A stretch of 57,997 nt of DNA from Sedimenticola selenatireducens DSM 17993 (GTDB taxonomy: Bacteria; Pseudomonadota; Gammaproteobacteria; Chromatiales; Chromatiaceae): contig NZ_ATZE01000010.1 of assembly GCF_000428045.1 (NCBI RefSeq), positions 173,984-231,980 on the forward strand, written 5' to 3'. The notes under the pieces are model-generated. The model searched no databases. It saw only the letters and a list, made by a program, of their open reading frames with translations, and was not told the origin of the DNA. Shown piece by piece: positions 1 through 57,997 of the stretch. Position numbers and translations under genes: made by a program. How positions within the stretch are numbered: position 1 is the first letter of the stretch; each line of letters opens with the position of its first letter.

Positions 1-94
1 GATCCTGTAACGACTCCTTCCCACAACCACCTCCTTGTGTGTTGTTTTTGACTTGGTTCGACATCCATATATCGCACGGTGATTCCGTCACCGT

Positions 95-124
95 ATGCAT
101 TCCCACGCAGAGCGTGGGAACGAG
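95..124 (+). repeat. REP-like palindrome, copy 1
   Basis: An imperfect palindrome built on TTCCCACGC and GCGTGGGAA arms with a short AGA centre. Copies lie at 322-351 (inverted), 8173-8202 and 8252-8281. With three extra bases on its left (91-124) it is identical over 34 bp to 8248-8281. Palindromes of this kind are widespread in gammaproteobacteria, and in translation they give the familiar artefact SHAERGNE. Confidence 0.85.
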
Positions 125-321
125 AGGTACCGCTGTCTATTGCTCCAACAATTCCATATTCAAAACAGTCCGGCATTTGGGGAACCGGAGCAGCCCCAGA
201 AACGCCACCCCTTCTACGCACCCCGTTTTTCCTCCCGCTCCACATGGCACTACCACACTGCGGACAGCCCTTTTCAGACTCCCAGTCACTAACTATTTGC
301 CAGACATGTCGCGTATGTTTT

Positions 322-351
322 CTCGTTCCCACGCTCTGCGTGGGAACGCAT
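322..351 (-). repeat. REP-like palindrome, copy 2 (inverted)
   Basis: The reverse-complement orientation of the palindrome at 95-124, differing by one base (CGTTCCC instead of CATTCCC). The two left-hand copies form an inverted pair about 200 bp apart. Confidence 0.85.
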
Positions 352-368
352 ATTGTTGCCCATTCGAC

Positions 369-509
369 TTATCCGATACCACCAAACAGCGCCTTCAACT
401 TCTGCCATGAATAGTAAGTACTGATGGCGCCAAAGGGAATCTGATTGATTCGGAGATGCAAATCCGCCAAGTCCGCATATAGCAAACCACATTTAACGGC
501 CACTTCCAT
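369..509 (-). CDS. Possible 46-aa protein downstream of hsdM
   Basis: A short open frame beginning MEVAVKCGLLYADLADLH and ending GIG, 40 nt downstream of the hsdM stop. A purine-rich stretch (caggacagg) just before the ATG could serve as a ribosome binding site. I recognise no family. It may be a small accessory protein of the restriction locus, a gene remnant or chance. The distal end of the next upstream repeat lies only 18 nt beyond the stop. Confidence 0.25.
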   Translation of the reverse strand: MEVAVKCGLLYADLADLHLRINQIPFGAISTYYSWQKLKALFGGIG

Positions 510-549
510 GCACCTGTCCTGCTCTTCGGTTCCGCACAAGTGGACCGAA

Positions 550-2022
550 TCAGCGTAATACCGCCGCGACTTCCCGAAAGCTGTTCAGCCCGGCTTCAAT
601 ACTCTCAATAATCTCTTCGGCCAAGTCTTCAGGATCAGGAAGGTTATCCAAATCAGATAAGGACTTGTCTTTCAGCCAGAAGATATCAAGGCTGGTCTTA
701 TCTCTGGCGACTATCTCCTTGTAGCTAAATTTTCGCCAGCGGCCCTCCGGGTTTCGTTTTGGCGACCAGGTTGCCTTTCTTTCATGGCGATTCTGGGGAT
801 TGTAGCAATCGATGAACTCTTGCAGATGCTCCAAGCGCAGCGGCTTCTTTTTAAGGGTGTGGTGAACATTGGTGCGGTAATCATAGATCCAGATATCCTT
901 GGTCCAGGGGCCTTCTCCAATCCGATTGTCAAAAAAGAGCACGTTAGCCTTGACCCCGTTGGCGTAAAAAATACCGGTCGGCAACCGCAGAATAGTGTGA
1001 AGCTCCGTAGTCTCCAACAGTTTCTTTCTGACGGTCTCACCCGCTCCGCCTTCAAACAGGACATTATCCGGCACCACCACAGCGGCACGGCCGTTGGATT
1101 TGAGCATGGTTTTAATGTGCTGAACGAAATTCACCTGCTTGTTCGAGGTGGTAGCCCAAAAATCCTGTCGGTTGTAAGTGAGGTCGTCTTTCTCCTGCTC
1201 ACCCTCTTCATTGGTAAAGGTCATACTGCTCTTTTTACCGAAGGGAGGATTGGCAAGTACAATATCCACCGTCATTTTGGGTGGTGAAATCAGCGCGTCA
1301 TCTGAAACCACGCTCACTTCGCCATCGATCTCACCGATGTTATGCAGAAACATGTTCATCAAACACATTCGGCGTGTACTGGCGACAATCTCATTGCCGT
1401 GAAAAGTCTTGTGTTTCAGAAAATCCTTCTGCGCTCTATCCAGACCATAACTTTCTTTCAAGAAATCATAGGCCGACAGGAAAAAGCCTCCCGTACCACA
1501 GGCCGGATCGGCAATGGTCTGCATCGGTTCGGGACGCATGCAGGCAACCATCGCCTTGATCAAGGAACGGGGGGTAAAATACTGGCCGGCACCTGATTTT
1601 GTATCCTCGGCATTCTTTTCCAGCAGCCCCTCATAAATCGCGCCCTTGATGTCGGCATCCAGTATGACCCAATCGATATCGTTGATCATGTCGATCAAGC
1701 GGGACAGCTTGGCCGGATTTTGAATCTTGTTCTGTGATTTGGTGAAGATCTGACCCAGCATCCCCGGCTTGTTGCTCAATTCGGTGAGCAGCATAATGTA
1801 ATGGGCTTCAAGCTCGGCCCCTTTCTTTTTCAAAAGGCTCGGCCAGGCATACTTAACCGGTATACCGAGTTTACGATTATGTGGAGGCTTACTGTACTCA
1901 TCCGCCATCTTCAGAAAGATGAGATAAGTGAGTTGTTCCAGGTAGTCACCGTATCCGACACCGTCATCCCGAAGGGTGGTACAGAAACTCCAGACTTTGG
2001 AAACGATACTGTCCGCGTTCAT
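550..2022 (-). CDS. hsdM: Type I restriction enzyme, methyltransferase subunit HsdM
   Basis: The N6-adenine DNA methyltransferase subunit of a type I restriction-modification system. It methylates the sites chosen by HsdS and forms the M2S core to which HsdR binds. The 490-aa protein has the HsdM N-terminal helical domain (about residues 5-140, with the LTYLIFLKMADE segment), the S-adenosylmethionine motif DPACGTGGF (172-180) and the catalytic NPPF motif (258-261), so the active site is intact. It is the last gene of a minus-strand locus ordered hsdR-hsdS-fic-hsdM. It is separated from fic by 168 nt, in which a small plus-strand ORF lies. The order is unusual, since hsdM commonly precedes hsdS. 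Confidence 0.95.
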   Translation of the reverse strand: MNADSIVSKVWSFCTTLRDDGVGYGDYLEQLTYLIFLKMADEYSKPPHNRKLGIPVKYAWPSLLKKKGAELEAHYIMLLTELSNKPGMLGQIFTKSQNKIQNPAKLSRLIDMINDIDWVILDADIKGAIYEGLLEKNAEDTKSGAGQYFTPRSLIKAMVACMRPEPMQTIADPACGTGGFFLSAYDFLKESYGLDRAQKDFLKHKTFHGNEIVASTRRMCLMNMFLHNIGEIDGEVSVVSDDALISPPKMTVDIVLANPPFGKKSSMTFTNEEGEQEKDDLTYNRQDFWATTSNKQVNFVQHIKTMLKSNGRAAVVVPDNVLFEGGAGETVRKKLLETTELHTILRLPTGIFYANGVKANVLFFDNRIGEGPWTKDIWIYDYRTNVHHTLKKKPLRLEHLQEFIDCYNPQNRHERKATWSPKRNPEGRWRKFSYKEIVARDKTSLDIFWLKDKSLSDLDNLPDPEDLAEEIIESIEAGLNSFREVAAVLR

Positions 2023-2057
2023 GGTTTTATACTCAAAAAAGTTTTAGAATTAGTTTT

Positions 2058-2234
2058 ATGAAACAGAAACTTCTCTCTAAAACCAATCCCTATCTCCGTG
2101 GAGAAAAAGCGGCCGGCAGACGCGTACGCAGCCTTGCCAGCTCGACCGCGATAGAGACAGGCAAATCGATCAAGGTGATTGAAGAACGGATCAATCATCT
2201 GCGTTCCTCGAAGCGTCGCGTAACACTTGCCTGA
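2058..2234 (+). CDS. Candidate 58-aa basic protein opposite hsdM/fic
   Basis: An ATG-initiated frame of 58 codons beginning MKQKLLSKTNPYLRGEK and ending SSKRRVTLA. It fills the gap between fic and hsdM on the opposite strand and overlaps the last 44 nt of fic. The product is strongly basic with a central SSTAIETG segment, and the composition looks more protein-like than a random frame. The 35 nt before its start are shared with the divergent hsdM start, and no clear Shine-Dalgarno sequence is visible. It could be a Fic-associated or restriction-control small protein. I cannot name a family with confidence, and a chance ORF is still possible. Confidence 0.45.
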   Translation: MKQKLLSKTNPYLRGEKAAGRRVRSLASSTAIETGKSIKVIEERINHLRSSKRRVTLA

Positions 2235-2832
2235 CCAGTTCTTTCATCGGCTCGTAATTATCCAGTCCTGCTCGAATCGCGGAAAAATAGCGCTCCTTCT
2301 GCTCGTCCCATAACGAAAAATCCAGCTCCGGCTTGCCCGCCTGCATCGCCATCACGTTCGCCAAAAGACGGGAGATTCGGCCGTTTCCTTCCCGGAAGGG
2401 ATGGATCAGGATCAGTTCGATATGGACAACTGCAATCGCTTCCGTGAGCTGTTCGTCGCTCATGCCGATGCAGGGCGTATAACGAGAGAGAAAATCCCGG
2501 TCGAGAACCGCCATCAAGCGGTCGATCTGTCCGGCGGCGGCAAACTGGAAATCACCCTTACCCATGTTGACGGTCCGGGACTTTCCTGCCCAGGGGTAGA
2601 CATTGCCCAGCCAGCGACGGTGCCATTCGCAAATATCCGCACTGGTCAGCGTCTGATCCACCTCCATCGACTCGGGAATTTCGTCATAGAGTTGTCTCAG
2701 AAGATCCAGCTCCACGTCATCCATTTCCGAGGCGTCACTGATGCCGAGCTTGTTTTTCAGCACCATGCCGTCGGAGCCCGGTTCGAACTCAGCTTCAGAA
2801 TTACCCGTAGTGTCATATCGCCCGGGCGTCAT
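2191..2832 (-). CDS. Fic-domain protein (probable AMPylase)
   Basis: Fic proteins transfer AMP, or occasionally other phosphate-containing groups, from a nucleotide to a hydroxyl of a target protein. The 213-aa product carries the canonical active site HPFREGNGR (144-152), with the catalytic His and the phosphate-binding GNGR intact. Upstream is the usual Fic N-terminal segment ADICEWHRRWLGNVYPWAGKSR (65-86). I see no obvious S/TxxxE/N autoinhibitory motif, so regulation may rest with a partner or with oligomerisation. Its ATG overlaps the hsdS stop (ATGA), so it is translationally coupled to the restriction genes. Fic genes inside type I restriction loci are recurrent, but their role there is unclear. 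Confidence 0.9.
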   Translation of the reverse strand: MTPGRYDTTGNSEAEFEPGSDGMVLKNKLGISDASEMDDVELDLLRQLYDEIPESMEVDQTLTSADICEWHRRWLGNVYPWAGKSRTVNMGKGDFQFAAAGQIDRLMAVLDRDFLSRYTPCIGMSDEQLTEAIAVVHIELILIHPFREGNGRISRLLANVMAMQAGKPELDFSLWDEQKERYFSAIRAGLDNYEPMKELVRQVLRDASRNADD

Positions 2833-5159
2833 TTGCGCCGCCCTCCCCTGGCGATAACCTTCTCGCCCCTACCCTGCGGGGTCAGCTCTTTAGCACGCAT
2901 CCATTCGAGTCCCCGGAAAAACTTGTCACGCTCGATATTGAGCTTGTCCTTGTGCCAATTTTCCCGAGCTTCGGTAACAATTGCTTCGTCGTTCGGCAGT
3001 TGGCCATCCAGTAGCAGGTTGTTCCAGGCGGCGTAAAGAGTGGCAACAACCTCAGATTCCTGGGTATTACGCGGCTTCATAAGATCCAGCAGGGCTTCAA
3101 CTTCAGACAGACGATCACCAAGAGCAATTTTCGTTTGCTCTACAAGTTCATCAAATTGGGATAAAGGATAAATCGTATGACCGTACTTCTCTCTCCTTAC
3201 ATCGAAGTAACCTGCTTTTCTCGCATGCGGTTCCACCAACCTCCGTAGATGAGGATAATCGTTCGGACCTGCTGCATCTTTAACAGGCGTTCTGCCCAAA
3301 TCGATCCCCAAATGTGCTTCAACCAAATGGGCAATCTTTTCACCTTTAACATGCTTAAAGTAGCGAGATGCGCTTTTTGAGTTTTCGTAGTGACGATACC
3401 CAAGAGCCAAGATACCCGCATGAAGTTTAGTAGTACTGATTCCCTTGAGGCGGGTTTTAAAAGGAAAAACCTCTGCTGGAGACTGCAAGGTTTTTGATTT
3501 CCTATCGCTTGTACTTCGCTTCATGGTTTTCGCTGCTGCTTGTGCTCTTTCTGCGGCGATGCGTTCCAGCAGGACACTGGCGGGCTCGTCGTTGGGGTCC
3601 TGGTCGACCAGTTGGCCGGAAAAGGCTTTTTTTAGAATGGATTGGCGGAGGGATTCAGATTTCTCTAAGTTTGCATCAATATCTTTTGTCGCTTTATCGA
3701 TTACTGAAAATTGTCTATTTAATTCAGATACAATTTTTACTTGTTCCTCGTAGCTACATATGGGGATTGGCACAGTTTGTAATATCTTCTGATTTAAGTT
3801 CTGCATAGTCGTGCCAATGCTTGAATCCGAAAGATAATCCCTAACTCTGCGAGAACTCAATATGTGGCAATAAAACTCAGTATCTAGTAATTGCATCAAC
3901 CGTACAAATAGACTTCCTGTCCCACACAGCCAACCATCTTCATTTTCACTTACAATTGCGCAGCGCCCCATCTCGCCTCTTCGACCAATAACAATGTCAT
4001 ATTTTGACATTACATATTTTTCTAATTCAGATATTTTTCGTTCCGACACTGTTAGGCCATTATCAGGAACAATGGTCATATCTTTTATATGGCTTGGGTT
4101 AATTAACGGTGTACCGTTCTGAATATAATCTTGTTTATGAAGTAATGACCCAAATGGCCCAATTTGGATTCTTTCAACAACATCAGACAATTGAAGCCAG
4201 GCCCATCCATTAGGTAACTCAGGAAGGTTTTCTAGGTCAATTTCTGAAGGTGTTGAAAAAGGAATTAATTTGGATGGTTTTGCAGGTTTCTTAACTTTTT
4301 TCCCACCAGCATCCCATTGCCTAACCGCTGCCTTCCATTGTTCCAGTTTTTGCTGGTAGCGTGCCGCACGCGTTTGCTTGATGCGCGCCAGTAGCTGTTC
4401 GGCGCTCTCCAGTTTGGTCGCTCTGGGCTCCTGCCCTCCCGCAACACTTGCACATCCCTGTGCGGCGTCCGCATTTTCTCCAGCCGCTTCGGACTCCTGT
4501 CCTCTCGCGGCACTTGAACATCCCTGTTCGGCGCGCCACTGCTCGGTGAGTTTGCCTTCAAAGGCGTGTTTGAGCAGTGCCTGGCGGTAGACTATGAGTT
4601 GTTCGCGGGCGCGCTTGAGGCTTTCGATGCCTTTATCCAGCTCGGAGAAGAGTTCTTCAATCTTGGCTACTATGCGGTGTTGTTCGTTGGTTGGGGCAAT
4701 TGGAATAGGTAGTTTCCCAAATGCTGTACCGGATATTTCACGAAATGTTGTGCCAGTCGCATGCTCCTCAGCTAGGTGCTTTGAAGCTTTTAGATAATAA
4801 TAGATGTACTCATTGTGTATACCACTGGCAGGAACGATACTCCTGAATCCCTGATTTGTGCACATTGGTTGTGCACTGATAACTACATATCCAATAGGAG
4901 CTCTAGATGAAAAATGAATACTGCCGGCTGGCATCTGTTTGGCTGAGCAGTTTCGCAGACCTTCCTTGGTGATGCTTTTTGCGCCATTGGAAATGGTTTT
5001 GCTGGTGTACCCAGTTAAATCGGCAGGGGAAATCCAATTGATATCGCCTCCCCAGTAGGCATCTATTTTAGTTGAGGGGGTACCGCCAGACACGATTTTA
5101 CCAATGGACGTTAAGTCAACCCACTCCCATTTCTCAGGAATAATCCAAGGGGTATTCAT
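2829..5159 (-). CDS. hsdS: Type I restriction enzyme, specificity subunit HsdS with extra C-terminal domain
   Basis: The DNA-recognition subunit. At 776 aa it is far longer than the usual 400-600. Two target-recognition domains (about 1-175 and 310-480) are each followed by a conserved helical spacer (EQHRIVAKIEELFSELD and EEQVKIVSELNRQFS). The linker (about 205-300) contains a 22-aa imperfect repeat. After the second spacer, about 220 residues (from about 555) do not belong to a standard HsdS. They include an EVVATLYAAWN segment and a WMRAKELTPQG end that I associate with C-terminal extensions in restriction loci. The first base of the gene is shared with the hsdR stop (TGATG). The recognition-domain DNA is visibly AT-richer than the neighbouring genes, which suggests acquired or swapped domains. 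Confidence 0.92.
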   Translation of the reverse strand: MNTPWIIPEKWEWVDLTSIGKIVSGGTPSTKIDAYWGGDINWISPADLTGYTSKTISNGAKSITKEGLRNCSAKQMPAGSIHFSSRAPIGYVVISAQPMCTNQGFRSIVPASGIHNEYIYYYLKASKHLAEEHATGTTFREISGTAFGKLPIPIAPTNEQHRIVAKIEELFSELDKGIESLKRAREQLIVYRQALLKHAFEGKLTEQWRAEQGCSSAARGQESEAAGENADAAQGCASVAGGQEPRATKLESAEQLLARIKQTRAARYQQKLEQWKAAVRQWDAGGKKVKKPAKPSKLIPFSTPSEIDLENLPELPNGWAWLQLSDVVERIQIGPFGSLLHKQDYIQNGTPLINPSHIKDMTIVPDNGLTVSERKISELEKYVMSKYDIVIGRRGEMGRCAIVSENEDGWLCGTGSLFVRLMQLLDTEFYCHILSSRRVRDYLSDSSIGTTMQNLNQKILQTVPIPICSYEEQVKIVSELNRQFSVIDKATKDIDANLEKSESLRQSILKKAFSGQLVDQDPNDEPASVLLERIAAERAQAAAKTMKRSTSDRKSKTLQSPAEVFPFKTRLKGISTTKLHAGILALGYRHYENSKSASRYFKHVKGEKIAHLVEAHLGIDLGRTPVKDAAGPNDYPHLRRLVEPHARKAGYFDVRREKYGHTIYPLSQFDELVEQTKIALGDRLSEVEALLDLMKPRNTQESEVVATLYAAWNNLLLDGQLPNDEAIVTEARENWHKDKLNIERDKFFRGLEWMRAKELTPQGRGEKVIARGGRRK
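4426..4533. repeat. 66-bp imperfect tandem repeat inside the hsdS linker
   Basis: Two copies (4426-4467 and 4491-4533) share blocks such as CTCCTG, CACTTG and ACATCCCTGT. On the coding strand they give two related peptides, QGCSSAARGQESEA and QGCASVAGGQEPRA, 22 residues apart. The repeat keeps frame and lengthens the linker between the two recognition halves. Changes in linker repeat number are known to alter spacer length in some type I systems. Confidence 0.7.
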
Positions 5160-7999
5160 CAGGCTGCCAACTCACCATTCATTTCATCAATCAACCCATC
5201 CATCTCAGCCCCAAACAACTGATACATTTTTCCCAGCCCACCCCGGCTATCAAACGGCGCCATCTCCAGATCATCCCGCTCAAAGTGGAACGAGCTGATG
5301 ATGTGGTCACGGATCATCTGCAGCCACTGCATCTGCTCTTCGTTGAACTTTTCACCGGCGCCGGCGTGACGCTTGAGCATCCAGTTCTGGAAGTTTCGGC
5401 GCACAGTGGCATCGTAGGGGGTAAGCGTTGCGTCGATGCCGCAGACGCGGCGGATCAATGACACCAGCGCAGTGAGTTCGTTGATGGGTTGCGTGTCTCC
5501 GCCTTTCGATGAGCGCTCTTCCAGATGGCTGTAGGCATTCCAGACCCGGATCGGGGCCAAGGTGGGTTTGTCGGCCTTAATCCTTTCCATTACTTCCCGG
5601 ACCATCCGGTAGGTGATCTCCCGGCGGCGATGGGGTTGATCAAAAAAGATCTCCAGGGCATCGATTTCATTTTTGTGTTGTTCAAGGTAGTCGGTGAACT
5701 CATTGGCCAGTTGTTTGGCGTTCGCTATGGCGTCCTTGCTCCATTCGGCGCGGATCAGTTCGTCCAGGTTGTCATGGTCGATCTTCTGCTCCTTCTCCCG
5801 GCGGATGCTGTCGATCAGCTCGATCAGTTCGCCGTTGAAGACGTTGGCGGCGGCCTTGACCAGTTCGGCCTGGGCCTCCTTGCGTTTGTCGTCGCCCGGA
5901 TCGGTGCCGACCGGCTGTTGCGCCAGCTCCAGTGCCCTGGCCTCGACAAGGTCGGCGTCGATGGCGTCGAACAGACCGCTGACGATGCGGGTCAGCTCCA
6001 CCCCTTTGGCCGCTTGTCTGATCCGGGCCTGCTCGTCGGCATCGAGCTGTTTGTTGAGCCGCGCCAGACGTCCCGCAAGAGAACTCACGCTATCGTTATC
6101 GCTGGCGCCCATCATCACACCCATGGCCAGGTCTTTCAGGGGAACCGAAGGCTTGGTAATCAGGGGCTGACTGGCGGTCTTCAGTGATTGGGTAACGCCA
6201 ATGGCATCGACAATCACATAATGCGTCTTGGCGCTGTTGGCCGAGGGAGTGACCTTTCTCAGATCGTCGTGATCAAGGGTGCGGGTACCCCGCCCCTTCA
6301 TCTGCTCGAAGTAGTTCTTGCTCTTCACATCGCGCATGAAGAGCAGGCACTCCAGAGGCTTGACGTCGGTGCCGGTGGCGATCATGTCCACGGTCACGGC
6401 AATACGGGGGTTATAGTCGTTGCGAAACTGGGCGAGGATCGATTTGGGGTCTTCGGCTTCCTGGATCAGCTCGCCCTTTTTATTTTTCGAGTCTTGCGCC
6501 GCCCGATAAGTGACCTTCTTGCAGAAGGCGTTGCCCTCGCCGAACTCTTCGCGCACGGTCTGGATGATGTCATCGGCATGACTGTCGGTCTTGGCGAAGA
6601 TGAGGGTCTTGGGCACTTCGTCCCGGCCCGGGAATATCTCCGGCAGGCTGTTGCGGAAGGCCTGGATCACGGTCCGTATCTGGCTGGGGTTGACGATATC
6701 ACGGTCCAGCTGCCTCGCGGAGTATGTCTCGTCCTCGTCCTGCTCCTCCCAGCGTCTGCGGCGGCTCTTTTTGTCTCGCCGCTGGATCAGCTGCTTGGCT
6801 TTCAGCTTTCCACCCTGCTTGGAGATGTTTGTGTCGATGGTGTAGATCTCGTTGCCCACATTGACACCATCGGCTACAGCCTTTTCATGATCATAGTGGC
6901 TAACCACGTTCTGCTTGAAGAAGCCGTAGGTGCGGTTATCCGGGGTGGCGGTGAGGCCGATCAGGTAGGCGTCGAAGTAATCCAGCACCTGTTGCCAGAG
7001 GTTGTAGATGGAGCGGTGGCATTCATCGATGAAGATGAAGTCGAAGAATTCGACGGGCACCTTGGGGTTGTAGGCGACGGGTAAGGGTTGTTTGGGTTTG
7101 GTGAGCTGCTCGGCCGGATTGATCTCTTCAAGGGCCTCATCCAGCGGCTCCCCCTTGAGAATGGAGTACATGCGTTGAATGGTACTGATGCAGACCTGGG
7201 CATCCTTGGGCACGCTGGCACTCTTGAGCCGCTGTACCGCGTAGAGTTCGGTAAACTTGCGGTTATCGTCCATGGGGGTATAGGCAAGCATCTCCTGCTC
7301 GGCCTGTTCGCCCAGGTTTTTGGTATCCACCAGAAACAGGATGCGCTTGCTCTGTGCGTGTTTGAGAATCCGGTACATGGCGGTGATGGCGGTGTAGGTC
7401 TTACCCGCACCGGTGGCCATCTGGATCAAAGCTCTGGGTTTGTCCAGCTTGAACGACGCTTCCAGATTGGTGATGGCGTTTTCCTGGCAATCACGCAGAC
7501 CCAGCTCCTTTGCGGGTATCTTGTTCGGATTCAGCGGCGGAATCCGGTTCAGTCGGGCTCTGAGGCTACCGTCCTGTTCCAGCCACTCCAGCAGGGTTTC
7601 CGGGTGGTGAAAGGTGAAGACCTCACGGGAGCGGGGCTTGGGGTCCCTGCCATCGGTAAAGCGTGTGATGATACCGGTGCTCTCGTAGAGGAAGGGCAGC
7701 GGCTCATTATTACTGACCCATTTGAGCTTGGCCCCGGCATACCCCTCTGTTTGGATTTCGACTTCAGTGATGTTCTGGGCGACTTCTTCGCGTTTAGCTT
7801 CGATCACGCCAACCGCTTTCTTAGCCACGAACAGAACATAATCGGCCGGTCCGGTATCGGTGGGGTACTCCCGAATCGCCTGGCCTATTCCCTGGTTCAG
7901 ATCGATCCTGTTTTTATCCTGGACAGTCCAACCCGATGCCTTGAGCAGGTCGTCGATGGTATCGCGGGCGATCTGTTCCGGGTTTTGGTTGGGCGCCAT
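5159..7999 (-). CDS. hsdR: Type I restriction enzyme, motor and nuclease subunit HsdR
   Basis: The ATP-driven translocase and endonuclease of the type I complex. The 946-aa protein starts with an HSDR_N PD-(D/E)xK nuclease domain (D53 and EAK at 67-69). A superfamily 2 helicase core follows, with Walker A ATGAGKT (195-201), the DECH box near residue 330 and later SF2 motifs including MIATGTDVKPLECLLF. The helical C-terminal part docks onto M2S. All key motifs are intact. It is the first gene of the locus, and the region upstream (8000-8329) must hold the promoter, though I could not identify a convincing one. Confidence 0.95.
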   Translation of the reverse strand: MAPNQNPEQIARDTIDDLLKASGWTVQDKNRIDLNQGIGQAIREYPTDTGPADYVLFVAKKAVGVIEAKREEVAQNITEVEIQTEGYAGAKLKWVSNNEPLPFLYESTGIITRFTDGRDPKPRSREVFTFHHPETLLEWLEQDGSLRARLNRIPPLNPNKIPAKELGLRDCQENAITNLEASFKLDKPRALIQMATGAGKTYTAITAMYRILKHAQSKRILFLVDTKNLGEQAEQEMLAYTPMDDNRKFTELYAVQRLKSASVPKDAQVCISTIQRMYSILKGEPLDEALEEINPAEQLTKPKQPLPVAYNPKVPVEFFDFIFIDECHRSIYNLWQQVLDYFDAYLIGLTATPDNRTYGFFKQNVVSHYDHEKAVADGVNVGNEIYTIDTNISKQGGKLKAKQLIQRRDKKSRRRRWEEQDEDETYSARQLDRDIVNPSQIRTVIQAFRNSLPEIFPGRDEVPKTLIFAKTDSHADDIIQTVREEFGEGNAFCKKVTYRAAQDSKNKKGELIQEAEDPKSILAQFRNDYNPRIAVTVDMIATGTDVKPLECLLFMRDVKSKNYFEQMKGRGTRTLDHDDLRKVTPSANSAKTHYVIVDAIGVTQSLKTASQPLITKPSVPLKDLAMGVMMGASDNDSVSSLAGRLARLNKQLDADEQARIRQAAKGVELTRIVSGLFDAIDADLVEARALELAQQPVGTDPGDDKRKEAQAELVKAAANVFNGELIELIDSIRREKEQKIDHDNLDELIRAEWSKDAIANAKQLANEFTDYLEQHKNEIDALEIFFDQPHRRREITYRMVREVMERIKADKPTLAPIRVWNAYSHLEERSSKGGDTQPINELTALVSLIRRVCGIDATLTPYDATVRRNFQNWMLKRHAGAGEKFNEEQMQWLQMIRDHIISSFHFERDDLEMAPFDSRGGLGKMYQLFGAEMDGLIDEMNGELAA

Positions 8000-8172
8000 A
8001 TTTACTATCCGTCACTGTCCCTGTGGCAAGGGGGAGCCTCTTGGTTCTGGTTTCCCAAGAAAACTCATTCGCGTGAGTGGTGAATGTTGCAGGATACTAT
8101 CAGAAAGGCGGGGTATTAAGAATAGAGCCGAGCCAGAAGCAATTGGGGTAGGTATCTGATGGGGCGATGGTT

Positions 8173-8202
8173 ATGCGTTCCCACGCGGAGCGTGGGAACG
8201 AG
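8173..8202 (+). repeat. REP-like palindrome, copy 3
   Basis: Same palindrome family as 95-124, with GCGGAGC instead of GCAGAGC at the centre. It lies in the same orientation as copy 4, which follows 49 bp later. Confidence 0.85.
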
Positions 8203-8251
8203 GGGGGGGGAGGGGGGGAGGGGAATTGCGCTGTTGTTACCTACCCTCCGT

Positions 8252-8281
8252 ATGCATTCCCACGCAGAGCGTGGGAACGAG
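8252..8281 (+). repeat. REP-like palindrome, copy 4
   Basis: Identical to copy 1. Including the preceding bases, 8248-8281 matches 91-124 over 34 bp, so the same sequence stands as a direct repeat on both sides of the restriction-modification genes. Confidence 0.85.
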
Positions 8282-8329
8282 GGTAAGGGTACGAAGCAGG
8301 ATTGCTCAGTGGAGCACCGCCTCCCCGCA

Positions 8330-8656
8330 CTACTGCCCGTCCTGATACTCCATATCCTGATCCAGCTCCAGTGGCTCTTCCTCTGGCGGCGTATTGCGCC
8401 AGTCATCAAACGGGAACGGTTTGTGTTCGGTGTTGAAGACCAGGAACTGGTTGATGTCGTAGAGGTAGGTGCTGAGTCCCTGGCCAAATTTCCGCAGGGG
8501 TACATTGGTGGTGTCGTTAACGGCGACAAGGATAAACTGCACCACGGCGACGGCAAAGACAATGCCCTTGGCCAGTCCCATGATAAGCAAAAACAGCAGC
8601 ATGTAGAGGCCGCGTATCCAGATATGATTGGTTGTTGGGGTTACTTCTTGAGTCAT
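8330..8656 (-). CDS. DUF4389 family membrane protein
   Basis: A 108-aa protein with one or two hydrophobic segments (LYMLLFLLIMGLAKGIVFAVAVVQFILVAV) followed by a conserved part with FGQGLSTYLYDINQFL and FPFDDW, as in DUF4389 proteins of gammaproteobacteria. The C-terminus is acidic. I chose the ATG at 8656 because AGGAAG stands at a suitable distance. A longer frame begins at 8716 but adds nothing conserved. The function is unknown. It is single-standing and convergent with nothing nearby. Confidence 0.75.
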   Translation of the reverse strand: MTQEVTPTTNHIWIRGLYMLLFLLIMGLAKGIVFAVAVVQFILVAVNDTTNVPLRKFGQGLSTYLYDINQFLVFNTEHKPFPFDDWRNTPPEEEPLELDQDMEYQDGQ

Positions 8657-8949
8657 GTTGTACTTCCTTTCTGCAGAGTGTCTACAGATTAAGTGGGCCT
8701 CTTCCGGGCGATTCACAATAGCTGATTCAACCGCACTTCACGGCGGCTGTCTATGCTGGCTCAGATGACGACATTCACCCCACAACACCATGGACAACGG
8801 AAGCCACATGCCGGTAGTCTTCGTTTCGCTCCGCCGCGTTGCGGATTGGCGCAGCTGTCAACGTGCGAATTCATTCGGAATGACGTGAAGCGGGGGGAGC
8901 AGACAATGCAGATCATTACTGCAAAACAGGCTAGACTAGCCGCTGTCAC

Positions 8950-10968
8950 ATGGACATTACTGACTGGCTGATGACCGAGTTTTTTCAACAGATTCTGGAG
9001 TGGGTGACACTCCATCCCGGCTGGTCCTACAGCGTGATTTTTCTCACCGCCATGGCTGAGTCACTGGCCATTGTCGGGCTGATTGTGCCCGGCGTGGCGG
9101 TCATGTTCGGCATCGGTGCACTGATCGCCAGTGGCGCTATCGCCTTCTGGCCGGCTATGGGTTGGGCGGTGGCCGGAGCGGTGGCGGGCGATAGCCTGAG
9201 CTTCTGGCTGGGACATCATTACCAGGAGCGGCTGACCTCGATCTGGCCGTTCAGCCGCCACCCGGAGTCACTGCAGCGCGGCGTCGACTTCTTCCAGAAA
9301 TATGGCGGCAAGAGCGTCGCCCTGGGCCGCTTCTTTGGCCCGATCCGCGCCGTCATCCCGCTGATTGCGGGCATGATGGGCATGACACCACTGCGCTTTG
9401 TGGTGGCCAATGTGCTCTCGGCCCTGGCCTGGGCACCACTCTACCTGCTGCCGGGCATTGTCTTCGGCGCCTCCCTGGAGCTGGCCTCCGAGGTGGCGAT
9501 GCGGCTGGTGATCCTGGCCCTGTTGCTGCTGTTTTTCACTTGGCTGGTGTACAACCTGATCCGCTGGCTGTTCCGGCGGCTGCACCCCCACACCACCCGC
9601 TGGGTGCAGTGGCTGCTGGCGTGGGGGCAGGCCCATCCGGTGATGGGCGAGATCGCCGGCGCCCTGGCCGATCCCAACCATCCGGAGACTCGCGGACTAT
9701 CAATCCTTGCCAGCCTGCTGGTGGTCACCTCCATCCTGTTTGTGCTGCTGGTCGGACTGCTTCCCGAGGGTGGCGTACACACCACTATCGACCTCACGGT
9801 GCTGCAGACGTTGCAGAGCCTGCGCTCTCCCTGGGCCGATGAGCTGATGGTCTATTCCACCCGGCTGGCAGATACCGGCGTCATGATCGCCCTGTCCGTG
9901 GGCGTGTTGCTGTTCCTGTTTTTAAGCGGGCATCGCCGCACCGCCGGCTACTGGCTGGCCGCCGTACTGTTCAGCAGCCTCTCCGCCTATCTGCTGAAGC
10001 TGGGCATGCAGATTTCACGTCCGGATGTTATCGCACAGCGTCCTGGCTCCTTTTCATTTCCCAGCGGCCACACCCTCTACTCGGTGGTGCTGTACGGTTT
10101 TCTCTCGGTCCTGATCGCCCGCCCGCTGCCGGATCGCTGGCGCTGGCTCCCGTATAGCCTGGCCGGACTGCTGATTCTGGCGGTGGCCACATCCCGGCTC
10201 TATCTTGGGGTGCACTGGCTCTCCGACGTGGCCGGCAGCATCACCCTGGGACTCGCCTGGGTGGCCCTGCTGGGGCTTGCCTATCACCGCCATGCCGCCA
10301 AAGAGACCCACTGGCCCCGGCTGGTACTGGTCTCACTGCTGGTGACGACCGCTGGCTTCGGCATGGAGACCGTGCTGCACCATGAACGCAATATGGCCCG
10401 CTATGAGCCGGCCCGAACAATCCAGCAGATCGACGCAGGCAACTGGTGGGTGGGGGCCGACACCTCGCTGCCGACATTTCGCGCCGATCTCAGAAACCGC
10501 GAGGAGCATCCGCTGAACCTGCAATTTGCCGGTTCTCTGGAGTGGTTTGCCCGGCAACTCACCGCCACCGGGTGGACGGCGGCTAACCGCCTCAACGGGA
10601 CCGACTGGCTGCGCCTGCTCTCTCCCGCGCAACCGCTACAGGCATTGCCGGTGCTGCCACAAGTGCATGACGGACGCCATGAAGTGCTGATGCTGGAGAA
10701 GCCGCTACCGAATGACCGGCGACTGGTACTGCGGTTCTGGGCCACCGATTACCGTCTGCGGGGAAGTGAAACACCGCTCTGGGTCGGTAATATCAGCGAA
10801 CAGCGACAGGTCAAGCTGATCGGCTTCATCACCTATGCCCAGACGGCGCCCAACTTTAATCAGGCACTGGAGCTGTTACGAAGGGACCTGCAGCCACTCA
10901 GCGGCGGCGAGGTTCAGGACAGGGGGACAGCGCTGAAGATCCGGCAGACCGCTCCTGAGTCATTATAG
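8950..10968 (+). CDS. DedA / PAP2 phosphatase / LssY C-terminal fusion membrane protein
   Basis: A three-part 672-aa membrane protein. Residues 1-200 are a DedA (SNARE-associated) domain with the typical GLIVPG and FGRFFGPIRAVIPLIAG-like segments, a family linked to lipid flipping. Residues 230-460 are a PAP2 phosphatase with the motif triad visible as KLGMQISRPD, PSGHT and SRLYLGVHWLSDV. The PAP2 lysine motif is KxxxxxxRPD, so the active site appears intact. The last 190 residues resemble the LssY C-terminal domain. The fusion suggests dephosphorylation and transport of a lipid phosphate, perhaps undecaprenyl pyrophosphate or phosphatidate, by one protein. No strong ribosome binding site is seen. 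Confidence 0.88.
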   Translation: MDITDWLMTEFFQQILEWVTLHPGWSYSVIFLTAMAESLAIVGLIVPGVAVMFGIGALIASGAIAFWPAMGWAVAGAVAGDSLSFWLGHHYQERLTSIWPFSRHPESLQRGVDFFQKYGGKSVALGRFFGPIRAVIPLIAGMMGMTPLRFVVANVLSALAWAPLYLLPGIVFGASLELASEVAMRLVILALLLLFFTWLVYNLIRWLFRRLHPHTTRWVQWLLAWGQAHPVMGEIAGALADPNHPETRGLSILASLLVVTSILFVLLVGLLPEGGVHTTIDLTVLQTLQSLRSPWADELMVYSTRLADTGVMIALSVGVLLFLFLSGHRRTAGYWLAAVLFSSLSAYLLKLGMQISRPDVIAQRPGSFSFPSGHTLYSVVLYGFLSVLIARPLPDRWRWLPYSLAGLLILAVATSRLYLGVHWLSDVAGSITLGLAWVALLGLAYHRHAAKETHWPRLVLVSLLVTTAGFGMETVLHHERNMARYEPARTIQQIDAGNWWVGADTSLPTFRADLRNREEHPLNLQFAGSLEWFARQLTATGWTAANRLNGTDWLRLLSPAQPLQALPVLPQVHDGRHEVLMLEKPLPNDRRLVLRFWATDYRLRGSETPLWVGNISEQRQVKLIGFITYAQTAPNFNQALELLRRDLQPLSGGEVQDRGTALKIRQTAPESL

Positions 10969-10976
10969 GGAAGCGG

Positions 10977-11591
10977 CTATTGCCCCCAGGGGCGATTCAG
11001 CGGGTTGTCGATACCGAGATGACTCAACACCCGCGCCACCATGAAATCCACCAGATCAGCGACCGCCTGCGGCCGGTTATAGAAGCCCGGGCTGGCCGGC
11101 ATGATCACCACGCCGAGGCGGGAGAGTTTCAGCATATTCTCCAGGTGGATGGGTGAGAATGGCGTCTCCCGCACCATCAGGATCAGCTTACGCTGCTCCT
11201 TCAGCACCACATCAGCAGCGCGCTCGATCAAGTTGTTGCTGGCACCACTGGCGATAGCGGAAAGGGTGCCGGTGCTGCAGGGACAGATCACCATCGCCTC
11301 GGGCGGATTGGAGCCACTGGCCACCGGCGCGGTCCACTGCTCACGCCCGAATACCCGCACCTGCCCCTCCACCGCACCCAGGTATTCCCGCAGCATCGCC
11401 TCCGCCTCCGCAGGTCGCGAAGGAAAACTGAGCGCAGTCTCCATGGGCATTACCACCTGCGCCGCCTTGGAAACCATCAGATAGACCTGCCGGTTCGCCT
11501 GCACCAGAGACTCCAGCAGGCGCAAGGCATAGGGCGCGCCGGAGGCGCCGGTGATAGCCAGGGCGATGGGTTTGGTGGATTGATGCATCAT
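10977..11591 (-). CDS. ubiX: Flavin prenyltransferase UbiX
   Basis: It makes prenylated FMN from FMN and dimethylallyl phosphate, the cofactor of UbiD decarboxylase in ubiquinone synthesis. The 204-aa length is typical. The FMN-binding start ITGASGAPYALRLLESL is clear, and later segments MVICPCSTGTLSAIASG and RKLILMVRETPFSPIHLENMLKLSRLG are UbiX signatures. It begins 9 nt after the mpl stop, so the two genes are co-transcribed, an arrangement common in gammaproteobacteria. Confidence 0.97.
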   Translation of the reverse strand: MMHQSTKPIALAITGASGAPYALRLLESLVQANRQVYLMVSKAAQVVMPMETALSFPSRPAEAEAMLREYLGAVEGQVRVFGREQWTAPVASGSNPPEAMVICPCSTGTLSAIASGASNNLIERAADVVLKEQRKLILMVRETPFSPIHLENMLKLSRLGVVIMPASPGFYNRPQAVADLVDFMVARVLSHLGIDNPLNRPWGQ

Positions 11592-11600
11592 GGCTAAAGA

Positions 11601-12965
11601 TTAGTTCCTGCTGGACAGGGCATCCAGCAGACGCTGGTGAATCTGCTCAAAGCCGCCGTTGCTCATGATCAACACCCGGTCACCCGGGGCCACTTCAGCG
11701 ACCAGGGTCTGGATGATCTCTTCCACACCCCCGAACACCCGAGCCGTGTTGCCCAGGGGCGCGAATACCGCCGCGGCATTCCAATCCAGCGATTCCGGCG
11801 AATAGACCAGCACCCGGTCAGCCGCTGCCAGTGACGCAGGCAGTTGCCCGGCATGCACGCCCATGCGCATGGTGTTGGAACGCGGCTCCAGCACGGCAAA
11901 GATACGCGCCTCGCCAACCTGGGCACGCAGGCCGCCAAGCGTGGTTTCGATGGCCGTCGGGTGATGGGCAAAATCGTCATACACCTGCACGCCATCCACC
12001 TCTCCGCGCAGCTCCATACGCCGTTTCACATTGCGAAATTCCGCCAGCGCCTCAATCGACACGGCCGGCGTCACCCCCACATGCCGGGCCGCCGCAATGG
12101 CAGCCAGGGCATTGCTGATACTGTGCCGGCCGGTCAACTCCCAGGCCACCTCACCCACCGGTTCACCATCGCACAGCAGGGTAAAACGGCTGCCATCCGG
12201 CGTGATCGGACGGGCACCCCAGTAAGCCGTAGTGTCGGCGGAGAAACGCTCCAGCGGAGTCCAGCAACCCATCTCCAGCACCTCGTCCATGGCTTGCTCC
12301 CCCTCGGGGGCGATGATCAGGCCGCTGCCCGGCACGGTGCGTACCAGGTGATGAAACTGGCGCTGGATCATGGCCAGGTCATCGAAGATGTCGGCGTGAT
12401 CAAACTCCAGGTTGTTCATGACCAGGGTGCGCGGGTGGTAGTGGACAAACTTGGAACGCTTATCGAAAAAGGCGGTATCGTACTCATCCGCCTCCACCAC
12501 GAAAAACGGCGTTCCGCCGATGCGCGCCGAGAGGCCGAAGTTGAGTGGCACGCCGCCGATCAGAAAGCCCGGCTCCATGCCGGCGTACTCCAGAATCCAG
12601 GCCAGCAGACTGGCGGTACTGGTCTTGCCGTGGGTCCCGGCCACCGCCAGCACCCACTTCTCCTGCAGCACCTGTTCGGCCAGCCACTGGGGACCGGAGG
12701 TATAGGGCAGGCCCGCGTCCAGCATATACTCTACCGCCGGGTTGCCGCGGGACAGGGCGTTGCCCACCACCACGCAATCCGGGGCCGGCATCAGGTGAGC
12801 GGGGTCGTAGCCCTCGCGCAACTGAATGCCCGCCGCCTCCAGCTGGGTACTCATGGGCGGATAGACGTTGGCATCGGACCCACTCACCTCATGACCGAGC
12901 GCCCGGGCCAACAGGGCAACGCCACCCATAAAGGTGCCGCAGATGCCGAGTATATGGATATGCAT
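11601..12965 (-). CDS. mpl: UDP-N-acetylmuramate:tripeptide ligase Mpl (murein recycling)
   Basis: It joins recycled L-Ala-gamma-D-Glu-meso-diaminopimelate to UDP-N-acetylmuramic acid with ATP. The 454-aa Mur-ligase fold shows the N-terminal ILGICGTFMGG Rossmann motif, the ATP-binding AGTHGKTSTA (109-118), the VVEADEYDTAFFDKRSKF segment typical of Mpl rather than MurC, and the central NALAAIAAARHVGV and YDDFAHHPTAI motifs. All conserved residues appear present. It is followed by ubiX and preceded by a small membrane-protein gene whose stop adjoins its start. Confidence 0.97.
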   Translation of the reverse strand: MHIHILGICGTFMGGVALLARALGHEVSGSDANVYPPMSTQLEAAGIQLREGYDPAHLMPAPDCVVVGNALSRGNPAVEYMLDAGLPYTSGPQWLAEQVLQEKWVLAVAGTHGKTSTASLLAWILEYAGMEPGFLIGGVPLNFGLSARIGGTPFFVVEADEYDTAFFDKRSKFVHYHPRTLVMNNLEFDHADIFDDLAMIQRQFHHLVRTVPGSGLIIAPEGEQAMDEVLEMGCWTPLERFSADTTAYWGARPITPDGSRFTLLCDGEPVGEVAWELTGRHSISNALAAIAAARHVGVTPAVSIEALAEFRNVKRRMELRGEVDGVQVYDDFAHHPTAIETTLGGLRAQVGEARIFAVLEPRSNTMRMGVHAGQLPASLAAADRVLVYSPESLDWNAAAVFAPLGNTARVFGGVEEIIQTLVAEVAPGDRVLIMSNGGFEQIHQRLLDALSSRN

Positions 12966-12966
12966 C

Positions 12967-13485
12967 TCAACTACTCCTTGGAAAAATCAGTTCCACCAAC
13001 CAGTTGATCAGCATGAAATACCCGATGGAAAGCAGCATGCCGTTGCCGAAGCGGATCTCGAAGGTGTGACGCAGTATGTGCGCCATCACGACCATACCCC
13101 AGATCACCAGCATCACGTAGAACAGCACGCCCAGCCCACCCAGCGGCGACACCCGGGGATCATCGCCGATCATAAGTTGCAACGGCATAGCCACCAGATT
13201 GATCAGTACCCCACAACCGAACAGCGCGCTGATTGCCTGGGTGAAACGTCCCGTGTGTCGCTGATAGTTCAACGCCAGCCGCACCAGCAGCGCCAGCAGC
13301 GCCAGATCCATCAATTGGGCCAGCAGCGCCGGCACGACACTATTGAAGTGGCCGACAATCACAATGGTGCCGGTCAACAGATTCAGTAACAGGGTAAAGG
13401 TCACCAGAAACGAGGCGACCGGCAGATCCTGGGGCGCCGCGCGCAGCAGACAGATATCCACAAACAGATTGATTAACCTTTTCAC
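12967..13485 (-). CDS. Four-helix inner-membrane protein of unknown function
   Basis: A hydrophobic protein of 172 aa from a GTG at 13485 (MKRLINLFVDICLL), preceded by a purine-rich GGAAGGCAGGG. A TTG at 13503 would give 178 aa. Four hydrophobic spans are visible: SFLVTFTLLLNLLTGTIVIVG, LLAQLMDLALLALLVRLAL, ISALFGCGVLINLVAMPL and LGVLFYVMLVIWGMVVMAHIL. I do not recognise a named family. It ends one base before mpl begins, so it is probably the first gene of an operon with mpl and ubiX. Confidence 0.8.
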   Translation of the reverse strand: MKRLINLFVDICLLRAAPQDLPVASFLVTFTLLLNLLTGTIVIVGHFNSVVPALLAQLMDLALLALLVRLALNYQRHTGRFTQAISALFGCGVLINLVAMPLQLMIGDDPRVSPLGGLGVLFYVMLVIWGMVVMAHILRHTFEIRFGNGMLLSIGYFMLINWLVELIFPRSS

Positions 13486-13632
13486 TAACGCCCTGCCTTC
13501 CAATTGTTGCGGCCAGGTCCTGCGCCCGCCCGGCTCAGGACAAAATCAGTCCCATCATACCTTTTGGCCGAAAACAGACAAACAGATGACGAGGATTTGT
13601 TATGCTTGCCCTCCCACACTTCGCATCCATGA

Positions 13633-14805
13633 ATGGTCCTTATGCTGGAACGCCACATACAAAACGAACAACAACTGAGCGAGCTGTGCGAGCAGCTGGC
13701 GCAAAGCCCCTGGCTCGCCCTGGATACCGAGTTCGTCCGTGAGAAGACCTACTACCCGCAGTTCTGCCTGCTGCAGATCAGCAACGGCGACATCGCCGCC
13801 AGTGTCGATCCGATTCAGATCAAGGAGCTGCAGCCACTGCTGGATCTGCTCTATGACGAGAACATCGTCAAGGTGTTCCACGCCGGCCGCCAGGACCTGG
13901 AGATTTTTCACCACCTCTGGGGCAGACTCCCCACTCCGCTGTTCGATACCCAGCTGGCCGCCTCCCTGCTCGGCCTGGGAGATCAGGTCGGCTACGGCAA
14001 TCTGGTGGAGAAGCTGCTCAACCAGAGCCTGGAGAAGGGTCACACGCGCACCGACTGGTCACGCCGGCCACTGGATGAAGCACAGCTGCGCTATGCCCTG
14101 GATGATGTGATCTACCTGGGAGAACTCTACCTCACGCTAAAACAGCGGTTGCAGGCAGAAGGACGCGAGGGCTGGCTGCGGGATGATTTTGACCAGCTGG
14201 CCAATCCCGACACCTACAGCAACCCGCCACAGGAGGCGTGGAAGCGGATCAAGGGGCGGCAACAACTCAAAGGCGTGCAACTGGCAGTGCTACAGGCACT
14301 GGCGGCCTGGCGCGAGCGGGAGGCGCAACAGGCCAACCGGCCAAAGCGCTGGATTCTCAAGGATGAAGTGCTGGCGGACCTGGCCCGGCGCCAGCCAAAG
14401 GCGCTGGATCAACTGGAGAAGATCCGCGGCCTCGAACCCGGTGCCATCAAGCGACGCGGCGAACTGCTGCTGAAACTGATCGCCGACGCCAGGGCGCTGC
14501 CCAGGGAGCAGTGGCCCAGGGACAAGCGCCGAGCCGTCCGGCTCACGCCCAACCAGGAGGCCCTGACCGATATGCTGTACGGTTGCCTGCGGCTGCTGGC
14601 GGAGCAGAACAACATCACCCCGGCCGCCCTGGCCGGGCGCAAGGAGATCGAGGCCCTGGTCAGTGGCGAGCGGGAACTGGAGATCCTGCACGGCTGGCGC
14701 CGGGTGATTGCAGGCAACCGGCTGCTACAGGTGCTGGACGGAAAATACTGGCCGGAGCTGGACGATGGTCAGGTGATATTGTCCGAACGGAGTCCGGACG
14801 CCTGA
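13633..14805 (+). CDS. rnd: Ribonuclease D
   Basis: A 3'-to-5' exoribonuclease that trims tRNA precursors. The 390-aa protein has the DEDD nuclease domain with Exo I LALDTEFVREKTY, Exo II VFHAGRQDLEIF and Exo III RYALDDVIYLGELY, all acidic residues present. An HRDC domain follows (about 205-290, KGRQQLKGVQLAVLQALAAWRE). An ATG three codons later, at 13642, is an equally good start, as neither has a clear ribosome binding site. A small lipoprotein gene follows 8 nt downstream. Confidence 0.95.
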   Translation: MVLMLERHIQNEQQLSELCEQLAQSPWLALDTEFVREKTYYPQFCLLQISNGDIAASVDPIQIKELQPLLDLLYDENIVKVFHAGRQDLEIFHHLWGRLPTPLFDTQLAASLLGLGDQVGYGNLVEKLLNQSLEKGHTRTDWSRRPLDEAQLRYALDDVIYLGELYLTLKQRLQAEGREGWLRDDFDQLANPDTYSNPPQEAWKRIKGRQQLKGVQLAVLQALAAWREREAQQANRPKRWILKDEVLADLARRQPKALDQLEKIRGLEPGAIKRRGELLLKLIADARALPREQWPRDKRRAVRLTPNQEALTDMLYGCLRLLAEQNNITPAALAGRKEIEALVSGERELEILHGWRRVIAGNRLLQVLDGKYWPELDDGQVILSERSPDA

Positions 14806-14813
14806 GCGCTGCG

Positions 14814-15029
14814 ATGATTCAAAGACTCAAACCGCCCCTCCGGCTATTCACCCTGACCGCCCTGTCGGTTACCGCCTGTTCAGAGCAACCCAGCACAGCG
14901 CCAGTCGACCCGCTGGAACGCCAGCTTGACACCCGGCAGGAAGTGCTGCACCAGACCCGCGAGGTGATCCGTTACCTGGAGGAAGAAGAGCGGTTGCGGC
15001 GGGAGCAACTGAACAGCAGGGCGGATTAG
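14814..15029 (+). CDS. Small lipoprotein, 71 aa
   Basis: It begins MIQRLKPPLRLFTLTALSVTAC. The hydrophobic stretch ends in a lipobox (LSVTAC), so Cys22 would be lipidated. The mature part is short, acidic and helical, with heptad-like EVLHQTREVIRYLEEEERLRRE that may form a coiled coil. It lies 8 nt after rnd and is probably co-transcribed. The function is unknown. It stays open and coding-like throughout, and ends cleanly before an inverted repeat. Confidence 0.7.
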   Translation: MIQRLKPPLRLFTLTALSVTACSEQPSTAPVDPLERQLDTRQEVLHQTREVIRYLEEEERLRREQLNSRAD

Positions 15030-15034
15030 CAGGC

Positions 15035-15104
15035 GGGATCAGAGTCAAACCACCGGTGGCACAACCAATAACCTCGTTACGCTGAGCGGTTTGACTCCAA
15101 CCCC
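15035..15104. repeat. Inverted repeat of the GGGGTTGGAGTCAAACC type
   Basis: The arms 15035-15051 and 15088-15104 are imperfect inverse copies (13 of 17). The right arm recurs with one mismatch over 18 bp at 33223-33240. Related motifs (GGGGTCAGAGT...) accompany REP-associated tyrosine transposases in many gammaproteobacteria, so this may be a mobile-element relic. It lies between convergent genes and could also act in termination, but it has no T tract. Confidence 0.55.
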
Positions 15105-15132
15105 TCGATATTAGGGAAGAGGCCGCCTCATT

Positions 15133-16656
15133 CTATAACCGACGGCGTCTTCCAAACCTAAACAGGGCGCCACCGACCACCAGGCATGAAAACAGCACCA
15201 CTCCCCAGTTACCGATCCGCACATAGGGGGTCGCCCCCTGCATGGGGATGATCTCGCCGCTCAGCACATGCCGCTGAAAAGCCGGGGAAAAATCCCGCAC
15301 CTTGCCTTTCGGGTCGATCAGCGCGGAGATGCCGGTATTGGTAGAGCGCAGCAGGTAGCGCCCGCTCTCCAGGGCGCGCATGCGGGCAATCTCCAGATGC
15401 TGGGAAGGTGCCAGCGAGTCGCCAAACCAGGCATCATTGCTGGCATTGACCAGGAACGCCGCCTGCGGCAGGGCCTCGATCACCTCTTCACCAAAGGCAT
15501 CCTCATAGCAGATTGAGATACCGGCCCAGTAGCCGGCCACTCGCAGCAGCGGGCGAGTCGAATCACCGGCGGTGAAATCGGACATGGGTATCTGCAGCCA
15601 GTCGATCAGCGGGCGCAGCCACGCCTTCAGCGGCATGAACTCGCCAAACGGCACCAGGTGACGCTTGGCATAGCTGCCCCGCTCCTGTCCCAGGCTGATC
15701 ATGCTGTTGTAGTAGGCGCCACTCTCAACGTCCCACATCGGTATGCCGATCAACAGGGCGCTCTGGTTGGCCAGCGCCTCTTCTGTGAGGGGCCGCAGCA
15801 ACAGCTCCTCCACCTGATGGGCGAACGCCGGCACCGCCGTCTCCGGCCAGATGATCAGGTTGCTCTGCCAGTTTTCACGAGTCAGGCCGGTATAGAGGTC
15901 CAGGGTCGGGCGCAGCGAGTCTCGCCGCCACTTCGCCTCCTGCGCGATATTGCCCTGAATCATGCTCACCTTGAGCGGCGGCCCCGCCGGCTCGGTCCAG
16001 GTCACCAGGCTTAGCAACAGGCCTCCACCCCACAGCAGCGCCAGGCCGCAGGCCAGCCAGAGACGGCCGGTGACCGCCGGACTCAGCAGGCGGAACAGCA
16101 GCACCGCACTCAACAGCAGCAGCCAGCTGACACCGTAGACGCCGAACAGCGCGGCATAACCAGCCAGGGGTGAATCGATCTGGGAGTAACCGAGCAGCAG
16201 CCAGGGGAAGCCGGTGAGAATCCAGCCGCGCAGCCACTCCCCCAGCACCCAGAGTGAGGGAACCAACCCGAACAGCCACCAGCCACCCATCCCGGCCTGC
16301 CACAACCGTGCAGTCAACCAGCCCACCAGTCCGTAATAGAGCGCGATGGCCAGCACAAACAGCAGAGTGATGGCCATCGCGGCGGCGGTCCCCATATTGC
16401 CGAACTGATCGATACTGATATGCAGCCAGAACACCCCGAAGCCGAGCAGCCCGAGCCCGTAGGCCCAACCGCTCTGAAAGCCGAACCGGGGGGTGGCGTC
16501 ACGCCATAGCCACAGCAACAGCAACGGTCCGGCCAAGGCCAGCGGATAGAGGGAAAAGGGGGCGAAGGCAAGCACCGACAGGGCGCCCGCCGCAAAGGCG
16601 GCCGTTAACCGCCACGGTGACTTGGACTTAAACCACTGAACCAGACTAAAGGGCAC
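15133..16656 (-). CDS. lnt: Apolipoprotein N-acyltransferase Lnt
   Basis: It adds the third acyl chain to the N-terminal cysteine of lipoproteins at the periplasmic face of the inner membrane. The 507-aa protein has about six N-terminal membrane spans (1-205) and a periplasmic nitrilase-like domain. The catalytic triad is visible as Glu in IIWPETAVPAF, Lys in YAKRHLVPFGEFMP and Cys in AGISICYEDAFG. The GTG start at 16656 overlaps the corC stop by 11 nt. It is the last gene of the miaB-phoH-ybeY-corC-lnt operon. Confidence 0.97.
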   Translation of the reverse strand: MPFSLVQWFKSKSPWRLTAAFAAGALSVLAFAPFSLYPLALAGPLLLLWLWRDATPRFGFQSGWAYGLGLLGFGVFWLHISIDQFGNMGTAAAMAITLLFVLAIALYYGLVGWLTARLWQAGMGGWWLFGLVPSLWVLGEWLRGWILTGFPWLLLGYSQIDSPLAGYAALFGVYGVSWLLLLSAVLLFRLLSPAVTGRLWLACGLALLWGGGLLLSLVTWTEPAGPPLKVSMIQGNIAQEAKWRRDSLRPTLDLYTGLTRENWQSNLIIWPETAVPAFAHQVEELLLRPLTEEALANQSALLIGIPMWDVESGAYYNSMISLGQERGSYAKRHLVPFGEFMPLKAWLRPLIDWLQIPMSDFTAGDSTRPLLRVAGYWAGISICYEDAFGEEVIEALPQAAFLVNASNDAWFGDSLAPSQHLEIARMRALESGRYLLRSTNTGISALIDPKGKVRDFSPAFQRHVLSGEIIPMQGATPYVRIGNWGVVLFSCLVVGGALFRFGRRRRL

Positions 16657-17506
16657 TATCCAGTTGGCGCGGCAACAGCCGGATATTCAGCAGATGGATG
16701 CGCCGGCTGTCGGCGCGCAGCACCTCAAAGCGGAAGCGGTCGATCTCCGCCACCTCGCCGCGCTTGGGCAGATGTCCCAGGGACTGGGTGACCAGGCCGG
16801 CGATGGTGTCGAACTCCTCGTCCGGAAAATCGCTTTCGAAGTAGTCGTTGAACTCGTCGATGGAAGTGCCCGCCTTGGCGGTGAACTCGGTCTCGCTGCG
16901 CTTCAGAATAGTGGTCCCTTCATCGAAATCGTGCTCGTCCTCGATCTCGCCGACAATCTGTTCCAGTACATCCTCGATAGTGACCAGGCCGTCGGCGGCC
17001 CCGTACTCGTCCACCACGATGGCCATGTGGCTGCGGCTGGCGCGGAACTCGTTGAGCAGCACGTTAAGCCGCTTGCTGGCCGGCACGAAGACCGCCGCCC
17101 GCAGCACATCGCGGATATCGAAACGGCGTTTCTGCTCACCGAAGTAAGTCAGCAGATCCTTGGCCAGTAGAATCCCCTCCACCTCGCCCTTGTCGTCGCC
17201 GATGACCGGGAAACGGGAGTGTGCAGAGTCGATGACGATAGGCAGAATGGCTTCCAGCGGGGCATCCCGCTCGATCACCACCATGTGGGCGCGGGGGATC
17301 ATGATATCCCGCACCCGCAGCTCGGAAACCTGCAGCACCCCCTCCATCATGGAGAGCGCCTCGGTATCCAGAAGGGCGCGGCGTTTGGCGTCCCTGAGCA
17401 GTTGAATCAGTTGTTCTCTGTTTTCCGGTTCGTTGCCGAAGGCCTGTAACATTTTTTTCAGCCAGGACCTGGGCATCGAACCGTTGGTAGTGCCGTCGCT
17501 ACTCAT
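16646..17506 (-). CDS. corC: CorC/HlyC-family CBS-domain protein (YbeX)
   Basis: A 286-aa cytoplasmic protein with two CBS domains (about 65-190) starting at [24 protein letters not shown] and a C-terminal CorC_HlyC (transporter-associated) domain with [18 protein letters not shown] and [18 protein letters not shown]. The family is linked to magnesium and cobalt efflux, and YbeX also to ribosome metabolism together with YbeY. Overlaps with ybeY upstream (4 nt) and lnt downstream (11 nt) show tight translational coupling. Confidence 0.95.
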
Positions 17507-17967
17507 AGTTCCCTTTCAGATTGGTATGGATCGGGGAATCCCAGGGATTCCAGGATCTCCACTTCGAGGCCCTCCATCACTTCGGCCTCCTGTTCATTAA
17601 TATGATCAAATCCGAGCAGATGCAACACCCCGTGCACCAGCAGGTGCGCCCAGTGTGCTTGCGGCGGCTTGTCCTGGGCGAGCGCCTCTTCAGTTACCAC
17701 CGGGGCGCAGATAACCAAATCGCCCAGCAGATCGCTCTCCACCACCGCAGGCGCCTCGAACGGGAAGGAGAGCACGTTGGTCGGCTTGTCCTTGCCGCGA
17801 TACTCCCGGTTCAACTGCCGGCTCTCCTCCCGGTCGACAATCCGCACTACCAGCTCCGCCTGGTCCAGCCGCCCGTTCAGCGCCGCCTCGGCCCAGGACT
17901 GAAACTGCATAGCTCCCGGGATACCGTCATCTTCCACGACACGCTGGACCTCCAGTTGCAGGTTCAC
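17503..17967 (-). CDS. ybeY: rRNA maturation factor / endoribonuclease YbeY
   Basis: A zinc-dependent endoribonuclease needed for 16S rRNA 3'-end maturation and ribosome quality control. The 154-aa length is usual. The metal-binding motif is intact as [15 protein letters not shown] (H-x3-H-x5-H). The conserved [19 protein letters not shown] segment precedes it. The gene overlaps phoH and corC by 4 nt on each side. Confidence 0.97.
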
Positions 17968-18977
17968 AGCTTATCCTGGTTTTTGTCGAAATTGTCGTAG
18001 GCGCCCACCACCTTCTGTACCAGGGGATGGCGCACCACATCGCGGGCGTTGAAGAAGGTGAAGCTGATCCCTTCCACATCCTTCAGCACCTCGATCGCCT
18101 GACGCAGTCCCGACACATGGCCCCGGGGCAGGTCCACCTGGGTCACGTCGCCGGTAATCATGGCGGTCGAACCGAAACCGATACGGGTAAGGAACATCTT
18201 CATCTGCTCGGGGGTGGTGTTCTGTGCCTCGTCGAGGATGATAAAGGCATCGTTCAGGGTGCGCCCGCGCATGTAGGCCAGCGGGGCCACTTCGATCACA
18301 TTGCGTTCAATCAGCTTGGCCACCCGCTCGAAACCGAGCATCTCATACAGCGCGTCATACAGGGGGCGCAAATAGGGATCGATCTTCTGCGCCAGATCCC
18401 CCGGCAAGAAACCGAGCCGTTCGCCCGCCTCCACCGCCGGTCGCACCAGCAGAATCCGCCGCACCTGGTCCCGCTCCAGGGCATCCACCGCGCAGGCCAC
18501 GGCCAGATAGGTCTTGCCGGTGCCGGCCGGGCCGATGCCGAAATTAAGGTCGTGGGTGACCGCCTTATGCAGGTACTCCTGCTGATTGACGCCACGCGGC
18601 CGGATCAGGCCACGGCGGGTCTTGATCACCACTTCGGGGACCGTACTCTTGGCCAGTTCGCTGAGCAGGGCATCGATCCCCGACTCCTGCAGATAGAGAT
18701 GAATGGACTCGGGAGTCAGTACTTCCTGCCGAGCCTGCTGATAGAGCGCCTGCAGCACTTCACCGGCGGCGGCGATCGCCTCCGGTTCGCCCAGCAGCTT
18801 GAAATGATTGCCACGATAGTTGATCTCGATACCAAGCCGGCGCTCGATCTGGCGCAGATGCTCATCCAGCTGACCACAGAGGTTGGCCAGCAGCTGATTA
18901 TCTTCCGGAGTCAACGACAGTTCGAGGGCTTTGGGGTGGGCGGACACGGATTCAGTCCTGGAGGCAGCCTTGGTCAT
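17964..18977 (-). CDS. phoH: PhoH-family ATPase (YbeZ)
   Basis: A 337-aa PhoH-like P-loop protein that partners YbeY in RNA metabolism. A KH-like N-terminal part is followed by Walker [16 protein letters not shown] (about 150-165) and Walker [25 protein letters not shown]. The [24 protein letters not shown] segment is diagnostic for the family. It overlaps miaB and ybeY by 4 nt each, in the classical order. Confidence 0.96.
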
Positions 18978-20320
18978 GCGGATCGGGCCAACCCCTCGTC
19001 AATGAGTTCTCCCCGCAGGGAGTTGGGCAAGGCCTCGGTGATGCGGATATCCACAAACTGGCCGATCAGCCCCTCGGGACCGTCGAAATTGACCACCCGA
19101 TTGTTCTCGGTGCGGCCAGCTAACTGCTGCCGGTCCTTCTTGGCGTGCCGCTCTACCAGCACCCGCTGTACGCTGCCCACCATGCGACGGCTGATCTGCT
19201 GGGCCATCTCCGTGATTCGCTGCTGCAACCGCTCCAGCCGCGCCTGCTTGACCGCCAGCGGCACATCATCCGGCAGTTCGGCGGCCGGCGTGCCGGGCCG
19301 GGCGCTGTAGATGAAGCTGAAAGAGTGGTCAAAGCCGATCTGCTCGATCAGGTTCATGGTGTGCTCAAAATCCTGCTCGGTCTCACCGGGGAAACCGATA
19401 ATGAAATCGGACGAAAGACTGAGGTCGGGCCGCAGTTCCCGCAGCCGGCGGATCTTGGCCTTGTAGTCGAAGGCGGTGTGGCCGCGCTTCATCATCGCCA
19501 GCACCCGGTCGGAACCACTCTGCACCGGCAGATGCAGGTGACTCACCAGCTCCGGGACCTCGCCATAGACGGCAATCAGGCTGTCGGAAAATTCCAGCGG
19601 ATGGGAGGTGGTGAAACGGATGCGGTCGATACCGTTGATGGCTGCCACATACTGGATCAGCAGTGCCAGGTCGGCGATCGAACCGTCATCCATCACACCC
19701 CGGTAGGCGTTGACATTCTGCCCCAGCAGATTGACTTCGCGCACCCCCTGGGCGGCCAGCGCGGCGATCTCGGCCAGCACATCGTCAAACGGTCGGCTGA
19801 TCTCCTCACCCCGGGTATAGGGCACCACACAGAAGGTGCAGTACTTGGAACACCCCTCCATGATGGAGACAAAGGCGCTGGGGCCGTCGGAACGGGGTTC
19901 CGGCAGCCGGTCGAACTTTTCGATTTCCGGGAACGAGATATCCACCACCGGCGCCCGCTCGCGCCGGGCGGTATCCAGCATTTCCGGCAGGCGGTGCAGG
20001 GTCTGGGGGCCGAACACCAGGTCTACATAGGGGGCACGCTCACGGATCGCATCCCCTTCCTGACTGGCGACACAGCCGCCGACACCGATCACCAGGTCGG
20101 GGCGCTGCTCCTTCCAGGGACGCCAGCGTCCCAGTTGGGAGAACACCTTCTCCTGCGCCTTTTCACGTATCGAGCAGGTGTTGAGCAGCAGCAGATCAGC
20201 CTCTTCGGGGCGGTCGGTCAGGGTATAGCCGTGAGACTCCCTGAGCAGGTCCGACATCTTGTCGGAGTCGTACTCGTTCATCTGACAGCCAAAAGTCTTG
20301 ATATAGAGTTTGCCGGGCAT
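18974..20320 (-). CDS. miaB: tRNA-2-methylthio-N6-dimethylallyladenosine synthase MiaB
   Basis: A radical-SAM methylthiotransferase that converts i6A37 to ms2i6A37 in tRNA. From the ATG at 20320 it is 448 aa (a TTG at 20347 would add 9). The N-terminal UPF0004 domain has Cys in [24 protein letters not shown] and [11 protein letters not shown]. The radical-SAM cluster is [17 protein letters not shown] (CxxxCxxC). A C-terminal TRAM domain closes the protein (from about 380). It is the first gene of the operon running through lnt, and its promoter must lie in the 213-nt divergent gap before the GGDEF-EAL gene. Confidence 0.97.
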
Positions 20321-20533
20321 TCGGTTCGTTAAAATATAGGGCGCCAAAGGCGCGGTAGCTTACCTTCTATACTAGCTTTTTTCCAGATAATTGGGGTATC
20401 CGCTCAAGGTTGGGCCAACTCAGCCGTTACAAAAGCAGAGATTAATGCCTAAGCTTACCCCTACGGCCCGGTAGTTTTGGGTTATTCAGCAGAGGGACCC
20501 TCTGAATCAACGTACCGCTGACAGGCATGGAAT

Positions 20534-22612
20534 ATGCGCTACAACACCCCCCTTACAGAGCATGCACTGAGCCAGCAGGTCCAGCTGCTGTACGCCAACG
20601 CCCTGCCAGCCAATCTGACCGTGGCCACCATCTCCATCCTGCTTTCCATCAGTCTCTGGGACAAGCTGGACCACCAACTGCTGATCGCCTGGAATAGCGC
20701 CATTCTCTTCTTCGTCGGCCTGCGCACCTACCTGCTGGTGCGTCACGCACAGACACCAAAAAGTCACTCGCCAGCGACCTGGGGACGCCGCTATGTGTTC
20801 CAAACACTGCTGGTGGGGATCGCCTGGGGGAGTCTGGCTCCGTTGATGCTCACCTCCGATGACCCGTTCGTCCACTTTGTGATTTTTCTGGTCATATTCG
20901 GCACCATTTCGGTCGCCGTCCCGGTGCTTGCCGCCAGACTGCCCGCTTTTTTTGCCTATGTACTGCCGCAATCGTTAATCCTGGTGATGGTACTGCTGAT
21001 CCAGAGTACCCACTGGAGTCTGTTGCTGAGCGTTGCCACCCTGATCTACACCGCATTGCTCGCCGCCACTGGCCGCAACATGAGCAGGCAGATCCGCCGA
21101 TCCATCGAACTGGAGACCCACAACCAGTCCTTGATTGATCATCTGAGCAGTGAAGTGACCCGACGCAAAGCGGCACAGGAAGCACTGGAACAGCACCAAT
21201 CGCAACTGGAGGACCAGGTGGGACTACGCACCCGGGAGCTGACCTGGACCAACGAGAACCTGGAAAAGCAGATCAGCATCCGTAAACAGGTGGAAAAAAG
21301 CCTGAAACACCTGGCCCATCACGATACCCTGACCAATCTTCCCAACCGGCTGCTGCTGGACGCCCGATTGGAACACGCCATCAAGCATGCCCGGCGCAAT
21401 CAAGGCCAACTGGCCGTGCTGTTTCTGGATCTGGACAATTTCAAGCATATCAACGACAGCCTGGGCCACGCGACGGGTGACCGGGTATTGCAGCATGTCA
21501 CCCGGCGCCTGCTCTCGATCACCCGGGAAGACGACACCATAGCCCGGCTTGGCGGCGATGAGTTTGTCCTCCTGATGGAGGAGATCAGGGACACCACCGA
21601 TGTCATCTGTCTCGCCCAGAAGATCCTGGACAAGATCAATGAGCGTTTCGAGATCAACGGCCAGTCGATCTTTATCGGTTGCAGTATCGGCATCAGCCTC
21701 TACCCGCAGGATGGGGACAGAGGCGAAACACTGCTGAGAAATGCCGATGCCGCCATGTACCGCACCAAGGACGAAGGGCGTAACAGTTACAACTTCTATG
21801 CCGAGGAGATGACCGCCTCCGCCTATGACCGGATCACGCTGGTGGGGAGTCTCGGACGCGCCATCGAAAAAGACGAGCTGGCCGTCTATTACCAGCCGCA
21901 AAAGTCTCTCACGAATGGACGCTTTGTGGGACTGGAGGCGCTGGTGCGCTGGAACCACCCGGAATTGGGCGTTCTTCCGCCGGCTCGCTTTCTGCCGGTT
22001 GCGGAGGCCTCCGGGCTGATTGTTCCCCTCGGCAACTGGGTATTGCGAAACGCCTGCCGCCAGATGGTGACCTGGCAACGCAACGGACTGCCCATCGACA
22101 CCATTTCAGTCAACCTGGCGGGCAAACAGATCCGCCGGGATGATCTGGTGGTGAATATCGCCAGAATACTTGAAGAAACCGGCTGCCGACCCGAATGGCT
22201 GGAACTGGAAGTGACCGAAGGTTTCATTATGAGTGAAACTCACGCCTCGATCGATGCCCTGCGCGGGCTGCGCGACATGGGTATTCAACTGGCGATCGAT
22301 GACTTCGGCACCGGCTACTCATCCCTCAGCTATCTGAAAAAACTGCCCATCAACCGACTCAAAATTGACCGCTCCTTTGTCCGTGACCTGGCCGAGGACA
22401 ACGATGACGCTGCCATCGTCAAGGCCATTATCAGCCTGGGTAAAAGCCTCCAACTGGCGATCATCGCCGAAGGCGTGGAAACCGTTTTCCAGGAAAACTT
22501 CCTCCGGGAACTGGGGTGCGAAATGGGTCAGGGTTACCTCTACAGTCCGCCGATCCCAACCGGCCAGATCGAATCCCTGGTGAACCGCCACAATAAACGC
22601 AAGTCCGCCTGA
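20534..22612 (+). CDS. Membrane-bound GGDEF-EAL cyclic di-GMP protein
   Basis: A 692-aa protein with about six N-terminal membrane spans (25-185), a coiled-coil stretch (about 190-255), a GGDEF domain and an EAL domain. The cyclase signature RLGGDEF is intact and is preceded by an RxxD inhibitory site (REDD, five residues before GGDEF). The EAL half has EALVRW, the Asn of VNLAGKQI, LELEVTE, IDDFGTGYSS, LKIDRSF and AEGVE, so phosphodiesterase activity is likely. It may switch between making and degrading cyclic di-GMP according to a membrane signal. It is transcribed away from miaB. Confidence 0.95.
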   Translation: MRYNTPLTEHALSQQVQLLYANALPANLTVATISILLSISLWDKLDHQLLIAWNSAILFFVGLRTYLLVRHAQTPKSHSPATWGRRYVFQTLLVGIAWGSLAPLMLTSDDPFVHFVIFLVIFGTISVAVPVLAARLPAFFAYVLPQSLILVMVLLIQSTHWSLLLSVATLIYTALLAATGRNMSRQIRRSIELETHNQSLIDHLSSEVTRRKAAQEALEQHQSQLEDQVGLRTRELTWTNENLEKQISIRKQVEKSLKHLAHHDTLTNLPNRLLLDARLEHAIKHARRNQGQLAVLFLDLDNFKHINDSLGHATGDRVLQHVTRRLLSITREDDTIARLGGDEFVLLMEEIRDTTDVICLAQKILDKINERFEINGQSIFIGCSIGISLYPQDGDRGETLLRNADAAMYRTKDEGRNSYNFYAEEMTASAYDRITLVGSLGRAIEKDELAVYYQPQKSLTNGRFVGLEALVRWNHPELGVLPPARFLPVAEASGLIVPLGNWVLRNACRQMVTWQRNGLPIDTISVNLAGKQIRRDDLVVNIARILEETGCRPEWLELEVTEGFIMSETHASIDALRGLRDMGIQLAIDDFGTGYSSLSYLKKLPINRLKIDRSFVRDLAEDNDDAAIVKAIISLGKSLQLAIIAEGVETVFQENFLRELGCEMGQGYLYSPPIPTGQIESLVNRHNKRKSA

Positions 22613-22713
22613 ACAGAATTCGCCCCCCGCTACTGCGTCCCCAGGGTATTCCTCCATCACCGGCAATTTAGTCTATGGTTACCTGAAAGACCGAAGACTG
22701 CAGGTTATTCTAT

Positions 22714-23952
22714 ATGGGCAGGGAGACGCTCCTGCAAGAGTACCGTCGTACCAGGGGTTTCAGCGAACAGCTGTGCCAGCCACTGGCCATTGACGATTAC
22801 CAGATCCAATCCATTACCGAGACCAGCCCACCCAAGTGGCATCTGGCCCATGTCAGCTGGTTTTTTGAAACCTTTGTCCTGAACCATTTCAAGCCGGATC
22901 ATGTCCCGTTCAACCCTGACTTTCACTACCTGTTCAACAGCTATTACTACACCATTGGTGCCATGCACCCGCGCCCCCGGCGCGGCCTGCTGTCACGCCC
23001 CACCCTGGAACAGGTACTGGAATATCGCCATCACGTTGATACGCAGGTGGAGAAGCTGATCGGCAATAGCAGCGACACCGACATGGAAGCCCTCACCTTC
23101 CGTATTACTCTGGGATTGCACCACGAACAACAGCACCAGGAACTACTGCTGATGGATATCAAGCACAACTTCTCGGTGAATCCGCTCAAGCCCGCCTATC
23201 GGGACGATCTTCAGCCACCACAAGGGGAAGCCCCAGCGGTCCATTGGCTGGAACAGGAGGGCGGACTGCACTCCATCGGCCACGGTGGTAACGGCTTTGC
23301 CTACGACAATGAAACACCCCGCCACTCCGTACTGATCTATGACCACCGGTTGGCCGATCGCCTGGTGACCAACGCGGAGTACCTGGAGTTCATAGAGGAC
23401 GGGGGTTATTGCAACCCCGCGCTCTGGCTCTCCGACGGCTGGGCCAGGCTGCAGCAAGAGGGATGGCGGCAGCCGCCGTACTGGCAATCAGGGGATGACA
23501 GATGGACCCAATTCACCCTGGCCGGGGAGCGCCGGCTTAACCCCCATGAACCGGTCTGTCATGTCAGTTTTTACGAAGCCGATGCCTACGCCCGCTGGGC
23601 CGGCAAACGACTGCCCCGGGAGGAGGAGTTGGAGCTGATACTGGCTGAGCTGCCAGTTGCGGGCAATTTTGTCGACAGCGGCCTGCTGCATCCGGCTCCG
23701 GCCGATAACGCGGGTCAATGGTATGGTGATCTCTGGGCCTGGACCGCCTCACCTTACAGCCCCTATCCCGGCTTCAGGCCACTTGCCGGCTCCATGGGCG
23801 AATATAACGGCAAATTCATGTCCAGCCAGATGGTATTGCGCGGCGGCAGTTGCGCCACCTCCGCCAGACATATGCGTCCTGGCTACCGTAACTTTTTCTA
23901 TCCCCATGAACGCTGGATGTTCTCCGGCCTGCGGTTGGCAGAGGATGCCTGA
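22714..23952 (+). CDS. egtB: Ergothioneine biosynthesis sulfoxide synthase EgtB
   Basis: A non-haem iron enzyme that couples hercynine with gamma-glutamylcysteine or cysteine to form a sulfoxide on the way to ergothioneine. The 412-aa protein has an N-terminal DinB-like four-helix domain, with the iron ligands visible in WHLAHVSWFFETF and LHHEQQHQELLLMD (HxxxH), and a C-terminal formylglycine-generating-type domain with VCHVSFYEADAYARWAGKRLPREEE and LRGGSCATSARHMRPGYRNFF. Its stop shares one base with the egtD start (TGATG). EgtC, EgtA and EgtE are not in the window. Confidence 0.96.
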   Translation: MGRETLLQEYRRTRGFSEQLCQPLAIDDYQIQSITETSPPKWHLAHVSWFFETFVLNHFKPDHVPFNPDFHYLFNSYYYTIGAMHPRPRRGLLSRPTLEQVLEYRHHVDTQVEKLIGNSSDTDMEALTFRITLGLHHEQQHQELLLMDIKHNFSVNPLKPAYRDDLQPPQGEAPAVHWLEQEGGLHSIGHGGNGFAYDNETPRHSVLIYDHRLADRLVTNAEYLEFIEDGGYCNPALWLSDGWARLQQEGWRQPPYWQSGDDRWTQFTLAGERRLNPHEPVCHVSFYEADAYARWAGKRLPREEELELILAELPVAGNFVDSGLLHPAPADNAGQWYGDLWAWTASPYSPYPGFRPLAGSMGEYNGKFMSSQMVLRGGSCATSARHMRPGYRNFFYPHERWMFSGLRLAEDA

Positions 23953-24908
23953 TGGCCAAAAGAATCACTTTCCACGACCACAAGCCTAAGGCTCTGAGCC
24001 TGCAGGAGGCGGTGATTCAGGGCCTCTTGGGCAAGCCCAAATCGATCCCACCGAAGTTTTTTTATGACGAACGGGGCTCGGCCCTGTTCGCCGCCATCTG
24101 TGAACAGCCGGAATACTACCCACCGGATATCGAACAGGCGATGCTCGGCCGACTGGCCGAAGAGATCGCCGAACTGACCGGCACCGGGCGCGTCATAGTC
24201 GAACCCGGTGCCGGCTCTGCCGCCAAGATCCGGCTGCTGCTGGACGTCCTGAAACCGACCGCCTATGTACCGATGGATATCTCCTGTGAATTCCTCAAGG
24301 AGGCTGCATGCGCGCTGGTCGACGAGTTTCCCTGGCTGCCGGTGCATGCCACCTGTGTTGACTTTACTCACTCGCTGCCAATACCGGAAACGGTCTCCAC
24401 GGGCCCCCGGCTCGCCTTCTTTCCCGGTTCAAGTATCGGTAATTTCACCCCCGAAACCGCCTGTCAGTTCCTCGCCATGGTGCACGACAAGATCGGCCGG
24501 GACGGCATGCTGCTGATTGGGGTCGATACGAAAAAAGATCCCCGTATCCTGGACGCGGCCTATAACGATGCCGCCGGCGTCACCGCCGCCTTCAATCTCA
24601 ACCTGCTGCACCGGATACGCAACGAGACCGGGATCGAGTGCAACCCGCAGAACTTTGAACACCGGGCCTTCTACAACGGCGATCAGGGGCGTGTGGAGAT
24701 GCATCTGGTCAGCCGCTGCCGGCAGACGCTGCGCCTGAACGGCTACCGCTTCGAATTTGGCGAAGGCGAAACCGTGCATACTGAGAACTCATACAAATAC
24801 ACACCGGAAGAGTTTATTGCCCTGACCGCGAACGTCGGGCTCGATCTGCAACAGTTCTGGCTGGGTGAGCAGGACCTGTTTGCACTCTACCTGTTTGGTA
24901 GCCGGTAA
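23952..24908 (+). CDS. egtD: L-histidine N-alpha-methyltransferase EgtD
   Basis: It trimethylates histidine to hercynine with S-adenosylmethionine, the first step of ergothioneine synthesis. The 318-aa protein has the DUF2260-type fold: KSIPPKFFYDERGSALFAAICEQPEYYPP near the start, the SAM-binding VEPGAGSAAKIRLLLD (about 80-95), FFPGSSIGNFTPE and the C-terminal NSYKYTPEEFIALTANVGL. It is directly coupled to egtB. The product is a low-molecular-weight thiol antioxidant, which fits life at oxic-anoxic interfaces (inference). Confidence 0.96.
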   Translation: MAKRITFHDHKPKALSLQEAVIQGLLGKPKSIPPKFFYDERGSALFAAICEQPEYYPPDIEQAMLGRLAEEIAELTGTGRVIVEPGAGSAAKIRLLLDVLKPTAYVPMDISCEFLKEAACALVDEFPWLPVHATCVDFTHSLPIPETVSTGPRLAFFPGSSIGNFTPETACQFLAMVHDKIGRDGMLLIGVDTKKDPRILDAAYNDAAGVTAAFNLNLLHRIRNETGIECNPQNFEHRAFYNGDQGRVEMHLVSRCRQTLRLNGYRFEFGEGETVHTENSYKYTPEEFIALTANVGLDLQQFWLGEQDLFALYLFGSR

Positions 24909-25220
24909 CCTTTGATTAAGCCGTTCGTAGTTTTACTGCCATCATGATTTAACAGCCATAGCGAATTGCTCCAGTCAACGTCCACCGCTTTGCGCGGTGG
25001 GCATTCGCACAGATGGCATTGATAATAACCACCGGGGAAGGAGCGCTTTGCAGAAGCCAGGAGGTTGTCGGGCTTGACCGATCGTAGCGAGGGAAAGCCG
25101 GTTTGAGACAGATTTTTTGATCTTTCGAGGCGAATAGTGGACCTATTCAACGAGGAAGATCGGAAAATATGGCTAAATCCGGCTTTTCCACAGTAGATCA
25201 GTGTTAAGTCTGACAGGCTC
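24909..25220. other. Intergenic region with a long palindrome
   Basis: There is no supportable gene in these 312 nt. They contain a short hairpin (CACCGC/GCGGTG, near 24988-25004) and the long imperfect palindrome at 25091-25189. The frame on the minus strand shows no domain. Confidence 0.6.
25091..25189. repeat. 99-nt nested palindrome (MITE-like or structured RNA)
   Basis: The outer arms 25091-25126 and 25155-25189 are imperfect inverse copies over about 35 bp (both carry GGAAA(A)GCCGG at the outer end and GATCTTTC/GAAGATC at the inner end). The 28-nt centre holds a second perfect stem, GAATAG at 25132-25137 with CTATTC at 25143-25148. No coding capacity is present. A miniature inverted-repeat element is the simplest reading. 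Confidence 0.65.
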
Positions 25221-25637
25221 CTAGAGCCCGACCTGAACCCCGTGTCGACTCAGCCAGTCCCGGTCCAACTCCCAGCGCACGCGCTTCGCCTTACCTGACT
25301 CCAGGACAATGGCCATAGCCCGTTTCTGCACCCGGGCCAAATCCTGCTGTGCCTGCATAAGATCCGGATTATCCTGCGCCCGATTTGCCAATGGAGGAAA
25401 CAATATCCCCAGTGCCCGGTAGACCGGAAAATCACTGGAGCGCGGACTGCTCATCGTCGCCACACCATCATGCAGCGCCAGTACCTGAAACCGGTATGGA
25501 TAGGCGGCCACGTCACTATCCTGTTCGAGGAGTGCGTTCAAGTCCGCAACCAGCGGATCCTCATACAGCGCCCAACCGAGAAAAACGATCAGAATCAGGC
25601 CGAGGGTAATTGAGTAGTTTCTGGTAAATCTGTCCAT
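25221..25637 (-). CDS. Conserved membrane-anchored hypothetical protein
   Basis: A 138-aa protein with a short cytoplasmic start (MDRFTRNYS), one membrane span (ITLGLILIVFLGWALY) and a periplasmic domain of about 110 residues that includes YPYRFQVLALHDGVATMSSPRSSDFPVYRALGILFP. I know this type only as an uncharacterised gammaproteobacterial family, and no catalytic motif is evident. It lies alone between a palindromic element and a very short ORF on the same strand. Confidence 0.7.
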   Translation of the reverse strand: MDRFTRNYSITLGLILIVFLGWALYEDPLVADLNALLEQDSDVAAYPYRFQVLALHDGVATMSSPRSSDFPVYRALGILFPPLANRAQDNPDLMQAQQDLARVQKRAMAIVLESGKAKRVRWELDRDWLSRHGVQVGL

Positions 25638-25690
25638 TGACCGGGTTCCGATATTTTATACGTTTGGGGCTCCTGCGGTCAGGGGCCGCA

Positions 25691-25801
25691 TCACTCAACA
25701 ATAAGTTTCCCGACACAATGGGCAGTGCGCGCTTCAAACACCGGCGCAAGCTCGTTGATACGCGACATCAATGGGGCCACCTTGATTTCGGTTGCCATCA
25801 T
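25691..25801 (-). pseudogene. 36-codon ORF; possible 3' remnant of a quinone-oxidoreductase-type dehydrogenase
   Basis: It begins MMATEIKVAPLMSRINEL and ends CVGKLIVE. An AGGAA stands 7-11 nt before the ATG. The ending resembles the last strand of medium-chain dehydrogenases and quinone oxidoreductases, which commonly close with a GKIVL-type motif, so this may be the tail of a decayed gene that has kept or gained a start. A genuine small protein is the alternative. The similarity is by eye only. Confidence 0.3.
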
Positions 25802-26080
25802 TGATTCCTGAACAGAGGGACGGCCTTCCTGTTTATTCAAACAAATAATTCTTGAGTGATATAGTAAGAATCTGTCTGCCGACGTCATTGATAACTCGCA
25901 ATGAATAAAGCAGATACGAAGAAAATGGCCAGATCAGGTGTTATGATCCAAGCCTCATCGACAGACTTCCTGATTTTCTGATCCGGACTTGAAGCCGCTC
26001 CAGGCAGATATGCAACCGGGTTCGTTTATTCGCTGGATTTACCTATAGCTTCATATATGCAGATAAGATGAATGATAACC

Positions 26081-26887
26081 ATGAGTACCCACTCGAATCA
26101 TAAGGCCAAGAAAAGATTCGGTCAGAATTTTCTGCACGATCCGGGGGTGATCCAGCGGATTATCGCCTGCATCCATCCAAAGAGTGACGAACATCTGGTG
26201 GAGATAGGCCCCGGACAGGGCGCGATCACCCGGGAGCTGCTGAAATGTACCGGCCGGCTGGACGCGGTGGAACTGGACCGGGACCTGATTCATCCCCTGG
26301 CCGTCAGCTGTGCTGACCTGGGCGAGCTGAACATCTATAACAGTGACGCACTCAAGTTCGATTTCTCCCAACTCGCCCTGGATGGTCGTCCGTTGCGCCT
26401 GGTGGGCAACCTGCCCTACAACATCTCGACGCCGATCCTGTTCCACCTGCTGCAGTACGCCGATGTCATCCGCGACATGCACTTTATGTTGCAAAAGGAG
26501 GTTGTCGACCGGATGGCCGCCGGGCCGGGCAGTAAAACCTATGGCCGACTGTCGGTGATGATGCAGGCGTGGTGTCAAATCGAAGCGTTATTCGAGATAG
26601 GGCCCGGTGCGTTTAAACCTGCACCCAAGGTGGATTCGGCTATCGTACGTCTGATCCCATACACCGAACCATCCCACACCATCGATGATACGGTGTATTT
26701 CTCGCGACTGGTCACCAGCGCCTTTGCCCAGCGCCGCAAAACCCTGCGTAACAGTCTCGGCAAACTGATGCACGCCGACCAGATAACCGCCGCCGGGATC
26801 GACCCGTCACTCAGGGCGGAGCGGCTCTCCCTGGCCGATTTCGTGCGGCTTTCCAATCTGGCTTGCAAAACCGCGCCGTCAGCCTGA
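26081..26887 (+). CDS. rsmA: 16S rRNA dimethyladenosine transferase KsgA (RsmA)
   Basis: It dimethylates two adjacent adenosines near the 3' end of 16S rRNA. The start MSTHSNHKAKKRFGQNFLHDP aligns with the family start, and an ATG at 26072 would add three residues. The SAM motif VEIGPGQGAITREL and the catalytic LVGNLPYNISTPILF are intact. The C-terminal helical domain includes FAQRRKTLRNSL. The length (268 aa) is typical. It stands between two intergenic gaps and is followed by lon in the same direction. Confidence 0.97.
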   Translation: MSTHSNHKAKKRFGQNFLHDPGVIQRIIACIHPKSDEHLVEIGPGQGAITRELLKCTGRLDAVELDRDLIHPLAVSCADLGELNIYNSDALKFDFSQLALDGRPLRLVGNLPYNISTPILFHLLQYADVIRDMHFMLQKEVVDRMAAGPGSKTYGRLSVMMQAWCQIEALFEIGPGAFKPAPKVDSAIVRLIPYTEPSHTIDDTVYFSRLVTSAFAQRRKTLRNSLGKLMHADQITAAGIDPSLRAERLSLADFVRLSNLACKTAPSA

Positions 26888-26983
26888 TATAACTTAATTG
26901 GATGAGAATGTAATAACCCGGGAACCCACAACCTGTCGCGACCCATACACAGCGGCAGGACAATATCAAAGAGCAGAAAAAAA

Positions 26984-29368
26984 ATGAATGACGACGCGAT
27001 TGACGCCGAAGCCCTTGACATCATTTCCGAAAATGTACTGGCCCGTCAGGGCGATGTACTGCCCGGCGTGATTCACCTGTTGCCGGTCACAACCCGCCCC
27101 TTCTTCCCCGGACAGGCGGTTCCGTTGTTGATGAACGATGAACATTGGGAACAGACCGTCTCTGCCTCTTATGAATCCGGACAGGCCATACTGGGTATCG
27201 TCATGACCGACGCCTCTACCTCGGAAGAGGCGGTACCGAGTGACTTCCGCCGCATCGGCACCGCCTGCAAAATCCATCGCGTGCAGAAAGTGGAAGGACG
27301 CCTGCAGGTGCTGGTTGAGTGCCTGCAGCGTTTCAAAATCGAGAGTTTTGTCGCAAGGCGCGCCCCGTTTCGGGCCCAGGTCAGCTACTTCACGGAAGAG
27401 TCTTCGACGCCCAGTGATGAGATCAAGGCGTATGCCATGGCGGTTATCAACACCATCAAGGAACTGGTACCGCTGAACCCGCTGTACGGCGAGGAGCTGC
27501 GCATATTTCTTGACCGGCTGGGACCGGATGATCCCTCCCACCTGGCCGACTTTGCCGCCAGCCTGACCACGGCCGACCGTTTCCAGCTCCAGGAGATACT
27601 GCAGGAGATCGAGTTGTTGCCACGCATGGAAAAGGTCCTGCTGTTGCTCAACAAAGAGCTGGAACTGGCCAAGGCACAAAACGAAATCCGCAAGACGGTT
27701 GAGGACAAGATCAACACCCATCAACGGGAGTTTTTCCTGCGTGAACAGCTCAAGGCAATTCAGCAGGAGCTGGGGCTGGAAAAGGACGATCGCACCGCCG
27801 AACTGGACAAGTTCAAGGAACGGCTTGAAGCGCTGGTGCTGCCGGAGGCGGTCGGCAAGCGGCTGGATGAAGAGATGCAGAAGCTGTCGATCCTGGAGAC
27901 CGGCTCACCGGAGTATGCCCTGACCCGCAACTATATCGACTGGATCACCCTGCTGCCATGGGGCAAGCACAGTCAGGACAAACTCAATCTGGCCCAGGCG
28001 CGCAAGGCGCTGGATAAAGATCATTATGGGCTGGATGATGTCAAGAAGCGCATTCTTGAGTTTCTTGCGGTCGGCATGATGAAAGGTGAAGTCAGCGGCT
28101 CGATTATTCTGCTGGTGGGTCCACCCGGTGTCGGCAAGACCTCCATCGGCAAATCGATTGCCGACGCCCTGGGACGCGCCTTCTATCGCTTCTCGGTCGG
28201 CGGCATGCGCGACGAGGCGGAAATCAAGGGCCACCGACGCACCTATATCGGCGCCATGCCGGGTAAATTTATCCAGGCAATGAAGGAGGTGGAGACCGCC
28301 AACCCGGTCATCATGCTGGACGAGATCGACAAGATCGGCGCCTCCTTTCACGGCGATCCGGCCTCGGCCCTGCTGGAGGCGCTGGACCCGGAGCAGAACA
28401 GCGATTTTCTAGATCACTACCTGGACCTGAGATTCGACCTCTCCAAGGTGCTGTTTGTCTGTACCGCGAACCAACTGGACACCATTCCTGCGCCGTTGCG
28501 TGATCGCATGGAAATCATCCCGCTCTCCGGCTACATCGCGCAGGAGAAGTTGCAGATCGCCCGCAAGTACCTGCTGCCGCGGCAACTGAAGCGGGCCGGC
28601 CTGAAACGCAACCAGCTGAAACTCAATACGGAGGCTCTGAAGGCGATCATAGAGGGTTATGCCCGGGATGCCGGCGTTCGGCGGCTGGAAAAACAGATCG
28701 GCAAGATCGTGCGCAAGGCGGTGGTACGAATCCTGGACAAGGAACCGATGCCGATAGTGGTTGAGGAATCGGACCTGAAGGAGTACCTGGGCAGTCCGAT
28801 TTTTCGCGATGAACGCAATCTGACCGGACCTGGCGTGGTCACCGGACTGGCCTGGACGGCCATGGGCGGGGCCACCTTGAGCGTCGAGGCCGTTCGAACC
28901 CACAGTTACACCCGGGGCTTTAAACTGACTGGCCAGCTAGGAGAGGTGATGCGGGAATCCGCCGAAATCGCCTATGGCTATATCGTCGCCAATGCCGAAC
29001 GACTGGGGGCCGATGCGGATTTCTTTGAAAACAGCTTCATCCATCTGCATGTACCTGCCGGCGCCACTCCGAAGGACGGACCCAGCGCCGGTATCACCAT
29101 AGCGTCCGCCCTGCTGTCACTGGCACGCAACCAGCCAGTCAGAAATATCGCCATGACCGGCGAACTGACCCTGACCGGCCACGTCTTCCCGATTGGCGGG
29201 GTGCGGGAAAAGATGATTGCGGCGCGGCGCGCCCGCATCCGGGAACTGATCCTACCGGAGGAGAATCGGGGCGAGTACGAAGAGGTACCCGAACATATTC
29301 GAAAAGGCATTAAAGTCCATTTCGCCTGCAGTTTTGATGATGTCGCCCCCCTGTTGTTTAAAAAATAA
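26984..29368 (+). CDS. lon: ATP-dependent Lon protease
   Basis: A cytoplasmic AAA+ serine protease that removes damaged and regulatory proteins. Domains of the 794-aa protein: Lon N-terminal substrate-binding domain (about 25-220), coiled coil (about 225-290), AAA+ module with Walker A GPPGVGKTS and Walker B VIMLDEIDKIG, and the C-terminal protease with the catalytic Ser in KDGPSAGI and Lys in GVREKMIAARRA. The acidic extension (MNDDAIDAEALDII) recalls the second Lon type of some pseudomonads. There is no T-tract terminator immediately after the stop. Confidence 0.97.
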   Translation: MNDDAIDAEALDIISENVLARQGDVLPGVIHLLPVTTRPFFPGQAVPLLMNDEHWEQTVSASYESGQAILGIVMTDASTSEEAVPSDFRRIGTACKIHRVQKVEGRLQVLVECLQRFKIESFVARRAPFRAQVSYFTEESSTPSDEIKAYAMAVINTIKELVPLNPLYGEELRIFLDRLGPDDPSHLADFAASLTTADRFQLQEILQEIELLPRMEKVLLLLNKELELAKAQNEIRKTVEDKINTHQREFFLREQLKAIQQELGLEKDDRTAELDKFKERLEALVLPEAVGKRLDEEMQKLSILETGSPEYALTRNYIDWITLLPWGKHSQDKLNLAQARKALDKDHYGLDDVKKRILEFLAVGMMKGEVSGSIILLVGPPGVGKTSIGKSIADALGRAFYRFSVGGMRDEAEIKGHRRTYIGAMPGKFIQAMKEVETANPVIMLDEIDKIGASFHGDPASALLEALDPEQNSDFLDHYLDLRFDLSKVLFVCTANQLDTIPAPLRDRMEIIPLSGYIAQEKLQIARKYLLPRQLKRAGLKRNQLKLNTEALKAIIEGYARDAGVRRLEKQIGKIVRKAVVRILDKEPMPIVVEESDLKEYLGSPIFRDERNLTGPGVVTGLAWTAMGGATLSVEAVRTHSYTRGFKLTGQLGEVMRESAEIAYGYIVANAERLGADADFFENSFIHLHVPAGATPKDGPSAGITIASALLSLARNQPVRNIAMTGELTLTGHVFPIGGVREKMIAARRARIRELILPEENRGEYEEVPEHIRKGIKVHFACSFDDVAPLLFKK

Positions 29369-29415
29369 CCGCCAAGACGACAGTTAACCCAGATCAAGAA
29401 TAACCGTAATCCAGG

Positions 29416-29444
29416 TTGACATATTTAGAAACCACTAATACTTT
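29416..29444 (+). promoter_or_regulatory. Putative sigma-70 promoter of the sulfur globule gene
   Basis: A perfect -35 TTGACA (29416-29421) with, after 17 nt, a weak -10 TACTTT (29439-29444). Transcription would start near 29451, placing a strong hairpin (29454-29474) almost at the 5' end of the mRNA. Confidence 0.45.
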
Positions 29445-29453
29445 CATTAGAGA

Positions 29454-29474
29454 GGCCACTACCGAGTAGTGGCC
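29454..29474 (+). promoter_or_regulatory. 5'-UTR hairpin of the sulfur globule mRNA
   Basis: A perfect 9-bp stem GGCCACTAC / GTAGTGGCC with a CGA triloop. It is not followed by a T tract, so it is not an ordinary terminator of lon. Its position at the predicted transcript start suggests mRNA stabilisation, which is known for abundant structural proteins. That role is an inference. Confidence 0.5.
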
Positions 29475-29510
29475 TTCATACCCAAAATTACGAATCAGGG
29501 AGAAGAAATT

Positions 29511-29885
29511 ATGAAAAGCATCATGAAAGCTGCCGCCGTTGCGGCCTTGCTTGTTGCCTCTGCCTCCGCATCCGCCTGGTGGGGTGGTCCATGGGGCGGC
29601 GGCCCCTGGGGTGGCGGCCCATGGAACGGTTTAGGAGATGGATGGGGTGACGGCACGGGCGATTTCAACATGAACTTCAGCGGCCGTGGCAGCGGTTACG
29701 GCAATGCCTATGGTCGTGGTTACGGTTATCCCTATGGTTATGGCGGCTACCCCTACGGTGGTTACGGCGCACCCTATGGCGGTTACGGCGCTCCCTATGG
29801 TGGTTATGGCGCTCCCTATGGCTACGCCCCCGCACCTTATGGCTATCCCGCCGCACCGGCTGCCCCGGCAGCTCCCGCAAACTGA
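29511..29885 (+). CDS. Sulfur globule-type envelope protein
   Basis: A small Gly/Tyr/Pro-rich secreted protein (124 aa). A Sec signal peptide ([22 protein letters not shown]) precedes a [11 protein letters not shown] segment, an acidic [18 protein letters not shown] stretch and a C-terminal half of repeated GGYGAPY units. The layout matches sulfur globule proteins that coat stored sulfur in Allochromatium-type bacteria. The ATG at 29511 is chosen because GGGAGAAG stands 5-12 nt before it. Three tandem 21-nt units code for the GGYGAPY repeats. Its presence is the main sign that the organism stores elemental sulfur. Other Gly-rich envelope proteins could look similar. Confidence 0.8.
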
Positions 29886-29952
29886 TCCAGTTACCCGGAC
29901 AAATCCGCCACCGCACTTCCCTGTGCCTCGCGGAACAAATCCACGCCTGGAC

Positions 29953-29990
29953 AAAAAAACCCTGCATCTTCAAAGATGCAGGGTTTTTTA
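29953..29990. terminator. Bidirectional intrinsic terminator
   Basis: A 10-bp stem CCCTGCATCT / AGATGCAGGG with a TCAA loop, preceded by seven A and followed by six T. It can end both the sulfur globule transcript (plus) and the erpA transcript (minus), which converge here. Confidence 0.92.
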
Positions 29991-30012
29991 TGATATGTGC
30001 TGTTTGTTCTTA

Positions 30013-30366
30013 TCAGACCGAGAAAGAGGAACCACAACCACAGGTAGTGGTAGCGTTAGGATTGCGAATCACAAACTGCGACCCCTGCAGGCTCTCGGTG
30101 TAATCAACCTCGGCGCCCATCAGATACTGCAGGCTCATCGGGTCAACCAGCATGGTGACGCCATCGGTATCCACCCGGGTATCGCCATCTTTCATCTCTT
30201 CGTCAAAGCTGAATCCATACTGGAAGCCTGAGCAACCGCCGCCCTGAATGAAGACTCGCAACATCAGGTTGGGATTACCCTCCTCTTTGATCAGGGTAGA
30301 CACCTTGGTCGCCGCTGCATTGGTAAATACCAGCGGGTTCCCGGTTTCAGCTTGCATACCACTCAT
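30013..30366 (-). CDS. erpA: Iron-sulfur cluster insertion protein ErpA
   Basis: An A-type carrier that delivers [4Fe-4S] clusters to enzymes such as IspG/H and respiratory Fe-S proteins. The 117-aa protein from the ATG at 30366 (MSGMQAETG) follows a GGAG at -9. The three cluster-ligand cysteines are in [15 protein letters not shown] and [10 protein letters not shown]. The frame is also open to a TTG at 30378. The upstream promoter overlaps an IscR-like site (30427-30451), which fits the known IscR control of erpA in E. coli. Confidence 0.95.
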
Positions 30367-30419
30367 AACCAACTCCAAAATCTGTAATAAAAACGCTCTC
30401 GCCGAGCGATTATTAAAAC

Positions 30420-30451
30420 ATTATGCTTTTCTGATCAATTTAGTCAAGTAT
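30420..30451 (-). promoter_or_regulatory. erpA promoter with overlapping IscR type 1-like site
   Basis: On the minus strand, -35 TTGACT (30447-30442) and -10 CATAAT (30425-30420) are 16 nt apart. The 25-bp window 30427-30451 matches the IscR type 1 consensus (ATASYYGACTRWWWYAGTCRRSTAT) at about 20 of 25 positions. The half-site TAGTCAAGTAT on the plus strand matches perfectly. Overlap with the -35 element implies repression by [2Fe-2S]-IscR. Confidence 0.6.
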
Positions 30452-30467
30452 TACGATCTTCCTGCCG

Positions 30468-30956
30468 TCAACGCCCCCGGGGCGCCCGCTCCGATTCCTC
30501 ATCGGCACTATCAAATGCAACCACCCGGGGCTGCGCTCCATCGTCTGGATCCTCCGACTTGATATCCTGGCCGTCATAACCCAGCATCTGCGGCTGGGCA
30601 TCCTTGGTATGGATCAGTTGCCCGTTGACCTCCGCCCCCATCGCCATCTCCAGCAGATTGTAATAGACCGTGCCGGTAACCTTGGCCTTGGGCGCCAGCT
30701 CAACCCGTTCGGATGCGTAAACATCCCCCACCACTGTGCCGTTAAGTATTACATTGGGGACCTGGATATCACCTTCAACCCGCCCCTGCTCACTCAGAGT
30801 CAGCGCCGACTCCCCACCCTGCTCGACCATCACGTTGCCACAGACCAATCCGTCGACATGCAGACCACCGGTGAAATTGACATCGCCGTGGATAGTGGTT
30901 CCGCTACCGATCACGGTGGCAATCTTTGGAGCCCTGAACTTTTTAAAACGCGCCAT
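30468..30956 (-). CDS. Bactofilin (polymer-forming cytoskeletal protein)
   Basis: A 162-aa bactofilin: a beta-helical DUF583 core (about 12-115) with repeated short strands (TVIGSGTTIHGDVNFTGGLHVDGLVCGNV, GRVEGDIQVPNVILNGTVVGDVYASERVEL), flanked by a basic start (MARFKKFRAPK) and an acidic disordered tail. Bactofilins polymerise without nucleotide and scaffold cell-wall enzymes. It follows the membrane coiled-coil gene at 30968-31690 by 11 nt, so the two probably act together at the envelope. Confidence 0.92.
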   Translation of the reverse strand: MARFKKFRAPKIATVIGSGTTIHGDVNFTGGLHVDGLVCGNVMVEQGGESALTLSEQGRVEGDIQVPNVILNGTVVGDVYASERVELAPKAKVTGTVYYNLLEMAMGAEVNGQLIHTKDAQPQMLGYDGQDIKSEDPDDGAQPRVVAFDSADEESERAPRGR

Positions 30957-30967
30957 CTGTCATCCTC

Positions 30968-31690
30968 TCAATCGGTCACCAGCCAGCCAAAACTCTCTTT
31001 CACTTTCGGCAACCTGTTATTCGTTGGATTGATCTCCACAATAACCCGTTGCGGACTGAAGCCCGCCGGCAGCTGGATTAATCCATCAACATCCTGAAAA
31101 TGCCTGAAGCGCATTTTCAGTTTTTCATCTTTCTCTTTGGTCAACTCTTTCAGCGTGAGTTCAACAATTTCGCCTTCCTGTTCCCCTTCCAGGGTAAGCA
31201 GTATCCATCCCACTGCCGTACCGGCGTTCTTCAACGCCTGACTGACAGTGAAGCGGAAGCGGTAGCTGTCAGGCACATCACTTTTGTCCAGCCTAAAGCG
31301 CTGGATATAGAGCCCCTCCGACTTGACTCCGGTATCGACGATACCACGCAGTATCTTGAGTTCCTGCTCCATCTCCAGATACCCGGACTGCCTTTCTCTG
31401 AGCGCCTCCCGCACCTGACGTATCGACTCCTGATCGATCTGGCTGGTCCGCTCCAACGCAGCCACCTGCTCGCGCAAACGGTTGCGCTCTGCTTCCAGTA
31501 ACTTGACCTGATGGCGCTGTCCGGTCAACTCAAGCTTGAGCCGGTGAAGCTGATCCGCCTCCGGTTGCCTGAACTGGATATACTCCCGCCAGCCCGCCAA
31601 CAACACAGCAGCCAACAGTATCGGCAATATTGCCCAGAGAAAAACCCAGCGACTGCGGGTCTGGACAATGCGGGGTGTTCTGATTTTCAT
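30968..31690 (-). CDS. Membrane-anchored coiled-coil protein (DUF6776-like)
   Basis: A 240-aa protein with one N-terminal span (VFLWAILPILLAAVLLAGW), a long coiled coil (about 45-120, LHRLKLELTGQRHQVKLLEAERNRLREQ) and a C-terminal beta-rich domain with FRFTVSQALKNAGTAVGWILLTLEG and PAGFSPQRVIVEINPTN. Proteins of this type are regular partners of bactofilin genes in gammaproteobacteria. They may tether bactofilin to the periplasm, but the function is unproven. Confidence 0.75.
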   Translation of the reverse strand: MKIRTPRIVQTRSRWVFLWAILPILLAAVLLAGWREYIQFRQPEADQLHRLKLELTGQRHQVKLLEAERNRLREQVAALERTSQIDQESIRQVREALRERQSGYLEMEQELKILRGIVDTGVKSEGLYIQRFRLDKSDVPDSYRFRFTVSQALKNAGTAVGWILLTLEGEQEGEIVELTLKELTKEKDEKLKMRFRHFQDVDGLIQLPAGFSPQRVIVEINPTNNRLPKVKESFGWLVTD

Positions 31691-31764
31691 TCCCAGATTC
31701 CCGGTCCAGACAGAATCAATGCCTTATGCGCCACTGCATAATGTGTACACACCAGATCATTCAG

Positions 31765-32793
31765 TTATGGCAACAGGGCTACCGCCTGCAGACCCAGCGT
31801 CTCTTCCAGGCCCAGCATGATGTTCATGTTCTGAATTGCCTGGCCGGCTGCGCCTTTCACCAGATTGTCGATAACCGAGAGTACCACTACGGTATCCCCG
31901 CCCTGCGGCCGGTGGACGGCTATCCGACAGTGATTGATCCCCCTGACGCTGCGCGTCTCCGGATGCGAACCCGCCGGCAGCACATCGACAAAAGGCTCTT
32001 CACGGAAGCGCGACTCATACAGCGCCTGCAGGTCGACCTCGTCTGTCAGAGTGGCATAAAGCGTGGAGTGGATGCCACGGATCATCGGCAACAGGTGCGC
32101 AACAAAAGTGAGCTCGACATTGCTGTTTGCAACGGCTGAGAGATTTTGCCGGATTTCCGGCATGTGGCGGTGTCCAGGCACCCCATAAGCCTTGAAACTC
32201 TCACCTACCTCTCCCATCAGCATACCGACACTGGCTCCCCGACCCGCACCACTGACTCCCGATTTACAGTCCGCCACCAATCCGGTAAGGCGCACAAGTC
32301 CGGACTCGATCAGCGGCAAAAAACCCAACGTCGTGGCGGTGGGATAGCAGCCGGGATTGGCTACCAGACTCGCCGTACGGATCGCTTCACGGTTGATCTC
32401 GGGCAGTCCGTAGACAGCCTCGGCGACCAGTTCGGGACAGCTATGAGTCATACCATACCACTGCTCCCAGAGCGCGATGTCCCGGATGCGGAAATCGGCT
32501 GCCAGATCAACTACCCTGCAACCCTTTTCGAGCAACTCCGGGACCAGTTTCATGGCTGTGCCATTGGGTGTTGCAAAAAACACCAGATCACAATCGCTTA
32601 ATGCTGTCAGGTCGGGCTCGGTAAACGGGATATCGAAATGGCCTCGCAGATTTGGGTAGATATCGGAAACCAGACGCCCGGCCTCGGCCCTGGAGGTGAT
32701 GACCGCGACCTCCACCTCGGGATGTCCCGCCAGCAACCGGAGCAGTTCAACCCCCGTATAGCCCGTACCACCAACAATACCTACTTTCACCAT
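31765..32793 (-). CDS. argC: N-acetyl-gamma-glutamyl-phosphate reductase ArgC
   Basis: It reduces N-acetylglutamyl phosphate to the semialdehyde with NADPH, the third step of arginine synthesis. The 342-aa protein begins [21 protein letters not shown] (NADP-binding). The catalytic cysteine is in [20 protein letters not shown], and [12 protein letters not shown] and the HRHMPEI segment are typical. A frame extending upstream to 32868 adds 25 non-conserved residues, so I prefer the ATG at 32793. It stands alone. The small RNA candidate 166 nt upstream ends before the gene. Confidence 0.96.
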
Positions 32794-32958
32794 TTTATCG
32801 ATTCCACACTGAAGAGTGACTAACGGTTGACCCACAGGAGGGCAGCCACGCGAGAGGGGGCGAGACATGTCTCATCCGGATCAGAAAACGTCGTTAATCA
32901 TACGGTGCCACAGGAAAAATCTAAAGATCCAAACCGATACCAGCTTGGCGGAAACAAT

Positions 32959-32982
32959 AAAAAAGCGGCCCGTGGGCCGCTT
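32959..32982 (-). terminator. Intrinsic terminator of the small RNA candidate
   Basis: On the minus strand AAGCGGCCC / GGGCCGCTT forms a 9-bp stem with a two-base centre (or 8 bp with a tetraloop), followed by TTTTTT. On the plus strand there is no T tract after the stem, so it acts in the minus direction, towards argC but before it. Confidence 0.8.
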
Positions 32983-33054
32983 AAGCACTGCGTGACGATT
33001 CTTTTAATTCCTTCTACCCCGGATATATCTCCGCAGTTGTCACGAACAAGGAAT
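32959..33054 (-). ncRNA. Candidate small RNA of about 96 nt upstream of argC
   Basis: A free-standing minus-strand unit with a near-consensus promoter (33061-33089), a predicted start at an A (33054) and an intrinsic terminator (GCGGCCC/GGGCCGC stem followed by six T). It has no useful reading frame. Internal complementarity is strong: the first seven nt (ATTCCTT) match AAGGAAT further in. CGTGAC pairs with GTCACG, and ACTGCG pairs with CGCAGT, but the last two helices share bases and exclude each other. It lacks the sequence marks of 6S RNA, SRP RNA, tmRNA or RNase P. It is a new or lineage-specific sRNA, or the leader of a lost gene. Confidence 0.55.
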
Positions 33055-33060
33055 GCGCAC

Positions 33061-33089
33061 ACTATATATACACATTTTTTAAAGGTCAA
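33061..33089 (-). promoter_or_regulatory. Strong sigma-70 promoter of the small RNA candidate
   Basis: On the minus strand -35 TTGACC (33089-33084) and -10 TATAGT (33066-33061), each five of six to consensus, are exactly 17 nt apart. The -35 lies in a 13-bp palindrome, GTCAATTATTGAC, which could bind a dimeric regulator. Confidence 0.7.
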
Positions 33090-33375
33090 TTATTGACTTA
33101 AAATTCATACTGATAGAGAACGACTTGCCACAACTGCCGGCACTGGATAGTCATATCCGGCAGGATCCAGGGAGGCGGCTTTTTGCACCACAGCGATTCA
33201 CGCCGTTAATTCTGATTTTAACCGGCTTGACTCCAACCCCATCCCTTCCTCAAACTTCAATACAACAGTCGCCGACTCCGCACACCGGCGAGACTGGCCA
33301 ATGGCAACAAGGCGGGAACCGATATGCCTTCACTTCTATCCAATGGACAAACCACGGCCATTAAGGAATTAATCA
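33090..33375. other. Intergenic region upstream of the DUF4126 gene
   Basis: No gene is supportable here. At 33223-33240 there is a copy of the CTTGACTCCAACCCC motif also found at 15087-15104. The rest shows no hairpin with a T tract, and no clear promoter. Confidence 0.5.
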
Positions 33376-34083
33376 ATGGAAACCATTGAACTTATCTCTC
33401 TGACACTGGGCGTGGCCTGGGCCTCCGGTATCAATCTCTATGCCGCCGTGCTGGTACTGGGTTATCTAGGCATGACAGGAGACGTCACATTACCGCCAGG
33501 ATTGGAACTGCTGAGTGATCCATTGGTGCTGGCCGCCGCCGGCTTCATGTACATGGTGGAGTTCTTTGCCGACAAGACCCCGGGTGTTGATACCGGCTGG
33601 GATGTGCTGCATACCTTTATCCGTATCCCTGCCGGTGCCGTGCTGGCCGCCGGGATGGCCCAAGGACTTGAGGTGAGTCAGGCCGCCGAATTCGCCGCCC
33701 TCCTGATCGGTGGTGGTCTTGCTGCTACCACGCACTTCACGAAAACCGGCACCCGGGTATTGATCAACACCTCACCGGAGCCGTTCAGCAACTGGACCGC
33801 CTCCATCACCGAAGATCTGGTGGTGATTGGGGGTCTCTGGGCATCGCTCCACTATCCCTGGCTTTTTATTGCCGGCCTGGTGTTGACCCTGCTGTTGATA
33901 ATCTGGCTGCTACCGAAGCTGTGGCGGGCCCTGAAGCGGGTATTCCGCGCCATCGGGGAATTCTTTGGCGGCCGGAAAAATAATACCGACCGAGCTGATC
34001 CTGACCGGCCGGCGACAAAGCGTCAGGACATCCTCCGCGCGCTCTACCATGACGCCAGTGAAACGAAAAAACTGAATAATTAA
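33376..34083 (+). CDS. DUF4126 family membrane protein
   Basis: A 235-aa membrane protein beginning METIELISLTLGVAWASGINLYAAVLVLGYLG, with the conserved GINLYA segment and a further MYMVEFFADKTPGVDTGWDVLHTFIRIPAGAVLAA block typical of DUF4126. About four or five spans are visible, followed by a charged cytoplasmic tail from about residue 195. The function is unknown. It precedes hemJ by 25 nt and may share a transcript. Confidence 0.85.
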   Translation: METIELISLTLGVAWASGINLYAAVLVLGYLGMTGDVTLPPGLELLSDPLVLAAAGFMYMVEFFADKTPGVDTGWDVLHTFIRIPAGAVLAAGMAQGLEVSQAAEFAALLIGGGLAATTHFTKTGTRVLINTSPEPFSNWTASITEDLVVIGGLWASLHYPWLFIAGLVLTLLLIIWLLPKLWRALKRVFRAIGEFFGGRKNNTDRADPDRPATKRQDILRALYHDASETKKLNN

Positions 34084-34108
34084 TCACTTCCACAATAGGT
34101 AATTTACG

Positions 34109-34528
34109 ATGTGGCTAAAGGCCTGGCATTTAGTATTTATGGTGACCTGGTTTGCCGGGGTTTTTTATCTTCCACGACTCTTCGTTTACCACGCTATGAC
34201 CGATGATGAAGCGGGTAATGAACGATTCAAGGTAATGGAAAGAAAGCTCTACTACTTCACCACGCCCTGGATGATCCTCACCTTGTTATTCGGCTTCTGG
34301 ATGCTCTATGACTACGCTTGGGCGGCATTCGGCAAAATGCTCTGGCTGCATATCAAACTGCTGCTGATTGGCGTTCTCGTGGCCTACCACCTCTACTGCG
34401 GGAAGCTGGTCAGAGAGTTCGCCGAGGACAGAAACAGCCACAGTCACGTCTGGTACCGCTGGTTCAATGAGGTACCGGTGGTAATCCTGTTTGCCGTGGT
34501 ATTGCTGGCGGTGCTGAAGCCGTTTTAG
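34109..34528 (+). CDS. hemJ: Protoporphyrinogen IX oxidase HemJ
   Basis: A four-helix membrane protein (139 aa, UPF0093) that oxidises protoporphyrinogen IX to protoporphyrin IX in haem synthesis. The start MWLKAWHLVFMVTWFAGVFYLPRLFVYHA holds the conserved His of the family. Later LWLHIKLLLIGVLVAYHLYCGKLV and WYRWFNEVPVVILFAVVLLAVLKPF are typical. With hemL at 37.3 kb it contributes to haem supply, which the many c-type cytochromes here require. A bidirectional terminator follows. Confidence 0.95.
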   Translation: MWLKAWHLVFMVTWFAGVFYLPRLFVYHAMTDDEAGNERFKVMERKLYYFTTPWMILTLLFGFWMLYDYAWAAFGKMLWLHIKLLLIGVLVAYHLYCGKLVREFAEDRNSHSHVWYRWFNEVPVVILFAVVLLAVLKPF

Positions 34529-34607
34529 CCATCCCGTTGACGACCGCAGGCAGCGACCGCCAAGTTTAACAACACCGGCGCCCATCCACGCCCTGCCGGG
34601 TGCGCAA

Positions 34608-34645
34608 TAAAAAAGCCCGCGAATAGCGTATTCGTGGGCTTTTTT
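34608..34645. terminator. Bidirectional intrinsic terminator
   Basis: An 11-bp stem GCCCGCGAATA / TATTCGTGGGC (one G-T pair) with a GCG loop. A run of seven A precedes it and six T follow. It separates the convergent hemJ (plus) and A-type carrier (minus) genes. Confidence 0.92.
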
Positions 34646-34666
34646 ATTTTTCTGTTCGTCGACGGA

Positions 34667-35053
34667 TCAGGAGCAGCCGCCACCCTGGGCAGCACTGGAG
34701 CTGCAACCGCCACAGCCGCTGCTCTCGGCAGGCTTGAGATTGTTGAACACAAAGCTGGCATTCCCTTGTCCGTGATCCACGAAATCAATCTGCACACCAG
34801 CGAGATGACGCATGGTCTCGCCATCCACGATCACATCGAATCCGGTGGAATTGAGAATATAGTCGTTCTCATTGATCTGGTCGGTAAAGGTCATGCCGAA
34901 GCTGATGCCGCTGCAACCACCCGGAGTGGCATAGACGCGAATCCCCTTCACTTCCTCTTCAACCTGCCCTACCAGCTCCGCCATCTTACCTTGGGCCGTT
35001 TCGGTCAGGCTGAGTTCTTCATCCCTCAGCAGGTTAGTGGTTGCTTCACTCAT
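34667..35053 (-). CDS. A-type iron-sulfur carrier with Cys-rich tail (IscA-like)
   Basis: A 128-aa HesB/IscA-family protein from the ATG at 35053 (MSEATTNLL), which follows GGAG. The core holds VYATPGGCSGISFGMTFTD, providing the first ligand Cys. The family's C-terminal CGC is replaced by ESSGCGGCSSSAAQGGGCS, with a Gly/Ser-rich tail and a third tail cysteine. It is a second A-type carrier besides ErpA in this window. The changed tail suggests a different recipient or metal. It is not next to isc or suf genes. Confidence 0.85.
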   Translation of the reverse strand: MSEATTNLLRDEELSLTETAQGKMAELVGQVEEEVKGIRVYATPGGCSGISFGMTFTDQINENDYILNSTGFDVIVDGETMRHLAGVQIDFVDHGQGNASFVFNNLKPAESSGCGGCSSSAAQGGGCS

Positions 35054-35164
35054 TGGTTTTTCTCCAGACAAAATCAGTAGTATCGCGCGATACTATATCA
35101 AACATGGTATTTCATGAACCATTGATTTTTTAGTGAATTTAGCCCTTGAGCCCGATCAAGGCAT

Positions 35165-35638
35165 TTAAAGCTGGTTACGCGAGGCAAGCTCATAGAGGTG
35201 ACGCTCCGCATCCAGCAGATGCTGGCCCCAATGATCCTGATAACCGCAGCACCAATCATCGAAGGCGCGCTCCGGCTCTCGCTGCTCCTCCAGCAGATGC
35301 AGCCCATGCTTCAGTTCACAATAGATGTCCGTCAGATCGTCGGCCAGGCTGCCTGACATACCCTGTTCATCCGGCGCCACATCAAACTCCAGCCAGTAGG
35401 CATCACGGTGTCCGAGCAACCGGCGAAGCTGGGCAAACCGCTCAAAACGCTCATCCAGATCTGGGGTGAAGTAGTCTGCACTGCGCGGAGGAGCCCCCAG
35501 CGCGGTAACTGCAGCATGGAGCTGCGGCAGCAGGGAAGAGAGCTGTCGCAGCCAACTGATATCGGTTTCGTCGGCGGACTCGATCAGGGCACAATAATCC
35601 TTGGCCAAACGGGAGAGTTCATTCATTTGTTTATCCAT
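35165..35638 (-). CDS. DUF5063 family protein
   Basis: A 157-aa soluble helical protein (MDKQMNELSRLAKDYCALIE) with a conserved acidic LADDLTDIYCELKHGLHLLEE block and ending in AFDDWCCGYQDHWGQHLLDAERHL. This matches DUF5063, which has no known function. No signal peptide or membrane span is present. It is followed downstream by the A-type carrier gene (111 nt gap). Confidence 0.8.
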   Translation of the reverse strand: MDKQMNELSRLAKDYCALIESADETDISWLRQLSSLLPQLHAAVTALGAPPRSADYFTPDLDERFERFAQLRRLLGHRDAYWLEFDVAPDEQGMSGSLADDLTDIYCELKHGLHLLEEQREPERAFDDWCCGYQDHWGQHLLDAERHLYELASRNQL

Positions 35639-35829
35639 ATCTTCACCAATAGGGACGACTCAGCTGCAGAGCTAAACTCAACTGCTGACATTCGTCCCTT
35701 ATTCCCCAGGAACCACTTCTGCCCCGGACTAGAGGTATTGAGTGAATGCTGGTTTAATTGTAGCCGACGAATCGGCAGTTTTTACAGATTAATCCCACCG
35801 CCCGGCCTGCAGGCAAACAGTGACAGAAT

Positions 35830-36624
35830 GTGAAGCAGACAATTCCCAAACCCATCGTCCTCAGCATTGCCGGACACGACCCATCAGGAGGAGCCGGCAT
35901 CCAGGCCGATATAGAGACCCTGGCGGCATTCGGCTGTCACGCCGCAACGGCCATTACCTGCCTGACCATCCAGGACAGTGGCAATGTGCATGAACTGATT
36001 CCACTGTCCGCTGAGCTGATCACCCGACAGGTCGAGACCCTGGTTCAGGATTATCCCATTGGCGCGATCAAGATCGGCCTCATCGGCAGTGCCGAGGCGG
36101 CCTTTGCCATTGGAGAGCTACTGGTGCGCCATCCGGAAATACCGGTGGTGCTGGACCCCATACTGGCAGCAGGCGGGGGAACCGAGCTCGCAGGAGAGTC
36201 CCTGGTCGAAGCGATTCTTGGGCAGATTATCCCTCACACCAGCCTGGTCACCCCAAACTCCCAGGAGGCGCGACGCCTGACCCAACGACAGCAACTGGAG
36301 ATGTGCGCTCATGAACTGCTGGCAAGTGGCTGCGAAGCTGTACTGATCACCGGCACCCATGAAACCACGACAGACGTCACCAATACCCTTTACAGAAAAG
36401 GCGTCCCGCATCACAGCGAGCGGTGGCCGAGACTTGACGGCTCCTATCACGGTTCCGGCTGCACCATCGCTGCGGCGATTGCCGCTGGACTGGCCAGAAA
36501 ATCTCCCCTGGTTGAAGCGGTCAGTGAGGCGCAGCGCTATACCTGGGAAAGCCTCGTCGCCGGCTGGCGGCCGGGTAAGGGCCAGCATATACCGGATCGC
36601 TTCTATCGCAGACCAAGTGAGTAA
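35830..36624 (+). CDS. thiD: Hydroxymethylpyrimidine/phosphomethylpyrimidine kinase ThiD
   Basis: It phosphorylates HMP and HMP-P in thiamine synthesis. The 264-aa ribokinase-fold protein shows VLSIAGHDPSGGAGIQADIETLAAFGCH at the start, the VVLDPILAAGGG segment, LVTPNSQEARRL and the catalytic GSYHGSGCTIAAAIAAGLA anion hole. The start is GTG (an ATG two bases earlier is followed at once by a stop). thiE begins 6 nt later and hemL overlaps thiE, giving a thiD-thiE-hemL operon. Confidence 0.96.
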   Translation: MKQTIPKPIVLSIAGHDPSGGAGIQADIETLAAFGCHAATAITCLTIQDSGNVHELIPLSAELITRQVETLVQDYPIGAIKIGLIGSAEAAFAIGELLVRHPEIPVVLDPILAAGGGTELAGESLVEAILGQIIPHTSLVTPNSQEARRLTQRQQLEMCAHELLASGCEAVLITGTHETTTDVTNTLYRKGVPHHSERWPRLDGSYHGSGCTIAAAIAAGLARKSPLVEAVSEAQRYTWESLVAGWRPGKGQHIPDRFYRRPSE

Positions 36625-36630
36625 TTACTT

Positions 36631-37281
36631 TTGCACAAACAGGAACAGCTGAAAGGGCTCTACGCCATCACCCGGCCCCATCCGGAGGGATTTGATGCCC
36701 TGCTAAAGCAGGTGGCGGACGCCCTCATCGGTGGCACACGTATTGTTCAATACCGGGACAAACAGCCGGGGGGCGTTCGACGAAAATCGGAAGGCGCGGC
36801 GCTGCTGGCGCTTTGCCATGAACACGATGCCCTGCTGATTATTAACGACGACGCCGACCTGACCAGGGCTATTGGCGCCGATGGCGTCCATGTCGGGAAA
36901 CAGGATGGCGACATCGCCTCCGTTCGCGCCACCGTGGGCAGTGATGCTGTGATCGGTATCTCCTGCTATAACCGGCTGGCGCTGGCTGCAGCCGCCCAGA
37001 ACGCCGGGGCGGATTATGTCGCCTTCGGACGTTTTTTCCCCTCGCTCACCAAGCCCGATGCGGTGCAGGCCGACATCGAATTATTGGACGAGGCCAAACG
37101 GAACCTGCGGATTCCAGTGGTTGCCATCGGCGGCATAACCCCGGAAAATGGCGCCACGCTTATCCAGGCAGGTGCGGATATGTTGGCCGTCATCAACGGA
37201 ATCTTTGGTGCACCGGACATCGCCGCCCGCTGCCGCCGTTTCAGACAGTTATTCGACAGTTCGGAGAGACCACCCTCATGA
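36631..37281 (+). CDS. thiE: Thiamine phosphate synthase ThiE
   Basis: It joins HMP-pyrophosphate and thiazole phosphate into thiamine phosphate. The 216-aa TIM-barrel protein has [63 protein letters not shown] and [12 protein letters not shown]. The only reasonable start is a TTG at 36631. The stop overlaps the hemL start by 4 nt (ATGA). Confidence 0.95.
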
Positions 37282-38561
37282 CCGCTTCACACGATCGATT
37301 CATTCAGGCCCAGCAGCATATTCCAGGTGGAGTGAACTCTCCGGTGCGGGCATTCAAGGGGGTGGGCGGCGACCCGGTATTTGTCGATCATGCCAGCGGC
37401 CCCTATATCTACGATCCCGACGGCAAACAGTACATTGACTACGTCGGCTCCTGGGGACCGATGATTCTCGGACATGCCCACCCGGAAGTGCTGGATGCGG
37501 TTGCCGCGGTCATTCGCAAGGGACTCTCTTTCGGCGCCCCGACCCAGATAGAAACCGTGATGGCCGACCGGGTGTGCGAACTGGTGCCCTCCATGGATCT
37601 GGTGCGCATGGTCAGCTCAGGCACCGAGGCCACCATGAGCGCCATCCGCCTGGCGCGCGGTTATACCGGCCGTGACAAGATCATCAAGTTCGAGGGCTGC
37701 TACCACGGACACTCCGACTCACTGCTGGTCAAGGCGGGCTCCGGCATGCTGACCCTGGGAGAGCCCAGCTCGCCGGGCGTACCGGCCTCCCTGGCAGAGC
37801 ACACGATTACCTTGAACTACAACGACATCGACCAGGTGCGAGCCACCTTTACCGAAGTTGGCGAACAGATTGCCTGCATTATCGTCGAACCGGTGGCCGG
37901 TAATATGAACTGTATACCGCCGGTTCCCGGTTTCCTGGAGTGCCTGCGGGAAGTGTGCGACCAATCCGGCACCGTGCTGATTTTTGACGAGGTGATGACC
38001 GGCTTCCGGGTCGCCCTGGGCGGTGTCCAGGGGCTCTACGGCATCACACCGGACCTGACTACCCTGGGCAAGGTAATCGGCGGTGGCATGCCGGTCGGTG
38101 CCTTTGGCGGCAAGCGGGAGATCATGGAGAAGATATCTCCTCTGGGCCCGGTCTATCAGGCCGGTACCCTGTCCGGCAACCCGGTCGCCATGACCGCCGG
38201 CTTGAAAACTCTGGAGTTGATCTCGGCTCCCGGTTTCTTCGATCGACTCACCGAGCGCACTACCGAGTTGCTGGTCGGCATCCAGGCTGAAGCCGATGCT
38301 GCCGGTATTGCGCTAACCACCAATCAGGTAGGCGGGATGTTCGGCCTGTTCTTCACCGAAGCGGACAAGGTGACCAATTTCGCCCAATCGATGGCCTGCC
38401 ACCAGGAGCAGTTCAAGAGATTCTTCCACGCCATGCTGGAACAGGGCGTCTATCTTGCGCCCTCGGCTTTTGAAGCGGGGTTTGTCTCGGCGGCCCATAC
38501 CGGCGCAGATGTCGAAGCCACCGTCAGGGCGGCGGCGGCGGCCTTTAAAAAGATCGCCTGA
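37278..38561 (+). CDS. hemL: Glutamate-1-semialdehyde 2,1-aminomutase HemL
   Basis: It converts glutamate-1-semialdehyde to 5-aminolevulinate, the C5 route to haem. The 427-aa class III aminotransferase shows [24 protein letters not shown] at the start, [29 protein letters not shown] and the PLP-lysine in [17 protein letters not shown]. It is the last gene of the thiD-thiE-hemL unit. The coupling of haem and thiamine genes is common in this group. Confidence 0.97.
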
Positions 38562-38598
38562 ACAATCCATTCCGGACCCTTTCACGGTTAGTCTGTCT

Positions 38599-38691
38599 GT
38601 CGGATTACGCCACGCTAATCCGACCTACCCGAAAGCCCGTCGTAAGTCGGGTTAGCTAGTAGGATGGGCAAAGCTTGCTTGCCCATCCTAC
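38599..38691. repeat. REP-like palindromes between hemL and the PCuAC gene
   Basis: Two palindromes stand side by side. At 38599-38624 GTCGGATTA / TAATCCGAC forms a 9-bp stem of the same family as the array at 55250-55563. At 38659-38691 GTAGGATGGGCAA / TTGCCCATCCTAC forms a perfect 13-bp stem with a 7-nt loop. No T tract follows, so termination would not be by the simple intrinsic route. Confidence 0.75.
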
Positions 38692-38729
38692 TGTGCCGGC
38701 CACAGGAGCAGCACCAGCCGCGCTAAAGA

Positions 38730-39212
38730 TCAGTGCATCTTGTGCTTCATGCCGGCATCCTGCATCTTCATCTGCAGCTTCACCACTGGCACCTTGAGCT
38801 GTAATTTACTGCCATCCTCGAACACCAGCGCCATATCGATCTGTTCGCCCGGCACCAGCTCCTGCTGCAGGCCGATCATCATGACATGCAGCCCACCTGG
38901 TTGCAGTTTCACACTCTGGCCGGCCGGCAGGTCGATCTTCTCCACCTGACGCATCCGCATCATTCCTTCCGACATGGTATGGGTGTGCAACTCAACCACC
39001 TTGGCAGCGGGGCTCTCCGCACCTTTCAGCACGATATCACTGGCCGAGGCATTGGTCAGGGTCATGAAACTGGCGCTGTTCGGCTGCCCGGGAGGCACGG
39101 CACGCACATAGGCATCAGCGACCGATACCTGGTCCGCGGCACCGGCAAACAGCGGACTGGAAAAACCGAACAAGGCTGACAGCAGCATGACTGAGTTGGC
39201 GGTTTTACGCAT
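38730..39212 (-). CDS. Periplasmic copper chaperone PCuAC
   Basis: A DUF461 copper chaperone that delivers Cu(I) for CuA assembly. From the ATG at 39212, preceded by GAGGAGAT, it has 160 aa with a Sec signal peptide (MRKTANSVMLLSALFGFSSPLFA). The copper motif H(M)x10Mx21HxM is visible as HTHTMSEGMMRMRQ...GGLHVMMIG, and the Met/His-rich tail (MKMQDAGMKHKMH) could bind more copper. It follows the Sco gene by 22 nt at the end of the nos region. With Sco it probably loads the CuA site of NosZ or a cytochrome oxidase. Confidence 0.93.
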   Translation of the reverse strand: MRKTANSVMLLSALFGFSSPLFAGAADQVSVADAYVRAVPPGQPNSASFMTLTNASASDIVLKGAESPAAKVVELHTHTMSEGMMRMRQVEKIDLPAGQSVKLQPGGLHVMMIGLQQELVPGEQIDMALVFEDGSKLQLKVPVVKLQMKMQDAGMKHKMH

Positions 39213-39234
39213 TGAATATCTCCTCGTACAAAGA

Positions 39235-39849
39235 TTAATTGTTATTGAGTGCTGCCCTGATTGCAGCAAGAATTTCGCCCGGCTGCGTGCCATGGCGAAT
39301 AGTTGTGCGCAGCTGCCCCTGCCGGTCCACCAGATAGAGATCGGCCGAGTGATCGACAACATAATCGGTTGCCGACTCCTGCTTAACATGGCGATAAGCG
39401 GCACCATACATGGCCGCGACTCTCTCCAATTGCTCATGGGCACCGGTAATCCCGAGTAGTTTGGGATGAAAATACTCACCATAACTCCTCAGGTGATCCA
39501 GGGAATCACGTTCCGGGTCAACGCTGATAAACAGTGCCTGAACCTGTTGCAACTCCTCCGGGGTCAGCTGATCCAGCGCCGCGCTGAGGAAACCAAGGCT
39601 GGTTGGACAGACATCCGGGCACCAGGTATAGCCAAAATAGAGTATCAGTACCTGGCCACGAAGAGAGCGGGTATCAATCTGCCCCTGATAGGAGTCCAAA
39701 ATAAAATCCCCACCCTTTGGTGCCTCGGCTATTCCGAGAGAGGAGGTAGCCGGCACCTGATGCCCCTTCTGTGGCTGCCAGAACAACAGCAGCCAGATCA
39801 GCAAACCGGCCAGCACCACGACCAGTCCACTCAGCAAGACTTTTTTCAC
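39235..39849 (-). CDS. SCO1/SenC-family copper chaperone
   Basis: A membrane-anchored thioredoxin-fold protein, 204 aa from a GTG at 39849 preceded by GGAGG. One N-terminal span (LLSGLVVVLAGLLIWLLLFW) is followed by the Sco domain with Cu ligands in YFGYTWCPDVCPTSLGF (CxxxC) and the distal His in YVVDHSADLYLVD. The start overlaps the upstream gene stop (GTGA). Sco proteins metallate or reduce CuA sites. NosZ contains CuA, so the location suggests service to NosZ. Confidence 0.93.
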   Translation of the reverse strand: MKKVLLSGLVVVLAGLLIWLLLFWQPQKGHQVPATSSLGIAEAPKGGDFILDSYQGQIDTRSLRGQVLILYFGYTWCPDVCPTSLGFLSAALDQLTPEELQQVQALFISVDPERDSLDHLRSYGEYFHPKLLGITGAHEQLERVAAMYGAAYRHVKQESATDYVVDHSADLYLVDRQGQLRTTIRHGTQPGEILAAIRAALNNN

Positions 39850-40346
39850 TGGCCACCTCCCGGCAACGCAACCCCTTCCTTGACGGTAATAAAGCGAAAC
39901 GGCGCTGCTAACAGCCCGCGCGGAGTGGTGATCAGCACCCGGGCCTCCCACTCCATGGCTACCCGCACACAGACCGGCAACATGCCCGTACCACCATACA
40001 TCCCCCCCCCTTTCGCACTCAGCCGGGGACGATTAAAACCCATATTCATGTCGATGCCGATAAAATCGACCTCGACCTTGCTCGCCTCTATTCCTGTCAA
40101 TCGCACTTCCAGGTCCAGCGGTTTCACCAGCGGAATTCCGGGTGTTTTTATGGCAAAACTGACACTGCCACCTCCCGGTAACTCTGAATGGCAAGGCCCG
40201 GCACGCAGGTCACAGCCGCTATCCAGGGCAGCCACGCCTCCCACCTCCGGATTCAGGATCGGCAGCGCCTTGTATGCCGCCACACCGGCAAGCGCCACGA
40301 ATAGCACCCCGGCAATACCCCAGAGCATGGTTGTCGATTTAGCCAC
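39846..40346 (-). CDS. Membrane-anchored periplasmic protein preceding sco
   Basis: A 166-aa protein with an N-terminal span (MLWGIAGVLFVALAGVAAY) and a periplasmic beta-rich domain containing two cysteines (SGCDLRAGPCHSEL), GIDMNMGFNRPRLSAKGGG and a conserved aromatic end (APFRFITVKEG). Uncharacterised proteins of this layout often precede sco genes, so a role in copper insertion or redox protection is plausible. I cannot name it. It has a class II FNR-type promoter (40376-40417), which places it and the sco-PCuAC genes under oxygen or nitric oxide control. Confidence 0.75.
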   Translation of the reverse strand: MAKSTTMLWGIAGVLFVALAGVAAYKALPILNPEVGGVAALDSGCDLRAGPCHSELPGGGSVSFAIKTPGIPLVKPLDLEVRLTGIEASKVEVDFIGIDMNMGFNRPRLSAKGGGMYGGTGMLPVCVRVAMEWEARVLITTPRGLLAAPFRFITVKEGVALPGGGQ

Positions 40347-40375
40347 GATTGCACCTCAGATATACACAGGGCGCT

Positions 40376-40417
40376 ATGCTAGAGCGGTTGGACTACGCGG
40401 AAATTGATGGCCATCAA
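40376..40417 (-). promoter_or_regulatory. Class II FNR/DNR-type promoter of the sco operon
   Basis: A perfect FNR-type box TTGAT-GGCC-ATCAA at 40404-40417. On the minus strand a TAGCAT -10 (40381-40376) puts the expected start near 40369, so the box is centred at -41.5, the exact class II position. The start codon at 40346 lies 23 nt further on. Confidence 0.75.
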
Positions 40418-40550
40418 TGGAATCCGAGCAGAAGGATTGCCCCGCATTTTTGCACATACTGCTTGCGGCATATCACTCAATGCTGCGCAATATGCCGGAA
40501 ATAGTTCTTGGTGTTACGTACGGGACAGCCATAAGCAGGGGTTGTCTGAA

Positions 40551-41378
40551 TCAGGGCAGGTCACTGCGTCTGAAGTGAAGAAATCCCAACGCCGCACAAA
40601 CCGTACCCACCAGAACAGGATAAAGCAATGCGTAGGCGATATATCCAACCTGGCCGAAAACATCCAGAATCACATACGCAGAAGGTCCCAACAGAACCAG
40701 CTGCGGATCGAATAGCATCATGGTCGCCGTACGAAACACCTGCATCGGGTTAACCAGCGCAATGGCGACGGCTGTTTCAGCCGGCAGATGCTCCTGAATC
40801 AGGATGCCGAGCAGGATCAGGTCAAGAAACAGTAACAACGTCAGCCAGACCACGAAGGCGGCACCTTGAGCCACATCCGAACTGCGCGCCAGCGTGGAGA
40901 TCAGCATGCCGATACCGAGAAAGCACCAGGCCAACGCCATCAGCAGGCCGGTGTAATAGATAAACAGGTCCCACGGAACATTGACGCCCTTGATAGTACC
41001 CCAGATGACCGCGCCAACCATGGCCAGCAACACCGGCAAGAACACCACCAGGAAACGCCCGAAAATCTTGCCCCAGAACCAGGCAGCCAGGCTGATCGGC
41101 AGGGACAAAAGATACTCAAATACGCCCGCTTCTCGATCCCCGGCGACCGACCGGACCGTTGTGATCAATACAAACACCGGAAGAATCGCCATGGATATCT
41201 GAATATAGGTAAGCAACAGCCTGGAGAGTCCGGTGAAACCCATGATGCGGGACTCAGCCAGGCCATAGGCGAACAGCACCACAACCAGGCCACCAAAGAC
41301 CAGGGTATAGACCATGAACCAGCGCGCCCGCAGTGACTCGACGATGTCGGCGTAAGCAGTTAACCAGAGATGTTTCAT
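40551..41378 (-). CDS. nosY: ABC transporter permease NosY
   Basis: The membrane part of the NosFY(D) ABC complex needed for CuZ maturation, thought to supply sulfur or copper to the periplasm. The 275-aa protein has six hydrophobic spans and an ABC-2-type pattern (VFVLITTVRSVAGDREAGVFEYLLSLPIS, AWCFLGIGMLISTLARSSDVAQGAAFVVWL). The ATG overlaps the stop of a micro-ORF (ATGA) and follows GGGAGGTG. It lies downstream of nosL and the two duplicated micro-ORFs. Confidence 0.93.
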   Translation of the reverse strand: MKHLWLTAYADIVESLRARWFMVYTLVFGGLVVVLFAYGLAESRIMGFTGLSRLLLTYIQISMAILPVFVLITTVRSVAGDREAGVFEYLLSLPISLAAWFWGKIFGRFLVVFLPVLLAMVGAVIWGTIKGVNVPWDLFIYYTGLLMALAWCFLGIGMLISTLARSSDVAQGAAFVVWLTLLLFLDLILLGILIQEHLPAETAVAIALVNPMQVFRTATMMLFDPQLVLLGPSAYVILDVFGQVGYIAYALLYPVLVGTVCAALGFLHFRRSDLP

Positions 41379-41500
41379 GCAACACCTCCCTCGGCAACCA
41401 CTCCCTGCGTTGCTCTACCTCCTGCATCCATGCAGTCGTGTGCCACACTCTGTCGAGCGGCCTGTGGCCGTGAAAATTGTCTATCCTGCCAATTTTTCAT
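41375..41500 (-). CDS. Micro-ORF 2 of the nosL-nosY junction, 41 aa
   Basis: It starts MKNWQDRQFSRPQAARQSVA, identical in its first 20 residues to micro-ORF 1, then continues HDCMDAGGR to GGVA. A GGGAGGTG ribosome binding site stands 5-12 nt before the ATG, and its stop overlaps the nosY start (ATGA). It overlaps micro-ORF 1 in the same manner. No membrane span or known motif is seen. It may be a genuine small protein or a translational-coupling device for nosY. Confidence 0.5.
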   Translation of the reverse strand: MKNWQDRQFSRPQAARQSVAHDCMDAGGRATQGVVAEGGVA

Positions 41501-41574
41501 GCGGCACCTCCCTGTGCCACACTCTGTCGAGCGGCCTGCGGCCGTGAAAATTGTCTATCCTGCCAATTTTTCAT
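41429..41574. repeat. 74-bp tandem duplication between nosL and nosY
   Basis: On the minus strand two copies begin at 41574 and 41500. They agree over about 62 nt with one mismatch, and the GGGAGGTG + ATGAAA junction is also repeated in front of nosY. The duplication gives two ribosome binding sites and two start codons in series. Confidence 0.9.
41497..41574 (-). CDS. Micro-ORF 1 of the nosL-nosY junction, 25 aa
   Basis: A 25-codon frame whose ATG overlaps the nosL stop (ATGA) and whose stop overlaps the start of micro-ORF 2 in the same way. It was created by a 74-bp tandem duplication. Within the first 60 nt the two copies differ at one base, a silent CCG/CCA change in a Pro codon. The peptide is polar and slightly basic (MKNWQDRQFSRP...), with no signal peptide. 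Confidence 0.5.
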   Translation of the reverse strand: MKNWQDRQFSRPQAARQSVAQGGAA

Positions 41575-42125
41575 TGATGGGTCTCACCCGCATTGTGATT
41601 ATGGGAATCGGGACTATCCGGCTGGCGCTGGTCCTGACGCTCCTCGAGGCGTCTCAACAGATCCACACCATGGAGATTGAAGCGCTCCTCGACGGCAAAA
41701 ATATGCGCCTTGGCCTGGGCAAAATCGAGCCCGCCTTCAGCGGGTGCATCCTGAGCCCCCAGGCCGTACTCCATGGGAGTGACATCGCCCTTGATATAGG
41801 TCGCATTCCTGGCATCGATCCAGCCACTGCCGTTCCGGTCCGTTACCCAGATCTGTGTCTTCGGGTCATCTTTCCAGGGTTTGTCCTCAAGCCAGATGAG
41901 CGCGCAGCCGATGTCATCAAACTTCAGCAGCCTGGAGCGCTTTTTATCGGCAGGAAAATAACGGACCTGTGCGGCGTGATTGCGATCACTGAGCACCATC
42001 CGGCAACGTTCGCAGGCATCCCGGTCCCACTTGACATCGGCCGGACCGCTGCCCGGGTCACCGCCGCAGGCGGTTAACAGTAGCAGCAATACCCCTGACA
42101 GCAGCAGGATAAAACGGTCAGTCAT
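41571..42125 (-). CDS. nosL: Copper-binding lipoprotein NosL
   Basis: An outer-periplasm Cu(I) metallochaperone for NosZ maturation. The 184-aa protein has a lipobox (LLLLLTAC, Cys20) and the metal site in RDACERCRMVLSDRNHAAQV (CxxCxM), followed by the FDDIGCALIWLE and GWIDARNATYI segments of NosL. The C-terminus is His-rich (SPDSHNHNAGETHQ) and could bind further copper. Its start overlaps the nosF stop by 8 nt, and its stop overlaps micro-ORF 1. Confidence 0.95.
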   Translation of the reverse strand: MTDRFILLLSGVLLLLLTACGGDPGSGPADVKWDRDACERCRMVLSDRNHAAQVRYFPADKKRSRLLKFDDIGCALIWLEDKPWKDDPKTQIWVTDRNGSGWIDARNATYIKGDVTPMEYGLGAQDAPAEGGLDFAQAKAHIFAVEERFNLHGVDLLRRLEERQDQRQPDSPDSHNHNAGETHQ

Positions 42126-43005
42126 TCACCGCCGCCTCACAATCCCTGGCGGCTTCGGCCTCGCGCATATCGATGCCGGATAGCAGGGCCGCGTAACGTG
42201 ACAGCACACCAAGGAAGCGCAACCGGTCTGGCCCCGCCACAAGGCCACTCCACTCCCTGCCGTCACTGGACCCCTTGAATCCCCACTCCTGTATGGCCTT
42301 GGCAAAGGGCGCCTCAGGGCGAATCAAGCTGATCCTGCAGCTAAGGCGACTGGAGAGCTCCACCAGATCAGCAACCCGGTCATCCAGTACCACCTGCCCC
42401 TGATCCATCTCGATTACCCGGTTCACCAGGGAAGCAACCTCGTCCAGCCGGTGACTGGAGATAATCATGGCCGCTTCATGCTTTTTCTCTGCCAGCAGAC
42501 CGAAAAAGATGTGACGTGCCTCGGGGTCCAGGTTCGCTGCCGGTTCGTCCATCACCAGTAACTCACTGTCACGCCCCAGCGCGATGGCGATCAATAGCTT
42601 CTGCTTCTGGCCGCCAGAAAGCTTGACAAAGGGCTGGTGTCTGAAACGTTCCGTATCAAGGCCCAGACGAGCTGCCACTTCAGCCATCCGTTGCGGATTG
42701 GAATCACACACACTCGCCGCAAAACGGATCAGTTGCCCAACTGGCATTTTCAGTGGAGGCGGCAATTGCGGGACAAACCCGACCTTGGAAAGTACGGTGC
42801 GCCGGTTCTCCCGTGGAACCAGGGAATCCACGGTCACCGATCCTTCGCAGGTATACTCACCCAGCAGGCAACGAATCAGCGTGGTCTTGCCGGCGCCATT
42901 GGAGCCCACCAGTGCCACACGGTGACCACGCTCAATGGTCAGGTCAACGCCCTTCAGCACCTCATGACGGCGGAATTTTTTAACGACGCTCTGAAACTCG
43001 ATCAT
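42118..43005 (-). CDS. nosF: ABC transporter ATP-binding protein NosF
   Basis: The ATPase of the NosDFY complex. The 295-aa protein has Walker A GSNGAGKTTLIR (about 34-45), the signature LSGGQKQKLLIA, Walker B LLVMDEPAANLDPEARH and the switch His in IISSHRLDEVASLV. The extra C-terminal 80 residues are usual in NosF. A 173-nt gap before it contains an FNR-type box, so nosF-nosL-nosY can be transcribed separately from the genes upstream. Confidence 0.95.
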   Translation of the reverse strand: MIEFQSVVKKFRRHEVLKGVDLTIERGHRVALVGSNGAGKTTLIRCLLGEYTCEGSVTVDSLVPRENRRTVLSKVGFVPQLPPPLKMPVGQLIRFAASVCDSNPQRMAEVAARLGLDTERFRHQPFVKLSGGQKQKLLIAIALGRDSELLVMDEPAANLDPEARHIFFGLLAEKKHEAAMIISSHRLDEVASLVNRVIEMDQGQVVLDDRVADLVELSSRLSCRISLIRPEAPFAKAIQEWGFKGSSDGREWSGLVAGPDRLRFLGVLSRYAALLSGIDMREAEAARDCEAAVND

Positions 43006-43104
43006 TCACGGACCCGAAATCTGAATCTGATGCCATCTCGGCATAACGAAAACGCCGGACGGACGTCGGTCTTCGCCTTCGTCCGCCACTTTGGCGCCCG
43101 TCGT

Positions 43105-43145
43105 AGTTTAAATTTTTACCGCCAGGGGACCATGATACAGATCAA
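43105..43145 (-). promoter_or_regulatory. FNR/DNR-type promoter upstream of nosF
   Basis: Plus strand ATGAT-ACAG-ATCAA (43132-43145), nine of ten to the FNR consensus. On the minus strand a -10 TAAACT (43110-43105) would give a start near 43098, placing the box centre at about -40.5. The core GATACAGATCAA also occurs in the box at 48575-48588. Confidence 0.6.
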
Positions 43146-43178
43146 ACCCGCCTTGGGGCGCCCCTAGCTTATCGCATT

Positions 43179-44150
43179 TTACAGATGCTTTCCGAGACCT
43201 TTTATTTCGAATCGGAGTGAATTGGTGGGGCAGACATCGACGCACATGCCACAGCGCGTGCAGTCCGCACTTACATCCACCTCAGTATGCACCGCCTTGC
43301 CCTTCACCGTCATGTCAAGCACGTGGGGAACCAGGCACACCTTGCGGCATTCACCCTCATGATGACAATCCTTCAGTACAAATTTCACCCGCAGTGGAGA
43401 GAGTGCCCCAACCACGCCATAGGTGATACCAATAGGACAGACATAGCGACACCAGGCGCGCCTGGAGTAGAACACCTCGAACAACAGCACCAGACCGACC
43501 CAGATCAGGGCCACACCGGGACCATAGATCAGTGCCCTGCTTACGATACCGGTGACAGATATGGTTTCAAAAATTGTATAGCCAGTGATCAGGGCCAGCA
43601 GCGCAAAGATCAGATAGAAGAGTGAACGCACCTTGCGATTAAACGAATGATCCTTCACCCACCCTTTGTCGGCAAGATAGAGGTGGACACTCTCCGCCCA
43701 CTCGGACAGCAGGTGGTAGGGACAAACCCAGGAACAGAAAGTACGCCCACCCAGTAAAACCCATAGGACAAAAATCGTTGCGGTACCAATCACCAGGTTC
43801 AAGACCATATGCTTAAACGCCAGGGTCACTTGCAAGGCGGAGTTCAGATCCGCCATGTGGAAACCCATGAATCTTGATGCCGTCAGCGCCCCTTCCAGCA
43901 ATTGGACATCGAAATAGTAGGAGACCACAAACAACAAGTTGATCACAAGCAACGTGGCCCAGCGCCGGTTGCGCCATTTTTTCGCATCCCGGGCATGCGC
44001 CTGACGCGCCACATCAAAAGCCTCTTTATCGAAAGGATTCTGCTTTTTATAGACATGGACCGCCAGCGCCTCGGGGGAAATTTCCGATTTTTCAGGGCGC
44101 CTGGGTTCGCTACCGAACAGTTGCCGAAAGGATTCTATAATGTAGCTCAT
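43179..44150 (-). CDS. nosH: NosH, NapH-like membrane ferredoxin protein
   Basis: An integral-membrane quinol-oxidising partner of NosG in clade II nos systems. The 323-aa protein has four or five spans, two CxxxCP motifs in FCSWVCPYHLLSEWAE and WCRYVCPIGITYG, a CHHEGECRKVC cluster and a C-terminal [4Fe-4S] site CTRCGMCVDVCP. The start overlaps nosG by 4 nt. Confidence 0.92.
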   Translation of the reverse strand: MSYIIESFRQLFGSEPRRPEKSEISPEALAVHVYKKQNPFDKEAFDVARQAHARDAKKWRNRRWATLLVINLLFVVSYYFDVQLLEGALTASRFMGFHMADLNSALQVTLAFKHMVLNLVIGTATIFVLWVLLGGRTFCSWVCPYHLLSEWAESVHLYLADKGWVKDHSFNRKVRSLFYLIFALLALITGYTIFETISVTGIVSRALIYGPGVALIWVGLVLLFEVFYSRRAWCRYVCPIGITYGVVGALSPLRVKFVLKDCHHEGECRKVCLVPHVLDMTVKGKAVHTEVDVSADCTRCGMCVDVCPTNSLRFEIKGLGKHL

Positions 44151-45037
44151 GAGGCACCCCGCATGTTGTCCGCATCCTGCATGATGTCAATAACGATTGC
44201 CGGCGGTTCCGGGGGACAGATCATTTCACAAACGCCACAACCGACACAGCCATCAAGAATCACCGGTTTCATCCGCTTGATGCCGTCATCACCGCCGAAA
44301 GGTTCAAACGCTATTGCATGCTTTGGCGGACACTCATTACCCTGCCGCTGGGCAACCCGGTCCTTGTTCTGCTCACCTTCTGCTTCCGCTGCGGCGCACT
44401 GGGCAATACGTATTTCAATCGGACACTGGCGCACACAGAGATCGCACAACTCCAGATCATAGGGATAATCCGCGACCGGAATGGGATTCCACCGGTCAAT
44501 CTCGTCATACCGCAACAATCCGGTATAGTCGGGACCACGCGCCAGCCCCTTGAATCCCTTGCCCTGAATGGCAAGGCATTTTCTCGGCTCTGCCACCTTT
44601 GCAAAACCCATGCGGGAATCCGCGGGGTAATCCAGATCATGGGTCAGGGCTCCCGTGGGACAGGCGAGCACACACTGCAGGCCGTCGCAGGAGAAGTCAC
44701 ACGCCTGTTCACGGGCGTCGATATAGGGCACACCAATGCCTACCCCCTTATCCAGTTCGGCAAGCTTAATCGCATTGACCGGACAGACCTGCACACATTG
44801 GCCGCACTTGATACAGGAAGAGAGAAAATCCCGTTCATCCGAGGGTGTTTTGAGCGCGCCGGGCGGCCGCAGCGCCAGACTTTTTCCCTGGACAACCGGC
44901 AGCAACCCGACCAGGGAGAATCCCATTACACCTACGGCCAGGGCGGAGGTTCGCAGAAACTCACGCCGGTTTTGTTCAACATGTTTGGCGCTCAGCTTTC
45001 GCTTGGCGGGTCTGTTTGATTTGCTCTGCTTGCTCAT
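44147..45037 (-). CDS. nosG: NosG, NapG-like periplasmic iron-sulfur protein
   Basis: A 296-aa periplasmic electron carrier with about four [4Fe-4S] clusters. A twin-arginine signal is visible as NRREFLRTSALAVGVMGFSLVGLL. Cluster motifs are CIKCGQCVQVCP, CDFSCDGLQCVLACP, CDLCVRQCP and CVGCGVCEMICP. In clade II systems NosG and NosH are proposed to form a menaquinol or ubiquinol dehydrogenase replacing NosR. Its first base is shared with the nosD stop region, and it is coupled to nosH. Confidence 0.93.
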   Translation of the reverse strand: MSKQSKSNRPAKRKLSAKHVEQNRREFLRTSALAVGVMGFSLVGLLPVVQGKSLALRPPGALKTPSDERDFLSSCIKCGQCVQVCPVNAIKLAELDKGVGIGVPYIDAREQACDFSCDGLQCVLACPTGALTHDLDYPADSRMGFAKVAEPRKCLAIQGKGFKGLARGPDYTGLLRYDEIDRWNPIPVADYPYDLELCDLCVRQCPIEIRIAQCAAAEAEGEQNKDRVAQRQGNECPPKHAIAFEPFGGDDGIKRMKPVILDGCVGCGVCEMICPPEPPAIVIDIMQDADNMRGAS

Positions 45038-46269
45038 TATTGCACTGCCTCCGCAGACATCAGCGGCTTTTCATCACGTAAAATCATATCCGGATCGGTA
45101 AAGGGAGCGAGGCGCTCAAGAAAATCGAGCACCTCCAATACCGGAGAACCTTTGAAAAACTGCGCATAGGGAACATCCATCCAGATTCGGTCGGCATACC
45201 CATACAGTTCGTAAGGCCGATCACCCACGCCGTCGAGATCCTGGTCAAAGCCCTCGTAGTCATCCCAATAGTTACCACTCCAGTCATTCCTTTTAGCGGT
45301 TTTGCCACCGCCCACGGCAATCTGGGTGATATTTCCTTTGAACCGGTTTCGCTCGAAAATATTGCCTTTCCAGTCATTCAGAAACTGTATTCCGATACCG
45401 CTGAAGGCAATCAGATTACCGGTCAGTCGGTTGGTAGCCTCTGGATCATAAGGCGATATATCCAGATAAATACCGGTAGCGCAGTAGAGGATGCGATTGT
45501 CATGCACATCCACATCCGATGTCTCCTTGAAACCGATTCCCATGCCAGTAGGACCGATGGCATGGGCGATATAGTTGTTGCGAATAACGACGCCGTCACT
45601 GTACATCAGAAAAATACCCACCTGATTGTCTTCATAGTGGTTCTCCAGCACTTCGTTGTGCTGGGCGTACATGAAGTGCAGCGAATAACGGCCGCCCCGG
45701 GCATCATTGCGCGCAATCAGATTATCTTTCGAGTACCAGACCACCATATCGCGCGAGTCACGAATAATGTTATCGGTAATCTTGTTGTTGAAACTGTACC
45801 AGAGGCGGATGGCGTCACCGCGAACACCAATCTCAACCGGCTTGGAGGAGATCCGGTTTCGGCGAATAATATTGTTTTCCGCCTGCCCAAGGTCGATTCC
45901 AAACAGACTGTTATCAATCACATTGTCCTTGATGACATTGAAGTTGCCACGCACCTGAATGCCTGAATCAATGTCGTTGTGAGAGTCGCCCGAATTGGTC
46001 AGTCGCAGCCCTTTAAGGGTAACGCCATCTGAGTCCAGATAAATGACTGAACCCTTGCCTCCGGCATCAATCACCACCTTACCCTGGCCATCGATGACCA
46101 GAGACTTTTCGATACTGACCGGACCGGCATAGGTTCCCGGCGGTGGCATCAAGATATCATTTTCATTCGCGGCATCAACCAGCGCCTGAAACGATGGATA
46201 CTCTTCCGCCGAAAGCAAGGCAGAAAGCAGGGACAGCAGTAAAGCGATAGAAAAACGCAACGTACGCAT
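45037..46269 (-). CDS. nosD: NosD, periplasmic copper-site maturation protein
   Basis: A right-handed beta-helix (CASH-domain) protein that works with NosFY in assembling the CuZ [4Cu:2S] site. From the ATG at 46269 it has 410 aa with a Sec signal peptide (MRTLRFSIALLLSLLSALLSAEE). An earlier ATG at 46317 would precede the signal with an unlikely charged segment. Repeated NxIxxN-type rungs (NVIKDNVIDNSLFGIDLG, NNIIRRNRIS, NKITDNIIRDS, NEVLENHYEDN) run through residues 90-330. Confidence 0.95.
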   Translation of the reverse strand: MRTLRFSIALLLSLLSALLSAEEYPSFQALVDAANENDILMPPPGTYAGPVSIEKSLVIDGQGKVVIDAGGKGSVIYLDSDGVTLKGLRLTNSGDSHNDIDSGIQVRGNFNVIKDNVIDNSLFGIDLGQAENNIIRRNRISSKPVEIGVRGDAIRLWYSFNNKITDNIIRDSRDMVVWYSKDNLIARNDARGGRYSLHFMYAQHNEVLENHYEDNQVGIFLMYSDGVVIRNNYIAHAIGPTGMGIGFKETSDVDVHDNRILYCATGIYLDISPYDPEATNRLTGNLIAFSGIGIQFLNDWKGNIFERNRFKGNITQIAVGGGKTAKRNDWSGNYWDDYEGFDQDLDGVGDRPYELYGYADRIWMDVPYAQFFKGSPVLEVLDFLERLAPFTDPDMILRDEKPLMSAEAVQ

Positions 46270-46396
46270 AGATTCCCGTTTGGTAGTGCCCAGGCACAGT
46301 CCTTTCAGACTCATCAAATTCGCGCCCGTTCAACCTTGGAATCGACAGACCCCCGTGTACTCAGGAGAGATTACACGGAGGTGTGTGGGCTATAGA

Positions 46397-47581
46397 CTAA
46401 ACATCCTTGAACTGCTTCTTTCGTATCAGCGCTGCAACAGCCAGGATGGGAGAGAGCGCCAGCATAATAAAGAAGCCAATATAGGGATAGGAGTGGGTTG
46501 CAAACTGCGCAACCTTACCATCACCAAACACTGTCGGCATAAAGGGTTTGACCGCAAAGGCCCCCATTGCGTTCAGCGTATGGCCATACCACCAGAGCCA
46601 GGCGGCATAATCGATGACAAAAAATACCGGCAGAGCCATCGGCACCAACACCAGCAGCCAGTAAAGAATTCCGCCGTTCTTGCGTGCCCCAAAGACCAGC
46701 AGCACCATCGCGCCCGCGAGACCGATGAATGCCGCATGCAGGGCAATCTTGAGATTGGCCACCATGGGCACGATCTCTTCCTGGTTATTAAAATAGCGGC
46801 CCAGGCTTTTTCCGTAATGCCACGTCATGACCTGGAAACTGCTGCCATTCCAGGGCTCATCGACACGCCCATGCTCCAGATCTCTCTCATAGGTAAGCTT
46901 GAGATGCTCGATCATGCGCTCTTTATCGGAAACAGCCTCTACCTGAACAGGCGCATCTTTATCGGAAGGCAGATCAACCACCACCCCCGAATCCTCAAGA
47001 GATTTTTTCAGAACTCCGACAATACCACCGATCACTATATCCGGCTCTTCCTGCTCATCACCGGCCTCTTGATCCATCGATGTGACCATTGCTTCCACAT
47101 AGCCCGCGCTCTGGAGATGAAACCCATCCTCACCATAGATTGTGAGGTACATCCACACCAGCAGACCGGCAAAGGCAACACTCATGATGGCCATGCGCAA
47201 TTTCGGCCTGACGCAGATAAAACCCACCAGCATGATGCCCATAAAGGTCATCAGAAACTGCCCGAAACCTCTCTCCACCGGGCCACCCGCAGCAATCGGA
47301 TACATGCCGACGTAGTGATTGATGGTATCCATCTCGTGTACACAATCGAGGGCGATATCTTCCTGAATTTCCGCCTTATTGACCTTTTGGCAGCCGTTGA
47401 ACACACCGTTCATATGGAAATGGATGCGCACCCCATCTGGAAATGCCTCTTCCGGATAGTTGGGCGCCGTCAACGAAACCCACCAGATCGGAGAGTAGAA
47501 GATCACAGCCATCAATCCCAGTGCGATAAAACCCAGGACGGCCACAATGATTGTCTGCTTTTTACTATTTACTGCATTCAT
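46397..47581 (-). CDS. nosB: NosB, clade II nos membrane protein
   Basis: A 394-aa integral-membrane protein with about six spans (IIVAVLGFIALGLMAVIFYSPIWW near the start, four grouped at about 265-385) and a large periplasmic loop. NosB is found with clade II nosZ genes, where it is required for N2O reduction in Wolinella, although its biochemistry is not settled. It lies directly between the dihaem cytochrome and nosD genes, as expected for the set. Confidence 0.88.
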   Translation of the reverse strand: MNAVNSKKQTIIVAVLGFIALGLMAVIFYSPIWWVSLTAPNYPEEAFPDGVRIHFHMNGVFNGCQKVNKAEIQEDIALDCVHEMDTINHYVGMYPIAAGGPVERGFGQFLMTFMGIMLVGFICVRPKLRMAIMSVAFAGLLVWMYLTIYGEDGFHLQSAGYVEAMVTSMDQEAGDEQEEPDIVIGGIVGVLKKSLEDSGVVVDLPSDKDAPVQVEAVSDKERMIEHLKLTYERDLEHGRVDEPWNGSSFQVMTWHYGKSLGRYFNNQEEIVPMVANLKIALHAAFIGLAGAMVLLVFGARKNGGILYWLLVLVPMALPVFFVIDYAAWLWWYGHTLNAMGAFAVKPFMPTVFGDGKVAQFATHSYPYIGFFIMLALSPILAVAALIRKKQFKDV

Positions 47582-47622
47582 GGCAAGAGACGCTTCAGGT
47601 GTTGAAAAAGAGGCGGGCGATC

Positions 47623-47666
47623 ACCCGGTCGCATGATTCCGTAAATACGACACCACACGACCGGGT
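47623..47666 (-). other. Stem-loop between the dihaem cytochrome and nosB genes
   Basis: ACCCGGTCG (47623-47631) and CGACCGGGT (47658-47666) form a perfect 9-bp stem with a 26-nt loop. A short T run (TTTTT) follows about 14 nt later on the minus strand. It may be a processing or partial-termination site that sets the ratio of cytochrome to NosB. Confidence 0.4.
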
Positions 47667-47678
47667 AATTTTACTGGA

Positions 47679-48413
47679 TCAATCGAAATCCGGATTCTTC
47701 CAGTCTGCGGAAGGAGCCAGATCCTCTTTTTTCACCGGATAGCGGGAGATGTAGTTAATAACCATCTTCATATCCTTGTCAGTGAAGTTCTTGATCTGCT
47801 CTACCATGTCGGGATTGGCGTTGCGGCGCTTGCCGTCACGAATCCACTCGAACTGGCGCAGCATGTAGGCATAGTGTTGCCCCTCGATACGGGGATAGAA
47901 CTTCTCCTTATCGCCTTCACCATGTTCACCATGACAGCGCACACAGTTGTCGGCATAGAGTTTCTTGCCCTGCTCGAATTCAGGCGTACCCTCCGCCCAC
48001 TCGCCCTTGCCGTTTTCCGGGTTCATTGGCAGCCCTTCGATATAGGCGGTCACGTCGGCCAAGGCCTGCTCGTCACCAATCGACTCGGGTAGTGCGAACG
48101 GATACATGGTTGGATTATCGCGATTCAAGGCACGAATATCCGCCAGCTGCTTGATCAAAACCGGACGATGCTGCCCCGCCAACTGCGGGAAAGTACCATC
48201 CGTAAAGCCCCAACCTTCCGGCATATGACAGGCGGAACAGACTTCATAAACATCCCGGCCGTTTTCCAGGTCCGGCTCAAGATGCATGGCTTGATCCGTT
48301 TCACCGCTCGTGGTGCCCTTGCTCCAACTGGAGGTATCGGCAGCATTGATGCCAAAGCTGAGACTGATCGCCACTGCAGCGGCCAAACCGTTAAGTACAG
48401 GTTTTACACTCAT
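47679..48413 (-). CDS. Dihaem cytochrome c (NosC-like)
   Basis: A periplasmic cytochrome of 244 aa from the ATG at 48413, which follows AGGAGAAA. The Sec signal (MSVKPVLNGLAAAVAISLSFGINAA) precedes two class I haem domains with CSACH and CVRCH, and distal Met candidates in PTMYPF and NPDMVEQI. It lies between a monohaem cytochrome and nosB, the position of nosC1/nosC2 in clade II clusters. It probably passes electrons from the NosGH/B module to NosZ. A perfect FNR box lies 162 nt upstream. Confidence 0.9.
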   Translation of the reverse strand: MSVKPVLNGLAAAVAISLSFGINAADTSSWSKGTTSGETDQAMHLEPDLENGRDVYEVCSACHMPEGWGFTDGTFPQLAGQHRPVLIKQLADIRALNRDNPTMYPFALPESIGDEQALADVTAYIEGLPMNPENGKGEWAEGTPEFEQGKKLYADNCVRCHGEHGEGDKEKFYPRIEGQHYAYMLRQFEWIRDGKRRNANPDMVEQIKNFTDKDMKMVINYISRYPVKKEDLAPSADWKNPDFD

Positions 48414-48574
48414 CACATTTCTCCTGATTGCCCTATCTAACACGGACAATTACAGCACTAGTTTTGTGCCCGCTATCCGCGGACTCTTAATCTGATCGAC
48501 TGGATTGCAAATCGACAAATGGTGACGTCCGATAAGGACGCCGGCGAGGTTGCCACAATGAATATAAGATTTCA

Positions 48575-48588
48575 TTGATACAGATCAA
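48575..48588 (-). promoter_or_regulatory. Perfect FNR/DNR box upstream of the dihaem cytochrome gene
   Basis: TTGAT-ACAG-ATCAA matches the FNR/DNR consensus at all ten fixed positions. I could not find a good -10 at the ideal spacing. It lies in the 303-nt gap between the two cytochrome genes and would drive the nosC-B-D-G-H unit. Confidence 0.75.
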
Positions 48589-48716
48589 CCACACCTGTCA
48601 TGCGATTTTCCGGGAAACCACCCTCTAACCAGTCTGAAGCACTGGTTGAAAGTCTCTCATATCAGCCATGGTTCCTGCATTGAGAACTATCAATAGAGGG
48701 CAATTCCCGACGAATA

Positions 48717-49040
48717 TCACTGTTGTGTAGCCAGCCAATCAGCCAAAACTCGCATCTCTTCCTCATTGACCAGGCCCATCACTCCCTTCATGGCCGCCGT
48801 CTGGCCATTGGAGCGTGCACCGGACTTGATATCCTTCATCTGATTGAACATGTAGTCCGCATTCTGGCCAGCCAGAGAGGGATAAAAAGGCATCAGCGGG
48901 GTTTTCGCGTCCTTGCCGTGACAGGACCAGCAGGTTTTGGCCTTATAAAGTGCCGCACCATCTGCCGCCACTGCGGCAGCACCCACCATCAATGAAGTCA
49001 CCGCAGTCAAAGCTACGGCCAAGAGTTTAATTTTGTTCAT
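48717..49040 (-). CDS. Monohaem class I cytochrome c downstream of nosZ
   Basis: A 107-aa periplasmic cytochrome from the ATG at 49040 (GAGGTATTCG before it). A Sec signal (MNKIKLLAVALTAVTSLMVGAAAVAA) precedes one haem site CWSCH and the distal Met region GQTAAMKGVMGLV. It is close in sequence to the cytochrome at 51745-52059, which lies on the other side of nosZ. The pair probably arose by duplication. It is the likely direct electron donor to NosZ. Confidence 0.92.
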   Translation of the reverse strand: MNKIKLLAVALTAVTSLMVGAAAVAADGAALYKAKTCWSCHGKDAKTPLMPFYPSLAGQNADYMFNQMKDIKSGARSNGQTAAMKGVMGLVNEEEMRVLADWLATQQ

Positions 49041-49078
49041 AACGAATACCTCACAACTATAAAGGTTTGAGAGAATAC

Positions 49079-49116
49079 AAAAGGAGAGGGGCTCCAGCAA
49101 GAGCCCCTCTCCCCTT
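49079..49116 (-). terminator. Intrinsic terminator or attenuator after nosZ
   Basis: On the minus strand GGAGAGGGGCT / AGCCCCTCTCC forms an 11-bp stem with an 8-nt loop, followed by TTTTG. The T tract is short, so partial read-through into the cytochrome gene is likely. This would make nosZ mRNA more abundant than the downstream mRNA. Confidence 0.75.
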
Positions 49117-49147
49117 TCAGGTCAATTACCTTATGGTATTAAGTAAA

Positions 49148-51448
49148 CTACTTGGCTTCGACCTTAACCGCACCATTTTGCTCAAGGTGGGTCTTGGCAC
49201 GCAGGCCCATATCGGCAGTCTTCACCTGATACTGCCACCACTGACCTGCCCAGAGTGTTGCATTCTGGTAGTCACCTTTGGCGGCAAAGCCTTCGGCCTT
49301 TTTCTTGGCCTCATCCGCAAAGCCAAGCTGCTCGGTGGCATCTTCAACCAGTGCAACAACCGACGGGAAGTCCTTGAAGTTGTGGCTGGTGATGAAGGCG
49401 ACTACTGAGTCAATAACCGCTTGAGTCTCTACGTTGGTTTTAACCTGCTTCTCATAGTCAGCCTTGGTGTACTGCTCACCTTCCACCATTGCCCCTTCCT
49501 TGGCCTGGTAACCTTTTGGCTTAACCAGCAGGTAACCCTGCATCTCCAGATGGAGTGCGGAGCAGAACTCGGTGCAGTAGTACGGATAGACACCGGCCTT
49601 ATCAGCAGTAAAGGTGTAAGAAGCTGTCTTACCCGGCTCGATCGACAGGTTGACGCTCTGACCATAGAGTGCGAAACCATGTACCTCGTCCTCAGCACGC
49701 TCAAGATTGGTGAGATGGATAGAGACCTTATCACCCTCTTCCACTTCGATGATCTCGGGTGTGATGTGCGAACGAATCACCGTACCGTAAACATGGGTTA
49801 CGCCGTCTACTTTTTCGGTTTTCTCACGACCGGCACGGGTCCGGAAGGGAGAGCGCTCATCGGTACGACTGTTCCAGCCGGATTTATAACGTACGGCCGG
49901 TTTCAGCTTGTCGGCCTTGATGGCAACCGCATAGTGGGGTTCGCCCAACGGCAGCGGCATATCATAGAGCAGCTGCATCTTGTCGCCACTGATATCGATC
50001 AACTGATGGTTCTGCGGATGCAGCGGGCCCACCGGATTGAACCGATCAATAGCCAACTTATTCAATGAAACCAGATACTTGCCATCCGGAGTCACGGAAT
50101 CACCCTCCATCGCCATCAAGTGACCGATGTTGTAGTGAATATGCAGTTGATCCAACACCTTGCCTTCACAGTAGTCCCACTTGGTGACCATGGAGTCCAC
50201 GTAGATTGAGGTGTAAACGGTACATTTCTTGGAATCATACTGGGTGTGCAGCGGCCCGAGACCCACAGCCACCTGAGTATGCAGGGCATCCTTCAGGGCG
50301 ATAATGGGTATGCCGTAGGGATCTTTCCCTTCGAACTTCTTGGCCGCCATCGCTTTCTGGATCTTTTCCCAACTGTAAACCCATGCATGGCTATCCAGTT
50401 TACCGGATACGATGATATGGGTACCGTCAGGATTGACGTCGACGCCGTGCGGGCTCTTGGGCTCTGGCACCAGATAGACCAGCTCTTCCTTGATCGCCTG
50501 AGCCATCGGGATCATGTAGGAACCGTTAACTTTTTCAACCTTGCCTGCAGCGACCAGTTCGGCAGCCTTCTTCCAGTTGGTGATATGCAGGAAGTCGGTA
50601 TCCTTCTGGGAACAACCAGCCTCGAAAGGAGGACGACCCTTTTCGATACCACCCACATAACGCTCAGAACAGAATGAGTTGGTGAAACCCCAGCCATAGG
50701 ACGCATTCTTACCGGCATCCGACAAATCCTGACTGTAGGGAGGCAATTCAAAAGTAAATGACTGGGCAGGATCAATACGCCCTTTCTTGTCATCGAACTT
50801 CCAGTAGGTCACACCACCACGATACTTGTCATTAAATTCCGACAGCGGCACAAAGTCGGTGCTGAAGGGTGCTGCGTACTGCGCGGCCTCCATCACATAC
50901 TCGCTGTTGGGTGTAAAGAAAGCACCACCGTGCGAAGACTTGAAGAAGGGGTTAACCACGATCTGCTTGGTTTCGAAGTCGTGCAGATCAATCACCGCGA
51001 GACGGGGATTGGCCTTGTCGTTGATAACCAGGTACTTGCCGTTGTACTCGCCCTCAGTCTCAGTGAATGCAGGATGGTGGGTATCACCCCAGGTGATATC
51101 CTTGCCCTGAATACGCCCCTGCTTGAGAACCTCTTTGGACTCATCATCAAAGCCATAGCCCTGCCAGGGTTCCGGGGTGAATACACCGATGTACTTCAGG
51201 ATACGCATGGACGGAATACCGTACACGATCACCTGACCACTCTGTCCGCCGGAAGCGAAAACGAGATACTCGTCACGACCGCCAGTAGGGGTGTAGGTCT
51301 TAGCCGCAGCCAGCAGATCTTTCTGCGTCAGGCCACGCGCTTTCATGACATCTTCGAGCGACGCCTGGGAATATGCACTTGACGTTGCGCCCAGACCCAT
51401 TGCCAGGCCCAGCATCAGCGACAATGCTCGCTTTTTGTTCACTTTCAT
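49148..51448 (-). CDS. nosZ: Nitrous oxide reductase NosZ, clade II type
   Basis: It reduces N2O to N2 at the CuZ site with electrons from CuA. The 766-aa protein has a Sec-type signal peptide (MKVNKKRALSLMLGLAMGLGATSSAYS, no twin arginine), as in clade II. The seven-bladed propeller carries the CuZ ligands, including DTHHP (122-126), SSHGG, PHGVDV, LGPLHTQ and YNIGHLMAMEG. The CuA site is CTEFCSALHLEM (C625, C629, H633, M636). About 110 residues follow it, mostly helical and without a haem motif, unlike the haem-fused NosZ of Epsilonproteobacteria. Two FNR-like boxes lie upstream, and a hairpin terminator follows. Confidence 0.97.
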   Translation of the reverse strand: MKVNKKRALSLMLGLAMGLGATSSAYSQASLEDVMKARGLTQKDLLAAAKTYTPTGGRDEYLVFASGGQSGQVIVYGIPSMRILKYIGVFTPEPWQGYGFDDESKEVLKQGRIQGKDITWGDTHHPAFTETEGEYNGKYLVINDKANPRLAVIDLHDFETKQIVVNPFFKSSHGGAFFTPNSEYVMEAAQYAAPFSTDFVPLSEFNDKYRGGVTYWKFDDKKGRIDPAQSFTFELPPYSQDLSDAGKNASYGWGFTNSFCSERYVGGIEKGRPPFEAGCSQKDTDFLHITNWKKAAELVAAGKVEKVNGSYMIPMAQAIKEELVYLVPEPKSPHGVDVNPDGTHIIVSGKLDSHAWVYSWEKIQKAMAAKKFEGKDPYGIPIIALKDALHTQVAVGLGPLHTQYDSKKCTVYTSIYVDSMVTKWDYCEGKVLDQLHIHYNIGHLMAMEGDSVTPDGKYLVSLNKLAIDRFNPVGPLHPQNHQLIDISGDKMQLLYDMPLPLGEPHYAVAIKADKLKPAVRYKSGWNSRTDERSPFRTRAGREKTEKVDGVTHVYGTVIRSHITPEIIEVEEGDKVSIHLTNLERAEDEVHGFALYGQSVNLSIEPGKTASYTFTADKAGVYPYYCTEFCSALHLEMQGYLLVKPKGYQAKEGAMVEGEQYTKADYEKQVKTNVETQAVIDSVVAFITSHNFKDFPSVVALVEDATEQLGFADEAKKKAEGFAAKGDYQNATLWAGQWWQYQVKTADMGLRAKTHLEQNGAVKVEAK

Positions 51449-51542
51449 GAGACACGTCTCCGTTTAAGGACTTTATTCTTGCGCTATAAACGCTATTGTT
51501 AGAATTGCAGTGGCATGGTGCGCTGAGGCTCGAACGAAATCA

Positions 51543-51556
51543 TTGACTTCGATCAA
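51543..51556 (-). promoter_or_regulatory. FNR/DNR-like box 1 upstream of nosZ
   Basis: TTGAC-TTCG-ATCAA, nine of ten to consensus, 95 nt before the nosZ start. The sequence continues ATCAATCAAG, adding further ATCAA half-sites. Confidence 0.55.
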
Positions 51557-51613
51557 TCAATCAAGGCATATACCAAAATAATTGCGGCAAATAACACATT
51601 TGTTTTTGACGGG

Positions 51614-51627
51614 GTGATTTATATCAG
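51614..51627 (-). promoter_or_regulatory. FNR/DNR-like box 2 upstream of nosZ
   Basis: GTGAT-TTAT-ATCAG, eight of ten to consensus, 71 nt further upstream than box 1. Its location between the terminator at 51688-51720 and box 1 suits an upstream activator site. Confidence 0.4.
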
Positions 51628-51687
51628 AAAAATACTCGGCTACCAAATCTACCGTACTGCCCAATAAAATTTTTAGTGGCAAAACAT

Positions 51688-51720
51688 AAAAAACGCCGGA
51701 CAGTCTCCGGCGTTTTTTAT
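51688..51720. terminator. Intrinsic terminator of the upstream cytochrome gene
   Basis: ACGCCGGA / TCCGGCGT stem (8 bp) with a short loop, framed by an A run on the left and TTTTTT on the right. It ends the minus-strand transcript of the cytochrome at 51745-52059 before the nosZ promoter region and could work in both directions. Confidence 0.88.
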
Positions 51721-51744
51721 TCAATTGCAATAGTGGGGCTTAGA

Positions 51745-52059
51745 TCACTGCGCGGCCAACCACTCAGCGATCGCCTGCAGCTCTTCTTCACTCACCGACA
51801 TGACAATACCTTTCATGGCAGCGGTCTGACCATTGTTACGGGCACCGCTTTTGATGTCCTTCATCTGGTTCAGCGCATACTGTGCATTCTGGCCCGCCAG
51901 CTTCGGGTAGACCGGCATGATTGGAGTCTTGCCATCCGCACCATGACAGGCGGCACAGCCCTTGGAAGCATAGAGCGCGGCACCATCAGCGGCAGCAGCG
52001 TTACCGGCGAGACCCAGTGAGAGCAGGGCAGCGCCTGCGAACATAGCAATGGTTTTCAT
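51745..52059 (-). CDS. Monohaem class I cytochrome c upstream of nosZ
   Basis: A 104-aa periplasmic cytochrome with a Sec signal (MKTIAMFAGAALLSLGLAGNAAA), haem site CAACH and distal Met region GQTAAMKGIVMSV. Over the mature part it is closely similar to the cytochrome at 48717-49040 (shared LAGQNA, NQMKDIKSGAR and NGQTAAMKG). It has its own sigma-70 promoter and terminator, so unlike its paralogue it seems to be made constitutively. Confidence 0.93.
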   Translation of the reverse strand: MKTIAMFAGAALLSLGLAGNAAAADGAALYASKGCAACHGADGKTPIMPVYPKLAGQNAQYALNQMKDIKSGARNNGQTAAMKGIVMSVSEEELQAIAEWLAAQ

Positions 52060-52141
52060 CTGTACATTACCTTTCTTCAGTTGAATAAAACCGCCCCGTC
52101 ATCATAACCACGAATCGAAGAGCCGCATTGAAAAATAGGAA

Positions 52142-52171
52142 TCTATACTATCATTCTTCCCCGACTGTCAA
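52142..52171 (-). promoter_or_regulatory. Sigma-70 promoter of the upstream cytochrome c gene
   Basis: On the minus strand -35 TTGACA (52171-52166) and -10 TATAGA (52147-52142) are 18 nt apart. No FNR-type box is visible here, in contrast to the nos genes. Confidence 0.65.
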
Positions 52172-52341
52172 TCCATAACATTTCCATGGTTGAAATCAGC
52201 CGGCTTCCCGTCGGGGACTGGACACCCGGCCTTATCCGTTACCCGAAGTCCTGGTCCGCACACTAAATATGAGCGGCATTAGAAAATAGCCCTCGATGGG
52301 CGTATCCTTCCGCCCTCGAAAAAAAGGGACGACAGCGGATC

Positions 52342-55230
52342 ATGACAAAGCATAACTTCATCCCGGGACAGCGCTGGATCAGCGATACCGAACCTGAACT
52401 GGGTCTGGGCATTGTGACAGAAAAGTCAGGCCGCACCCTGACCTTGCGGTTCAGCGCCGCTGCGGAAGTCAGGACCTACGCGATCGACAACGCCCCGTTG
52501 ACCCGTGTACTGTTTCAGGTCGGTGACACTATTGAATCCGACCAGGGCTGGTATCTGACAATAGACTCGGTCCATCAATCCGGCGACGGCCTGCTGACCT
52601 ACGCCGGCACTCGAGCAAACGCGGTAGCAGGTACGCTTGATGAACAGTCTATCAGCGCTTTCATGCAGTTTAACCGCCCCCAGGCTCGGCTGTTTACCGG
52701 CCAACTGGATGGCAATATCTGGTTTGAGTTGCGCAAGGCCACCCTGACCCGACAACAGGTTCTGAAGCAATCCGATCTGATCGGACTGGGTGGTGCCCGC
52801 ACCGAACTGCTGCCCCATCAGCTCTATATCGCCCATGAAGCGAGCCGCCGGCTTGCCCCCCGGGTACTGCTTGCGGATGAAGTGGGACTGGGCAAGACCA
52901 TTGAGGCGTGCCTGATCCTGCATGCCCAACTGCTGACCGAACGGGCGCACCGGGCGCTGATTGTTGTGCCACCCCCCCTGCTGCACCAATGGTTGGTGGA
53001 ACTGCTGCGCCGCTTCAATCTCAGGTTCAGTCTGTTTGACGAAGAGCGCTGCCAGGAAATCGAATCCTCAAACGAAGGCGACAACCCTTTCCTCTCCGAA
53101 CAACTGGTACTTTGCGGGCTTGATCTGCTTACCCACTCTCCGGACAGACTGGACCAGGCCCTCGCTGGCGAATGGGATATGCTGATCGTGGATGAGGCGC
53201 ATCACCTGGAGTGGCATGAACAAAACCCCAGCCCGGCCTATCAGGCCATCGAGTCACTGGCCGGCAGGATCCCGGGGGTATTGCTGCTGACCGCGACCCC
53301 TGAACAACTCGGCCGCGACGGACACTTTGCCCGATTGCGACTGCTCGACCCGGACCGATATCCCAGCCTGGCGCAATTTCAACAGGAGCAGACCCGCTAC
53401 CAGTCCATTGCCGATGCCGTCGACTGCCTGGTCTCGGACAGGCCCATATCCGAACCGGAAGCTGAACTGCTGGCGGACACATTAGGGGAAGCACCGTCAA
53501 CCCCCCTGCTCACCGACATCCGGAATGCCCAAGCATCTGCAGCACAGCAGCAACAGGCCAGAACCCGGTTAATCGAGCTGTTACTTGACCGGCATGGTAC
53601 CGGGCGCGGTATGTTCCGCAATACCCGCGACCGGATCAAAGGTTTTGCACCACGGCTGTTTCACAGCTATCCACTTACGCTGCCCGACATCTACCAGTCC
53701 GGCGAACGCACCGCGTTAGCGGCGTCCCGGCAGCTGCAGCCGGAGTGCGGACTGAAACAAGCGCCCGGCAATGAGTGGTGGCGCAGCGATCCGCGGGTGG
53801 CGTGGCTGATCGACCTGCTGAAGCAATACCGGCGGGAGAAACTGCTCCTGATCTGCGCCCACGCCTCGACCGCCATCGGCCTTGAGCGGGCGCTGAGAGT
53901 CCGGGAAGGCATGCATGCCGCCCTGTTTCACGAGGGGATGAGCATCATCGAACGCGACCGCGCGGCAGCCTGGTTTGCGGACCGGGAACAGGGGAGCCAG
54001 ATCCTGGTCTGTTCAGAAATCGGCAGCGAAGGCCGTAACTTTCAATTCGCCCATCACCTGATTCTGTTTGACCTGCCCGAAAACCCGGACCTGCTGGAAC
54101 AAAGGATTGGCCGGCTGGACCGGATCGGCCAGAAGCGACAGATTGAACTGCACGCACCCTATTTCAGGCACAGCGCCCAGGAGGTACTGCTGCGCTGGTA
54201 TCACGAGGGGCTCAATGCCTTTGTACACACCTGCCAGGCTGGACAGCAGATTCTGGAACAGTTGAGCCCTGCGCTGCACCAGGCCTGCACGACCTACCCG
54301 GACAACCCGGCTGATCTGCATCGGCTGCTGGAGCGGACCAGGCAGCTGCACGAGGAGATCAGCGCCACGCTGAAAAATGGCCGCGACCATCTGCTGGAAT
54401 TGAACTCATGCCGGGAACAGGTGGCTAACCGGCTGGTGGAACGGTTGAGCATGATTGACCGGACATCCGGACTGGCCGGTTACATGGAGCAGATCTTCGC
54501 TGCCTATGGCGTGGAGGCCGAGCCCCACTCCAGCCAGAGCCTGGTAATCCGCCCGGGCCAGCAGATGCTGACCGAACAGTTCCCCCATCTGCCGGAAGAA
54601 GGGGCAACCCTGACTTATGACAGGGATACTGCCCTGGCCCATGAAGACCGGCTGTTCTTGACCTGGGAACACCCCATGGTACTGGACGCCATGGGTATGA
54701 TTCTGGAAAGCGGGCACGGCAACTGCAGCGCCATGGGCATTCGCCACCCTACCGTCCCGTCCGGGACACTGGCACTGGAGATGTTGTTTGTCCTCGAATG
54801 TCCCGCCCCCGGGGTATTGCAGGCCGCGCGCTTTCTGCCACCGACACTGCTTCGAGCGGTCATTGATCAGCGACTCACCGAGCGCGGCGATATCATCGAA
54901 CAGGCCGTTCTGGAAACGACGCCCCACCCGCTGCCAAAGCCGGTCATACATAAAATCGTCACACCGTTGCGTAAGCATATCCTGGCGATGATTTCACAGG
55001 GCGAACAGGACATTGCCAACCAAGCCAGGCCACGACTACAGCAAGCAAAGACGGCAATGAACCACTACTACGCAGAAGAGATCGATCGCCTCAAAGCCCT
55101 TCATAAGGTGAATCCCTATGTCCGGCAGGCAGATATTGATCTACTCGCCAACCATCAGGATGAGTTGAACAGCCATCTGGATTCATCGCGTGTGCGGCTG
55201 GACAGCATTCGGTTGCTGATCGGACTCTAA
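52342..55230 (+). CDS. rapA: RNA polymerase-associated ATPase RapA (HepA)
   Basis: A SWI2/SNF2 ATPase that recycles stalled RNA polymerase. The 962-aa protein has the N-terminal Tudor-like RapA domain (FIPGQRWISDTEPELGLGIV), Walker A LLADEVGLGKTIEACLI (about 176-192), a DEAH box in LIVDEAHHLEW, the RNA-polymerase-specific linker and the second helicase lobe with EIGSEGRNFQFAHHLILFDLP and QRIGRLDRIGQ. The length is as expected. No strong ribosome binding site is seen. Its last 23 bp are duplicated at 55573-55595, beyond a repeat array. Confidence 0.96.
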   Translation: MTKHNFIPGQRWISDTEPELGLGIVTEKSGRTLTLRFSAAAEVRTYAIDNAPLTRVLFQVGDTIESDQGWYLTIDSVHQSGDGLLTYAGTRANAVAGTLDEQSISAFMQFNRPQARLFTGQLDGNIWFELRKATLTRQQVLKQSDLIGLGGARTELLPHQLYIAHEASRRLAPRVLLADEVGLGKTIEACLILHAQLLTERAHRALIVVPPPLLHQWLVELLRRFNLRFSLFDEERCQEIESSNEGDNPFLSEQLVLCGLDLLTHSPDRLDQALAGEWDMLIVDEAHHLEWHEQNPSPAYQAIESLAGRIPGVLLLTATPEQLGRDGHFARLRLLDPDRYPSLAQFQQEQTRYQSIADAVDCLVSDRPISEPEAELLADTLGEAPSTPLLTDIRNAQASAAQQQQARTRLIELLLDRHGTGRGMFRNTRDRIKGFAPRLFHSYPLTLPDIYQSGERTALAASRQLQPECGLKQAPGNEWWRSDPRVAWLIDLLKQYRREKLLLICAHASTAIGLERALRVREGMHAALFHEGMSIIERDRAAAWFADREQGSQILVCSEIGSEGRNFQFAHHLILFDLPENPDLLEQRIGRLDRIGQKRQIELHAPYFRHSAQEVLLRWYHEGLNAFVHTCQAGQQILEQLSPALHQACTTYPDNPADLHRLLERTRQLHEEISATLKNGRDHLLELNSCREQVANRLVERLSMIDRTSGLAGYMEQIFAAYGVEAEPHSSQSLVIRPGQQMLTEQFPHLPEEGATLTYDRDTALAHEDRLFLTWEHPMVLDAMGMILESGHGNCSAMGIRHPTVPSGTLALEMLFVLECPAPGVLQAARFLPPTLLRAVIDQRLTERGDIIEQAVLETTPHPLPKPVIHKIVTPLRKHILAMISQGEQDIANQARPRLQQAKTAMNHYYAEEIDRLKALHKVNPYVRQADIDLLANHQDELNSHLDSSRVRLDSIRLLIGL

Positions 55231-55595
55231 CCCGGCAGAGAAAGCAGCAGTAGGTCGCGTTAGCCGCAGGCGTAACCCGACAGCCGGGGCTCATGACCAC
55301 GGCGCAGCCGGCCAAATTATTCGGCGGATTACGCTGCGCTAATCCGCCCTACGGCGATGAAACATGAAGTAGTGCAGATCGCATTAACCGAAAGGCGTAA
55401 CCCGACAGCCGGGACTCATGACCACAGCGCAGCCGGCCAAAATATTCGTCGGATTACGCTGCGCTAATCCGCCCTACGGCGATGAGTCATGAAATGGTGT
55501 AGGTCGCGCTAGCCGAAAGGCGTAACCCGACAGTCGGGACTCACGGCCACAGCGCAGCCGGCCGATATCTGTATTCAGTTGCTGATCGGACTCTA
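55207..55595. repeat. 23-bp direct repeat that includes the rapA and GGDEF-EAL gene ends
   Basis: 55207-55229 at the 3' end of rapA and 55573-55595 agree in 22 of 23 positions (core GTTGCTGATCGGACTCTA, exact). The second copy supplies the stop codon of the convergent GGDEF-EAL gene. The repeats bracket the REP array. Confidence 0.8.
55250..55563. repeat. Tandem array of inverted REP pairs (BIME-like), 2.5 units of 124-125 bp
   Basis: Units begin at 55250, 55374 and 55499; the third is cut short near 55563. Each full unit holds a forward TAGGTCGCGTTAGC...GCGTAACCCGAC element and an inverse GGATTACGCTGCGCTAATCCGCCCTAC element, separated by CAGCGCAGCCGGCC-type spacer. The same family occurs at 38599-38628. 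There are no conserved short repeats with unique spacers, so it is not a CRISPR array. No gene lies in this 362-nt gap. Confidence 0.85.
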
Positions 55596-57719
55596 GTCCA
55601 GCAGCAGCTTGCCGTCTTTATCGGCCAGCGGCATCGGCCGGGCGATGCCATAGCCCTGGGCAAAGTCCACTCCGATCTCCCGTAGCAGTCCCAGCACCTG
55701 GTCGTTTTCCACAAACTCTGCAATGGTCATCAGCCCCATCACCTGGCCGATCTGGTTAATCGCCTGGACCATCGCGCGATCGATCGGGTCGCTGGCCAGG
55801 TCCCGGACAAAGGCTCCATCAATTTTCAGATAATCGACCGGGAGGTTTTTCAGATAGGCGAATGATGAGAGACCACTACCAAAATCATCCAGGGAAAACC
55901 GGCAGCCGGCCTGCTTCAAAGTACGAATAAAATGGCCGGCCGAAGCAAGATTGGCGATGGCGGCGGTCTCCGTGATCTCGAAACTGATCATCCCGGCCGG
56001 AATTCTGAATTCCTCCAGTTTTTCGCCAATATAGGCCAGGGTATCCGCATCATTCACCGAGCCCCCGGAAAGGTTGATGGCGAAGCAGTAACCACCCGGC
56101 ACCAGGGTTTCATACTCACGCCCGATCAGGTTGAACACCTGATTGACCACCCAGCGATCAATCCGTGGCATCAGGCCAAACCGCTCAGCCGCCGGGATGA
56201 ACTTGTTCGGCGGCACCAACGCGCCGGCCTCATCCCGCATGCGAATCAACACCTCATAATGACCACTGTGGGTCGAATGCCCGTCGATGGGCACGATGGG
56301 TTGCGCATAAAGACAGAACCGACCCTCGTCCAGGGCGCTGTGTATACGCGCCACCCAATGCATCTCACCCTGGCGCTCTGCCGCCTCACCGACATTGGAC
56401 CGGTACACATGTACCTGATTCCGCCCACCTTCCTTGGCCGCATAACAGGCGGTATCCGCCGCGCTCAAAACCTGCTCGGCCCGTTCGCTCTCCGCGGTAA
56501 TCGAGACAACACCGATACTGACACCAATCGCGTATGACTTGTCATCCCAGGCAAAGCGCAAATCTATGATCGACTGGCGCATCTTGTTGGCGATTTCCAG
56601 CGCAGCGGATTCAGCGCAATCAACCAACAACACGCCGAATTCATCGCCACCGAGGCGGGCAAGCGTATCGCCGGCGCGGATATGCTGTGAAAGCCGGGTA
56701 GCTATCTGCCGCAGCAGTTCATCTCCCGCAACGTGCCCGCAGGTATCGTTAACAATCTTGAACTGATCAAGATCGAGATACAGCATGCCATGTACTCGCC
56801 CCGTCTCCATGGCATCCCGCAACAGGTTATCCAACCTGCTGTCGAAACTGCCCCGGTTGACCAGGCCGGTCAGCGTATCGTGTGATGCCTGCCAACTGAC
56901 CTGCGCCGCCAGGCTCCGGGTCTGACTGACATCACGAAATACCAGAACAACACCGTGAACATGCGCCTGCTCGTCGCGGATCGGGGCCACCGACTGCTCA
57001 ACAGCAATGCCGATACCATCCCGGTGCAGCAGAATCAGCTCCTGATGCCGTCCACCCGCCCGTGGCCGGTTTTCCAGACAGCTTTCAATACTGTTTTTCA
57101 GGCGTGCGGCACCCTCGTCCATGGCCTGAAATACCTGTTCCAATGGCAACCCCCTGGCGGTCTTAAGGCGCCAGCCGGTCAACTTTTCGGCCACCAGGTT
57201 CATGTAGGTAATATGACGCACCCTGTCCGCGATGATCACGGCATCCGTAATAGCGGAGAGAATGGAGCCTGTAGCCAAATCCAATCCCTGATGCACCCGC
57301 ATCGGGGATGGTGACCAGGCAGTTTCGTCCGCCGGATCACTCTGATCAAATACCTGAACCAGCACAGGCCCGGACTGATCCGGCAGTGGTTTGACGACGA
57401 TCATCTGGTTCAGGTCCAGGCCGGACCTCCGGTATAGCGGCAACAGGGGGACGCCGGGGGAGGCGTGCAACACCGCCGACTCGCCTCTCAGCAATGCAGC
57501 ATCGATTGCCCGTTCAAGTGCAGAGCCGGAAACTTCCGGCAGCAGATCCGACAAGAGACTATCCACAGCGGGTGCAACGCCAATACCGGTGGCCGACACC
57601 ATCCAACGATTCCAGTTGACGATACGACCATCTGCTCCCAGTACGAACAGCCCGACGCTGCAGTGATCCAGCACCAGGGGTGCCAGGGAAAGATCGTCAT
57701 CCAGGTTCGTTTCAGCCAT
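55593..57719 (-). CDS. PAS-GGDEF-EAL cyclic di-GMP protein
   Basis: A 708-aa soluble protein with two PAS-like sensor domains (about 15-125 and 150-265), a GGDEF domain and an EAL domain. RLGGDEF is intact and an RxxD site (RAGD) stands five residues before it. In the EAL half the motif reads EVLIRM; INLSGG, FEITET, LDDFGSGLSS, LKIDGAF and IAEFVE are present, so the metal and catalytic residues remain and phosphodiesterase activity is possible. No membrane span is seen. It could respond to a soluble or haem/flavin-bound signal through PAS. The gene runs convergently to rapA. Confidence 0.94.
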   Translation of the reverse strand: MAETNLDDDLSLAPLVLDHCSVGLFVLGADGRIVNWNRWMVSATGIGVAPAVDSLLSDLLPEVSGSALERAIDAALLRGESAVLHASPGVPLLPLYRRSGLDLNQMIVVKPLPDQSGPVLVQVFDQSDPADETAWSPSPMRVHQGLDLATGSILSAITDAVIIADRVRHITYMNLVAEKLTGWRLKTARGLPLEQVFQAMDEGAARLKNSIESCLENRPRAGGRHQELILLHRDGIGIAVEQSVAPIRDEQAHVHGVVLVFRDVSQTRSLAAQVSWQASHDTLTGLVNRGSFDSRLDNLLRDAMETGRVHGMLYLDLDQFKIVNDTCGHVAGDELLRQIATRLSQHIRAGDTLARLGGDEFGVLLVDCAESAALEIANKMRQSIIDLRFAWDDKSYAIGVSIGVVSITAESERAEQVLSAADTACYAAKEGGRNQVHVYRSNVGEAAERQGEMHWVARIHSALDEGRFCLYAQPIVPIDGHSTHSGHYEVLIRMRDEAGALVPPNKFIPAAERFGLMPRIDRWVVNQVFNLIGREYETLVPGGYCFAINLSGGSVNDADTLAYIGEKLEEFRIPAGMISFEITETAAIANLASAGHFIRTLKQAGCRFSLDDFGSGLSSFAYLKNLPVDYLKIDGAFVRDLASDPIDRAMVQAINQIGQVMGLMTIAEFVENDQVLGLLREIGVDFAQGYGIARPMPLADKDGKLLLD

Positions 57720-57722
57720 CCG

Positions 57723-57902
57723 TCACTCTGCAGTATTCCAGGTCGCGCACCAAACCACCCCGGCCCCTAGTCCGGTCAGAAAACCAAAAAAATGGATTTC
57801 ACTGGACAATCTGGAGCCGGAACGGCATTAGGTGATTATGGCGAGATGTAGCGACAGCAGCAGCCCGTTCTTTACCCCGCACCAGCGGAACAGGTACAGA
57901 AA
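57723..57902 (-). pseudogene. Rhomboid-protease-like C-terminal remnant
   Basis: In one minus-strand frame the segment SRLSSEIHFFGFLTGLGAG ends just before the GGDEF-EAL start. It holds the HxxGxxxG pattern that marks the catalytic-histidine helix of rhomboid proteases. The frame is interrupted by TAA (57828-57830) and TGA (57903-57905), with the hydrophobic CGVKNGLLLSLHLAIIT between them. It looks like a decayed gene whose 5' part would lie beyond the window. The match is by eye and short. Confidence 0.35.
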
Positions 57903-57997
57903 TCAGACCGGGTCCACAAAAATCCACCGCGAATGAATGTAGGTCGATGAGATGGCCTCCTCCCCCCCGTACCGGCGTCGATGCGCCATGATGGAAG

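Follow-up and report, generated by a model that had tools for sequence, protein, structure and literature searches.

The two small reading frames between nosL and nosY of Sedimenticola selenatireducens DSM 17993 are, quite probably, tandem copies of a dispersed, structured repeat that sits at stop/start overlaps and start codons and would keep neighboring genes coupled through an in-frame relay. We found them in a 57,997-nucleotide stretch of contig NZ_ATZE01000010.1 (hereafter the window). Start-type copies of the repeat occupy ATGA sites, which are either stop/start overlaps or ATGA start codons. On our best reading of the sequences, the micro-ORF units would represent the start-type (MKNW) subfamily of a wider gammaproteobacterial family of four-hairpin repeats. 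Both the coupling through this element and its mobility we infer from sequence comparison.

Two micro-ORFs between nosL and nosY

All features of this junction lie on the minus strand. The nosL gene (41571–42125; its Pfam NosL match of 21.5 bits falls slightly under the cut-off of 24) ends in a TGA inside a first ATGA (41574–41571). This ATGA opens unit 1 of the element and micro-ORF1 (41497–41574; 25 codons, MKNWQDRQFSRPQAARQSVAQGGAA), which scores 101.9 bits against R1, a covariance model built from 11 units with unit 1 among them. Unit 2 and micro-ORF2 follow (41375–41500; 126 nt, 41 codons, 76.4 bits), and the micro-ORF2 stop is overlapped by the start codon of nosY, an ABC-2 type permease gene (40551–41378). 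As the original prediction described, the arrangement is a tandem duplication; our comparison gives a 62-nt repeat with 98% identity at a spacing of 74 nt. The first 20 residues of the two micro-ORFs are identical (MKNWQDRQFSRPQAARQSVA), and the sole difference in the first 60 nt is silent (CCG/CCA). The same prediction held for the junctions: at nosL-ORF1, ORF1-ORF2 and ORF2-nosY alike, stop and start share one ATGA, as in ATGA-coupled gene pairs. It also held for GGGAGGTG, which lies upstream of both ORF2 (41512–41505) and nosY (41390–41383) as the putative ribosome-binding site of each.

The last hairpin of unit 1 (41500–41521, UGUGGCAC-AGGGAG-GUGCCGCA) comprises helices 4 and 5 of the covariation analysis below. 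Its loop and 3' arm hold the Shine-Dalgarno (SD)-like sequence, and its stem takes in the A of the next AUG. Micro-ORF2 is longer than micro-ORF1 because a 48-nt module (41391–41438) is nested in the last hairpin of unit 2, with the frame kept. Partly similar sequence occurs at further places of the same genome, and the module peptide HDCMDAGGRA(T/M)QG was found again at the hypD, crp, E2 and cca loci. The module itself is a hairpin with CATGGATG, followed by AGGAGGT. Another kind of tandem repeat, 125 bp in 2.4 copies, is present in the window at 55268–55563.

Dispersal within and beyond Sedimenticola

A 78-nt stretch matches 12 places at nine loci in its own genome (E < 1e-10), with a unit length of about 74 nt and one ATGA shared between tandem copies. 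At every one of the nine loci a long downstream frame begins in the last ATGA, and at five of them the first ATGA holds the stop of the upstream gene. The neighboring genes are unrelated (prfA, cca, 2-oxoacid dehydrogenase E2 and others). A pattern search with GGGAKGTGNNGCATGA gave 11 occurrences in the genome, and the reversed pattern gave none. Rfam had no match in the window at the gathering score, nor at 41340–41620 with E up to 5, and on 12 relative loci it returned tRNAs only. Pfam had no match for the micro-ORF peptides. Searches for a phage or plasmid origin yielded no match, as did viral contigs searched with one exact pattern, and in the titles and abstract openings of one open-access literature library we found nothing describing the element.

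These copies bear directly on the suggestion that the micro-ORFs encode a small protein of N2O reductase maturation. A NosY match was present in 46 of 142 genomes, and among the 30 NosY loci that we read (L210 and L219 do not show the junction) the element fills nosL-nosY in three, all of them Sedimenticola: two units in G000, one in G006 and a decayed copy in G003. A 22.6-bit remnant lies in G001, and the site is empty in G002, G007 and G008. The unit is present at 19 other Sedimenticola junctions of unrelated function. We rejected an N2O-specific small protein because the element is rare at nosL-nosY and common at unrelated junctions. The alternative offered with it, a relay that tunes NosY translation, survives as a translational relay, given the preserved ATGA chains, and fails as a nos-specific device, the relay being a property of a dispersed element. 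The tandem copy looks recent, as S. hydrogenitrophicus has one copy at nosL-nosY.

Of 55 genomes (own included), 20 had an R1 match; all nine Sedimenticola genomes belong to the 20, and four of the nine carry a single match. In a draw of 369 members of the class (own included), 32 had a match at E up to 1e-8. Two Rheinheimera genomes hold the same start-type subfamily, again at gene starts. Their 41 matches include 11 (<=40.3 bits) without a locus, which were left out; the 21 loci comprise eight start-type arrays at four loci, 12 of the other type and one unplaced. The start-type loci are rlmM, a DUF6691 gene, ynbE and gspM, with the upstream stop inside the first ATGA only at gspM. The gene upstream of ynbE is inferred from its position to be ydbH, and its stop lies 5 nt ahead of the first ATGA. 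At the ynbE locus of one of the two genomes, a truncated second unit is fused to a lipoprotein frame; here (L099, ~7043) the truncated unit replaces, in frame, the N-terminus that the ynbE-like lipoprotein has in the other species. The genomes are drafts, and site classes derive from open frames together with Pfam for 19 flanking proteins.

The wider four-hairpin family is mostly extragenic. We read 82 outgroup copies and kept 71, dropping ten near-identical copies from G231 (two others were kept) and one from G213. Only six of the 71 sit at coupled junctions (L270, L271, L279, L294, L298 and L317), and 65 do not. L271 and L298 are different family units that each occupy the stop/start junction between abiEi-like and abiEii genes; the two genomes come from different families of gammaproteobacteria. 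In three of the dropped G231 copies (L297, L302 and L304) the last ATGA opens a frame of at least 100 codons without an upstream stop, and L309, L312 and L334, counted as non-junction, likewise open frames of at least 100 codons there. Nearly all MKNW-type copies in Sedimenticola sit at gene starts, unlike copies of the other type in these genomes.

Filled and empty sites

Comparison of orthologous junctions revealed sites with and without the element. At hemA-prfA, two genomes have a plain ATGA overlap (G001 and G003) and four have TAAATGA (G002, G004, G007 and G008), with one unit in G006 and G005 and two in G000. At hypC-hypD, five genomes show the plain overlap, G006 carries one unit, and G001 carries one unit with the 48-nt module. 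For the single units at these two junctions the change is exact, X-ATGA-Y becoming X-ATGA-(70 nt)-ATGA-Y. The element is present at one of seven rsmA loci, where there is no exact empty site because the upstream sequence differs. Copy number differs among close relatives.

These patterns allow a bolder interpretation, which we hold tentatively, as a possibility somewhat short of probable: the element would be a mobile sequence of a new kind, directed at stop/start overlaps and at start codons and equipped with its own translation relay, and it would have spread between the distant gammaproteobacteria Sedimenticola and Rheinheimera. Its relay parts would be an AUG, a short frame, a hairpin-gated SD and a UGA-AUG, so that operons could be interrupted without breaking, and often with retuning of, their coupling. 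A single-strand (Y1/HUH-type) transposase, with ATGA as the left target in addition to the element's own right end, would account for the absence of terminal inverted repeats, the end hairpins, the tetranucleotide at both ends and the head-to-tail arrays, and Y1 transposase matches are present in all nine Sedimenticola genomes. However, at 30 loci covered out of 47 such matches, R1 exceeded 20 bits in the vicinity of L233 alone, and that match (31.7 bits) is not of the ATGA type. An association with Y1 transposases is not supported by these loci, and we consider this route rather doubtful.

Reading frame and position of the copies

Of 46 decidable Sedimenticola MKNW-type arrays, 42, at 20 loci and with decayed copies included, have a frame from the first ATG, or a chain of ATGA-linked frames, that leads precisely into a downstream frame of 88 codons or more. 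L133, with a premature TAG, and L140, out of frame, also end at a gene start, bringing the arrays that end at a downstream frame to 44 of 46. One further locus (the 21st, L117 with L130) leads to no gene. L123 and L124, at contig edges, were left out of the phase count, and the Sedimenticola matches classified are those of ~33 bits or more. Tandem arrays are joined as stop/start relays or as fusions via a 4-nt linker, both in phase. By comparison, the non-junction relatives are mostly out of phase (12/65 in phase, an approximate figure with copy ends set by the model). Net length changes, scored by eye, keep phase in 10 of 13 cases (p ~0.002 at an expectation of one in three; the 75-nt form was entered once and the 4-nt linker left out), the exceptions being L140, L294 and L317. 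Of these, L317 and L294 are two of the six outgroup junction copies and depart from the clean pattern: L317 forms an in-frame fusion with the downstream gene, and in L294 the frame continues beyond the unit's terminal ATGA before it couples. Several old copies lack the last hairpin yet retain the frame, and in L146, L147 and L157 the peptide and hairpins are lost and the frame is kept. Examples of altered peptides in old copies with an intact frame are MNNRQALQFSRPEADGQDVTGGVGA and MRNWQDRQSSRTQGTAKGGGA.

To compare position with a background, we counted loci instead of copies, grouping 20 loci by downstream protein, by eye, with the L117/L130 locus outside the set. At 8 of 20 independent loci an upstream frame ends in the first ATGA and a downstream frame begins in the last. 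In flanking Sedimenticola DNA, 20 of 1269 ATGA join two frames in this way (p ~4e-10), with upstream and downstream frames each of at least 100 codons. This excludes a doubtful upstream frame of 115 codons at L116, which would make the figure 9/20. At the remaining 12 loci the first ATGA contains no clear stop of an upstream gene, and the element may serve there as a start-codon leader only. Copy counts and p-values ignore relatedness, since many copies are orthologous or derived from one another.

Could position and frame arise without any benefit? A neutral sequence might insert at any ATGA, be purged inside genes and survive at stop/start overlaps, the relay being incidental. The unit has ATGA at both ends, so that tandem copies and frame come along, and the variable copy number among close relatives would fit as well. 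However, ATGA in non-coding DNA should then be tolerated, and yet start-type arrays are nearly all at starts (the 44 of 46 above), unlike the extragenic copies of these genomes. The frame that stays open in decayed copies and the enrichment of GGAGG (below) also argue against neutrality, which leaves it an unlikely account.

Fold, covariation and ribosome-binding sites

The units tile into four hairpins. In the last one, an SD-like GGGAKGTG extends from the loop into the 3' arm, and the stem takes in the A of the next AUG. The fold z-score was -2.13 for 41497–41580, but -0.67 for 41513–41574 alone. Unit 2 of the window has an interrupted last hairpin, and its region shows no more folding than shuffled sequence does (z -0.58). 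Across the 11 units of the own genome, both sides had changed in 7 of 26 pairs (11 cells) and 0/500 shuffles reached either value, a signal that rests on few lineages, as four of the seven pairs come from two related second units (L020 and L021). Pairing was found in 93.7% of cells and fell to 33–47% in registers slid by 1–3, although the structure was drawn from one of the sequences, which favours the true register. Further pair types were not above shuffles (124/500).

Of 35 start-type units, 13 contain GGAGG and 22 are without it, compared with 2 of 65 non-junction relatives that contain it (p ~1e-5); it is present in 3 of 6 outgroup junction copies versus the same 2 of 65 (p ~0.003); these p-values ignore the relatedness of copies. 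The 35 units are the 78-nt copies only, 29 from Sedimenticola and six from Rheinheimera.

The covariation, and the fact that the wider family lies mostly away from coupled junctions, would suit an element that acts mainly as an RNA or DNA structure, such as an mRNA stabiliser or terminator, with translation incidental. Such a function does not require orientation and exact stop/start fusion at gene starts, and old copies lose hairpins but keep the frame, making this reading improbable. That the 25–41-residue peptides are functional small proteins is highly improbable: MKNWQDRQFS(R/Q)P(Q/K)AA is common to Sedimenticola and Rheinheimera and unpaired third codon positions are more variable (0.78 vs 0.30–0.38 bits; 8 vs 13 columns), but hairpin arms account for most of the conserved letters, the peptide has been lost from old copies that keep the frame, no Pfam match exists, and the third-position excess was not counted as protein-level selection because the same variable loop base varies in non-coding relatives too.

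A model for the relay

In the relay that we favor, ribosomes can probably still pass from gene to gene across the element. A ribosome ending the upstream gene would restart on the element's AUG and translate about 25 codons, and would thereby open the last hairpin, where the SD and the next AUG lie. The same ribosome would then restart, or a new one start, on the downstream gene. The element would in this way keep, and probably retune, translational coupling, and the micro-ORF peptide would be a by-product of translation.

We compared the element with known systems. Like REP/BIME sequences (RAYT, Y1), it is a short palindromic repeat with many dispersed copies, structured, sometimes in tandem and with a fixed tetranucleotide at its end. 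It differs in having four hairpins in 74 nt, ATGA stop/start sites, and a relay frame with an SD, and the 30 Y1 loci gave no clear flanking transposase. REPs are described as carrying GTAG/CGTC tags at one end (PMC3733652); these tags are absent from the unit ends, which are ATGA. Nor does an inverted pair bound the unit, as it would in a MITE, within 40900–42100; the ends pair inside their own hairpins. Enterobacterial RU-1/2/3, like the element, are small mobile repeats whose frames fuse to genes, but the available part of that report describes no stop/start relay or ribosome site for them (PMC2759123). In sulfur-oxidising Beggiatoaceae, dispersed TAACTGA direct repeats lie just 5' of start codons (PMC4679880), but they are 7 nt long, place stops in every frame and bear little resemblance to an SD.

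Coupling itself has precedents. In the axe-txe leader minigene, translation of a short frame raises that of the next cistron in cis, and deletion of the whole minigene region increased downstream expression by 30% (PMC8708949); unlike the element, the minigene has two codons and is not a dispersed repeat. Experiments in E. coli and Haloferax addressed termination-reinitiation coupling at overlapping pairs, among which ydbH/ynbE of E. coli showed strong coupling with an essential SD; for E. coli, the authors' explanation is that local structure hides the downstream start (PMC6728339). Modular synthetic translational couplers also exist (PMC11602170). Natural ATGA coupling and synthetic couplers, as described there, share stop/start coupling with the element but are not insertion elements. 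The element places an overlapping pair at each end, and its SD lies within a hairpin, which a ribosome translating the short frame would open.

Coupling would be expected to break when a sequence inserts at a stop/start overlap. In this case the reading chain stays intact, at central operon sites that include hemA-prfA, hypC-hypD, E1-E2 and nosL-nosY and the positions before cca and gspM. The filled and empty species pairs could serve as natural material for testing how reinitiation tunes protein ratios, and the units as a naturally occurring collection of coupling cassettes. Caution is due with small ORFs at such junctions, which may be the cargo of a repeat and not new small proteins.

Surroundings of the non-junction relatives

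By eye, 11 of the 65 non-junction relatives lie between TTCGA and ATCC, as if inserted in tRNA T-loop sequence (among them L266, L273, L275, L278, L280, L281, L283, L285, L308 and L333), and tRNA genes are close to some copies in other relative loci. At L165 (G042, 2043–2458), three non-start-type copies stand in tandem with a repeated stretch resembling a tRNA 3' end, an array that we take to be reminiscent of the E. coli rtT repeats.
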